Source of the DNA: an uncultured bacterium
Lineage (GTDB): Bacteria > Cyanobacteriota > Vampirovibrionia > Gastranaerophilales > Gastranaerophilaceae
DNA length: 35,077 bases
Reading direction: 5' to 3'
NCBI GenBank assembly: GCA_947361225.1
Contig: CANAIK010000015.1
Span: 1 to 35,077 of the forward strand
The position numbers and the translations under genes were made by a program. Shown here piece by piece: positions 1 to 35,077 of this stretch; position 1 is the stretch's first letter, and each line of letters begins with the position of its first letter. The notes beneath the pieces are model-generated. The model saw nothing but the letters and a program-made list of their open reading frames with translations. It was not told where the DNA came from and did not search any database.

Positions 1-2
1 AT

Positions 3-638
3 GCGCTTAGCACAGCTCAAGCATATATTAAATCAAATACTTACAAAAGTATTCTTATTGTTGCAACTGATGCTACAACAAAATTTACGGATTGGTCAGA
101 TAGGTCGGTTTGCGTTCTTTTTGGAGACGGCGCAGGGGCTGCAATCGTTGAGGCTGATAGAGAAAGAGAAGATATCGTCGGAGTTAATTTAATTTCTAAT
201 GGATTACACGGGGATTATATTACTCTTAAAGTTCAAGGGAAGAACTGTCCTTTGGTAGAGGGAATTAAAGAAGAAGTAAAACCGTTTATCCAAATGAAAG
301 GAAAAGACGTTTACAAATTTGTCATGACTGAAATTCCTCCAAAAATTGAAGAATTGTTGGAAAAAACAAATACGGATGTTAAGGATATTGATTATTTTAT
401 ACCTCATCAATCAAATCAAAGAATGATTGATGCGCTTGCTCACAGATTAACAATAGACGAATCAAAAACCATATCAAATATTGAAAAATACGGCAATATG
501 TCTGCCGCATCAATTCCGGTTGCAATTAGAGAAGGAATTGATAAAGGAATTATAAAACTGCCCGCAACTATCGTAATTAGTGCCTTTGGGGCAGGCATGA
601 CGGGCGCTAATGCTATTATAAAGCTGGATAATATATAA
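3..638 (+). CDS. fabH: Beta-ketoacyl-ACP synthase III (FabH), 3' part, cut by the window start
   Basis: Condenses an acyl-CoA (usually acetyl-CoA) with malonyl-ACP to start type II fatty-acid synthesis in the cytoplasm. The frame is open from base 3 with no start, so the N-terminal half with the catalytic Cys lies outside the window; 211 residues remain. What is visible fits the thiolase-fold C-terminal half: GDGAGAAIVEA, the catalytic His in YFIPHQSNQRMIDA, and the catalytic Asn in KYGNMSAASIP, then the closing SAFGAGMTGANAIIKL strand. The stop is 20 bases before the fabF start with an AGGAGA site between them, so the two genes are almost certainly co-transcribed. The KAS III assignment is firm; the acyl primer preference cannot be read from this part. 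Confidence 0.95.
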   Translation, partial: ALSTAQAYIKSNTYKSILIVATDATTKFTDWSDRSVCVLFGDGAGAAIVEADREREDIVGVNLISNGLHGDYITLKVQGKNCPLVEGIKEEVKPFIQMKGKDVYKFVMTEIPPKIEELLEKTNTDVKDIDYFIPHQSNQRMIDALAHRLTIDESKTISNIEKYGNMSAASIPVAIREGIDKGIIKLPATIVISAFGAGMTGANAIIKLDNI

Positions 639-658
639 CAAACAGGAGAAAAAGAAGT

Positions 659-1897
659 ATGAAAAGACGAGTTGTCGTGACCGGCATGGGCTGCGTTTCG
701 CCTTTTGGTGTAGGAGTCGAGATTCTTTGGGAAAATTTAAAAGCCGGTAATAGCGGGGTTAGATATTTGACCCTTGATAAAGAAAAACACCTTGTGCATA
801 TCGGAGGACAAGTTCCGGAGTTTGATTCAAGTAAATATGTTGATCCAAAAGACGCAAGAAGAATGGATAAATTCATTCTTTGTTCGGTTGTAGCGGCAAG
901 TTTAGCTATTGAAGATTCAAAACTTGATTTAGATAAAGAAGATTTAACAAGAATTGGAGTTATCGCAGGGTCTGCTGCAGGGGGCTTAGAAACAATTCAA
1001 AAAAACCACGAAACCATGCAAGTTAGAGGCTATCACAAATGTTCTCCTTTTATGGTTCCTATGATGATAACAAATATGGCTGCAGGTAAAATTTCGATAA
1101 AATTTGGCTTAAAAGGACCTTCAAAATCCGTTGTAACCGCTTGTGCCACAGGGGCTCATTCAATTGGTGACGCTTATCGAACAATTCAGTGCAATGATGC
1201 TGATATTATGGTCGCAGGTGGAGCTGAGGCAGGGATTTGCGATCTTGGAATCGGAGCTTTTACATCTGCTAAAACTTTATCTAAACACAATGACGAGCCA
1301 AAAAAAGCCTCTCGTCCTTATGACAGCGATAGAGACGGTTTTATAATGAGCGAAGGGGCGGGAATTCTTGTCTTAGAAGAAAGAGAGCACGCAATTAAAA
1401 GAGGGGCAAAAATTTACGCTGAATTAGTAGGCTATGGTCAATCCTCCGACGCTTATGATATGGTAGCGCCTGATCCTGAGGGTAAAGGGGCTATTCTAGC
1501 TATGGAACTGGCGCTAAAAGATGCCGGATTAAACCCCTCGGATATTGATTATATTAACGCTCACGGTACTTCAACCCACGTTGGTGATATAGCTGAATCA
1601 AATGCAATTGCAAAACTTTTTAAGGATAAAGAAGAAAATAAAAAATTGTCGGTTTCATCCACAAAATCTATGACAGGTCATATGCTTGGCGGCGCAGGTT
1701 CTGTTGAAGCGATAATTGCAATTAAAGCAATGTTAGATAATATAGTTCCTCCGACAATTAATCTTGATAATCAAGATCCTGAGGTTGCAAACTTGGATTA
1801 CACTCCGCATAAAGCAAAACAAAAAAATATAAATGCGGTTCTATCCAATTCCTTTGGTTTTGGCGGATGCAACGCTGTATTGGTATTTAAAAAGTAA
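659..1897 (+). CDS. fabF: Beta-ketoacyl-ACP synthase II (FabF)
   Basis: Elongates acyl-ACP with malonyl-ACP in type II fatty-acid synthesis. The 412 residues match the normal family length. The Cys-His-His triad is visible: C162 in VTACATGAHSIGDA, H302 in NAHGTSTHVGD, and H341 in SMTGHMLGGAGSVE. The C-terminal SFGFGGCNAVLVF gatekeeper strand is also present. The start follows AGGAGAAAAAGAAGT, a good ribosome site. It lies 20 bases after fabH; fabD, fabG and acpP, which often sit between these two genes, are absent here. A hairpin follows shortly after the stop. FabB is the only realistic alternative; the order after fabH and the length favour FabF. Confidence 0.97.
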   Translation: MKRRVVVTGMGCVSPFGVGVEILWENLKAGNSGVRYLTLDKEKHLVHIGGQVPEFDSSKYVDPKDARRMDKFILCSVVAASLAIEDSKLDLDKEDLTRIGVIAGSAAGGLETIQKNHETMQVRGYHKCSPFMVPMMITNMAAGKISIKFGLKGPSKSVVTACATGAHSIGDAYRTIQCNDADIMVAGGAEAGICDLGIGAFTSAKTLSKHNDEPKKASRPYDSDRDGFIMSEGAGILVLEEREHAIKRGAKIYAELVGYGQSSDAYDMVAPDPEGKGAILAMELALKDAGLNPSDIDYINAHGTSTHVGDIAESNAIAKLFKDKEENKKLSVSSTKSMTGHMLGGAGSVEAIIAIKAMLDNIVPPTINLDNQDPEVANLDYTPHKAKQKNINAVLSNSFGFGGCNAVLVFKK

Positions 1898-1907
1898 AAA
1901 TATACTA

Positions 1908-1937
1908 ACTAAGAGCTTGTAATTGCAAGCTCTTAGT
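1908..1937 (+). terminator. Long perfect hairpin after fabF
   Basis: Twelve-base perfect arms, ACTAAGAGCTTG and CAAGCTCTTAGT, enclose a six-base loop. On the plus strand only a short T-rich stretch follows. On the minus strand the hairpin is followed by TAGTATATTTTTA. It sits 11 bases after the fabF stop, so it probably ends fabHF transcription and may work in both directions. Confidence 0.6.
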
Positions 1938-1938
1938 G

Positions 1939-2180
1939 TTAAATTAAGTTAAAAAGAAGGTTAAAAGCAGCCCTTGGAGTATTCACCCGACGCTTTTTTA
2001 GTAATGTTTCTTTTGATGCATTTTGGTAATTGTTAAAAGCGCAAACGAATTTTTTATAAGAAAAAAAACGTATTTTATTTTTATCAAGCAAAGAAATTTC
2101 TTCTTGCTTTTTTAATAGGAATCGCTAACCCATCTAATGACTGTTGTTTGCTTAAAAGAGGGTGTAAAAATTTATTTTTT
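1939..2180 (-). pseudogene. Frame-broken protein-like remnant in the 320-base gap
   Basis: The gap 1898-2217 has no intact gene. On the minus strand two abutting open frames read like one protein interrupted at an A6 run near base 2115. The upstream piece gives NKFLHPLLSKQQSLDGLAIP. The downstream piece contains FVCAFNNYQNASKETLL and KKRRVNTPRAAF and stops at 1939-1941. A stop lies just before the upstream piece and no in-frame start codon or ribosome site is visible. This may be a decayed gene end, part of a dispersed repeat, or chance. I do not recognise a function. Confidence 0.25.
2086..2113 (+). terminator. Weak terminator-like hairpin in the fabF-yggT gap
   Basis: AAGCAA pairs with TTGCTT and GAAA with TTTC, with small bulges, and six T residues follow. 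It reads as a plus-strand terminator, but no plus-strand gene lies between the stronger fabF hairpin and this point. It may be a backup terminator, or a by-product of the minus-strand remnant that overlaps it. Confidence 0.3.
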
Positions 2181-2217
2181 TAAACAGTTTTATACTTTTT
2201 TGGAGCTGTCGAAAAAA

Positions 2218-2484
2218 TTATAACCCTAAATTTGATAAAAGCATTACAAGAACATTTCTTAATAAACCCAGCATAAAAAATGCAACAATTGGGGAAATAT
2301 CAATCATTCCTATTGGAGGGATTAATTTTCTAAAGGGTGATAAAAAAATCTCACTAAAAGCCCTCATTGAACGAAAAGGTTCATTTTCCCATTTGATATT
2401 TGGAAACCAGGATAATAGAATTGTTATAAATAAAATTAGAAAAATTAAATCAAAAATTCGATATATTGCAAGTGTCAATCCCAT
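2218..2484 (-). CDS. YggT/Ycf19-family small membrane protein
   Basis: An 88-residue inner-membrane protein of the YggT (YlmG, Ycf19) family. Members have two hydrophobic helices and, in Gram-positives and cyanobacteria, are linked to cell or plastid division and osmotic tolerance; the exact role is unsettled. Visible here are helix 1 (about residues 5-26, ending LLSWFPNI), the family loop with SPFRKLIPPIGMIDISPIVAFFML, and helix 2 to about residue 84. Length and the Pro-rich loop match the family well. It is the last gene of a minus-strand run, 16 bases after the mtnP-like gene, with no strong terminator after it. Confidence 0.85.
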   Translation of the reverse strand: MGLTLAIYRIFDLIFLILFITILLSWFPNIKWENEPFRSMRAFSEIFLSPFRKLIPPIGMIDISPIVAFFMLGLLRNVLVMLLSNLGL

Positions 2485-2500
2485 TGGCTTTCCTTTATAA

Positions 2501-3292
2501 CTACCATTTTGCTATATTATCGCAAGAACAAGTTCTGTTTTCATCAATATTCTCGACAATTGAGAATAGTAGTTTTTGAAGTTTTGCAATATTGTCACTA
2601 AAAACTTGCATAACAGCCTCGTGGGATACAGGATCGCAATCCCCAACTAAACCTGCGTCATAATCTGTTATTAAAGAAATATTTAAAGGACACATATTGA
2701 GTTCTCGAACCAAATGAGCCTCGGGGTATTGCGTCATATTTATAACTTCCCAGCCTTGATTGGTAAAAAATTTGCTTTCGGCTTTTGTTGAGAATCTTGG
2801 TCCTTGAATAACTACAACCGTACCTGTTTTATGAATAGAATATCCGAGTTTTTGCGCACATTCAATTGCAACCCTTCTAAGTTCAGGACAATAAGGTTCA
2901 GCAGCTGAAATATGTTGAATATCTTCTTTATCAAAAAAAGTATCGAATCTGCCTGTTGTCCAATTGACATATTGATCACAAAAAACAATATCACCGGGTT
3001 TTACGTGTTTTTGCAATGATCCTGCAGCGCAAGGTGAAATTACGGCTTTGCATCCTATGGATTTCATTGCCCAGACATTTGCTCTGTAGTTAACATTATG
3101 AGGAGCAATCGTATGATTTCTTGAATGACGGGGCATAAAAGCAACTTTTTTTCCTGCAATTAAACCGAGCATTATGGCGTCTGAAGTTTTTCCATAGGGG
3201 GTTTCAACATTAATTTCTTCAATATTGTCCAAGAATTTATAAAACCCGGATCCTCCAAATATGCCTATTGATGCTAAATTTTTATTATCCAT
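2501..3292 (-). CDS. mtnP: S-methyl-5'-thioadenosine phosphorylase
   Basis: Phosphorolysis of methylthioadenosine to adenine and 5-methylthioribose-1-phosphate, cleaning up the by-product of polyamine synthesis and similar reactions. The 263 residues fit the MTAP/PNP trimer family: GIFGGSGFY at the N-terminus, the phosphate-binding MPRHSRNHTIAPHNVNYRAN segment, CAAGSL, QGPRFSTKAE, and INMTQYPEAHLVRE. The purine-site residues SLITDYDAG carry Asp where hypoxanthine/guanine-specific PNPs have Asn, which favours a 6-aminopurine substrate, hence MTAP. The tail carries a CSC pair (NRTCSCDN), as in many MTAPs. It starts 9 bases after the prepilin gene and is followed 16 bases on by yggT, so it is probably in their operon. 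No other salvage-pathway gene is in view. Confidence 0.9.
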   Translation of the reverse strand: MDNKNLASIGIFGGSGFYKFLDNIEEINVETPYGKTSDAIMLGLIAGKKVAFMPRHSRNHTIAPHNVNYRANVWAMKSIGCKAVISPCAAGSLQKHVKPGDIVFCDQYVNWTTGRFDTFFDKEDIQHISAAEPYCPELRRVAIECAQKLGYSIHKTGTVVVIQGPRFSTKAESKFFTNQGWEVINMTQYPEAHLVRELNMCPLNISLITDYDAGLVGDCDPVSHEAVMQVFSDNIAKLQKLLFSIVENIDENRTCSCDNIAKW

Positions 3293-3301
3293 TATTAAAC
3301 C

Positions 3302-4069
3302 TTATTTACTTTTTTGTGCAGCTTTTAATAACCAATCATCCGCTCTTTTTCCGGGAATGATTTTTCCGTCCGCTCTAATTCCGTATCCAAAAGGAGCTTC
3401 GCCGCTGCCATAATCATCAACATCAATACAAATTACTTTATAAACAGCGTCGTGTCCGAATTGGTCTCTTAAGTCAGCGTGTCCGGGTACACCATTTGAC
3501 CCGCTGCTATTAGCAGGAGCTGTAAATAATCTTGTTGTACCTGTATAATAACGCCCGAAAGTGTATTGAGGATTAGCCTCAAACCAGCTTATGTTATCTG
3601 AACTTACAATTTGAGGTGTTTTAATTTTACTTTGCGCACTTGCACAATCTGTATCAACACCGCTTTTTAGGGTTGTTAATAATGCTGCGGTAGGTTCTCC
3701 GTTTTGAGTGCTTATTGTTCTTCTGTAAGTACCAGCTCCGGCAGCATCGCTGCAGTTAACTGATTTTGTTGACATAATATCAGCTAAAGATTCACAAAAA
3801 TATTTACGATATATAGCTCCATTACTACCACTTGCGTTATGAATTAACAAAGTGCCGTCGTATTTTGTTCCTAAATCACCGTTTTTATAGTATCTGTCGG
3901 AATTAACAAGTTCTCGAATTAATGTTCCCAATGTCGAGTTTGCCTTTTTAAATTTCATAACATCCTCATCGGGTGCCGCTTGGAATGCTATGGGAAGTAA
4001 AATTGCTGTTAAAACACCAATGACTGTTAAAACAATCATTATTTCAGCCAATGTAAAAGCTTTTTTCAT
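3302..4069 (-). CDS. Type IV pilin-like / pseudopilin protein with prepilin leader
   Basis: A 255-residue secreted or surface protein with a class III signal: MKKA, then FTLAEIMIVLTVIGVLTAILL. Glu at mature position 5 is present and a single hydrophobic helix covers about residues 5-27. The residue before the cleavage site is Ala instead of the usual Gly. The rest is a globular domain with several Cys (residues near FCESLAD, VNCSDA, DTDCAS, VICIDVD) and a conserved-looking C-terminus GYGIRADGKIIPGKRADDW. Orphan pseudopilins of this form are, from memory, abundant in Gastranaerophilales. No pilus or type II secretion machinery is next to it. The start has AAGGTGG upstream, directly after a hairpin that overlaps the previous gene's stop. 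Whether it builds a fibre or is a minor pilin is unknown. Confidence 0.85.
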   Translation of the reverse strand: MKKAFTLAEIMIVLTVIGVLTAILLPIAFQAAPDEDVMKFKKANSTLGTLIRELVNSDRYYKNGDLGTKYDGTLLIHNASGSNGAIYRKYFCESLADIMSTKSVNCSDAAGAGTYRRTISTQNGEPTAALLTTLKSGVDTDCASAQSKIKTPQIVSSDNISWFEANPQYTFGRYYTGTTRLFTAPANSSGSNGVPGHADLRDQFGHDAVYKVICIDVDDYGSGEAPFGYGIRADGKIIPGKRADDWLLKAAQKSK

Positions 4070-4082
4070 ATTTCCACCTTTT

Positions 4083-4105
4083 AAAAAAGGGTTTAAATTA
4101 AACCC
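4083..4105 (-). terminator. Intrinsic terminator between the 65-aa gene and the prepilin gene
   Basis: Read on the minus strand, GGGTTTA and TAAACCC form a seven-base stem with a three-base loop, followed by six T residues. The stop codon of the 65-aa gene lies inside the stem, and the prepilin ribosome site follows at once. It should reduce read-through into the pilin operon. Confidence 0.6.
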
Positions 4106-4290
4106 ATTAAACGTAAATCTCTTGCAATATTTGCATCTACAATACTTGCATAAGCCAAATCAGCACTGCAATTGCCGCTATATTTATGCGCTCCCCTGTG
4201 TGCAAAGACGCTGTTGTTGCTTTCAAATCTTGTTTGATTGCTTATCTTTTTTGCATTGTTATAAGTATTAATTACAGGTTGTATACGCAT
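4093..4290 (-). CDS. Small protein of unknown function (65 aa)
   Basis: No family recognised. The 65 residues start MRIQPVINTYNNAKKIS and are polar, with no signal peptide or membrane segment and one Cys in SGNCSADLAYASIVDANIARD. The start is preceded by GAGGG seven bases upstream, and the stop sits inside a terminator hairpin, both of which support a real gene. The opening 'MxIQPVxN-NN' style resembles short proteins I associate with Gastranaerophilales, but I cannot assign a role. It lies 81 bases after the methyltransferase gene and probably has its own promoter. Confidence 0.6.
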   Translation of the reverse strand: MRIQPVINTYNNAKKISNQTRFESNNSVFAHRGAHKYSGNCSADLAYASIVDANIARDLRLMGLI

Positions 4291-4371
4291 TTTCGACCCT
4301 CGTTATGCAGATATTTCACTAATATATAATATCATATATTCTTTGTTGTTGCAATAAATATTTTAGGTAAT

Positions 4372-5145
4372 TTATTTATTAAGAATTTCTTGTTGTTTAA
4401 TGAGTGCAAAAGCAATGGAGGCGCAGATTCCAAGGTTTAAAGATTCAACGTTATTATCCATTAAAAAAGTAAGTTTTTTATCGGCAATTTTTTTTATTTC
4501 CTCACTAAGTCCACATGACTCCGACCCAAGCATTAAAACGAACTTGTTGTCGAATTTATAATTGAAAAAATTCTCATTAGAATCAACAACACTTGATATA
4601 AATTTGTGTGTTTTTTTTAATTGGTGTAAAAATTGATAATCGCAAGTTTGAATTATCGGCAATTTAAAAATATTCTGGGTTGTAGATCTTATGGTTTTGG
4701 AATTGTACAAATCGACGCAATTTCCAAATAGAATTATTCCTTCTAAAGAAAACGCACAAGCACTTCTTATTATTGTTCCTAAATTCCCGGGGTCTTTTAT
4801 ATTTTCAATTAAAGCAATTTTTGATAAGCTATAAAAAATATTTTTATCAATATCCGGTTCTTTTATAATCCCAATTGCGTTTGTTGGGGTTTTTGTGGTG
4901 GAAATTTTTGATAGAATCGAATCGTTAACATAAATCAAATTTTTAATTTTTGCTTTTTTATGGTTAAAATTTTCTTTTTTTGTAAAGAAATATTCAAATT
5001 CTATATTATCGTTAATAAAACCCTCTAAAGTTCTATCCCCATCGGCTAAAATAAGTTTTTTATTTTTTCGATATCGAGAATTTTGGAGTTTTACGACTTC
5101 TTTAATTAAATCATTCTTAACGCTTGTAATTTCAACTATTTCCAT
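4372..5145 (-). CDS. TrmH/SpoU-family RNA 2'-O-methyltransferase
   Basis: Transfers a methyl group from SAM to a ribose 2'-OH in rRNA or tRNA. An N-terminal substrate-binding domain (about residues 1-90, RYRKNKKLILADGDRTLEGF) is followed by the alpha/beta-knot domain. Motif 1 is IKDPGNLGTIIRSACAF, motif 2 VLMLGSESCGLSEEI, and motif 3 SLNLGICASIAFAL; in motif 3 the usual Asn-Val-Ser/Ala is changed to Asn-Leu-Gly. I chose the ATG at 5145 (257 aa, MEIVEITSVKN), preceded by AAGG, over an upstream TTG at 5172. It overlaps the end of the aminopeptidase gene by 14 bases, so the two are translationally coupled. The target nucleotide cannot be read from sequence; RlmB- and TsnR-like enzymes are the likely relatives. 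Confidence 0.88.
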   Translation of the reverse strand: MEIVEITSVKNDLIKEVVKLQNSRYRKNKKLILADGDRTLEGFINDNIEFEYFFTKKENFNHKKAKIKNLIYVNDSILSKISTTKTPTNAIGIIKEPDIDKNIFYSLSKIALIENIKDPGNLGTIIRSACAFSLEGIILFGNCVDLYNSKTIRSTTQNIFKLPIIQTCDYQFLHQLKKTHKFISSVVDSNENFFNYKFDNKFVLMLGSESCGLSEEIKKIADKKLTFLMDNNVESLNLGICASIAFALIKQQEILNK

Positions 5146-6745
5146 AAAAATTGCCTTGCCATTGTTGAACAAATTCTTTTTCTGTTTTGTTTAATAAACT
5201 ATAATCAATTAAAATTTCCTCGAAAGGAAAACCAGACAAAGAAAAACGATTGTAATTCAAATCAAAATAAACGCAATTCTCAATCCTAACGCCAAATTCG
5301 AGCCCTTTGCTTTTTCCGTATAACCCCGGTTCAATTGAATGGGTTTGATAAGGATTTATTGTGTCACTTGAGCTCATATTAAGACAAGGCGGGTTTTGAT
5401 GACAGCTTGTGCCAATGCCGTGACCTAAACCGTGATTAAAATTAAACCCGATTCTACCGAATTGCTCTAAATGTTGTCTTGCAAGCTTATCGAGTGCTAG
5501 AGCGCTTTTTTCTTTCGATAAAAAGCACATTATAAAAGCTTTTAGGACATTTGTATATATTTTTTTATACAAGGGGTCCGGGTTTTTCCCGAAATAAAAA
5601 GTTCTTGTAATATCTGTTGCAAAACCGTCTTTCCAATAACCCCCGCAATCAAGCAACAAAAGGGTTTCGGGTTTTAATAATTTGTTTTTATCATAAGTTG
5701 AATAATGAATTGACGCTGTGTTATCCTCAAGTGCTAAAATCGTTTTAAAAGAAGGACAAATCGCTCCTTGATTAAAAAGTTCTTGTTCGAAAAGCTCAAC
5801 CAGCTCGACTTCTGACATTCCTTCTTTAAGGGCGTTTTTAAAGTTAAAAATAGCGTTGTCCAATTTTTTTGAAGCGTTTTTTATAACCTCGATTTCCTCT
5901 TTTGTTTTAATTGAAGCAATAAAAGGAATTGGATTTTTATTTATTTCACAAGGGATTTTAATTGATAAAAATTTATCTAAGGTAATATCTTTGTGTTCAA
6001 TATAAATTTTTTCTTCTAAAGATTGAATAAAATTTGAAAACCCGGAAAGTTTTTCGAATTTTAATCCAGGAATTTCAACTTTTTTAGGAATTTTTTCAAC
6101 AAAAAGAATATAGTTGGAGTTTTTATAATCAAGATATAGAATTGATTTAAATAAAGAAGAATTTTTAGTTTGAAAACTCCTTAAGTTAGTCAAATAAGCA
6201 ATTTCATCCAAATTAAGAATTAAAATCTTGTCTTTATCAAGAAAAACTTTCTCCAGCTTTTGAGCTTTAGATAAAAAATCGTTTTTCTCAATTTTTTCAC
6301 TAACAAGATACAAAGGAGCGTTTTTATTGTAATCAGTGTTTTTTAGGAAACTTTTTTTTAGTTTATAAGTTCTTAAGTCAAAATATGAATCAAACTGTAA
6401 ATAATCCTTAAGCAGAATATCATTTGGAATGTATAGGATTGTGTTTTTTTTGTAACATTTTTTAAATGCATCAAAAAAAGTTTCCCCTAAATCCATTCTA
6501 TAAATTTGAATATCGCTAAAAGCCTGTTTTTGCGATAGAATATGGTATCTTGTGTCAACAAAAAGTGTAATTTTGCCGTTTTTTTCAAGAATCGCCTCGC
6601 CTTCGGTTCCTGAAAAATTGGTTGCAACATTAAGCGGTGAGGAGCTGTAATGGGTTTTAAAATAAGCATCTTTTGATTTAAGAAGAAGAATTTCCCCTTC
6701 CTTTAATAAACTAAGATAATATTTTATCTGATTTTTTCTATCCAT
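5132..6745 (-). CDS. M24-family metallopeptidase, Xaa-Pro aminopeptidase type
   Basis: A cytosolic dinuclear-metal peptidase that should remove an N-terminal residue before proline. The C-terminal pita-bread domain has all five metal ligands: two Asp in LLDCGGYWKDGFATDITRTF, His in NHGLGHGIGTSCHQ, Glu in HSIEPGLY and Glu in GVRIENCVYF. The roughly 290 residues before it contain creatinase-type segments (VDTRYH; SIKTKEEIEVIKNASKKLDNA leading into the catalytic domain). At 537 residues it resembles the long, two-N-domain form rather than the 350-residue bacterial PepQ. I chose the ATG at 6745 (MDRKNQIKYY), 4 bases after the YjbQ gene's stop, over the in-frame ATG at 6772. It overlaps the next gene by 14 bases. 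No signal peptide. Confidence 0.9.
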   Translation of the reverse strand: MDRKNQIKYYLSLLKEGEILLLKSKDAYFKTHYSSSPLNVATNFSGTEGEAILEKNGKITLFVDTRYHILSQKQAFSDIQIYRMDLGETFFDAFKKCYKKNTILYIPNDILLKDYLQFDSYFDLRTYKLKKSFLKNTDYNKNAPLYLVSEKIEKNDFLSKAQKLEKVFLDKDKILILNLDEIAYLTNLRSFQTKNSSLFKSILYLDYKNSNYILFVEKIPKKVEIPGLKFEKLSGFSNFIQSLEEKIYIEHKDITLDKFLSIKIPCEINKNPIPFIASIKTKEEIEVIKNASKKLDNAIFNFKNALKEGMSEVELVELFEQELFNQGAICPSFKTILALEDNTASIHYSTYDKNKLLKPETLLLLDCGGYWKDGFATDITRTFYFGKNPDPLYKKIYTNVLKAFIMCFLSKEKSALALDKLARQHLEQFGRIGFNFNHGLGHGIGTSCHQNPPCLNMSSSDTINPYQTHSIEPGLYGKSKGLEFGVRIENCVYFDLNYNRFSLSGFPFEEILIDYSLLNKTEKEFVQQWQGNFYGNS

Positions 6746-6749
6746 ATTA

Positions 6750-7166
6750 TTAATATACCATAGATACAACAATTGTACGAATTCTTGGTTTTAAATCAAA
6801 ATCAACCAAAACGATTTGTTGATAAGTATTGAGCTCGATTTTTCCCTCCACAACGGATAATGTCTTATTGTTCCCTAGAATTAAAGCCCTAAGGTGAGCG
6901 TGGGCGTTTCCTTCGTGCCAGGTTTCATCGTGTTTGTAAATTTTATTTAAAGGAACCATTTCCTCAAACAAACGAACAAAATCAATACTTAATCCGGGTT
7001 CATATTCAAGGGTAAGGATTGAAGCTTCGGAGGCTACGACTTGAATGTTAACAATTCCTTCTTTTATATTAAAATTTGTCACAATTCCTTGAACTTTAGA
7101 AGTAATATCGATTAAATCATTAAAACCTCTTGTTGAAATATTAAATTTTTCAGTTTTTACAGCCAT
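6750..7166 (-). CDS. YjbQ/UPF0047-family protein
   Basis: A 138-residue protein of the YjbQ (UPF0047) family, whose members can act as weak thiamine-phosphate synthases in complementation tests; the natural role is uncertain. Family marks are FNISTRGFNDLIDIT at the N-terminus, the His-rich site YKHDETWHEGNAHAHLRALILG, the GKIELNTYQQIVLVDFDLKPRIR segment and the closing TIVVSMVY strand. The usual His-Thr-Thr-Ala motif in the middle is replaced by VASEASILTLEYEP, so one expected active-site His is missing. It starts 5 bases after the substrate-binding protein gene and ends 4 bases before the aminopeptidase, in one operon. Confidence 0.85.
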   Translation of the reverse strand: MAVKTEKFNISTRGFNDLIDITSKVQGIVTNFNIKEGIVNIQVVASEASILTLEYEPGLSIDFVRLFEEMVPLNKIYKHDETWHEGNAHAHLRALILGNNKTLSVVEGKIELNTYQQIVLVDFDLKPRIRTIVVSMVY

Positions 7167-7171
7167 TTGCT

Positions 7172-7996
7172 CTATTCTATTTCCGAACTATCAATTTTTT
7201 CAAGAGTAGTTATATTATTTGTAAGATTGTATTCTCTTTTTAGAATATTCATTTTCTTTTCATCTAAAAAAGACGTAATTGACGCATTAACAATATTTAA
7301 AAGTTCTTTTGATTTGTCCGATTTCCTTAGTGCAACTGCGTAATATTCCTTGGAGTATGCTCGATTCACAATTCGAAAACGCCCGTCATTATAACCTTTA
7401 AGAACGCTTTCGTCTCCTAGAATCGCATCCACCAAATGATTCTCAAGCAAATTAACAGCCTCTTTATAGGTTTTTGTTGCAACGATTCTTGCGTTAGGAG
7501 CTGCCAAATGTAAAATATTTTCCCCTGTTGTTCCCAGTACAACTGCGATTGTTCCTTTTGTGTTAAAATAACTTAAGTGAGAAATTTTTGATCCCCTCCA
7601 GGTCATTATTTTTTGTCCTGTGCTAAAATAAGGAATTTAAAAATCAATTATAAGTTTTCTTTTGTCATTAATACTAACCGTTGCTGCTAAAAAATCAACT
7701 TCTTTGGAATTCAGCTTGGAAAAACGATTCTGGGGGGTAACACTTACAAATACAACATTTGTAAACTCGGGATTCTCGAAAATATTATCGGCAATATATT
7801 TGGATAACTCAACGTCAATCCCTTTGAGTTCATTATTTTTATAAAAACCAAAAGGGGGTGAATCTTCTTTAACTCCAACGACTAAATAGCCTCTTTCCCT
7901 AATTGTTTCAAGGTCGTTTAACTCCTTTTTTTTAGAACACCCAAAACAAAAAAAAGTCATAACAAAAATTAACATTAAAACTATGTACTTTTTCAT
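7172..7996 (-). pseudogene. Amino-acid-type ABC substrate-binding lipoprotein, split by one in-frame stop
   Basis: Two open frames (7637-7996 and 7172-7606) lie in the same reading frame, separated by a single TAA at 7637-7639. Reading through gives about 274 residues of a periplasmic binding protein of the PEB1/HisJ family. It has a lipoprotein signal ending CFGC (Cys20), then LETIRERGYLVVGVKEDSPP, FGFYKNNELKGIDVELSKYI and DFLAATVSINDKRKLIIDF. After the stop come IPYFSTGQ and GTIAVVLGTTGENIL. In this family the stop position is usually Ser ('DFS-PY'), so one base change (TCA to TAA) explains it. No permease or ATPase gene is adjacent. It could be a recent pseudogene, an assembly error, or read-through; the downstream half is otherwise undamaged. 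Confidence 0.85.
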
Positions 7997-8007
7997 ATTG
8001 TTATTCT

Positions 8008-8036
8008 ATCATAAAAATTATGAAAGAAATAAGCAA
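8008..8036 (-). promoter_or_regulatory. Promoter for the binding-protein operon, inside the divergent yitT-like gene
   Basis: On the minus strand TTGCTT (8031-8036) and TATGAT (8008-8013) are 17 bases apart, a sigma-70-like layout. The -10 box ends 11 bases before the ATG at 7996, leaving a leader of only about five bases. On the plus strand TATCAT (8007-8012) lies 7 bases before the ATG at 8020 but lacks a good -35. Confidence 0.55.
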
Positions 8037-8850
8037 GAATTTAATATTTTGCACTCTTGGTGCTTTTTTAGCGGCTTTTGCGCTCGAATGTTTTTTAGTT
8101 CCCAATAACATTATCGACGGCGGAGTTGTCGGAATTTCAATAATGGCTAGCTATATAACCAAATTCAACCTTGGAATATTTTTGGTTGTGCTTAATATTC
8201 CTTTTTTATTCCTTGCTTTAAGTGAATTTGGTAAAAAATTTATATTCCTTGCGATTTATAGCGTTGGAATTCTTGCGTTGTTTGTAAACCTGGTTTCTTC
8301 TAATATCCCTGTTGTGACTGATGATTTGGTGTTGTCCGCTTTGTTTGGAGGAGGAATTTTAGGGGTCGGAGTAGGAATTGTCTTAAAAAACAACGCTTGT
8401 ATGGATGGAACCGAATTTCTAGCAATGAAAATTTCAAAAAAATATCCTTATTCGGTCGGTGAAATTATAATGTTTATCAATGTTTTTATTTTCGCTGCCG
8501 CAGGGTTTTTATACGGCTGGAAACAAGCAATGTATTCAACCTTAACTTATTTAGTGGCGTCAAAAGCAATCGATGCTGTGGTTCAAGGGTTAAGTGAAGA
8601 AAAATCAATTAGAATAATTAGCGATAAGGGTCACGAATTAGGCAGTGCGATAATTAAAAATCTTAATAAAACCGTAACATATATTGAGGCTCAAGGCGGG
8701 TATTCACAAGCCAAAAAAACTATGGTTTATTGCATTGTTCCAAGAATTGAGCTTAATAAATTAAGAGAACTTGTGGCGTCTATTGATGAAGATGCATTTT
8801 TCTCAATTGAGAATGTTCACGAAGTTTATGGAAAACGTTATAAAAAATAA
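8020..8850 (+). CDS. YitT-family membrane protein (DUF161 plus DUF2179)
   Basis: A 276-residue integral membrane protein of the YitT family, widespread in Firmicutes and of uncertain transport role. About five hydrophobic helices cover residues 8-180. The family signature segments are visible: ECFLVPNNIIDGGVVGISIM after helix 1, GGGILGVGVGIVLKNNACMDGTEFLA in the middle, and YSVGEIIMFINV. The cytosolic C-terminal ferredoxin-like DUF2179 domain (about residues 195-276) contains GHELGSAIIKNLNKTVTYIE, GGYSQAKKTMVYCIV and SIDEDAFFSIENVHEVYG. The gene is divergent from the binding-protein gene with only 23 bases between starts and no ribosome site, so its message may be leaderless. A terminator follows. 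Confidence 0.9.
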   Translation: MKEISKNLIFCTLGAFLAAFALECFLVPNNIIDGGVVGISIMASYITKFNLGIFLVVLNIPFLFLALSEFGKKFIFLAIYSVGILALFVNLVSSNIPVVTDDLVLSALFGGGILGVGVGIVLKNNACMDGTEFLAMKISKKYPYSVGEIIMFINVFIFAAAGFLYGWKQAMYSTLTYLVASKAIDAVVQGLSEEKSIRIISDKGHELGSAIIKNLNKTVTYIEAQGGYSQAKKTMVYCIVPRIELNKLRELVASIDEDAFFSIENVHEVYGKRYKK

Positions 8851-8853
8851 ATA

Positions 8854-8882
8854 AGTGGAATATATTAATTATATAATCCACT
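8854..8882 (+). other. Imperfect inverted repeat just after the YitT gene
   Basis: AGTGGA (8854-8859) pairs with TCCACT (8877-8882); the AT-rich middle (ATATA with TATAT) extends the stem with one unpaired base. No T run follows. It precedes the true terminator and could stabilise the 3' end of the message. Confidence 0.4.
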
Positions 8883-8896
8883 GTACGAACCGGTTG

Positions 8897-8929
8897 ACGC
8901 ATCCTTGATTTTATCAGGGGTGCGTTTTT
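8897..8929 (+). terminator. Intrinsic terminator of the YitT gene
   Basis: Arms ACGCATCCTTGA and TCAGGGGTGCGT pair over twelve positions with two G-T wobbles, enclosing a five-base loop, and a T5 tract follows. It is on the plus strand, 46 bases after the stop of the YitT gene, and separates it from the convergent hydrolase gene. Confidence 0.85.
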
Positions 8930-8941
8930 CGTTTATTTAAT

Positions 8942-9697
8942 TTAATTTACAATAAAATTAACAATATCGCTAATCGCATTTTTATTTGCTTTTAAAAGCT
9001 GAACCCCGGGACCCCCTTGAGGATACTGCTTAATTGCGGGTTTTGTTTCTGTGTAGAAATTAAACAAAATTTTATCTGTTTTAGATAACAAAACCAAAAA
9101 CTTTGTTTCTCTGTAATTTGCAACCTTAACCGGAATGTAAAGATTTTTAAAATTAAGCATTGGAGATATCATAACAAACTTTACAGGTTTCTTTTTTAAA
9201 GTTTCACCCGCAATTACTCCTGCGCTTGCGCCTAAATCAGCTCCGATAAAAATAACTTCATTACAGTTAATATTAGGATAATTACTTTTAACGTAATTAA
9301 TTGATTCGCTGATATCCAGAGGGAGTTTTTGCCAGTCGGCGTTTTTGAATTTATATCTTGATTTTAATTTTAAATTCTCGTCATAAACACTTCTGCCGTG
9401 ACCTCTTAAATCCATTGCAAGAACGTTGTATCCGTTTAATCTTAGCTCTTGCGCCAAGGATTGCCAGCTTGAGCTGTTAAGAGCAAAGGAGTGGAGCGCA
9501 ACAACAAGAGGTTTGTTTGTTTTGGGTTTTGCTAAATATAAATCACCAACCAAAATGAACTTATCTTTTGTTGTGAACTCAATTTTGTGTTTAGTCTGCA
9601 CTTTTTTTGTTTTTGTATTTGTAGCAAAAACAGGATTTTGTGCAATATCGCACAACAAAAATAAAGCAAATAAAAATATTGTAATTATTTTTCTCAT
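8942..9697 (-). CDS. Secreted alpha/beta-hydrolase-fold protein with atypical active site
   Basis: A 251-residue exported protein: signal peptide about residues 1-25 (hydrophobic TIFLFALFLLC, cut near VFA-TN), then an alpha/beta-hydrolase fold with the strand KPLVVALHSFALNSSSW and the DLRGHGRS turn. The nucleophile elbow reads FIGADLGASAG, putting Asp154 where esterases have Ser. Asp nucleophiles occur in dehalogenases and epoxide hydrolases of this fold. Asp208 in LLSKTDKILF could be the acid. There is no His at all after residue 100, so the catalytic His is missing. It may be a non-catalytic binding protein or use other chemistry. It is convergent with the YitT gene and stands alone. Confidence 0.8.
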   Translation of the reverse strand: MRKIITIFLFALFLLCDIAQNPVFATNTKTKKVQTKHKIEFTTKDKFILVGDLYLAKPKTNKPLVVALHSFALNSSSWQSLAQELRLNGYNVLAMDLRGHGRSVYDENLKLKSRYKFKNADWQKLPLDISESINYVKSNYPNINCNEVIFIGADLGASAGVIAGETLKKKPVKFVMISPMLNFKNLYIPVKVANYRETKFLVLLSKTDKILFNFYTETKPAIKQYPQGGPGVQLLKANKNAISDIVNFIVN

Positions 9698-9775
9698 AAT
9701 CTAATTTTAACAAATTTACTATTTTTTTTGCTTATTTTTTTAAATTTACATCATTTGGAGGAAATTAGAAAATAA

Positions 9776-9853
9776 ATGTTAAAGTTTTGTATTTTGTGGG
9801 ACGATTATATAAACATAAATAAATTTTTATTTGTTAAAGAGCTTAGCTCTTAA
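9776..9853 (+). CDS. Possible 25-residue peptide (low confidence)
   Basis: An ATG at 9776, 14 bases after GGAGG (9757-9761), opens a 25-codon frame, MLKFCILWDDYININ and KFLFVKELSS, whose stop lies inside the first hairpin of the small-RNA candidate below. The spacing from the ribosome site is longer than usual and nothing else supports translation. It could be a leader peptide or small protein, or the frame may be open by chance. Confidence 0.2.
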   Translation: MLKFCILWDDYININKFLFVKELSS

Positions 9854-9905
9854 CAAAACCTCCTCCCCAAGTCTAGTAGCTGCCTAATTTAGGCGGCTTT
9901 TTTTT
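9820..9905 (+). ncRNA. Candidate small RNA with two hairpins around a CU-rich loop
   Basis: In the 206-base gap between two minus-strand genes, the plus strand has a compact sRNA layout. A TATAAA box lies at 9808-9813. Hairpin 1 spans 9830-9857 (arms TTTGTTAAAGAGC and GCTCTTAACAAA, one bulged A). An unpaired stretch holds ACCTCCTCCCCAAGT (9858-9872), and a GC-richer terminator hairpin ends in eight T residues. The CU-rich stretch could pair with Shine-Dalgarno sequences. The layout is like cyanobacterial Yfr1 (CU-rich single strand between two hairpins), but the Yfr1 core ACUCCUCACAC is not present, so this is analogy only. The 3' end overlaps the end of etfA antisense. No plus-strand gene follows. 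Confidence 0.45.
9878..9905 (+). terminator. Strong intrinsic terminator of the small transcript
   Basis: AGCTGCCTA and TAGGCGGCT form a nine-base stem (one G-T wobble) with a three-base loop, followed by eight T residues (9898-9905). On the minus strand no T run follows, so it is specific to plus-strand transcription although no annotated plus-strand gene lies upstream within the gap. Confidence 0.8.
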
Positions 9906-10926
9906 ATTCATTATCAAATAAAGAAGTAAGAAGCTGATCGATTATCGTTTTTGCGTCATAAACGACCTTGTAATCGCAATAATCAAAAATAGGTGCGTTC
10001 TCGTCTTTGTTTATTGCTATTATGGTTTTACAATTCTTCATCCCGCAAATATGCTGCAGTGCCCCTGAAACACCAAAACCAACGTAAATATCGGCTTGAA
10101 CGGTTGAACCTGTTTGTCCGATTTGATTTGCTCTTGAAACTAAATCAAAATCGACAAGTTTTCTTGTGCAAGCAAATTTCGCCCCTATTAAATGAGCTAA
10201 TTTTTGCAATTTTTCGATATATTCTTTATTTTTGTTGTTTGCAACCCCTAAACCTGCACATAGAACGATTTTTGCATTGGAAAAATCGGAAATATCCTCT
10301 TTATCGTCTACAAGAGTTTTTAACAGTTTCATTCGATAATCAGGATAAGTAAAATAATCAATTTCCGAGAATTCGCCGTTTAAATTTTCATATTCTTTAA
10401 TTTTAAAGGTATTAGGACGAATTGTAGCGCATTCCGGCAGTTTTTTAGATAGAATTGTTGCCATTAACTCGGAACCAAAAGTTGGTCTTGTGGGGGCGAG
10501 TTTTAGTTCCCTATCTTTTATAATAAACTCTAAACCCGTGCAATCAGCTACAAGTCCGGTATCAAGGATTGTTGTAATTCTTGGTGCGATTAATCTTCCT
10601 TGAAAAGTTGCAGGGAATAGGATTATTCTTGAGTTATTGTGCTTATAATATTCGATAAAAGCATTTGCCATTACGGTTTGGCTAAAAACATTGAAAATCC
10701 TGTTTTTAATTAAAACAACTTTATTGGCTCCGCATCTGTAAGCTTTTTTAATACATTCAGTCGGAAGTTCATCGGCACACACAACTGCTTCGATTTCAAA
10801 ATCCGCACCGCAAAGGGAATTAGCCTGACCTTTTAATTCAAAAGCCTTTGAAATCAATTCATATGAAACATCCCCTAGGGTTCTGTTGTTATAATCAAAT
10901 TCACAATATATCGCAATTTTTTCCAT
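9904..10926 (-). CDS. etfA: Electron transfer flavoprotein, alpha subunit
   Basis: With EtfB forms a heterodimeric flavoprotein that carries electrons between dehydrogenases and another acceptor. At 340 residues it has the N-terminal nucleotide-binding-like domain (IAIYCEFD... ILFPATFQGRLIAPRITTILDTGLVADCT) and the C-terminal FAD domain. The FAD segment is clear: GQTGSTVQADIYVGFGVSGALQHICGM, then KTIIAINKDENAPIFDYCDY. It starts 2 bases after the etfB stop and is last in the SIS-etfB-etfA operon. No acyl-CoA dehydrogenase, lactate dehydrogenase or ETF-quinone oxidoreductase is nearby, so its partner is unknown. The last codons overlap the terminator tract of an opposing small transcript. Confidence 0.93.
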   Translation of the reverse strand: MEKIAIYCEFDYNNRTLGDVSYELISKAFELKGQANSLCGADFEIEAVVCADELPTECIKKAYRCGANKVVLIKNRIFNVFSQTVMANAFIEYYKHNNSRIILFPATFQGRLIAPRITTILDTGLVADCTGLEFIIKDRELKLAPTRPTFGSELMATILSKKLPECATIRPNTFKIKEYENLNGEFSEIDYFTYPDYRMKLLKTLVDDKEDISDFSNAKIVLCAGLGVANNKNKEYIEKLQKLAHLIGAKFACTRKLVDFDLVSRANQIGQTGSTVQADIYVGFGVSGALQHICGMKNCKTIIAINKDENAPIFDYCDYKVVYDAKTIIDQLLTSLFDNE

Positions 10927-10928
10927 AA

Positions 10929-11708
10929 TTATTTATCCTTCAACAAAAAATCCAGAATGGTTTTTGAATAATTCTCTGTAATTTCAACGGTATCTTTTTC
11001 GATTGTGGGTCGAAAAGAACGATATACAACGGTGGGAGATCCTATTATTCCAACGTCTTCTTTTTGGATTTCTAAGTCATTTGCCCCGTATTTTTCAACA
11101 GCAGCCCCTTGTGCTCTTATATAATCATCGATTTTAGGAACATAAGTTTTGTCACATTCCTTTTTAACGCTAAATAAACAAGGATTTTGCAACTCGACCA
11201 TTCTTATTGTATTGTCAATTTTTTGCGCCACAAGAGTTTGATTTTTGTCAATTTTATAAACATCGACAATATGATTAGCATCAACCAAATTAAGCAATTG
11301 CGCAATGCTCACAGGAACCTGGGCGGTGTCTCCGTCAAGAGCGAATTGTCCTGTTATAATTAAATCAAAATCAGGAATGAATTTTTTAATAGCGCAAGAC
11401 AAAATTTTTGCGGTTATTAAAGTGTCGGACGCTGCAAAAAATTTGTCAGATAATAAAATAGCTCTATCTGCACCTTTTGCAATGCAATAGCGCAAAGTTT
11501 CTTCAGCCTGATTAGGTCCCATTGAAAGAACGGTAATTACAACATTATCAACGCTTTTAGACTTTTTAATTTTAATTGCATAATCAAGCGCCCATTCATC
11601 GCAAGGATTAATTTTTGAAAGCATTTGAGATCTGTCTAAATTATTTTCTTTGGTCCATTTTATATCATCAACGTCCGGAACCTGTTTTACACAAACTACA
11701 ATATTCAT
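10929..11708 (-). CDS. etfB: Electron transfer flavoprotein, beta subunit
   Basis: Binds AMP or a second FAD in the EtfAB heterodimer. The 259 residues match the family: NIVVCVKQVPDVDDIKW at the N-terminus, LSKINPCDEWALDYAIKIK, TVLSMGPNQAEETLRYCIAKGADRAILLSD, and the nucleotide-site GQFALDGDTAQVPVSIAQLL. The DGDTAQV segment is shared with anaerobe-type EtfB proteins, some of which bifurcate electrons, but I cannot decide bifurcation from this. It lies 5 bases after the SIS-domain gene and 2 before etfA. Confidence 0.93.
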   Translation of the reverse strand: MNIVVCVKQVPDVDDIKWTKENNLDRSQMLSKINPCDEWALDYAIKIKKSKSVDNVVITVLSMGPNQAEETLRYCIAKGADRAILLSDKFFAASDTLITAKILSCAIKKFIPDFDLIITGQFALDGDTAQVPVSIAQLLNLVDANHIVDVYKIDKNQTLVAQKIDNTIRMVELQNPCLFSVKKECDKTYVPKIDDYIRAQGAAVEKYGANDLEIQKEDVGIIGSPTVVYRSFRPTIEKDTVEITENYSKTILDFLLKDK

Positions 11709-11713
11709 TTTTA

Positions 11714-12766
11714 TTACCTGCCATCTACGACTTTTTGAAGCCCTTTAGGGTTATCTACGTTTCTTTTTAAATTAGTTGCAACTTTAAGAGCCAGAAGTTG
11801 AATTACAATAATTATATTCAAGATTGTTGCAATTCTTGAGTGAGTTTTTGGAATTTTAACCAAAATATCGCAATCATAATCCTCATAAACATCGGAAATT
11901 ACAACGGATTTTGTTTTGTATGATTTTAGTATTTTTTTAAGCAAATTAAGCTCAGCCCTTGAACAATTATTTGTTACAAAGGTTAAGAATACCTTTGATT
12001 TATTTAATAGCGCATAATGTCCGTGAATAAATTCCCCCATTGGATAAACTCCGATATTTATATAGGAAGTTTCCTGGATTTTAAGCGCCGCCTCTTTAGC
12101 TAAAGGATAGTTGATTCCAAGTCCAAAAGCGCTAAAATCTTTTTGTTTGGACAAAAATTTCGCTGCATAATCAAGATTATCAACTTTGTCTATTGTTTCT
12201 TTAATACTTTTAGCAACAGTGTAAATATTCTCGGTTTCTTTAGTTATATCAATATGTTTATTATGAGCGATTTTGCAAGCAATTACCCAAAGGGTAAAAA
12301 CACTTGCGCTAAAGGTTTTTGTTGCCGCAATTGCGTTTTCAACCCCTGCGTCAAGATCGAATTTATAATCCGCAAGATGATGAATCGGAGAATCAGTATT
12401 GTTTGTAATACTTAAAGTTTGAATTTTATTCTCCTTAACTTTTTGCATTGAATACAAAGTATCAACACTCGAACCGGATTGGCTTATAAAAATATAAAGA
12501 GCGTCCGTATCGAATCCTTGATTATCCATATTGGAGAATTCACTTGCATATTCAACGGCACAAGGAGTTTTTGCAATATTCTCGAAAAAATATTTCCCCA
12601 TTAACCCTGCATTATAAGACGATCCGCTTGCAACGATTACGATTTTTTTAACCACAAGAGGTAAAGTCACTAAAATACAGTAGTTTTTAATGTATTTGTC
12701 AATCAATTTCTCAATAATCGACCCTTGAGAATTAATTTCATTTTCCATTATGTAATTATTTGTCAT
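11714..12766 (-). CDS. SIS-domain sugar-phosphate isomerase/deaminase-like protein (GlmS isomerase-half homologue)
   Basis: A 350-residue protein made of two SIS domains, the phosphosugar-binding fold of the GlmS isomerase half, FrlB and AgaS. The first has IVIVASGSSYNAG and IFISQSGSSVDTLYS (the phosphate loop) and AIAATKTFSASV. The second has FGLGINYPLAKEAALKIQETSYINI, then GEFIHGHYALL, with the Glu and His used in isomerisation, and the C-terminal NPKGLQKVV strand. There is no glutaminase domain, so it is not a complete GlmS; an amino-sugar or fructosamine-phosphate substrate is the best guess. I chose the ATG at 12766; an ATG at 12748 is possible. It is first of the etfB-etfA operon, an unexpected pairing. 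Its start is 21 bases from the divergent HemW-like start. Confidence 0.8.
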   Translation of the reverse strand: MTNNYIMENEINSQGSIIEKLIDKYIKNYCILVTLPLVVKKIVIVASGSSYNAGLMGKYFFENIAKTPCAVEYASEFSNMDNQGFDTDALYIFISQSGSSVDTLYSMQKVKENKIQTLSITNNTDSPIHHLADYKFDLDAGVENAIAATKTFSASVFTLWVIACKIAHNKHIDITKETENIYTVAKSIKETIDKVDNLDYAAKFLSKQKDFSAFGLGINYPLAKEAALKIQETSYINIGVYPMGEFIHGHYALLNKSKVFLTFVTNNCSRAELNLLKKILKSYKTKSVVISDVYEDYDCDILVKIPKTHSRIATILNIIIVIQLLALKVATNLKRNVDNPKGLQKVVDGR

Positions 12767-12771
12767 GTCTA

Positions 12772-12780
12772 TATTATAAT
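12772..12780. promoter_or_regulatory. Overlapping divergent -10 boxes between the SIS gene and hemW-like gene
   Basis: A TATAAT at 12775-12780 on the plus strand ends 7 bases before the ATG at 12788. A TATAAT on the minus strand (12773-12778) ends 6 bases before the ATG at 12766. The boxes overlap in one near-palindrome, no ribosome site fits either start, and neither has a strong -35. Leaderless messages in both directions are the simplest reading. Confidence 0.45.
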
Positions 12781-12787
12781 GGAAAAA

Positions 12788-13876
12788 ATGATAAAGGGCA
12801 TCTATATTCACATTCCTTTCTGTAAAAAAAAGTGCAATTACTGCGCATTTTGTTCATTTGAGCTGTTAAAGCATAAGGAAATTTATATTAAGAGTTTGCT
12901 TAATGAAATTAAACATTTCTATAGGGGAGAAAGGGTTAAAACGCTTTATTTTGGCGGAGGAACGCCTTATTTATTAAATGTTAACGAACTAGCGCAAATT
13001 ATTTCTTGTTTTAATTATCAAACCGATCCTGAAATTACTCTTGAGCTAAATCCGGCTGAAGTTGATAAAAAAAAGTTAAAAGAGCTTAAAAACCTTGGTG
13101 TTAACCGATTGAGCGTCGGGGTTCAGAGTTTTTGCAACGATTTTTTAAAGACAATCGGAAGAAACCATACAAAAAAAGATATTATAACTACGATTGATAA
13201 AATTAAGGATTGTAACTATAAAAATATTAGCGTTGATTTAATGTATGGACTTCCAAATCAATCACAAGAGGATTTTAACAACGATTTAATGCAATTATTA
13301 AATTTAAATATAAATCACGTTTCTTTGTATGGATTAAAAATTGAACCGGGGACATATTTTTACAAAAATCCTCCAAAAAACTTACCCTCACTTGATTTGC
13401 AGGCTGGAATGTACAAAAATGCCATTCAAATATTAAACGATAAATTTATTCATTATGAGTTCTCGAATTTTTCGACAAACGAACAATTTATATCGCAACA
13501 CAACTGTCTTTATTGGAATAATGAAAACTACTACGGATTTGGTTTAAGTGCCGCAGGATATATTGATAATAAGCGCTATACCAATACTTATAACCTAAAA
13601 AAATATTTAAATAATCCTATTGAAAAAGAATTTCAAGTTTTATCCAAGGAACAAATGATTGAAGAAGAAGTTTTTTTGGGGTTAAGATTGCTTAAGGGGT
13701 TGGATTTTACAAAAATTAACAAAAAATTCGATATTGATATTTATAATTATTATAAAAAAGAATTTGATAAATTTTTATCATATAAATTATTAGAAAAAAC
13801 GCAAAACGGAGTAAAATTGACGCTTAAAGGGATTTTGGTTTCAAATGAAGTGTTGTGCGAGTTTATTAGAACTTAA
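12788..13876 (+). CDS. hemW: HemW-like radical SAM protein
   Basis: A member of the coproporphyrinogen-III-oxidase-like group of radical SAM enzymes. HemW proteins bind heme and a 4Fe-4S cluster and are thought to deliver heme, rather than oxidise coproporphyrinogen. The cluster motif is GIYIHIPFCKKKCNYCAF (CxxxCxxC). Then come TLYFGGGTPYLL, the SAM-site LGVNRLSVGVQSF, SVDLMYGLPNQSQEDF and HVSLYGLKIEPGT, with a C-terminal HemW domain (EEVFLGLRLLKGLDF). From the ATG at 12788 it is 362 residues, close to the usual length; the family normally begins within a few residues of YIHIPFC, which rules out the longer frame from 12725. It heads a plus-strand run ending in dxr. Confidence 0.88.
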   Translation: MIKGIYIHIPFCKKKCNYCAFCSFELLKHKEIYIKSLLNEIKHFYRGERVKTLYFGGGTPYLLNVNELAQIISCFNYQTDPEITLELNPAEVDKKKLKELKNLGVNRLSVGVQSFCNDFLKTIGRNHTKKDIITTIDKIKDCNYKNISVDLMYGLPNQSQEDFNNDLMQLLNLNINHVSLYGLKIEPGTYFYKNPPKNLPSLDLQAGMYKNAIQILNDKFIHYEFSNFSTNEQFISQHNCLYWNNENYYGFGLSAAGYIDNKRYTNTYNLKKYLNNPIEKEFQVLSKEQMIEEEVFLGLRLLKGLDFTKINKKFDIDIYNYYKKEFDKFLSYKLLEKTQNGVKLTLKGILVSNEVLCEFIRT

Positions 13877-13926
13877 TTTTTGTTAACATAATTGCTATAA
13901 ATTGAAAAAAAATTTAGAATCATATT

Positions 13927-14277
13927 ATGGACAATAAATATACTTTCAAAAGATGGTATGATAAAAAACCTTACACAAATGAGGTTTTATCGATTCTTAA
14001 GGATTTATCCCTGCAAACCCATTACGATATTGCAAGGGAAGTATTAAGAATTATTGAAGCAATTAAAATAAACTCAAGAGAACTTTCTCAACCACCCTTA
14101 AGTCTGGGCGTTGATAGGGTTTTTGGGCTTTTTTCCCAGAACTACGGGAGAAGATGGTATGACAGAAACCTTCCTATAGCAAGGATTTTCAAAAGTGCGT
14201 CTTGTTTGCAAGACGAGGATTTTCAGAATATTATGCAAGGAATGTTTACAAGTTTACAAGAAGAAAATGGAAAATAA
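13927..14277 (+). CDS. Hypothetical protein (116 aa)
   Basis: Not recognised. The 116 residues are soluble and rather basic, starting MDNKYTFKRWYDKKPYTNEV and predicted mainly helical (SILKDLSLQTHYDIAREVLRIIEAIK). The C-terminal half has QNYGRRWYDRNLPIARIFKSAS. The paired KRWYDKKP and RRWYDRNLP segments look like a short internal echo. It lies 50 bases after the HemW-like gene and overlaps the zinc-finger gene by 11 bases, so it is co-translated with the dxr operon. No function assigned. Confidence 0.7.
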   Translation: MDNKYTFKRWYDKKPYTNEVLSILKDLSLQTHYDIAREVLRIIEAIKINSRELSQPPLSLGVDRVFGLFSQNYGRRWYDRNLPIARIFKSASCLQDEDFQNIMQGMFTSLQEENGK

Positions 14278-14584
14278 TAAAGAAAAAATTATTGAAGATT
14301 TAAAAGAAGTTGTTAATCAAATGAAACTGGACGATATTGAGGAGAATCCGGACAGCGAATTTGAATTTTTCACCTGTAGTTCTTGCGCTAAAGACGCACC
14401 TTTAGCAGGGTCGATTCAATATTCCAAATACAGATTGTGCAACGATTGTGTTCTTTTGTACGAAGCGAGTTTAAAACTTAATAAAGTCGATAATATCGAT
14501 CAATTTATTGAAAAAACAGAAGATTCTCGTCTTAAGACAATTTGTGATTTTATAAAAAAAGAAAATTCCAAGGAAAATAACTAA
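14267..14584 (+). CDS. Small four-cysteine zinc-ribbon-like protein (105 aa)
   Basis: Function unknown. The N-terminal third is acidic and helical (KEKIIEDLKEVVNQMKLDDI), then come two Cys pairs, FFTCSSCAKDAPL and KYRLCNDCVLLYEASL, spaced like a small zinc ribbon. The C-terminus is helical and charged. I chose the ATG at 14267, which overlaps the preceding gene by 11 bases, over an in-frame ATG at 14195 that would lie deep inside it. The stop shares one base with the dxr start (TAATG), so translation of dxr should be coupled to it. Could be a regulatory or ribosome-associated factor, but nothing in the sequence settles this. Confidence 0.7.
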   Translation: MENNKEKIIEDLKEVVNQMKLDDIEENPDSEFEFFTCSSCAKDAPLAGSIQYSKYRLCNDCVLLYEASLKLNKVDNIDQFIEKTEDSRLKTICDFIKKENSKENN

Positions 14585-15708
14585 TGACAAAAAAAATAAT
14601 AATTCTGGGATCCACAGGTTCAATCGGAACTCAGACCCTTGAAGTGGTTGATAAATTGAAGGATTTTGAAATTGTTGCGCTTTCGGGCGGGAAAAATATT
14701 GAACTTTTAAAACAACAAATTAAAAAATATAACCCCAAAATCGTTTGTGTTCAACAAGAAAACGATATTAAAAAAATTAAAGATGAATTTAAGGTTGAAA
14801 CCCTTTGTGGCGAGGAAGGTTTAGTCGAATTAGCAAAATACTCTAATTATGATATTCTTGTTGTTGCAACGAGCGGGGTTGTAGCGCTAAGAGCGGTAAT
14901 TTGCGCTATTAATAATAAAAAAACCGTAGCACTCGCTAACAAAGAAACTCTTGTTATGGCAGGGGATATTGTAATGAATCTTGCTCACAAACAAGGGGTT
15001 GATATTATCCCGATTGATTCCGAGCATTCGGCAATTCTTCAATGTATGGATAAAAATAAAGAATTTGCTAAAAGAATTTGGATAACTGCGTCCGGTGGAC
15101 CTTTTTTAAACAATTCAAGAGACGAAATGAAGAATTTTAGTGTTCAAGACGCACTCAACCATCCAAAGTGGGCAATGGGTAAAAAAATAACCGTTGATTG
15201 CGCAACTTTGGTTAATAAAGGACTTGAAGTAATCGAAGCGCATCATTTGTTTAACTTTAGCTACGATAATATTAAAGTTGTAATTCATCCGCAAAGTATT
15301 GTGCATTCTTTTGTAGAATTTGTGGACGGGTCTTTTTTAGCTCAAATGGGACTTCCTTCAATGCATATTCCAATTCAATATGCACTTACTTATCCTAAAA
15401 GATTGGAAGGAATTAAAACCGATAGTTTTAATATTTACAACAATAAACTGGAATTCTTAGAACCTGATTATAAGAAATTTCCGCTTTTAAAACTGGCTCT
15501 TGATTGCGCCAGAATTGGAGGCTCAGCCCCTGTTGTTTTTAATGCAATAAACGAAGTTGTTGTTAACAAGTTTTTGGATAATAGAATAAAATTTTTAGAT
15601 ATTGAAAAAATTATTAGCGAGACTATTGAAAAAACGGATTTTATAAAAAATCCGAGTTTAGATGAGATTTTTGAAATTGATAAAATGATAAGAAAAGATT
15701 TTGTTTAA
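14584..15708 (+). CDS. dxr: 1-deoxy-D-xylulose-5-phosphate reductoisomerase
   Basis: Second enzyme of the MEP isoprenoid pathway: converts DXP to MEP using NADPH and a divalent metal. The 374 residues cover the family. The NADPH loop is IILGSTGSIGTQTLEVV. ALANKETLVMAGDIV, the metal-binding PIDSEHSAILQC, the substrate loop ITASGGPFLN and HPKWAMGKKITVDCATLVNKGLEVIEAHHLF follow, then IHPQSIVHSFVEFVDGS. All are well kept. It is the last gene of the plus-strand run and is convergent with secA, with 7 bases between stops and no recognisable terminator there. Confidence 0.97.
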   Translation: MTKKIIILGSTGSIGTQTLEVVDKLKDFEIVALSGGKNIELLKQQIKKYNPKIVCVQQENDIKKIKDEFKVETLCGEEGLVELAKYSNYDILVVATSGVVALRAVICAINNKKTVALANKETLVMAGDIVMNLAHKQGVDIIPIDSEHSAILQCMDKNKEFAKRIWITASGGPFLNNSRDEMKNFSVQDALNHPKWAMGKKITVDCATLVNKGLEVIEAHHLFNFSYDNIKVVIHPQSIVHSFVEFVDGSFLAQMGLPSMHIPIQYALTYPKRLEGIKTDSFNIYNNKLEFLEPDYKKFPLLKLALDCARIGGSAPVVFNAINEVVVNKFLDNRIKFLDIEKIISETIEKTDFIKNPSLDEIFEIDKMIRKDFV

Positions 15709-15715
15709 AAAAAAA

Positions 15716-18358
15716 CTAAACTTCCTCGTTTTCTTCATTGTAAATTTGAACGCCAAATTTAGCTCTAAACAAATGTCTTATCGTTTCTGATTGAATTTCA
15801 GCCATTAGAGCGTTAAAAAGATTGTAAGCCTCTTTTTTGTATTCAATTAAAGGATCTTTTTGTCCATAAGCAACCAATCCAATCGAATCTTTTAACATAT
15901 CGATATTACCCAAATGATCAATCCATTTGGCGTCAACCACCTGAAGAAGAATATCCCGTTCAATATGTCTTATAATATTATCGTCTTTATCGGGAACTTG
16001 AGGAACAAAATCAGACCCGTAGTATTTTTGCATTGCTTCGTTAAATTCTTTAATTGTATCCGATTCAAAGTTTTTATAGCAGTTAAGCGCTAAATCTTTA
16101 AGTTTTGCGCTAATTTCAGCGGGTCTTAAGGAGTTAATATCCTCAACTTTAATTTTATCGATTAATTGCGGGAATACACTTACAAATTCTTTAATGAACA
16201 TTGTAAGATCATCTTGAATGTATTCTTGAGGGGACATATCCTTGGAGATATATTGAGATAGGATTCTATCAACTTCTTTTAACAGCATAAATTTGATATC
16301 TTCACGCAAATCCTTGCTCACAAGGACTTTTCGTCTTTGATAATAGAATTTTTCCCTTTGAATATTCATAACGTCGTCGTATTCCAAAACGGATTTTCTT
16401 ATATCGAAATGATAGGTTTCAACTTTCTTTTGAGCGGATTCGATTTGTCTTTTTATAAGTACGTTCTCACTTGCGGTATCGTCATCAACGTTCATCATTG
16501 TCATTAGATTTGCAATTTTTTCCCCGCCAAAAATTCTCATTAAGTCATCTTCTAAGGATAAGAAAAACTTGGTTGACCCAGGATCCCCCTGACGGGCAGC
16601 TCTGCCTCTTAATTGATTATCAATACGACGGGATTCGTGACGTTCTGTCCCAATAACGTGCAAACCTCCCAATTCCACAACTTTATCGTGTTCTTTTTGG
16701 GTAATTTCTCGGGCTCTGTTTAGGGCGTCATTCTTTAAATTTTCATAATCGGGATTGTCTTTTGTAATCCCTTTGTTGTCTAATTCTTCTTTAGCTAAGT
16801 ACTCTGCGTTCCCACCCAAAAGAATATCGGTTCCACGACCCGCCATATTGGTTGCAATTGTAACAGCGCCGATTCTTCCGGCTTGCGCAATAATATAAGC
16901 CTCTTTTTCGTGGTGTTTAGCATTAAGGACATTGTGTTTAATTCCCATTTTCTTTAGCAAAGAAGACAAATACTCACTTTTTTCTATTGAAATTGTCCCA
17001 ACAAGGGTTGGTCTTCCGATTTTTGCCATTTGGGCAATTTCTTTTGCTACAAATTCATATTTTTTATTTCTTGTCTTATAAATTACATCGGGATGATTAA
17101 TCCTTGCGTCTTGTTTATTGGTTGGGATTTGGGTTACGGGTAAATTATAAATTTTTCCAAATTCCGCCTCTTCTGTCATTGCCGTTCCTGTCATGCCCGA
17201 TAATTTAGGATACAATCTAAATAAATTCTGGAAAGTAATCGATGCTAAGGTTTGGGTTTCGTCTTGAATTTTTACGCCTTCTTTAGCCTCAATTGCTTGA
17301 TGCAAGCCCTCAGACCAGCGTCTTCCTTCCATAATTCTACCTGTAAATTCATCCACAATCATAACTTCGTTGTTTTTAACAACATAATCGGTATCTTTAA
17401 TAAAAAGTTCTTTTGCTTTAAGCGCCTGCAACAAATGATGAGCATATTGGGTTTTCATATCGAAAAGTTCGTCAACATTCAATAATTCTTCAGCCTTTAA
17501 AACCCCAATTTCCGTAAAAATTATATTTTTATTTTTTTCATCCACCTCGTAGTGTTTGTCTTTTTCCAATAACGGTGCGATTTTTGCCATTAATTGATAA
17601 GTTTGAGCCGATTTTTCCAATCGCCCCGAAATAATTAAGGGGGTTCTTGCTTCGTCAATTAGAATCGAATCAACTTCGTCGATAATTGCATAATTATAGG
17701 GTCTTTGAACAAGTGAGTTAATATCATTTGCCATATTATCCCTTAAATAATCAAAACCGAATTCATTATTTGTTCCATAGGTAATATCGCACTTGTAAGC
17801 CTCTTTTTTGTTCTCATAGCTGTTGTATTCACCGCTTGATAGAATAACACCAACGGATAAACCCAAAAATTCATAAATTCGACCCATCCAGTCTCTATCT
17901 CGTTTAGCCAGGTAATCATTAACCGTAACAACGTGCACTCCTTTACCCGTTAGAGCATTTAAGTAAGCAGGAAGTGTTGCAACCAGTGTCTTTCCTTCCC
18001 CTGTTCTCATTTCAGCGATATGACCCTCGTGCAGAAAGATTCCTCCAATCAACTGAACATCAAAATGGCGCAGATTAAGGACTCTTTTTCCTGCTTCTCT
18101 AACTGTTGCAAAAGCTTCAGGAAGAATTTCATCCAGCGCTTGTTTTTCTAAAATCTTATCTTGTTTAGGGTCAGTTGAAGTTGGTCTTTTAGATAGAATT
18201 TCTTTAAATTCAGCGGTTTTTGCCTTAAGTTCCTCATCGGATAATTTTGAGAATTCTTCTTCAAGAGCGTTAATTCTATCTACAACGGGCATGATTTTAT
18301 TAATTTTTCTAACATTTGGATCTTTAAAAATTTTAAGTAATATATCTATTAATGCCAT
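15716..18358 (-). CDS. secA: Preprotein translocase ATPase SecA
   Basis: ATP-driven motor that pushes unfolded preproteins through SecYEG. The 880 residues have Walker A GHIAEMRTGEGKTLVATLP, the DEVDSILIDEARTPLIISG DEAD region, the preprotein cross-linking domain, and the second helicase half with AGRGTDILLGGNAEY and the GTERHESRRIDNQLRGRAARQGD arginine region. The C-terminal scaffold domains run to about residue 870. The zinc-binding tail found in E. coli SecA is absent; the protein ends RAKFGVQIYNEENEEV, as in several lineages. The start has GAGGA upstream. It is monocistronic and divergent from ileS. Confidence 0.98.
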   Translation of the reverse strand: MALIDILLKIFKDPNVRKINKIMPVVDRINALEEEFSKLSDEELKAKTAEFKEILSKRPTSTDPKQDKILEKQALDEILPEAFATVREAGKRVLNLRHFDVQLIGGIFLHEGHIAEMRTGEGKTLVATLPAYLNALTGKGVHVVTVNDYLAKRDRDWMGRIYEFLGLSVGVILSSGEYNSYENKKEAYKCDITYGTNNEFGFDYLRDNMANDINSLVQRPYNYAIIDEVDSILIDEARTPLIISGRLEKSAQTYQLMAKIAPLLEKDKHYEVDEKNKNIIFTEIGVLKAEELLNVDELFDMKTQYAHHLLQALKAKELFIKDTDYVVKNNEVMIVDEFTGRIMEGRRWSEGLHQAIEAKEGVKIQDETQTLASITFQNLFRLYPKLSGMTGTAMTEEAEFGKIYNLPVTQIPTNKQDARINHPDVIYKTRNKKYEFVAKEIAQMAKIGRPTLVGTISIEKSEYLSSLLKKMGIKHNVLNAKHHEKEAYIIAQAGRIGAVTIATNMAGRGTDILLGGNAEYLAKEELDNKGITKDNPDYENLKNDALNRAREITQKEHDKVVELGGLHVIGTERHESRRIDNQLRGRAARQGDPGSTKFFLSLEDDLMRIFGGEKIANLMTMMNVDDDTASENVLIKRQIESAQKKVETYHFDIRKSVLEYDDVMNIQREKFYYQRRKVLVSKDLREDIKFMLLKEVDRILSQYISKDMSPQEYIQDDLTMFIKEFVSVFPQLIDKIKVEDINSLRPAEISAKLKDLALNCYKNFESDTIKEFNEAMQKYYGSDFVPQVPDKDDNIIRHIERDILLQVVDAKWIDHLGNIDMLKDSIGLVAYGQKDPLIEYKKEAYNLFNALMAEIQSETIRHLFRAKFGVQIYNEENEEV

Positions 18359-18468
18359 GGGCTTTCCTCTTTAAATTCGTTTTTTTAGAATAATTTTATC
18401 ATAAAAATTTTTTATTTATAGTATAATTTTACTTAAATGATATTAAAATTATAAGTTGGAGTTTTGAA
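18359..18468. promoter_or_regulatory. Divergent secA/ileS promoter region
   Basis: A consensus TATAAT at 18422-18427 faces ileS, giving a leader of roughly 35 bases, with GGAG (18456-18459) as ribosome site. On the minus strand TATACT and TATGAT boxes lie upstream of the secA ribosome site GAGGAAAG. Neither direction has a clear -35. No T-box or other riboswitch is visible before ileS; the leader is too short. Confidence 0.5.
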
Positions 18469-21279
18469 ATGACAGAAGAAAAACAACTAAAAGATACTAT
18501 TAACCTTCCTAAAACAACACTATCTATGAGAGCTAATGCCGCTGTTCGTGAGGTTGAAATTCAAAAATTCTGGTCGGACAATGATATTTATAAAAAAATG
18601 CTTGAAAAAAACAAGGGTAAACAAAGCTTTATCCTGCACGACGGACCCCCTTATCTAAGTTCCGATAAAATTCATATCGGAACTGCAATGAATAAAATTC
18701 TTAAGGATATTGTAATTAAATATAAAACCCAGCAAGGTTATTACACTCCTTATATCCCAGGCTACGATGCCCACGGACTTCCAATTGAGAATGCGGTTGT
18801 AAAAAATATTAAAGGCGGGAAAAACGCATTAAGTCCTTTGGAGCTTAGAAAAAAATGTCGTGAATTTGCGGCAAAAAACCTTAAAGGACAGGAAGAAAAC
18901 TTTAAGCGCCTCGGGGTTTTAGGGGATTGGGATAATCCTTATGTTACAATCGCCCCTGATTTTGAGGCAAAACAAGTTGAACTTTTTTATCAAATGTATC
19001 AAAAAGGATATATTCAAAAAGGCTTAAAACCGGTTTATTGGTGCGCTGATTGCGAAACAGCGTTAGCTGAGGCTGAGGTTGAATATAAGGATATTTCCTC
19101 TGATTCAATTTATGTTAAATTCGAACTTAAAGAGGCTCAAGAACTATACAAAAAAGCAAAAATTGAATCTAGCAATAAACTTTATTCAATAATTTGGACA
19201 ACAACTCCCTGGACAATCCCCTCTAATCTTGGGATTTGTTTGAATGCAAGATATGATTACACAATTTTTGAATATAAAAAAGAGAATTATTTTGTAGCAT
19301 CAGATTTATTGGATAAATTTACTCTTGATGTTGAATGGGATGAAATTAAGCCCCTTGGGGTTTTAAAAGGTTCTCAATTTGAGAATTTTAAGGCAAAGCA
19401 CCCGATGTATGATAGAGAATCCCTTTTAATATTGGGGGATCACGTTACGCTGGACGCCGGAACCGGTTCTGTTCATACAGCACCCGGTCACGGGCTTGAA
19501 GACTGGGAGGCGGGTCAAAAATATGGGCTTGAAACATTCTCTCCTTTTGATTCTAAGGGTTGTTGGACAAAAGAAGTTCCCGATTTAGAAGGAACCCCTT
19601 ATTACAAAGGAAATGAAATTGTTATTGAAAAACTAAAAGAACTAGGAGCTTTAATTAAATCTCAATCTATAACACACTCCTACCCCCATTGCTGGAGATG
19701 CAAACACCCTGTAATGTATCGATCAACACCCCAATGGTTTGTCAAGGTTTCAATGTTTAAAGATATAACCTTAGAGAATATTAAAAAAGTCAGCTGGTTT
19801 CCCTCAAGCGGGGAAAAAAGAATTTCTAACATGGTTGAAAATCGCTCTGAATGGTGTATTTCACGTCAACGTGCCTGGGGCGTTCCAATTCCTGTGTTGT
19901 ATTGCAAAAAATGTGGAAAACCGATAATTAACGAACAAACTATTAAATTAATTTCTCAAAAATTTAAACAAGAATCCTCAGATGCCTGGATTAAATATGA
20001 GGCAAAAGACTTTATCCCTGAAGGTTTTGAGTGCGAATGCGGAGGAAGTGAATTTATTAAAGAAACAGATATTATGGATGTTTGGTTTGACTCGGGGTCC
20101 AGTTGGAATGCTGTTGTTGAAGCAAGAAAAGACGAATTCCAAACAAACGGACAGGAAGTTATCCCCGTTGATATGTACTTAGAAGGATCCGATCAACATA
20201 GAGGCTGGTTTCAATCCTCACTTTTAATATCAAGCGCTACTAAAGGAATTGCGCCCTATAAAAATGTCCTAACCCACGGATTTGTTTTAGACGGTGAAGG
20301 AAGAAAAATGTCTAAATCCTTGGGGAACTTTGTCTTACCTCAAGATGTTATTAAAGTTTACGGGGCAGATGTCCTAAGACTTTGGGCAGCCAGTGTTGAT
20401 TATCGAAACGATGTTAAAATCGGGGATAATTTAATTAAACAACTCGTTGAGGTGTTTAAAAAAACAAGAAACACAATAAGATTCCTATTGGGGAATTTGT
20501 ATGACTTTAATCCTAAAACCGATTATATACAATATGAAAATCTTGAGGATATTGACAAATTCGCACTGTCTCGGGTTTGTGAATTAATTGAGAATGTAAA
20601 TAAAGCATTCGATTCTTATGAATTCTACAAGTATTTCCAACATTTGCAGAATTTTGCAAGCACGGATTTAAGTTCTTTTTATCTTGATATCGTTAAGGAT
20701 AGATTATATACAAAAGGCAAAAATTCGCTATCTAGAAGGTCTTGTCAAACCGTATTGTATGAAATTCTATATACGTTAATTAAGATTCTTGTTCCTGTAA
20801 TGCCCCATCAGGCAGAAGATATTTGGCTTAATATGGTGGAATGTCAAAAAACCGTAGAATCTGCACTTTTGCTTGATTGGGTGGAAGTTAAGGACGAATG
20901 GATTAATAAAGTTTTGGATAAGGAATTTGAGGCTTTATTAAAAACAAAAGAAATCGTAACTAAAGCAATTGAACCCTTAAGAGCAGCGGAACCCAAGGTT
21001 GTAGGTTCTTCTTTAGAGGTTGATATTGTAATAACTTCGACAAATAAAGAAAAATCCGACTTGTTGGATAAATATTCTAGTCTATTGGGCGATTTATATA
21101 TCGTTTCCCACGTTTACAATAAAGACAACAACGAAAAACCGCTTAATGAGTATGTTCAAGACGAATATACGGTTAAAGTCCTAAAAGCCAAAGGACACAA
21201 GTGCAATCGTTGTTGGAAATACAGAGACCTTAACGCTGAAGGAATCTGTAGCGATTGTAAACTAGCAATAGAAGGATAA
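18469..21279 (+). CDS. ileS: Isoleucyl-tRNA synthetase with HIGT in place of HIGH
   Basis: Charges tRNA-Ile. The 936 residues show the catalytic start [20 protein letters not shown], the CP1 editing domain ([23 protein letters not shown]), the KMSKS loop [10 protein letters not shown], the anticodon-binding domain, and the C-terminal zinc finger [19 protein letters not shown]. The zinc finger and length indicate the ordinary bacterial IleRS1 type. The signature HIGH reads HIGT: codon 72 is ACT at 18682-18684. The preceding ANGD is also altered to LSSDK. Because the rest is intact this is surely the active gene, and the variant may be a lineage feature. Rubrerythrin follows 4 bases later. Confidence 0.97.
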
Positions 21280-21283
21280 AACA

Positions 21284-21823
21284 ATGGATTTAAAAGGTTC
21301 TAAAACCGAACAAAACCTTTTAGAGGCTCTAAAAGGCGAGTCGGTTGCAAGAAACAAATACACTTATTATGCGTCTCAAGCGAAAAAAGACGGATTTATT
21401 CAAATGGCGCAAATTTTTGAGCAAACTGCAAATAATGAAAAAGAACACGCAAAAATCTGGTTTAAATTATTGCACGGGTCAAAAATGCCCTCAACCATTG
21501 AGAATCTGGCTGATTGCATAGCTGGGGAAAACTACGAACACACTTCAATGTACCCTCAATTTGCTAAGGTTGCAAGAGAGGAAGGGTTTAATGAAATTGC
21601 AAGGCTTTTTGAATGTGTCGCTAAAATCGAATCCCATCACGAAGATCGCTACCAAAGACTTTTAGACAATATGAACAATAACGAAGTTTTTAATAAAAAA
21701 GACAAACAAACCTGGGAGTGTTCCAATTGCGGATTCGGGGTAAACTCCGAGCAGGCTCCTGAAACTTGTCCGGTTTGCGCTCATCCTAAAGCTTATTTTT
21801 ATATCCGAGAAGAAAATTTTTAA
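21284..21823 (+). CDS. Rubrerythrin
   Basis: A non-heme diiron peroxidase that reduces hydrogen peroxide in anaerobes, taking electrons from NADH:rubredoxin systems. The 179 residues have a four-helix ferritin-like domain with the Glu and ExxH ligands ([46 protein letters not shown]). A C-terminal rubredoxin-like site carries two Cys pairs, [10 protein letters not shown] and [11 protein letters not shown]. Standard short rubrerythrin size. It starts 4 bases after ileS and is followed by a strong terminator, so it is co-transcribed with ileS. It supports an anaerobic lifestyle. Confidence 0.95.
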
Positions 21824-21831
21824 AATCACTT

Positions 21832-21863
21832 AAAAACCTCTTAATTTTTTTAAGAGGTTTTTT
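21832..21863 (+). terminator. Intrinsic terminator after ileS-rubrerythrin
   Basis: AAAAACCTCTTAA and TTAAGAGGTTTTT make a long stem with a five-base T loop and a T tract at 21858-21863. It separates the housekeeping operon from the accessory cluster that begins just after. Confidence 0.85.
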
Positions 21864-21882
21864 AATGCATATAAAATTTTAC

Positions 21883-21911
21883 TTGACAAATTCTAAAAAA
21901 AGTATTAGTAT
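21883..21911 (+). promoter_or_regulatory. Promoter of the four-gene PP-loop cluster
   Basis: A perfect TTGACA (21883-21888) is 17 bases from TAGTAT (21906-21911). The -10 lies in a repeated AGTATT-AGTATT-AGT stretch, and TAGTTTACTA just after it (21911-21920) is an inverted repeat that could be an operator. This is the best consensus promoter in the window. Confidence 0.7.
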
Positions 21912-22080
21912 TAGTTTACTAGACTTAATGATTTTAAAATCAAAAATTGTTTGGATTATTTGCCACCCCATTAAATTAAAAGTTTGGATATTTACAATAA
22001 ATATTAAATAAAATTATTTCTAAGGCAAGAAACAAATTTTAAAACATTATTTCTTTAAAAATATTTATAAAGGAGAAAAA
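21912..22080 (+). other. Long AT-rich leader before the PP-loop cluster
   Basis: About 160 bases of predicted untranslated leader. It includes a 14-base palindrome, TGATTTTAAAATCA (21929-21942), and otherwise no strong hairpin or open frame. It ends in AAAGGAGAAAAA directly before the first start codon. The long leader contrasts with the very short leaders inferred elsewhere in the window. Confidence 0.4.
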
Positions 22081-23334
22081 ATGGAACAAAATTATGTTGC
22101 CAAGGTACTTTTGGCGCTTGCTAAGGATGAGAATTTTTTTAGTCAAAAAAATAAAAATTTTTCAATTGGATTATCCGAGAATGATATTAAAAAAGTAAAA
22201 AACTATTGTCTTGATAACAATTTAATTGAAAAAAACGACAAAAACTATACAATAAGTGTTAAGGGTTTAAAATTAATTAAAAACTACAAAGATAAACTAA
22301 GAATTACAAATATTGAATATTTAAAAGTTGAAAAAACCCCTCCAACCCTAACTAAAGCAATAAGAGCGCTTGCAAGACACTTAATTGAAGACGAAGTTCT
22401 CAAAAAAGACAGCCTTGAGGAGAATTTAAAAAAAGAGCTCCTTAATTTTCGTGAATTGAAAAAAGAAGTTGAGAATTATATTTATAATCGAAAAGAAATA
22501 AATTTAGAAGAATATTTCGATGAATTTTTGTCTAAAGGTTTAACCAAATCAATTGTGTCGATTCTGTTGTTGAATTTTTTAGCTAAATACAAAAACGAAT
22601 TTGCATTCTATGAAAAAAATCAATTCGAGCTCGATTTTACCCCCTTAATGTTTGATAGAATGGTTGTTAATCCTAAAAATTTTGAAATTAAAAAAGTAGT
22701 TCTTAACTCAAGTTTTTTAAATGAAAAAATTAATATTCTTAAGGAAACTAAAAAATTAATCCTTAAATTCCAATCCTTAGAAAAAATCGCCCTCAAAACC
22801 AATTTTTTAAGTCCTAAGACTCTAAAATTTAAAAATATTGTACTAAACGCAAAAGACCCAATGCAGCTATACTTGAGGGATTTAGAGAAAATTTTTAAAA
22901 ATAAAGAAGAATTTTCGGATTCAATTGTTGAACTTGAGAATTTTTATATAAATTTAATTCAAGAGCTTGAAAAATTTGTTTTGGTTGAATTTAGGACGGA
23001 TTCTTTATTCAATCTTAAAAACAGGTTCGATAGAATTAAACAATTTATAAATAATAAAGAACTTTTGATTCTTGGTAATAACTTAGTTTCAATTGAAAGA
23101 TTCTCAACCTATATTAACCAAAAAAGAGTCCCTCGTGATTGGGATGATTTGGATATTTCTAATTTTAAGCTAAAAACCAAAGAATTAGCGCAAATTTTCT
23201 TAATTATTGAATCAACAATCGATTCCTCTGGTTGCGCAATTGAAACTGTTACTCAAAATTTGGTTAATGAAATTTCTAAACTTGATAGGATTCAAAAAAA
23301 TATTCTATTAAGAAAGGTGGTTCAAATTGATTGA
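22081..23334 (+). CDS. Unrecognised 417-aa protein leading the PP-loop cluster
   Basis: No family recognised. Residues 1-75 look like a winged helix-turn-helix: helices VAKVLLALAKD and ENDIKKVKNYCLDNNLIEK, then a strand pair KNYTISVKGLKLIKN. Residues 90-190 and 260-417 are mostly charged, Lys/Glu-rich helices (SLEENLKKELLNFRELKKEV; DPMQLYLRDLEKIFKNKEEF). The central stretch around 185-260 has repeated strand-like KFKNIVLNA and EIKKVVLNSSFL pieces. There is no signal peptide, membrane helix, Walker motif or obvious nuclease motif. The ATG follows AAAGGAGAAAAA. Its end overlaps the next gene by 8 bases, so it is co-translated with three PP-loop proteins. A DNA- or RNA-recognition subunit is a reasonable guess, no more. 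Confidence 0.75.
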   Translation: MEQNYVAKVLLALAKDENFFSQKNKNFSIGLSENDIKKVKNYCLDNNLIEKNDKNYTISVKGLKLIKNYKDKLRITNIEYLKVEKTPPTLTKAIRALARHLIEDEVLKKDSLEENLKKELLNFRELKKEVENYIYNRKEINLEEYFDEFLSKGLTKSIVSILLLNFLAKYKNEFAFYEKNQFELDFTPLMFDRMVVNPKNFEIKKVVLNSSFLNEKINILKETKKLILKFQSLEKIALKTNFLSPKTLKFKNIVLNAKDPMQLYLRDLEKIFKNKEEFSDSIVELENFYINLIQELEKFVLVEFRTDSLFNLKNRFDRIKQFINNKELLILGNNLVSIERFSTYINQKRVPRDWDDLDISNFKLKTKELAQIFLIIESTIDSSGCAIETVTQNLVNEISKLDRIQKNILLRKVVQID

Positions 23335-24124
23335 ACATCATATTCTAAGTTTGTCGGGCGGTAAGGATTCAACCGCCCTTGCTTTCTATATTAAGGATAA
23401 TATGTCTGAAATTTTTGATAGAATGGAACTTGTTTTCTATGACACAGGTTGTGATTTAGAGGAAACTTATGATTATTTAAATAAAATTGAAGTATTTTTG
23501 GATAAAAAAATAACTTATGTTAAACCGCAAGATAGTTTCGACAAAATTCTTTTAAAAACAAGAATGATACCCACTGTTTTTAAGCGCTGGTGTACTTTGG
23601 AATTAAAAATTAAACCTTCGAATGAGTTTTTAAAAAAGAAAGTAGAGGATGAAAAAATTGATAGAATTAAAATTTATGTTGGAATTCGAGCAGACGAACA
23701 ATATAGAAAAGGGGTTCAATTAAAATCTGCTTTTGAAAAAAAATATATCAATCCTGTTTATCCTTTTATTGACAATGGAATTACAAAACAAGACGTCGAG
23801 GATATTTTGATAAAATCCGGCATAAATTATCCTGATTATTACAAATGGAGGAAAAGAAACGGTTGTTTTTTCTGTCCTTATCAAAGTCCTTACGACTGGG
23901 TTTTGTTGTATGAAAACCATCCAAAATTGTTCTATAAAGCTATGGAATATGAAAAAATCGGAGATGTTGGAAAAAAACGAGTGTTTAGCTTTAATCCCAA
24001 CTTGACCTTAAAGGAAATACTTAAAAATAAGGATAGAATTAAAGAACAAGAGGTTAACAAAAAAAGAAAAAAGAAAAATATTCAAAAATTATTCAATTTG
24101 TTTATTAAGGAGGTACAAATTTGA
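23327..24124 (+). CDS. PAPS-reductase-like PP-loop ATPase, paralogue 1 of 3
   Basis: A 265-residue member of the PAPS reductase/DndC-like adenine nucleotide alpha-hydrolase group. These enzymes split ATP to AMP and pyrophosphate and adenylate a substrate, often for sulfur transfer. The PP-loop is SLSGGKDSTALAF (residues 8-20). Then come FYDTGCDLEETYDY, KRWCTLELKIKP (Cys89), VGIRADEQYR, and YKWRKRNGCFFCPYQSPYDW (Cys180, Cys183). Cys89 plus the CxxC pair could hold an iron-sulfur cluster. The start is TTG after AAGGTGG, overlapping the previous gene by 8 bases. A true PAPS reductase for sulfate assimilation is unlikely: no sulfate genes are near and three copies sit in tandem. Confidence 0.88.
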   Translation: MIEHHILSLSGGKDSTALAFYIKDNMSEIFDRMELVFYDTGCDLEETYDYLNKIEVFLDKKITYVKPQDSFDKILLKTRMIPTVFKRWCTLELKIKPSNEFLKKKVEDEKIDRIKIYVGIRADEQYRKGVQLKSAFEKKYINPVYPFIDNGITKQDVEDILIKSGINYPDYYKWRKRNGCFFCPYQSPYDWVLLYENHPKLFYKAMEYEKIGDVGKKRVFSFNPNLTLKEILKNKDRIKEQEVNKKRKKKNIQKLFNLFIKEVQI

Positions 24125-24915
24125 AAGAATATCATATCTTAGCTCTTTCGGGAGGAAAAGACAGTGCAGCGCTGGCGTTTTATATTAAAGATAATATGTC
24201 TGAAATTTTCGATAGAATGGAACTTGTTTTTTGTGATACGGAACAGGAAATCCCCGAAACCTATGATTATTTAAATAAAATCGAAGTTTTTTTAGATAAA
24301 AAAATTACAAGATTAAAACCGCAAAAAAGTTTTAATCATTTAATGGAAACACTTAATTTTCTGCCTTCCTATAAAAATAGATGGTGTACACCTTTATTAA
24401 AAACAAAATCAATGAATGAATATATTAAAAAACTAAGAAATAAAGACGATTCATCAATAATTTATCTTTATATCGGAATTAGAGCGGATGAATTTTTTAG
24501 AACCAAATCCGCAGGCAAGAATTCGTTGTTAAAAGAGGTTTTTCCTTTTGTTGATAATAATATTTATAAAAACGATGTATTTAATATCCTAAATAATAAA
24601 GGAATCGGAATTCCCGATTATTACAAATGGAGAAAACGCTCAGGATGTTATTTTTGTTTTTATCAATCCTGTTTTGACTGGATACAATTGTACGAAAACC
24701 ATCCGGATTTGTATTATAAAGCAATGGAATATGAATATAATGATTGCGCTAAAATTAAAAACGGAAGAATGGGTTTTAATATGAAATTTGCCCTTAAAGA
24801 TTTGATTAAACCCGAGAATATCAGATTAATTAAGGAAAAAGAGAGAAAGAAAACTGTTAATAATAAAAATTTTGTATTATTTACTAAATATTTAAAAAAG
24901 GAGCTTAGTTTATAA
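24121..24915 (+). CDS. PAPS-reductase-like PP-loop ATPase, paralogue 2 of 3
   Basis: A 264-residue paralogue of its neighbours. PP-loop ALSGGKDSAALAF, NRWCTPLLKTK (Cys89), IGIRADEFFR, YKWRKRSGCYFCFYQSCFDW (Cys176, Cys179). It differs after the PP-loop: copies 1 and 3 read DTGCDLEE or DTGCDLDE, while this one reads CDTEQEIPE, so Cys42 is missing and a Cys appears at 38. Residues 18-62 are otherwise almost the same as copy 1, and the rest is much more diverged. The start is TTG after AAGGAGG, in a TTGA overlap with the previous stop. Different residues at equivalent positions suggest different substrates, or division of labour within one complex. Confidence 0.88.
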   Translation: MKEYHILALSGGKDSAALAFYIKDNMSEIFDRMELVFCDTEQEIPETYDYLNKIEVFLDKKITRLKPQKSFNHLMETLNFLPSYKNRWCTPLLKTKSMNEYIKKLRNKDDSSIIYLYIGIRADEFFRTKSAGKNSLLKEVFPFVDNNIYKNDVFNILNNKGIGIPDYYKWRKRSGCYFCFYQSCFDWIQLYENHPDLYYKAMEYEYNDCAKIKNGRMGFNMKFALKDLIKPENIRLIKEKERKKTVNNKNFVLFTKYLKKELSL

Positions 24916-25694
24916 TGAAAGAATGTCATATCTTAAGTTTATCAGGTGGAAAAGATTCAACGGCTTTAGCGTTTTTTATTAAAGACAATATGCCTGAAAT
25001 TCATAAAAAAATTGAATATGTGTTTTTCGATACGGGTTGTGATTTAGATGAAACTTATGATTATTTAAATAAATTGGAGGTTTTTCTTGAAAAACCGATT
25101 TTAAGAATTAAACCTGAAAAAAGTTTTGAACATTTATATGAAATGTATAAATTTTTACCATCTTTAAAGTTTCGTTGGTGCACGATTCATATGAAAACAG
25201 ATACTTTTAAAAAATATATGAATGAAAAAACAAAGAAAGGTTTTGAAAAAATTAATTTATATGTTGGAATAAGAGCTGATGAGCCCCAAAGGGTTGAAAA
25301 TTATAAAAAGCAAAATAAAGAAAACGAAAATAGTATTCTAAAAACCCATTATCCGCTTTACGAAAATGGATTAAACGAAAAAGATGTTTATAATTTGCTT
25401 GTTACAAATGGCGTTGGATATCCTGACTATTATGACTGGCGTTCTCGTTCAGGTTGCTATTTTTGCTTTTTTCAAAGAAAAATTGAATGGATTGGATTAC
25501 TTGAAAGGCATCCGGACTTATTTCAAAAAGCACTTTTATTTGAGAAAAAAGCCGGCAAGGGCTTTACCTGGTGTCAGAATATATCATTAGAAGAATTAAA
25601 AAAACCCTGTAATGTTAAAAAGATAAAAGATAGTTATAAAAAAAGATTTGAAAAAAAAGGATTCAAAAATAAAAAATTAATTGATTGTATTTAG
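24915..25694 (+). CDS. PAPS-reductase-like PP-loop ATPase, paralogue 3 of 3
   Basis: A 259-residue paralogue with PP-loop SLSGGKDSTALAFF, FDTGCDLDETYDY (Cys42 kept as in copy 1), FRWCTIHMKTD (Cys89), VGIRADEPQR and YDWRSRSGCYFCFFQRKIEW (Cys181, Cys184). The C-terminus is short and basic (KKRFEKKGFKNKKL), as in the other two, which would suit nucleic-acid contact. The ATG overlaps the previous stop by one base (TAATG) and follows AAAAGGAG. Its stop overlaps the convergent phospholipase-D-like gene's stop by 4 bases; there is no room for a terminator between them. Confidence 0.88.
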   Translation: MKECHILSLSGGKDSTALAFFIKDNMPEIHKKIEYVFFDTGCDLDETYDYLNKLEVFLEKPILRIKPEKSFEHLYEMYKFLPSLKFRWCTIHMKTDTFKKYMNEKTKKGFEKINLYVGIRADEPQRVENYKKQNKENENSILKTHYPLYENGLNEKDVYNLLVTNGVGYPDYYDWRSRSGCYFCFFQRKIEWIGLLERHPDLFQKALLFEKKAGKGFTWCQNISLEELKKPCNVKKIKDSYKKRFEKKGFKNKKLIDCI

Positions 25695-27022
25695 TTAAAA
25701 ACGGCTTTGCAATAAAATTCTTCACTGTCATAATAACCATTATGATTATTGTCAACCCCGTCAAAGCAAGAATTTATAGAATCAGGCGACTCGGCTTGCG
25801 GGTCGCCTAAAAGCCATTTTTCAGGTATAGATTGCCATAATCTTAAAAATTCAGTTTTAAAATTTTGCGCAAGTTGCTCATTTTGAATTATTAGTGTATT
25901 TTCATCATTGGTTTTTTCTGCTGAATTTGTCCAATTCATTGAAGCAACTACGATATATTTATCATCAATAATTGCGGATTTCATATGCATTTTTCCGCCC
26001 CAATTTTCGGTTTTTACGGCAATTTGATTCTTTCTTAATAATTCGTGCTTGGAGTATTCGTTATTTGCAGAATTTGCGTCAATTATAATTTTTATATCAA
26101 CCCCACGCTTTTTTGCTTTTATTAAACTATCAATTACCCCTCTATGAGTTAAATAAAAAATTGGAGTGTAAATATATGTATTAGCACTATTAATCAACGG
26201 TATTAATTCATTTGAAATTGGTTTATCTTGAGGTGAAAAGAAAACGGAAATTTTCGTATTATTTCCTATATTTATATTTCTATTTTTTATCTTGTTTTTG
26301 CTTTTTGAATTGTGGAATTTATTTTTAAAGTACATTTGATTAAATTCTTTTTCGTATAATTGCGCAATTTTTTTTGATTTCAATAATGCTGATACATTTG
26401 CGTTGTAACTCATGCAATTTTCAGTAATATTCGTAGAACCTGTCCAAACGTAAATTTTATCAACTATAAAAAATTTATTATGCATTATAGCCGAACGAAT
26501 ATCAAAATTTGCATTTGAATTATTTTGTAGTTCATTATAAACTCTTAAATCCTCATAATAATCACTTTTTATTCCGTCTATTTGGCTTAATAATATATCT
26601 GTTTCTTTATAAATATTATAATTCCTTATATCTTTATCGATAATGCCATAAATTTTAACACCCCGTTGTTTAGCCTCTTTTAGCGCAGATAAAATTTTTT
26701 CCTGACCCGAATAACCATAAATTGCAAATTTAATTTCTTTTTTGGCATTTTTTATTACGCCTAATAAACTTGAACAATTGTCATTAACGCAGTTTCTTTG
26801 CGGGCGAGAAAAAGATAGGGGATCTGTATAAAATAATTTTACATCTCCATTATTTATTGCGGATATATCATAATCAGATGATTGTATCGCTTTGTAAGTT
26901 TTATCGTCAGTATCTTGAAAGTCTTTTAATGCTTTAACTTCATTAGAATAAGCGCTGAAATTAAAAAATAGAATATAAACTATGCAAAAAATTTGTATCT
27001 TTAAAAATTTTGGCAGGTTCAT
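25691..27022 (-). CDS. Secreted phospholipase-D-like (double HKD) protein with Cys-flanked calcium-type motif
   Basis: A 443-residue exported protein with a signal peptide over about residues 1-27 (cut near SAYS-NE). Both HKD motifs of the PLD superfamily are complete: IMHNKFFIVDKIYVWTGSTN and KMHMKSAIIDDKYIVVASMN. The layout with short loops is closer to the Nuc/endonuclease-type PLDs than to large phospholipases, so a secreted nuclease or a lipid hydrolase are both possible. The C-terminus has CFDGVDNNHNGYYDSEEF, then YC: a Cys-bracketed Asp-rich loop like calcium-binding repeats of secreted proteins. It is convergent with the PP-loop cluster and 92 bases after an XRE regulator on the same strand, which may control it. 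Confidence 0.85.
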   Translation of the reverse strand: MNLPKFLKIQIFCIVYILFFNFSAYSNEVKALKDFQDTDDKTYKAIQSSDYDISAINNGDVKLFYTDPLSFSRPQRNCVNDNCSSLLGVIKNAKKEIKFAIYGYSGQEKILSALKEAKQRGVKIYGIIDKDIRNYNIYKETDILLSQIDGIKSDYYEDLRVYNELQNNSNANFDIRSAIMHNKFFIVDKIYVWTGSTNITENCMSYNANVSALLKSKKIAQLYEKEFNQMYFKNKFHNSKSKNKIKNRNINIGNNTKISVFFSPQDKPISNELIPLINSANTYIYTPIFYLTHRGVIDSLIKAKKRGVDIKIIIDANSANNEYSKHELLRKNQIAVKTENWGGKMHMKSAIIDDKYIVVASMNWTNSAEKTNDENTLIIQNEQLAQNFKTEFLRLWQSIPEKWLLGDPQAESPDSINSCFDGVDNNHNGYYDSEEFYCKAVFN

Positions 27023-27063
27023 TGCACTATTTTACTTTAAATAAAAATTTTATACAACAAAAT

Positions 27064-27092
27064 AACTGTAATGTCGTACTTATTTTACAGTT
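27064..27092. promoter_or_regulatory. Inverted repeat between the XRE gene and the PLD-like gene
   Basis: AACTGTAA (27064-27071) and TTACAGTT (27085-27092) are perfect inverted arms 13 bases apart. On the minus strand it is 22 bases after the XRE stop and is followed by ATTTTGTT, so it could be a weak terminator. It is also 42 bases upstream of the PLD-like start, where an operator would act. Confidence 0.4.
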
Positions 27093-27114
27093 TATTTAAT
27101 ATTTAGTTTTTTGC

Positions 27115-27456
27115 CTAAATAAAATCAATTATTTTATTAATTTTATTCAACTTTTCTTCGTTAACTGTATTTAGTTTTGAATTAATTTCTTTTATAATTT
27201 CTGACTTTTTTGATGTTATTTCATAATTTGAATTATTGTAAAAATATTCGATTTGAATATTAAAAGCTTTAGCAATTGCTAAGATTGTTTTAATTGAGGG
27301 CTTGTGTTTCCCGCTTTCAGCCCTTGCTATTGTTGAAGTATCCAATTCTGTTTTTTCTGCAAATTGTTCTTGCGATAAGTCTAAAACCCGCCTTAAATCC
27401 AAGATTTTATTTGCAATATGTTTTGTTGTTTGAGTATATTCTTTAGAAATATCCAT
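27115..27456 (-). CDS. XRE-family transcriptional regulator (113 aa)
   Basis: A Cro/C1-type DNA-binding protein. The helix-turn-helix is at about residues 14-66: HIANKILDLRRVLDLSQEQF, then AEKTELDTSTIARAESGKHK and PSIKTILAIAKAFNI. The C-terminal 40 residues are a charged helix (EIIKEINSKLNTVNEEKLNK) likely for dimerisation. I chose the ATG at 27456 (MDISKEYTQ). Upstream in-frame ATGs at 27492 and 27525 would put the three 12-base boxes inside the gene. The boxes lie directly upstream of the chosen start, suggesting autoregulation. It may also control the PLD-like gene that follows on the same strand, or the divergent XRE gene. Confidence 0.85.
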   Translation of the reverse strand: MDISKEYTQTTKHIANKILDLRRVLDLSQEQFAEKTELDTSTIARAESGKHKPSIKTILAIAKAFNIQIEYFYNNSNYEITSKKSEIIKEINSKLNTVNEEKLNKINKIIDFI

Positions 27457-27474
27457 ACTAACAAAATAATATTT

Positions 27475-27526
27475 ATTGCAGTATTTTTCCATTGCAGTAT
27501 TTATTGATATATTAAAATACTGCAAT
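27475..27526. promoter_or_regulatory. Three-copy operator-like box ATTGCAGTATTT
   Basis: The same 12-mer occurs without mismatch three times in 52 bases: forward at 27475-27486 and 27491-27502, and inverted (AAATACTGCAAT) at 27515-27526. The forward pair are 16 bases apart start to start. The inverted pair frames an AT-rich core that could hold the minus-strand -10. Position just upstream of an XRE gene and the Cro/CI-like three-site layout suggest that regulator's operator. Confidence 0.7.
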
Positions 27527-27532
27527 ATTAAT

Positions 27533-27567
27533 TAATCATATAGAAAATATAATTTATAAAAATTTTT
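27533..27567 (+). repeat. 35-base imperfect direct repeat, copy A
   Basis: Begins TAATCATATAGAAAATATAA and ends in a T5 run. It matches copy B at 30635-30669 with three mismatches. The two copies bracket the XRE(+), Fic and ATPase genes, and each lies about 80-110 bases upstream of a plus-strand start. They may be edges of an inserted block or a shared promoter-type element; AT-richness raises the chance of coincidence. Confidence 0.45.
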
Positions 27568-27638
27568 TGGTAGTTAAAATTTGCCTAAAGGTGTCTTTTA
27601 TTTTGGAAAAGTATCAAATAAAGCATTATTTTATTATT

Positions 27639-27968
27639 ATGAACACCAACGAACTTATTGGAAAAAAGATAAAAAACTTAAGATACGAAGCTAAATTAAC
27701 ACAGAATCAATTGGCAGATGAACTTTCAATTCATCCCAAGCATTTAAGCAATATTGAAAACGGCAAAAAATCAATTACAATTTCACTTTTGGATAAATTA
27801 TGCAATATTTTTAAAAAACCTGCTATTTTCTTTTTTGATTTTGAAGAGCACAAAATTTTCGATGATGATATAAGAATAATTGATTCCATTGTGCATAGAC
27901 TAAAAACCACGGACGACAAAACAAGAAAAGATATAGCACAAATTGTTAGAATTCTGGTTAAAAAATAA
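27639..27968 (+). CDS. XRE-family transcriptional regulator (109 aa)
   Basis: A second Cro/C1-type regulator, divergent from the first. The helix-turn-helix covers residues 4-60: LIGKKIKNLRYEAKLTQNQL, then ADELSIHPKHLSNIENGKKS and ITISLLDKLCNIFKKPAIFF. The C-terminal part is charged and helical. The start at 27639 (MNTNELIG) puts the domain at the N-terminus, as usual; the longer frame from 27567 adds 24 residues without similarity to anything. It is convergent with the ATPase remnant and Fic gene. Small XRE proteins next to Fic proteins sometimes act as antitoxin or repressor, but this one is on the opposite strand. Confidence 0.82.
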   Translation: MNTNELIGKKIKNLRYEAKLTQNQLADELSIHPKHLSNIENGKKSITISLLDKLCNIFKKPAIFFFDFEEHKIFDDDIRIIDSIVHRLKTTDDKTRKDIAQIVRILVKK

Positions 27969-27995
27969 AATTTATATTCTATTAATTACTTAAGG

Positions 27996-28147
27996 TTTTT
28001 GCAATTTAATGGGATTAAATAAATGAAATCGGAATTACATTAACATCTTTTGTTAAGGGTAAATCCTGTTGACTCAAGCATAAAACAGCGCCTTTGTCTT
28101 TGTTTTTTATGGTATCAAAATTTTTCGCAAACGACTTATCAGGTTTT
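27996..28147 (-). repeat. 152-base direct repeat, copy 1
   Basis: Aligns without gaps to 29285-29436 with 17 mismatches by hand count (about 89% identity). Copy 2 is the living 3' end of the ATPase gene; copy 1 is its orphan counterpart. Same orientation, with the Fic gene exactly between, so recombination between copies would delete Fic. Confidence 0.9.
28015..28147 (-). pseudogene. C-terminal remnant of a second DUF4143-type ATPase gene
   Basis: Read on the minus strand this gives KPDKSFAKNFDTIKNKDKGA, then VLCLSQQDLPLTKDVNVIPI and SFI, with the stop at the same place as in the intact ATPase. Only four residues differ from the last 43 or so residues of that protein. Nothing upstream of this belongs to the ATPase: the Fic gene runs into it and ends at 28139, in another frame. 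Most base changes are silent, so the copy was probably under selection as part of a whole gene before it was truncated. Confidence 0.85.
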
Positions 28148-29194
28148 TGTATACCAAGCACCTCGAGTCTTACCGTGTTTAATTAAATAATTATTTTCAA
28201 CCAAACTTGATAAGTGTTTTTTGATTGTATTTATATTAACCCCTGTTGATTTAGACAATTCGGAAATGGTTGCTCTATCTATGGTTTCAAACACCTCCAT
28301 TATTTTTGCTGAAACTTTAGGTAAGTTTAAATTAGTCTGAACGGAAACATTAGTGTGTTCAATCTTATATTCCAGCCTGATTTTTTGCTTTTGCAAAGTC
28401 TTCAAGAAAAACATCAACCAAGGTTCATAATCCGGATTTTTTTGCAATGTTATTTGTGTTTGTCTTAATGCCCTGTAATATCCTTCTTTGTTATCCTCAA
28501 TTATTGATTCTGTTGAACTATAAGGAATATAGGCATAACCTGATTTTAGCAACAGTAGGTTAGTAAGTGCTCTTGAAAGTCTGCCATTCCCATCTTGAAA
28601 TGGGTGAATTGCAAGAAAATTAACAACAAAAATTCCAATAACAATTAACGGATGATAAAATCTATCAGCCACATTCTTGTTTGTCCATTCAATAAGTTCC
28701 TGCATTTTTAAAGGTGTTTCAAAAGGTGTGGCAGTTTCAAATACGACTCCAAGTTTATTACCCTCATTGTCATAAGCAGCAACTGCATTAGAAATTTTTT
28801 TATATTTGCCCTTATGTTTTTCATCTTTGGAAGAATATTCTAATAAAATCTTATGTAACTGCTTTATATAATTTTCGGACAAGGGAATAACTTCCCAATC
28901 TTCAAATATAGTATCGGCAAGTTTTGCATATCCCGCAACTTCTTCCTCATCACGAGAAGTGAATGACTGTTTTTTGATTCTTGATAACAATTCTTCTACT
29001 TGTTTATCAGATAACTTATTTCCTTCTATGCGGTTTGAAGAACCAATGCTTTCAATAGTTGCGACCTTCTTTAGTGCTCTTAATTTCTCCGGAGCCATTT
29101 TGCCTAACAATTTCCAAGAACCTTTAAATTCATCAATCTCCGAAATTATTGAAAGCATTTGATTATTTATTTTTATATCAATATTTTCCAACAT
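28139..29194 (-). CDS. Fic/DOC-family protein with N-terminal inhibitory helix
   Basis: A 351-residue Fic enzyme, probably an AMP-transferase. The Fic motif is HPFQDGNGRLSRALTNLL (His197 to Arg205 core), complete. The N-terminal segment IGSSNRIEGN holds the inhibitory (S/T)xxxE(G/N) motif (Ser53, Glu57), as in class II Fic proteins that are self-inhibited, so no separate antitoxin is needed. The C-terminal 75 residues form a winged helix (RATISELSKSTGVNINTIKK, then HLSSLVENNYLIKHGKTRGA), typical of the COG3177 group. The stop lies inside the ATPase remnant repeat, so the last codons of Fic may have been supplied by the recombination that joined them. Target proteins unknown. Confidence 0.92.
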   Translation of the reverse strand: MLENIDIKINNQMLSIISEIDEFKGSWKLLGKMAPEKLRALKKVATIESIGSSNRIEGNKLSDKQVEELLSRIKKQSFTSRDEEEVAGYAKLADTIFEDWEVIPLSENYIKQLHKILLEYSSKDEKHKGKYKKISNAVAAYDNEGNKLGVVFETATPFETPLKMQELIEWTNKNVADRFYHPLIVIGIFVVNFLAIHPFQDGNGRLSRALTNLLLLKSGYAYIPYSSTESIIEDNKEGYYRALRQTQITLQKNPDYEPWLMFFLKTLQKQKIRLEYKIEHTNVSVQTNLNLPKVSAKIMEVFETIDRATISELSKSTGVNINTIKKHLSSLVENNYLIKHGKTRGAWYTKT

Positions 29195-29284
29195 ATTATA
29201 CCTAATTAGATTTAATATGACCTAATAATATATTATTTTTATCTAATCGTCAATATTGCAAAACCTTAAATCTTTTTGTCTAAA

Positions 29285-29436
29285 TTTTTGCAATTTAATG
29301 GGATTAAATAAATGAAATCGGAATTACATTCACATCTTTTGTCAATGGTAAATCCTGTTGGCTCAAGCACAAAACTGCACCTTCGCCCTTGTTTTTTATA
29401 GTATCAAAGTTTTTCACCATTGATTTATCAGGTTTT
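29285..29436 (-). repeat. 152-base direct repeat, copy 2 (3' end of the intact ATPase gene)
   Basis: Matches 27996-28147. The first 19 bases lie downstream of the ATPase stop, so the similarity extends past the coding region, which supports descent from one duplicated locus. Confidence 0.9.
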
Positions 29437-30509
29437 GAAGTTAATTTAATTTCAACAGGGTGCAAAAGCCCGTCACGCTCAATCAATAAATCAATTTCTT
29501 TTTTATCAATATCTCGATACCAATATAATGGCGCACGTTTTCCATTATGGAGATAGCTTTTTAAAATTTCCGCTATCGCAAATGTTTCAAAAAACGCTCC
29601 TGCCATAGCGCCTTTTTCTAATACTTCCGCTGATGACCAGCCGGTTAAATAAGCACAAAGTCCTGTATCTAGAAAATAAATTTTAGGCATTTTGGTCATT
29701 CGTTTTGTTATGTTTGTGTAGTATGGTTCAAGTAAATATACAAGTCCTGATGTTACAAGGATTGAAAGCCATTTTTTTGTTGTGGGTTCTGAAATTCCTG
29801 TTTCGTTTGCTAATTCTGAATACTTTAAAACTTGTCCGGTTCGAGCAGCTACAATTCTTATAAACTTTAAAAACGCCATTTCATCGTTGATTGAGGCTAA
29901 ATCTCTAATATCACGCTCCAAGTATGTCTGAATATAAGAACTGTAAAAATAGTCTAAATCCTCAACTTCACCGTTATTTAAAGTAGGATAAAAACCTTTG
30001 TGAATTACTTTAAAAATATCCGAAATTGTATAAGTTTTAGCTGTTTCTCTTCGGGTTTCAATATAGTTATTCGTTGGAATAAAAGGTTTAGGGTTTATAT
30101 TATTACTAATTTCATTTAAAGATAGCCCTAATAAATTTACAATCCCGACACGTCCTGCGAGGGATTCGGATACACCTTTCATTAAGTGAAATTGTTGTGA
30201 TCCGGTTAAAAAATACTGCCCTTTGTCGGATTTTTCATCTACAATAGCTTTAATATACACTAAAAGATTGGGCGCATATTGAATTTCATCTATTATTAAA
30301 GGCGCTTTATATCTTTGCAAAAATAAATCAGGTTCATTAATTGCAAGTTCTCTGATATTAGGTTTATCAAGTGAAGCATAATTACAGTCTTTAAAACATT
30401 CTTTTAAAAGAGTACTTTTACCGACTTGTCTTGCTCCTGTTACTAAAACAACTTTGAATTGCTCTGATAATTTTTTAACAGTGTTTTCAATTGTTCTTTT
30501 TATGTACAT
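29304..30509 (-). CDS. AAA_14/DUF4143-family ATPase
   Basis: A 401-residue protein of a very widespread but poorly understood family of ATPases in bacteria and archaea. Walker A is VLVTGARQVGKSTLL (residues 22-35) and Walker B PLIIDEIQYAPNL (Asp74, Glu75), then sensor FLTGSQQF and an arginine-bearing SLAGRVGIVNLLG. A winged-helix segment, SELANETGISEPTTKKWLSI, follows, and the C-terminal DUF4143 domain has PKIYFLDTGLCAYLTGW. Near the end EIDLLIERDGLLHPVEIKLT resembles a PD-(D/E)xK nuclease core (Asp340, Glu353, Lys355). It is upstream of Fic on the same strand with 109 bases between, and a dead second copy of its 3' end follows Fic. Confidence 0.92.
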   Translation of the reverse strand: MYIKRTIENTVKKLSEQFKVVLVTGARQVGKSTLLKECFKDCNYASLDKPNIRELAINEPDLFLQRYKAPLIIDEIQYAPNLLVYIKAIVDEKSDKGQYFLTGSQQFHLMKGVSESLAGRVGIVNLLGLSLNEISNNINPKPFIPTNNYIETRRETAKTYTISDIFKVIHKGFYPTLNNGEVEDLDYFYSSYIQTYLERDIRDLASINDEMAFLKFIRIVAARTGQVLKYSELANETGISEPTTKKWLSILVTSGLVYLLEPYYTNITKRMTKMPKIYFLDTGLCAYLTGWSSAEVLEKGAMAGAFFETFAIAEILKSYLHNGKRAPLYWYRDIDKKEIDLLIERDGLLHPVEIKLTSKPDKSMVKNFDTIKNKGEGAVLCLSQQDLPLTKDVNVIPISFI

Positions 30510-30634
30510 AAAAAAACTCCGAGAAATCTAAAATGTAATTTTAGAATAATCGGTATTTATAATTCTGTCAAGACGATAAGTTATTAGTTTTTAAACTATT
30601 ACAACATCAAACGGTAAATAAACATAATTTTTTA

Positions 30635-30669
30635 TAATCATATAAAGAATATAACTTATAAAAATTTTT
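30635..30669 (+). repeat. 35-base imperfect direct repeat, copy B
   Basis: Begins TAATCATATAAAGAATATAA and ends in a T5 run; partner of copy A at 27533-27567 (three mismatches). It lies in the 239-base gap 30510-30748 between the ATPase and the lytic transglycosylase, which holds no gene. Confidence 0.45.
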
Positions 30670-30708
30670 AATCATTGTAAATAAGTATTACTAAGAATTA
30701 GTTCCAAT

Positions 30709-30737
30709 TTGCCATTAATAATAGATTAATGTATTAT
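30709..30737 (+). promoter_or_regulatory. Promoter of the lytic transglycosylase gene
   Basis: TTGCCA (30709-30714) and TATTAT (30732-30737) are 17 bases apart. The -10 ends 11 bases before the ATG at 30749, leaving a leader of about five bases and no proper ribosome site. Confidence 0.6.
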
Positions 30738-30748
30738 AAAAATAGGAT

Positions 30749-32752
30749 ATGAATAGCAAAATCTTAAAAATATTTCTTTTGATACTTACTGCGCTGGTGA
30801 TTTGGGTTGCTCTTAGTGCTGCCAGATTTAAATGTGATACTGAGGCAAAAAGAATCTACACCCAAGGCATGGGATTTTTCTATGACAAAAATTATTCTGA
30901 TGCTTATTATAATTTTAAACAAATTAAAAAATTCTCAAAACTCTATCCTTTAGCGCTTTTAAAGCAATTCCAATGTGCTAATTATTTGTCTGACAAAAAA
31001 ACGGCTCATTTAAAAATTGCCGAACTTGCAAAATCTACAAATGATGAAAACTTAAAGCCTTTTTCTCTTTACAATGAGGCAAACTTGGCGCTGGAGCTTA
31101 ATTTTGACACTCAAGACGTTAGTTTAAAAAAATATAAATATATTTACAATCATTATCCTGATTCGGATTTCGGGCTTGCAAGCGCTTATAAAATTGCAAG
31201 ATTGTCGACTAATAACGGTGTAAAAAAAGAAAAATACATTGAATATTTGGACAATATTCCCAATGGAAAATTTGCACTTAGCGCTCTTAGTGCAATAGAA
31301 GAAGAAAAATTGATTCTTAATAAACAAGACAAAGAAATTGTTGCAGGGGTTTATTTAGAGAATAAAAAATACAAACAAGCTCTTGATTATTATCTTGAAA
31401 CTGATTTTAGAAAAAATTGGTATAAAATTTCCAAATGTTACAGAGGTTTAGAAAGAAAAGATTCGGAAAAAGAAACAATTCTTAAGGGGTTGAATCTTGA
31501 AAAAAGCTCGGTTGAAGAAAAAGAAATCGATTGGGCAATTGATAGATTAACAATTCTTTCTAATTCAAGCAAAATTCAATTGTTGCAAAATCTTTATAAA
31601 AAATACCCTAATTCATATATTTATCCCACAGTTCTTTATAAACTTGCCGAAAGCAGCGGCAGCGGATCTGTTCGAGGAATTAAACTTTATGAATATATTG
31701 TAGAAAAATATCCTGATTCAATTTGGGCGTCTAATTCCCTTTGGGAGCTATTTTGGTACAACTACAAATTATCAAGATTCCAACTTTGCGAAGATTTAGC
31801 TAAAAAACACTATGAACTATACCCTAAAACTCAAGATGCGCCCAGGGTTCAATACTGGTACGCAAGAGCTTTGGCGAATGAGAAAAAACCAAAAGAGGCG
31901 CTTGAAGTTTTCTATAAAGTTATAAAAAACTATCCTTTAAGCTATTATGCGTTTTTAAGCACAAAACAATCCAGGGAAATTAAAAAACACGATTCAAAAA
32001 ACTTGTTTATCAAAAATAAAATTTTCCACGGGGATTATTTGACAACCGTTGAACAAGTTTTATTTAAAGACGAACTTTTGATATTCCTATCAGAACAAGG
32101 TGATTATCAAGCAATCGACGAATTGAGAATTAAGAATGAATATATTGATTCTTGGGTTGCTAATAAAAAAAGAAACTTTCCTTTGTCAATAAAAATGGCA
32201 AAAGATAAATTTTTAACAACCATTAAAGAACAAAACGATTACAAGCCCGATTTTTCAAGTTATGAGCTAAAATTAATTTATCCTATTGTTTATGAAAACG
32301 AAATTAACAGATACTGCGAAAGACACGGGATTAGTCCTTATTTGTTCTTAAGTTTGGTTCGAGAAGAAAGCCATTTTGATAAAAATTCAAAAAGTGCGGT
32401 TGGCGCAATAGGTTTAGCTCAAGTAATGCCCTCAACTGCTGAATTTATCGAAAAAAGACCAATTTCAACAAGAATTCTTCATCAAGAAGAAGAAAATATT
32501 GAGATTGGTGTTAAATACTTTGCTTATTTACTTGAGCGTTTTGAAGAAAACGAATATTTGGCAATTCTTGCTTATAACGCAGGTCCCGGTAAAATTGACA
32601 GGTGGCTTAAGAATGATTTAATAAGTAGTGATGAAATCGATGTTTTTGTTGAGAATATTCCATATATTGAAACCAAAAACTACATTAAAAAAATACTATC
32701 AAGCTACTGGGTGTATTTAAATGTATATCGTCCGCAAAAAATAAGACATTAA
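30749..32752 (+). CDS. Slt70-like soluble lytic murein transglycosylase
   Basis: Cleaves the MurNAc-GlcNAc bond of peptidoglycan, leaving 1,6-anhydro ends. The 667 residues begin with a membrane anchor or signal (FLLILTALVIWVALSAARF), followed by about 480 residues of TPR-like helical repeats (KYPDSIWASNSLWELFWYNY; RVQYWYARALANEKKPKEAL; EVFYKVIKNYPLSYYAF). The C-terminal SLT domain has SPYLFLSLVREESHFDKNSK, with catalytic Glu540, then SAVGAIGLAQVMPSTA and YLAILAYNAGPGKIDRWL. The layout is that of Slt70. Monocistronic, with its own promoter and a strong terminator. A role in wall turnover is expected; no secretion apparatus is adjacent. Confidence 0.93.
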   Translation: MNSKILKIFLLILTALVIWVALSAARFKCDTEAKRIYTQGMGFFYDKNYSDAYYNFKQIKKFSKLYPLALLKQFQCANYLSDKKTAHLKIAELAKSTNDENLKPFSLYNEANLALELNFDTQDVSLKKYKYIYNHYPDSDFGLASAYKIARLSTNNGVKKEKYIEYLDNIPNGKFALSALSAIEEEKLILNKQDKEIVAGVYLENKKYKQALDYYLETDFRKNWYKISKCYRGLERKDSEKETILKGLNLEKSSVEEKEIDWAIDRLTILSNSSKIQLLQNLYKKYPNSYIYPTVLYKLAESSGSGSVRGIKLYEYIVEKYPDSIWASNSLWELFWYNYKLSRFQLCEDLAKKHYELYPKTQDAPRVQYWYARALANEKKPKEALEVFYKVIKNYPLSYYAFLSTKQSREIKKHDSKNLFIKNKIFHGDYLTTVEQVLFKDELLIFLSEQGDYQAIDELRIKNEYIDSWVANKKRNFPLSIKMAKDKFLTTIKEQNDYKPDFSSYELKLIYPIVYENEINRYCERHGISPYLFLSLVREESHFDKNSKSAVGAIGLAQVMPSTAEFIEKRPISTRILHQEEENIEIGVKYFAYLLERFEENEYLAILAYNAGPGKIDRWLKNDLISSDEIDVFVENIPYIETKNYIKKILSSYWVYLNVYRPQKIRH

Positions 32753-32766
32753 AATTTTTTTAACAC

Positions 32767-32802
32767 AATTAAAGGGTCTTTTTTAAGACCCTTTAATTTT
32801 TT
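32767..32802 (+). terminator. Intrinsic terminator of the lytic transglycosylase gene
   Basis: Perfect 14-base arms AATTAAAGGGTCTT and AAGACCCTTTAATT with a T4 loop, then a T-rich tail. It lies 14 bases after the stop and 35 before the convergent HEAT-repeat gene's end; the reverse direction lacks a T tract. Confidence 0.88.
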
Positions 32803-32837
32803 ATTTTATTCAACCAAATTTCAACTTTTTTATTTTT

Positions 32838-33971
32838 TTAAGCAGCTGCTTGAGTTTGTTGTTCTGCTGCTTGTTCTTGTTGTCCCGCCTCTTGAGTAGC
32901 GGCAAATGAACTTATAGCCTCTTGCGCTGCAGCTTTAATGCTTTCGTCATCCGAGTTTAGTGCGTCAGCTAATACTGCTTTAACAGTTGCCTCGTCTTGA
33001 GGATCGCTAATGAATCTTAATGTTTGAATTGCTGCAACTTTAACTTCCGGTCTTGGATCATTTTTAATTACATCAACAATTTCATTATAGCCGACCAAAT
33101 CTTGAAGTCCTAAAGTTACAGGTTGTTGTTGATTAGCTTCTTGAGTTGAGGCGAATTGTGTTAGTTGGTCTTTTTGTAATTTTAGAATCATTGCAAGGGT
33201 GTAAAGTGCAAAAATTCTGTTTTTATTTGCTTTGTCACGTGGTGATAATTGTTCAGCCAAAGCATCTTCTTCAGGTGTTAACGGTTGTCCTTGAGCAACT
33301 TTTTGAGCTATTTCAATTTGTTTATCGGTTGGACCTTCAAGACCTGTTGTATCTTCTTTAATTATATCTACCAAACCAAGCATGATTGGTTGTGAAACAA
33401 CTTGCAGAGCAACTTCCGGAGTATCTTGGACGTGTTCTGCAATTTTATTTATCGCTGCCGCTTTTTGGTCGGCATCGCCACTTTTTAGCTGATTTACCAA
33501 AGCTTCTGTATCAACTACGGGTCCTTGAGGAGCTGTTTGTTCTACAACGGGTTCGGTTGGTTGTTGAACTTGAGGTTGCGCCATTTGAGGCTGTTCCACA
33601 GGAGCCTGTTCCACGGGCGCTTGTGCTGCAGGAGCTTGTTGTTCAATTAAACTATCCTGCATTACTTGCGGCGCAGGAACTGAAACCATTTGCGGTTGTT
33701 GATATTGTACCCAATCTTGTGTCGGATATTGGGGTACAATCGGATTTTGCATTGGCATCATATATTGTTGGTAAGCATCTTGAGGCAAGTATGTTTGTGG
33801 TTGATAAACCGATGCTTGCGGTATTTGATAATAAGAATTTGTATAATTTGGAACCTGTTGTCCTGCTTGAGGAGTATTTCCATAAGCTTGCGGGTTATAT
33901 ATATTAATACTTACCGCATTTGCTCCACCCTGTTGAGGATATAGTTGTTGAGCATTGGTTGGTTGAATCAT
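32838..33971 (-). CDS. HEAT-repeat protein with a Pro/Gln-rich N-terminus
   Basis: A 377-residue protein. Residues 1-150 are low-complexity, rich in Gln, Pro, Tyr and Ala (VSINIYNPQAYG; APVEQAPVEQPQMAQPQVQQ), with no signal peptide. Residues 155-355 carry HEAT-like helical repeats (LVNQLKSGDADQKAAAINKI; RPEVKVAAIQTLRFISD; DDESIKAAAQEAISSFA). The tail is again Gln/Ala-rich. HEAT repeats serve as protein-binding scaffolds. I recall several such proteins per genome in Gastranaerophilales, sharing a start like MxxxPxNxQ and SINIYNPxAYG, but their role is unknown. The ribosome site AAAGGAGAA is strong. A second HEAT protein is encoded just upstream on the same strand. Confidence 0.85.
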   Translation of the reverse strand: MIQPTNAQQLYPQQGGANAVSINIYNPQAYGNTPQAGQQVPNYTNSYYQIPQASVYQPQTYLPQDAYQQYMMPMQNPIVPQYPTQDWVQYQQPQMVSVPAPQVMQDSLIEQQAPAAQAPVEQAPVEQPQMAQPQVQQPTEPVVEQTAPQGPVVDTEALVNQLKSGDADQKAAAINKIAEHVQDTPEVALQVVSQPIMLGLVDIIKEDTTGLEGPTDKQIEIAQKVAQGQPLTPEEDALAEQLSPRDKANKNRIFALYTLAMILKLQKDQLTQFASTQEANQQQPVTLGLQDLVGYNEIVDVIKNDPRPEVKVAAIQTLRFISDPQDEATVKAVLADALNSDDESIKAAAQEAISSFAATQEAGQQEQAAEQQTQAAA

Positions 33972-34135
33972 TTAGTTCTCCTTTTGTGTAATCGTCCACA
34001 CGATATGTATAAAACTTGTGAATAAAAATAATTGCTTGTTTTTTTAAAATATTTTTTCGTTTTTTCAAATTTTTGTTATTAATTTAATAATTTTTCTACT
34101 ATAGCAAGCCTTTTGGCGCTTTACATTCTGTTACA

Positions 34136-34567
34136 TCACTTAAGATAATCGTTTCTCCTAAAAATTCCTGTCGAATTTTTTATAAAATCATATATTTCTA
34201 TTATTGCTAAACCAACACAAGACGCATTTGCAAGTTTTTTGTTTTTAAATAACATTGAACCTGCTATTAAAGCTGCATTAGGAGCATATCTTAAAATTCC
34301 TGTTCCAACACCTTTTAAATAGCCTCCAATTCTCCCCAGAGTTTCAGCAGCGCCTTGGAAGAATTGAGTTTTTAAGAGCCAATTTTTTCTATCGGCGTCT
34401 TTAGGGGATAATCTGTCTGTTTTTTGATTAGAAACTGCACGGGATATATAAAGATCACTCGATGCTTTAGCGTAGGCGTTATTAGAATAAATGACAGCAG
34501 TTTCGTGGATATCTTTAACACAAGATATCAAACTTAAGGTTCCTGCTGTTTTTGAAATTAACGTCAT
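34136..34567 (-). CDS. Unrecognised 143-aa protein with a glycine-rich hydrophobic middle
   Basis: Not in a family I can name. The N-terminus MTLISKTAGTLSLISCVKDI is followed by a polar stretch with AYAKASSDLYISRAVSNQKT and DRKNWLLKTQFFQGAAETLG. Next comes an amphipathic or membrane-tending segment, RIGGYLKGVGTGILRYAPNA, then ALIAGSMLFKNKKLANASCV. The end is EIYDFIKNSTGIFRR. I believe close relatives occur widely in Gastranaerophilales, with NWLLK and IYDFI-NST kept. The gene begins in an ATGA overlap with the HEAT gene upstream, so the two are translationally coupled and may act together, perhaps with the HEAT part as adaptor. Confidence 0.75.
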   Translation of the reverse strand: MTLISKTAGTLSLISCVKDIHETAVIYSNNAYAKASSDLYISRAVSNQKTDRLSPKDADRKNWLLKTQFFQGAAETLGRIGGYLKGVGTGILRYAPNAALIAGSMLFKNKKLANASCVGLAIIEIYDFIKNSTGIFRRNDYLK

Positions 34568-35077
34568 TGTTTTTCGCCACTCGATTGAATTTCAACTTGC
34601 TCAGGGGCACTCAAATTCAAAAGAATTTCAGATGCCAATAAGGAATCTTCCCCGAATTTGTCTTGATTTTGAGCTTGAATTGTTTTTAGGATTTCGACCG
34701 TTTCCTGATTTCCAACGCTATAGCCTAATTGAAGTGTTGTTAAACCTAAAAACCTAACTGCTGCTGAGGTATCCTTTAAAACTTTATTTAGAAGAGGAAT
34801 TAAAGACGGATTATCCTTTCGATTCTCGTCTTCTTTAAATCTTGCCATTAATTCCTTGGCTCCGATTAATCGGATTTTCGGATTATCGTTATTTAAGTAA
34901 TTCTCAAGAGATTGAACGTATTCATTCGTTATAGGAGTGATTTTTTTAGTTTCTTCTGTTTTGTCTTTTTTATCATCCTCTTTTTTTTCCTCAACGGGTT
35001 CTTCTTTTGGTGTTTCTACTGTTTTTTCCAAAGGTTTTTCATTGCCTAGCGCATTAAGAGTATTGGTCGGGAAAAAA
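34564..35077 (-). CDS. HEAT-repeat protein, 5' end beyond the window
   Basis: The minus-strand frame is open to the window edge, so the start is not seen; about 170 residues are present. A TTG at 35031 could serve as a start, but in-frame sequence before it (PTNTLNALGNEKP) continues in the same style, so I treat the gene as truncated. After a Lys/Glu-rich linker (EEPVEEKKEDDKKDKTEETK) come HEAT-like helices: YVQSLENYLNNDNPKIRLIG, AKELMARFKED, SLIPLLNKVLKDTSAAVRFL, and GLTTLQLGYSVGNQETVEIL. It overlaps the next gene by 4 bases (ATGA). Role unknown, presumably scaffold-like. Confidence 0.82.
   Translation of the reverse strand, partial: FFPTNTLNALGNEKPLEKTVETPKEEPVEEKKEDDKKDKTEETKKITPITNEYVQSLENYLNNDNPKIRLIGAKELMARFKEDENRKDNPSLIPLLNKVLKDTSAAVRFLGLTTLQLGYSVGNQETVEILKTIQAQNQDKFGEDSLLASEILLNLSAPEQVEIQSSGEKQ

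What the first reader, a model, noticed from the sequence alone, without database searches (positions are those of the whole stretch)
21883..25694. Four-gene operon with three tandem PAPS-reductase-like PP-loop enzymes and an unknown winged-helix-like partner
Seen: a consensus-like promoter, a long leader, then four genes overlapping by 8, 4 and 1 bases, three of them paralogues with SGGKDS, RWC and GCxxC. Known: PP-loop enzymes of this group (PAPS reductase, DndC/SspD, tRNA thiolation enzymes) activate a substrate with ATP, often to add sulfur, and DndC-type and BREX type 4 proteins sit in defence systems. None of the usual partners (DndA/B/D/E, SspB/E, BrxL, PglZ, DUF4007) is present. Inference: a compact nucleic-acid modification or defence system, or an RNA-modification module, in which each paralogue does one step or forms a hetero-oligomer. 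It stands in an accessory stretch beside regulators, a PLD-like protein, Fic and an ATPase.
Basis: partly seen in the sequence, partly recalled or inferred. Interest (0 to 1): 0.8.

Follow-up and report, generated by a model that had tools for sequence, protein, structure and literature searches.

The report
Pocket sulfur-marking system with exported nuclease
In uncultured bacteria of the order Gastranaerophilales (mostly gut), a cut-down relative of the Ssp DNA-sulfur-marking defence system is paired with a nuclease that carries an export signal; marker and nuclease occur as matched, swappable pairs, which suggests a restriction-modification-like system whose cutting enzyme works outside the cytoplasm.

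Summary
The four genes are there as described. The 417-aa protein (C417) is the C-terminal part of SspC without its ATPase part, behind a winged helix; the three PP-loop proteins are SspD homologues. In 383 genomes of the order (Gastranaerophilales), C417 and SspD co-occur (29 shared, of 34 and 33). Of 67 scorable sspD genes, 56 face a SNase/PLD nuclease gene tail to tail (median overlap 12 nt). SspB is absent; no dedicated SspA was seen. SspD and nuclease subtypes co-vary (Mantel r 0.83). Allelic units share conserved outer ends (leader + sspD 5' end; nuclease 5' end) but differ completely in the core between, so both variable parts are exchanged together. The window's three SspDs are different old subtypes, not recent duplicates, and only the third has its nuclease. 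The locus is an island missing from 12 of 12 same-genus genomes assembled across the site. Best reading: a minimal Ssp-derived modification module plus an exported nuclease, working like restriction-modification. Phosphorothioate chemistry and defence are inferred, not shown.

The parts
22081..23334 (+). C417: SspC C-terminal-region homologue without the AAA+ ATPase part, with an N-terminal winged helix (residues 1-75)
   Evidence: PADLOC SspC E 2e-22, residues 79-383 vs 691-1030 of 1045; hhalign to canonical SspC prob 99.9, E 7e-31; no Walker A in 33 homologues; winged helix Z 10.4
23327..24124 (+). D1: SspD-like PP-loop protein, subtype of L059/L023/L054; no cognate nuclease here
   Evidence: PADLOC SspD E 9.5e-76; tree
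24121..24915 (+). D2: SspD-like PP-loop protein, subtype of L167_6/L090/L091; no cognate nuclease here
   Evidence: PADLOC SspD E 3.4e-80; tree
24915..25694 (+). D3: SspD-like PP-loop protein, subtype of L084/L052; paired with the nuclease
   Evidence: PADLOC SspD E 5.9e-89; trees of D and N agree
25691..27022 (-). N: PLD-family nuclease with N-terminal signal-peptide-like segment and C-terminal CxDGxDNxxxGxxD loop; PLD-only version of the SNase-PLD nuclease paired with sspD across the order
   Evidence: Pfam PLDc_2 E 1e-49; tail-to-tail overlap of 4 nt; 56 of 67 scorable sspD genes of the order have such a partner; tree
21883..22080 (+). promoter-like site (21883-21911) and about 170-nt leader of the operon
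   Evidence: not above chance
21824..30748 (.). accessory island (C417-D1-D2-D3, PLD, two XRE regulators, Fic, AAA_14/DUF4143 ATPase) between the rubrerythrin and lytic transglycosylase genes, which are adjacent in relatives
   Evidence: 12 of 12 same-genus genomes assembled across the site lack the island; borders approximate

Best explanation
A compact, Ssp-derived modification-plus-nuclease system that works like restriction-modification but with an exported nuclease. SspD-type enzymes (D), fed with sulfur by a housekeeping cysteine desulfurase and guided to DNA by C417 (SspC C-terminal part plus winged helix, taking over from SspB and the ATPase part of SspC), put a subtype-specific sulfur mark on the cell's own or the mobile element's DNA. 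The partner SNase/PLD nuclease (N) is exported to the envelope or medium and degrades DNA in transit (phage injection, conjugation, transformation, free DNA) that lacks, or bears the wrong, mark. D and N specificities lie in their 3' halves, which are tail to tail, so one recombination event in the conserved outer ends swaps both. Extra D genes without N (D1, D2 here) would add marks that let this DNA pass nucleases of other strains. Shown: homologies, partner losses, D-N pairing and co-variation, core exchange, island nature. Inferred: export (from signal-like sequences), DNA as substrate, phosphorothioate as the mark, that the variable halves set specificity, discrimination in transit.
For: SspD and SspC homology; D catalytic motifs intact in 65 of 66 copies. 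C417/SspD co-occurrence 29 of 34/33 in 383 genomes, Fisher p 3e-34 (64, 66). 56 of 67 scorable sspD tail to tail with N, 55 of them within -33..+28 nt, while the homologous unpaired SNase-PLD gene of most genomes lies mostly apart in the tree. N has signal-like N-termini in 47 of 52, D in 2 of 66, and two HKD motifs in 46 of 52. D and N trees agree group by group; Mantel r 0.83, n 52, shuffled max 0.13. G258 vs G144, same C-linked site: 96.8% DNA identity from -1968 to D +168, 96.0% from N codon ~206 outwards, no detectable similarity between. Within-genome D copies are never of one subtype: 0 of 78 pairs. In canonical Ssp loci the gene convergent to sspD is often a PLD, DUF262 or other effector-like gene. 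Units lie beside integrase, serine recombinase and DUF5681 genes, and one is on an IMG/VR contig.
Against: SspB, a nickase described as essential for Ssp phosphorothioation (PMC7188994), is absent from all 14 genomes tested, so the chemistry may differ. Window D1-D3 lack the C-terminal CxxC of canonical SspD. If N is exported it never meets the chromosome, so self-modification would be pointless unless DNA in transit is the target. SNase and PLD nucleases are usually non-specific. 7 of 67 sspD genes have no N. The 0-of-78 result is modest (p 0.017 at the 70% threshold, 0.06 at 80%; not corrected for relatedness).
Confidence: 0.42

Rival explanations
1. Contact-independent antagonism: N is an exported nuclease weapon against related strains, and D (with C417) gives immunity by marking the target nucleic acid; extra D genes are orphan immunity genes.
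For: Matched D-N subtypes, orphan D genes upstream of complete units (window; G110 and G347), no repeated subtype within a genome, N with export signal.
Against: No delivery or receptor domain was seen in N; how a free nuclease would enter another cell is unexplained. The close homologue of N is a near-universal gene of the order, more like a scavenging or entry nuclease.
Confidence: 0.17
2. Ordinary cytoplasmic Ssp-like defence: N, despite its hydrophobic N-terminus, acts at the membrane or in the cytoplasm as the effector on unmodified phage DNA.
For: N sits in the slot that effector-like genes take in canonical Ssp loci, and Mesorhizobium has a cytoplasmic-looking PLD protein in that slot.
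Against: The signal-like N-terminus is conserved in 47 of 52 N, and 22 of 52 have CxDGxDN loops of extracytoplasmic type.
Confidence: 0.15
3. D matures N: the PP-loop enzyme and C417 put sulfur or a cofactor into the nuclease before export, so D-N co-variation reflects enzyme-substrate matching.
For: D-N co-variation and tight pairing are expected here too; no DNA target has been shown.
Against: The close homologue of N lives without D in most genomes; SspD relatives act on DNA, and C417 carries a DNA-binding-type winged helix.
Confidence: 0.1
4. RNA modification: D thiolates a tRNA or other RNA, and N is an RNase.
For: PP-loop enzymes include tRNA thiolation enzymes; SNase can cut RNA (established knowledge of the families).
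Against: The best family matches are SspD, then BrxP and DndC, and the partner is SspC-like.
Confidence: 0.06

Closest known systems
SspABCD-SspE / SspABCD-SspFGH phosphorothioate defence (V. cyclitrophicus type)
   Same: SspD homologues (canonical SspD 37-45% identical to the reference Gastranaerophilales SspD); C417 homologous to the SspC C-terminal part, directly upstream of sspD as in canonical loci; a gene convergent to sspD
   Different: No SspB, no AAA+ part of SspC, no dedicated sspA seen; exported nuclease in the convergent slot; many dispersed D-N units, as a rule one C417 per genome; C-terminal CxxC of SspD mostly lost
Type 4 BREX (BrxP, BrxC, DUF4007, PglZ, BrxL)
   Same: PAPS-reductase-type enzyme and an SspC relative (PMC12839542)
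   Different: D matches BrxP far more weakly than SspD (E 1e-11 to 1e-17); no DUF4007; no PglZ or BrxL gene at the window locus
Dnd (DndABCDE)
   Same: DndC is the same enzyme class
   Different: Much weaker DndC match (E 1e-4 to 1e-8); no DndD or DndE gene at the locus
Restriction-modification systems with exchangeable specificity
   Same: Matched modification/nuclease subtypes that travel together; orphan modification genes
   Different: Here the two variable halves are tail to tail between conserved outer ends, and the nuclease carries an export signal
Orphan sspD of Acinetobacter prophage DgiS1 (PMC12421847)
   Same: sspD without its nuclease on a mobile element, proposed there to mark phage DNA as self
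   Different: There the partner is a full host Ssp system

Membership tests
Ssp phosphorothioation system | SspD-type PP-loop ATP pyrophosphatase | tested here: met
   PADLOC SspD E 9.5e-76 to 5.9e-89, nearly full length; tree beside canonical SspD
Ssp phosphorothioation system | SspC with AAA+ ATPase part | tested here: not met
   Only the C-terminal part is present; no other SspC match in the genome; no Walker A in 33 homologues
Ssp phosphorothioation system | SspB (DUF4007) nickase | tested here: not met
   Absent from 14 of 14 genomes of the order; rings in 5 of 5 canonical controls
Ssp phosphorothioation system | SspA cysteine desulfurase in the cluster | tested here: not met
   No class-V aminotransferase match in the window's contig (C15); two strong matches elsewhere in the genome could supply sulfur
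Ssp phosphorothioation system | phosphorothioate in DNA | not testable with these tools
   needs LC-MS/MS
Type 4 BREX | DUF4007, PglZ and BrxL with BrxP | tested here: not met
   DUF4007 absent from the genome; D matches SspD far better than BrxP; PglZ and BrxL were not searched genome-wide
Dnd | DndC with DndD and DndE | tested here: not met
   DndC models only weakly matched; no DndD/DndE match in the ten window proteins scanned; genome not searched for them
Sulfate assimilation (CysH) | PAPS/APS reductase | tested here: not met
   CysH/PAPS reductase models far below cut-off (TIGR00434 26 bits at best vs 165)
Restriction-modification (functional analogy) | matched modification and nuclease specificities | tested here: inconclusive
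   Co-variation and joint exchange shown; no activity tested

The most novel reading that the evidence does not exclude
A restriction-modification-like system that checks DNA outside the cytoplasm: an exported nuclease destroys arriving DNA without the right sulfur mark, while cells or mobile elements collect marking genes (with or without the matching nuclease) as passports for their DNA; specificity is renewed by exchange of a tail-to-tail core that swaps marker and nuclease together.
Probability: 0.27. Interest if true: 0.93.

Novelty: new variant of a known kind. Interest (0 to 1): 0.74.

Why it matters
If right, it moves restriction from the cytoplasm to the cell envelope, shows a minimal phosphorothioation-type module without nickase and ATPase part, and gives a simple genetic layout (conserved outer ends, tail-to-tail variable core) for keeping two specificities matched during exchange. 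It could also explain orphan sspD genes on mobile elements as passports. It makes testable which parts of Ssp are needed for sulfur marking.

Tried and rejected
Sulfate assimilation: rejected (CysH models far below cut-off). Recent tandem duplication of the three paralogues: rejected (separate supported groups). DUF4007/SspB hidden elsewhere in the genome: not found, with positive controls. Single-sequence scan of genome contigs with C417: nothing; the alignment-based scan found 32 loci, named Gastranaerophilales where an order is given. PDB sequence search with C417: no match; fold search informative only for residues 1-75. Rfam on the window and four units: only two tRNAs, so no known RNA in the conserved leader. 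Global alignment by segment had a 75% chance baseline and is replaced. SspD in viral contigs outside this order: often next to full-length SspC and never beside the exported nuclease. Papers: nothing on this pairing in the held library; 'PptA' (PDB 21fy), the one sequence match of D in the PDB, could not be traced to a paper.

Full report
Observation. The four overlapping genes are as described. The promoter-like site exists but is not above chance.

Identity. PADLOC gives SspD for all three PP-loop proteins over nearly their full length (E 9.5e-76, 3.4e-80, 5.9e-89) and SspC for the 417-aa protein, residues 79-383 against positions 691-1030 of a 1045-position model, E 2e-22. Profile-profile comparison with ten canonical SspC sequences aligns the same region with probability 99.9 and E 7e-31. 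The N-terminal ATPase part of SspC is missing: no Walker A motif in 33 homologues, and no other SspC match in the genome. In its place residues 1-75 form a winged helix (AlphaFold mean pLDDT 81.6; VIA-align Z 10.4 to the CggR DNA-binding domain, rmsd 2.7 A over 74 residues). Two early-branching homologues (L027, L028) lack this helix in the alignment. A stand-alone SspC C-terminal piece is also annotated upstream of sspD in Vibrio scophthalmi, so the split has a precedent.

Missing parts. DUF4007 (SspB) is absent from 14 of 14 genomes of the order and found in 5 of 5 canonical controls (own genome). No sspA-like gene lies near; the genome has two strong class-V aminotransferase matches on other contigs. 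SspB is described as an essential nickase for Ssp phosphorothioation, and SspA forms a complex with SspD (PMC7188994), so the chemistry here must differ or use substitutes.

The overlooked partner. The PLD gene 25691-27022 (-) ends inside the last sspD (4-nt overlap). In 383 genomes of the order, SspD occurs in 33, C417 in 34, both in 29 (Fisher p 3e-34). Of 71 sspD places read in context, 4 are cut by contig ends; of the other 67, 56 face a SNase and/or PLD nuclease gene tail to tail (median overlap 12 nt, 55 within -33..+28 nt), 4 are upstream members of tandem arrays that end in such a pair (two in the window, one each in G110 and G347), and 7 have no nuclease. C417 lies directly upstream of sspD in many genomes (for example L066, L068, L087, L090), but in others it is alone while several sspD-nuclease units lie elsewhere (G033: four units). 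As a rule there is one C417 per genome. 47 of 52 nucleases have signal-peptide-like N-termini against 2 of 66 SspD and 1 of 30 C417, by a simple hydrophobicity rule, not a trained predictor; two HKD motifs are found in 46 of 52. A homologous nuclease gene is nearly universal in the order (349 of 383 genomes); eight unpaired sequences put in the tree fall apart from the paired ones except one (L164), which groups with two paired ones.

Matched pairs. Trees of D and N agree group by group; identity matrices correlate with r 0.83 over 52 pairs (shuffled maximum 0.13), and 0.42 if D pairs at or above 70% identity are left out. D1, D2 and D3 of the window fall into three different supported groups with relatives in other genera. 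Only D3 has its nuclease, and the window nuclease groups with that of L084 just as D3 groups with the L084 SspD. No two SspD copies within one genome share a subtype at the 70% threshold: 0 of 78 pairs, 3.6 expected, p 0.017; p 0.06 at 80%; the test ignores relatedness.

Exchangeable core. Units of different subtype share the leader and the first ~170-190 nt of D, and often the 5' ~600 nt of N, at roughly 80-98% DNA identity, but not the middle. The clearest case is the C-linked locus of G258 and G144: 96.8% identity from -1968 to D +168, 96.0% from N codon ~206 outwards, and no detectable similarity in between. In the other direction, same-subtype units at different sites often match from about the D start to about the N start and not beyond. 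So both variable halves are exchanged together. Neighbouring genes include a phage integrase, a serine recombinase, DUF5681 and a ParB-methylase fusion, and one complete C417-D-N set is on an IMG/VR contig.

Island. Fourteen same-genus genomes were read next to the rubrerythrin gene; in the twelve where the contig continues and gene order is kept, rubrerythrin is followed directly by the lytic transglycosylase gene. In the window about 8.9 kb lie between them, including the operon, PLD, two XRE regulators, Fic and an AAA_14/DUF4143 ATPase.

Canonical loci. On plasmids, DUF4007-SspC-SspD operons, mostly with a cysteine desulfurase, are often followed by a convergent gene: PLD-like (Mesorhizobium), DUF262 (Vibrio), helicase or hypothetical proteins. 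The nuclease of this order thus stands in the place where canonical systems tend to carry effector-type genes, though the Mesorhizobium PLD protein is only distantly similar and shows no obvious signal peptide.

Mechanism. The data support a modification-nuclease pair with matched subtypes. What is marked and where N acts are inferred. If N is exported, the chromosome needs no protection from it, so the mark makes sense if DNA in transit is checked, or if related cells' released DNA is spared. An orphan sspD on an Acinetobacter prophage has been proposed to mark phage DNA as self (PMC12421847), which fits the orphan D1 and D2. Rivals are listed with their tests.

Novelty. It fails three defining features of canonical Ssp and is filed as a variant derived from Ssp, not as an Ssp system. 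No description was found in the held papers, which exclude most subscription journals.

Noticed in passing
L055 4303-5576; L056; L193; L201 (upstream of sspD): A conserved leader of about 140-400 nt precedes unlinked sspD units at 85-95% DNA identity between genera; no Rfam family matches it. In L055 a tRNA gene lies about 400 nt upstream of sspD.
   Followed up: partly
349 of 383 genomes; e.g. L157-L164: A homologous exported-looking SNase-PLD nuclease gene, not paired with sspD, is nearly universal in Gastranaerophilales; its role is unknown.
   Followed up: partly
L031, L062, L064, L172, L173, L174 vs window 23327-25694: Canonical SspD and some members of the order (6 of 66) keep a C-terminal CLxCH motif that most units, the window's three included, have lost.
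   Followed up: partly
L027 1504-2640; L028 5198-6421: Early-branching C417 homologues lack the N-terminal winged helix, which may be a later addition.
   Followed up: no
window 28139-30509: Fic protein (SoFic-like) and AAA_14/DUF4143 ATPase share the island with the operon.
   Followed up: no
window 27115-27968: Two divergent XRE-type regulators beside the PLD gene; related regulators occur near some other units (L053, L054).
   Followed up: no
L058, L059, L063, L209, L203: sspD genes without a nuclease; in L209 a 90-aa ORF overlaps the sspD tail and may be a remnant.
   Followed up: no
L061 5766-6080: In G068 a 104-aa ORF of unknown family lies between sspD and the nuclease gene.
   Followed up: no
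L155 2992-3768: An Oscillospiraceae phage carries a PAPS-reductase-like gene between terminase and portal genes.
   Followed up: no

What the first reader, a model, noticed from the sequence alone, without database searches (positions are those of the whole stretch)
27996..29436. Fic gene lies between 152-base direct repeats, one of which is the dead tail of a second ATPase gene
Copies at 27996-28147 and 29285-29436 are gap-free and about 89% the same. Copy 1 encodes only the last 43 or so residues of the ATPase, and the Fic stop codon is inside it. So a Fic gene appears to have replaced most of a duplicated ATPase, or arrived by recombination at such tails. DUF4143 ATPase tails may serve as landing or exchange sites for cargo genes.
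Basis: partly seen in the sequence, partly recalled or inferred. Interest (0 to 1): 0.6.

Follow-up and report, generated by a model that had tools for sequence, protein, structure and literature searches.

The report
Transposon-borne Fic gene beside ATPase gene
A Fic gene of transposon origin sits right behind an intact ATPase gene, apparently put there by DNA that matched the ATPase at one end only, which left a second, patchwork copy of the ATPase's tail: a small example of how bacterial defence islands may grow without breaking the genes already in them.

Summary
The repeats are real: 135 of 152 bases match, gap-free. They are not a plain duplication. Of 17 differences, 13 are at third codon positions (dN/dS about 0.07), so copy 1 spent most of its separate history inside a working ATPase gene. 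The stop-side 46 bases, 19 of them non-coding, are identical. Copy 1 therefore looks like a mosaic of a foreign tail and a recent duplicate of the resident one.

Fic is a mobile newcomer. Its orthologues (85-93%) lie in other genera of the family, in many places. In 29 of 29 near-clade loci, similarity to the window ends in Fic's last codons. Many sit in TniA/TniB-type transposons, between a third gene and variable, often defence-related cargo. The window keeps the last nine codons of that third gene.

Best reading: a linear donor piece (gene relic, Fic, foreign ATPase tail) entered by homologous exchange inside the tail and an illegitimate join at the other end, leaving the resident ATPase intact. 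Ancient tandem ATPases remain possible. ATPase tails are not a general landing site: 1 of 80 other loci shows one. Moderate interest; new member of a known kind.

The parts
29304..30509 (-). Intact AAA_14/DUF4143 ATPase (401 aa), best PADLOC model PDC-S01 (candidate defence)
29285..29436 (-). Repeat copy 2: real 3' end of the ATPase plus 19 nt after its stop
27996..28147 (-). Repeat copy 1: 43 ATPase codons, stop and 19 nt, without the rest of the gene
27996..28041 (-). Stop-side 46 nt of copy 1, identical to 29285-29330: read as a recent duplicate of resident DNA
   Evidence: interpretation is inference
28042..28147 (-). 106 nt of copy 1 with 17 differences, mostly third-position: read as tail of a foreign (or paralogous) ATPase
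   Evidence: interpretation is inference
28139..29194 (-). Fic gene (351 aa), Fic motif HPFQDGNGR, C-terminal winged-helix-like end; stop codon supplied by copy 1
29195..29256 (-). Conserved Fic promoter region (TTGACG at 29248-29253, AT-rich -10, repeated TTAGGTC/TTAGGTA motifs)
   Evidence: functional labels are inference
29243..29272 (-). Relic of the last nine codons and stop (DLRFCNIDD*) of the gene that precedes Fic in transposons
29273..29284 (.). 12-nt filler between the end of copy 2 and the relic: proposed illegitimate junction
   Evidence: inference
27524..27567 (.). 44-nt repeat (84%) of the native region upstream of the SLT gene, at the left edge of the HTH-tail-Fic-ATPase block
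30626..30669 (.). Native copy of that repeat, within the g21284-SLT intergenic region that aligns to genus relatives
21824..30587 (.). Island of accessory genes (SspC-like, three SspD-like, PLD, two HTH, Fic, ATPase) between two genes that are direct neighbours in 19 of 25 other genus genomes with an SLT hit

Best explanation
The Fic gene is transposon cargo that was stranded here. In other genera of the family it follows TniA-like and TniB-like transposition genes and a third gene, and sits in front of exchangeable, often defence-related cargo; the window keeps only the last nine codons of that third gene, then the Fic promoter and Fic (shown). Fic's end had become joined to the tail of an ATPase of another lineage (inferred). 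This linear piece then entered the resident locus by one-sided homologous recombination: exchange inside the ATPase tail joined foreign Fic plus foreign tail to the resident tail end, while the other end was joined illegitimately just behind the intact resident ATPase (inferred). The result is an intact ATPase, Fic, and a second tail that is foreign for 106 nt and a fresh duplicate of resident DNA for 46 nt. Recombination between the two tails should delete 1,289 bp including Fic and leave a complete ATPase, so the insertion should be reversible (prediction). The likely roles of Fic (self-inhibited AMP-transferring enzyme with its own operator) and of the ATPase (defence candidate) are inferred from family and neighbourhood only.
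For: Mosaic repeat: 0 of 46 differences on the stop side, 17 of 106 elsewhere (terminal run P 0.003; a run of that length anywhere 0.026); the 19 non-coding bases should hold about 9 differences at the coding dS. Coding constraint: 13 of 17 at third positions, dS 0.72, dN 0.05. All four amino-acid differences are derived in copy 1. Fic edges: in 29 of 29 near-clade loci similarity to the window ends at 28136-28149; of the 27 with an uncut left side 15 begin at 29271-29275, 11 at 29253-29257, 1 at 29289. Pairs 95-96.5% identical across Fic still part within a few bases of its end (L196/L204, L194/L198, L200/L201, L207/L208). Transposon context: Mu-type transposase C-terminus/rve, TniB/AAA_22 and phage-integrase SAM-like domains; a right-end block of about 350 bp lies behind the cargo in 17 of 61 other Fic loci, and in L192 it abuts the Fic stop directly. 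Cargo: 6 of 10 proteins scanned match PADLOC models at 1e-5, and a seventh is an Mrr endonuclease in Pfam.
Against: No genome with the proposed donor or the Fic-less resident was found; no other genus genome has the ATPase. The left junction shows no clear microhomology and has a 12-nt filler of unknown origin. An old tandem pair of ATPases with later conversion of the stop side would look much the same. The end-run statistic is modest, and searching for a run anywhere gives only 0.026. Recorded products of this kind of recombination usually carry a deletion (PMC3240628, introduction read), which the additive form proposed here does not need. The sequence is a binned metagenome contig and reads were not available.
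Confidence: 0.5

Rival explanations
1. The locus once had two tandem ATPase paralogues; a Fic fragment replaced most of the downstream one, and the stop sides were later evened out by gene conversion.
For: The differences show coding constraint, as for two working paralogues. Second, broken ATPase copies exist elsewhere: L070 has an intact ATPase followed by pieces of a second, and L060 has a 501-nt, 93% duplicate of the 3' end.
Against: Needs a duplication, a long divergence, a replacement and a conversion. None of the 22 other family genomes with the ATPase has more than one match. The second copy in L070 is distant (38-47% to the window protein).
Confidence: 0.22
2. A circular molecule carrying Fic and a foreign ATPase tail integrated by a single crossover in the tail.
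For: Gives direct repeats flanking the insert and an intact ATPase. Single crossover of circular DNA is a usual fate of incoming DNA in E. coli (PMC3240628, abstract and introduction).
Against: Both tails would be hybrids that differ along the whole repeat; the identical 46 nt is not predicted unless donor and resident were identical there. The 29273-29284/relic junction would have to have formed in the circle.
Confidence: 0.13
3. The repeats are a long target-site duplication made when a Fic element inserted, and copy 1 has decayed since.
For: Fic has recurrent edges and lies between direct repeats elsewhere too (L210-L218 group 40-91 nt, L230 142 nt).
Against: A copy neutral since duplication should show about 37 non-synonymous changes; 5 seen, P 4e-11. 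A target duplication would be much shorter (general knowledge). The evenness expected of decay is absent (0 of 46 against 17 of 106).
Confidence: 0.03
4. Assembly chimera of two strains in a metagenome.
For: The sequence is one genome of 98 contigs; contigs of this genome end at transposase genes, so repeats did break the assembly.
Against: The two tails differ at 17 bases and the shared run is only 46 nt. The flanking SLT gene and the gene left of the island have the genus order. The alternative path would leave a 1,289-bp circle.
Confidence: 0.06

Closest known systems
Homology-facilitated illegitimate recombination (PMC3240628: title, abstract, introduction and part of methods read)
   Same: Homologous exchange at one end of a linear piece, illegitimate join at the other; inserts about 1 kb (here 1.3 kb).
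   Different: Published products usually have a matching deletion and 3-10 bp microhomology; here no deletion is visible, there is a short duplication, and microhomology is unclear.
Sequential displacement of T6SS effector genes in Vibrio, with old immunity genes kept downstream (PMC5361080: passages read)
   Same: Incoming module anchored by homology, with remains of the old or foreign gene left downstream.
   Different: There the resident effector is displaced; here the resident ATPase stays intact and the leftover is only a 43-codon tail, mostly foreign.
Tn7-like transposons with defence cargo (PMC8649781: start of abstract and three passages seen)
   Same: A transposition ATPase and a DDE transposase beside varied defence cargo; Fic/Doc is listed among cargo genes (7 cases in its table).
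   Different: The related elements here have a Mu-type transposase and a SAM-like third gene, with Fic at the front edge of the cargo in 9 of 30 loci checked. No left end was located. The window itself has no transposition gene.
PADLOC PDC-S01 and SoFic models
   Same: ATPase matches PDC-S01 over 2-400 (363 bits); Fic matches SoFic over 17-348 (156 bits).
   Different: Both are candidate or tentative assignments; NCBIfam's SoFic equivalog cut-off (550 bits) is far from met (59.6 bits).

Membership tests
Homology-facilitated illegitimate recombination product | Homology at one junction only, with a breakpoint inside the homologous stretch | tested here: met
   Mosaic: 0/46 then 17/106 differences; the other side leads into transposon-gene relic without homology.
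Homology-facilitated illegitimate recombination product | Microhomology of 3-10 bp at the illegitimate junction | tested here: inconclusive
   12-nt filler, no donor sequence to compare.
Homology-facilitated illegitimate recombination product | RecA dependence, linear incoming DNA | not testable with these tools
   Needs experiment.
Target-site duplication | Repeats identical at insertion, then neutral divergence of the dead copy | tested here: not met
   dN/dS 0.07; 5 non-synonymous changes against 37 expected, P 4e-11.
TniA/TniB (Tn7/Mu-like) transposon: related elements | DDE transposase plus AAA regulator | tested here: met
   Mu-transpos_C 1e-13, rve 2.8e-5, AAA_22 1.5e-16, TniB 1.6e-6.
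TniA/TniB (Tn7/Mu-like) transposon: related elements | Two defined ends with inverted repeats and target duplication | tested here: inconclusive
   Right end ...ATAAACCCCA with differing flanks in 7 loci; left end and target duplication not found.
TniA/TniB transposon: the window itself | Transposase genes or right-end block beside Fic | tested here: not met
   No right-end block in the window; TniA-like genes of this genome lie on other contigs.
Fic AMP-transferase | Fic domain with HPFx[D/E]GN[G/K]R motif | tested here: met
   PF02661 1.3e-17; HPFQDGNGR in the translation; motif wording as in the abstract of PMC2686095 (listing).
Fic AMP-transferase | Self-inhibition motif (S/T)xxxE(G/N) before the Fic domain | tested here: met
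   SNRIEG at residues 53-58 of the translation; the motif rule is recalled.
DUF4143 ATPase | AAA_14 and DUF4143 above Pfam cut-offs | tested here: met
   102 and 160 bits against 27 and 28.

The most novel reading that the evidence does not exclude
Single defence genes such as this ATPase and this Fic spread and pile up by homology-anchored additive insertion, each leaving short, already-diverged direct repeats of the gene next door. Defence islands would then grow like nested dolls while every resident gene stays intact, and each layer can drop out again without a scar. In this window two layers are visible (152-nt repeat around Fic, 44-nt repeat around the ATPase block).
Probability: 0.25. 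Interest if true: 0.65.

Novelty: new member of a known kind. Interest (0 to 1): 0.42.

Why it matters
How single defence genes enter and leave islands is poorly understood. Here the scar itself can be read: codon-position pattern and the identical run separate foreign from resident DNA and argue against target duplication. Relatives of this ATPase have direct repeats on both sides more often than other genes in the same loci (17 of 76 against 13 of 207), so the mechanism can be tested widely. The wider find, a Fic gene at the front edge of an exchangeable defence cargo region in TniA/TniB elements of this family of gut bacteria, gives a handle for finding new defence genes.

Tried and rejected
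Target-site duplication: rejected on codon pattern. ATPase tails as general landing sites: 1 of 80 loci. A conserved ATPase-Fic pair: 0 of 60 other Fic loci lie next to this ATPase. Among the 22 other family ATPase loci none has a Fic match within the stretch held (usually 1.5 kb each side, some cut by contig ends); in the 80 genome-contig loci 6 have a Fic-like match (L021, L024, L033, L047, L053, L073), most of them distant. Integron-like arrays: the ATPase-flanking repeats were read by eye in about ten loci and are heterogeneous (promoter regions, ends of coding genes, REP-like palindromes), so not one attC-like class. Transposon left end: probed with the right end and by flank comparison, not found. 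A stop-less Fic cassette as such: dropped, since most Fic genes keep a stop right after WYTK and only some borrow one.

Rows dropped: in the Fic flank-repeat count of 12 of 57, L231, L232 and L241 are artefacts of contig-cut genes, leaving 9 of 54; six of those nine are one related group. Control ORFs in Fic loci gave 6 of 105. With the stricter cut (40 nt, 80%) the ATPase count is 12 of 76 against 10 of 207. Synonymous polarisation is unreliable because outgroups are about 70% alike; only the amino-acid changes are used. The 44-nt repeat is modest: 1 of 300 shuffles reached its score.

Not used: structure prediction and fold search (no question here turned on them).

Full report
What is there. 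The window is contig C15 of a 1.9-Mb genome in 98 contigs. By its best-matching named relatives it is a Gastranaerophilales genome (inference). An intact 401-aa AAA_14/DUF4143 ATPase (29304-30509, minus strand) is followed by a 351-aa Fic gene (28139-29194, minus) and then by 43 codons of ATPase tail. The two tails, 27996-28147 and 29285-29436, match at 135 of 152 bases without gaps.

How the tails differ. Of 17 differences 13 are at third codon positions. Over the shared codons dS is 0.72 and dN 0.05, ratio 0.07; a tail that had been free of selection since duplication should carry about 37 amino-acid-changing substitutions, and 5 are seen. So copy 1 evolved for most of its separate history as part of a working gene. 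The differences are also uneven: none in the stop-side 46 nt, which include 19 nt of non-coding DNA, and 17 in the other 106 nt. An identical end run of that length has P 0.003, a run anywhere 0.026, and the 19 non-coding bases alone should hold about 9 differences at the coding dS. Compared with outgroup ATPases, all four amino-acid differences are new in copy 1, which fits recent loss of constraint there.

Where Fic comes from. In 383 genomes of the family, 60 (the window's own included) have a Fic match at E <= 1e-60, the closest at 85-93% identity and all of those in other genera; the one other genus match is a 71% relative in G027. In 29 of 29 near-clade loci compared, DNA similarity to the window ends between 28136 and 28149, that is in Fic's last codons, and the bases after the codons for WYT(K/R) differ from locus to locus. 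Upstream it begins at 29271-29275 in 15, 29253-29257 in 11 and 29289 in 1 of the 27 with an uncut left side. Pairs of Fic genes 95-96.5% identical part within a few bases of the Fic end.

The element. In many of the nearest loci Fic follows three genes: a Mu-type transposase, a TniB-like ATPase and a protein with a phage-integrase SAM-like domain. Behind Fic lie 0.4-2.9 kb of variable cargo in the elements compared, then a right-end block of about 350 bp that ends in ATAAACCCCA. Right-end matches behind Fic were seen in 17 of 61 other Fic loci and none in the window (L196 counted through its wider stretch L260, and L192 and L208 are partial matches). In L192 the Fic stop codon abuts the right end directly, an empty cargo place. 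Of ten cargo proteins scanned, six match PADLOC models at 1e-5 (GajB, PD-T4-6, PtuA/PDC-M01A, Old/GajA, HNH and metallophosphatase effectors) and one more is an Mrr endonuclease in Pfam. Fic follows the third gene in 9 of the 30 best loci of that gene; other genes follow it in the rest. The left end and a target duplication were not found. In the 71% clade some Fic genes lie in a different setting, between two genes that I take from their order and size for type I restriction hsdS and hsdR (L142, L235, L236, L245, L249; not scanned). The window keeps nine codons and the stop of the third gene just before the Fic promoter (29243-29272).

How the repeat most likely arose. A linear piece ending in third-gene relic, Fic and a foreign ATPase tail exchanged with the resident ATPase tail about 46 nt from the end of the repeat; its other end was joined just behind the resident ATPase. 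That gives exactly an intact resident ATPase, the relic, Fic and a tail that is foreign for 106 nt and a fresh duplicate of resident DNA for 46 nt. A circular donor would not predict the identical 46 nt. Tandem ATPases with later conversion remain possible. The donor, the direction of exchange and the illegitimate join are inferred; no relative shows an intermediate, and no other genus genome has the ATPase at E <= 1e-60.

The island. In 19 of the 25 other genus genomes with an SLT match, the gene equivalent to 21284-21823 lies directly beside the SLT gene with no island; in the six others that gene was not found beside it within the stretch held. The native spacer of those relatives aligns to 30588-30755 here. 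A 44-nt, 84% repeat of that spacer stands at 27524-27567, at the far edge of the HTH-tail-Fic-ATPase block; 1 of 300 shuffles reached its score. This may be the mark of an earlier insertion of the same kind.

Is it general? Among 80 relatives of the ATPase in named genomes, one (L060) has a duplicated ATPase coding tail (501 nt, 93%). But 17 of 76 ATPase loci have direct repeats on both sides, against 13 of 207 other genes in the same loci (P 0.0003; stricter cut 12 of 76 against 10 of 207, P 0.005). In L015 the repeat (82 nt, 98.8%) is the end of a neighbouring coding gene. So the ATPase itself may often insert with duplication of its neighbour's DNA; this was not examined further.

Literature. 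One paper in the library holds the word DUF4143 and none holds both DUF4143 and Fic. One-sided homologous insertion is known (PMC3240628) and has been proposed for T6SS gene arrays (PMC5361080, passages). Defence cargo of Tn7-like elements is known (PMC8649781, passages). I found no report of this Fic arrangement in the listings of searches, which cover open-licence papers only.

Noticed in passing
window 22081-25694: SspC-like gene followed by three tandem SspD-like genes (PADLOC 1e-76 to 1e-89) at 794-nt spacing: a phosphorothioation-type defence set with a triplicated gene.
   Followed up: no
window 25691-27022: Protein with PLD-type domains (PLDc_2 9.8e-50), matching DrmC models in two stretches, beside the SspD genes.
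   Followed up: no
window 27115-27968: Two divergent HTH regulators next to the tail copy; the 44-nt repeat lies in their shared upstream region.
   Followed up: partly
L060 2026-2526 and 5001-6212: In Chlorobium sp. L227-S-6D a 501-nt, 93% copy of the ATPase 3' end lies 2.5 kb before the full ATPase, with what looks by eye like a BrnT/BrnA pair between them.
   Followed up: partly
L015 285-366 and 1707-1788: A Gastranaerophilales ATPase gene lies between 82-nt, 98.8% identical copies of the end of a neighbouring coding gene.
   Followed up: partly
L142, L235, L236, L245, L249: Fic of the 71% clade lies between what look like hsdS and hsdR of a type I restriction system.
   Followed up: no
L192: Empty cargo place: the Fic stop codon abuts the right-end block of the transposon, with another right-end copy upstream.
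   Followed up: partly
G000 contigs C3, C29, C44, C56: TniA-like transposase genes lie at contig ends, so this genome holds several related transposons that broke the assembly.
   Followed up: partly
L210, L211, L214, L216, L217, L218: Fic lies between diverged 40-91-nt non-coding direct repeats in one related group of loci.
   Followed up: partly
L021 5001-6790: In a proteobacterial genome an ATPase (55%) is followed on the same strand by a Fic (67%), the window order, cut by the contig end.
   Followed up: no
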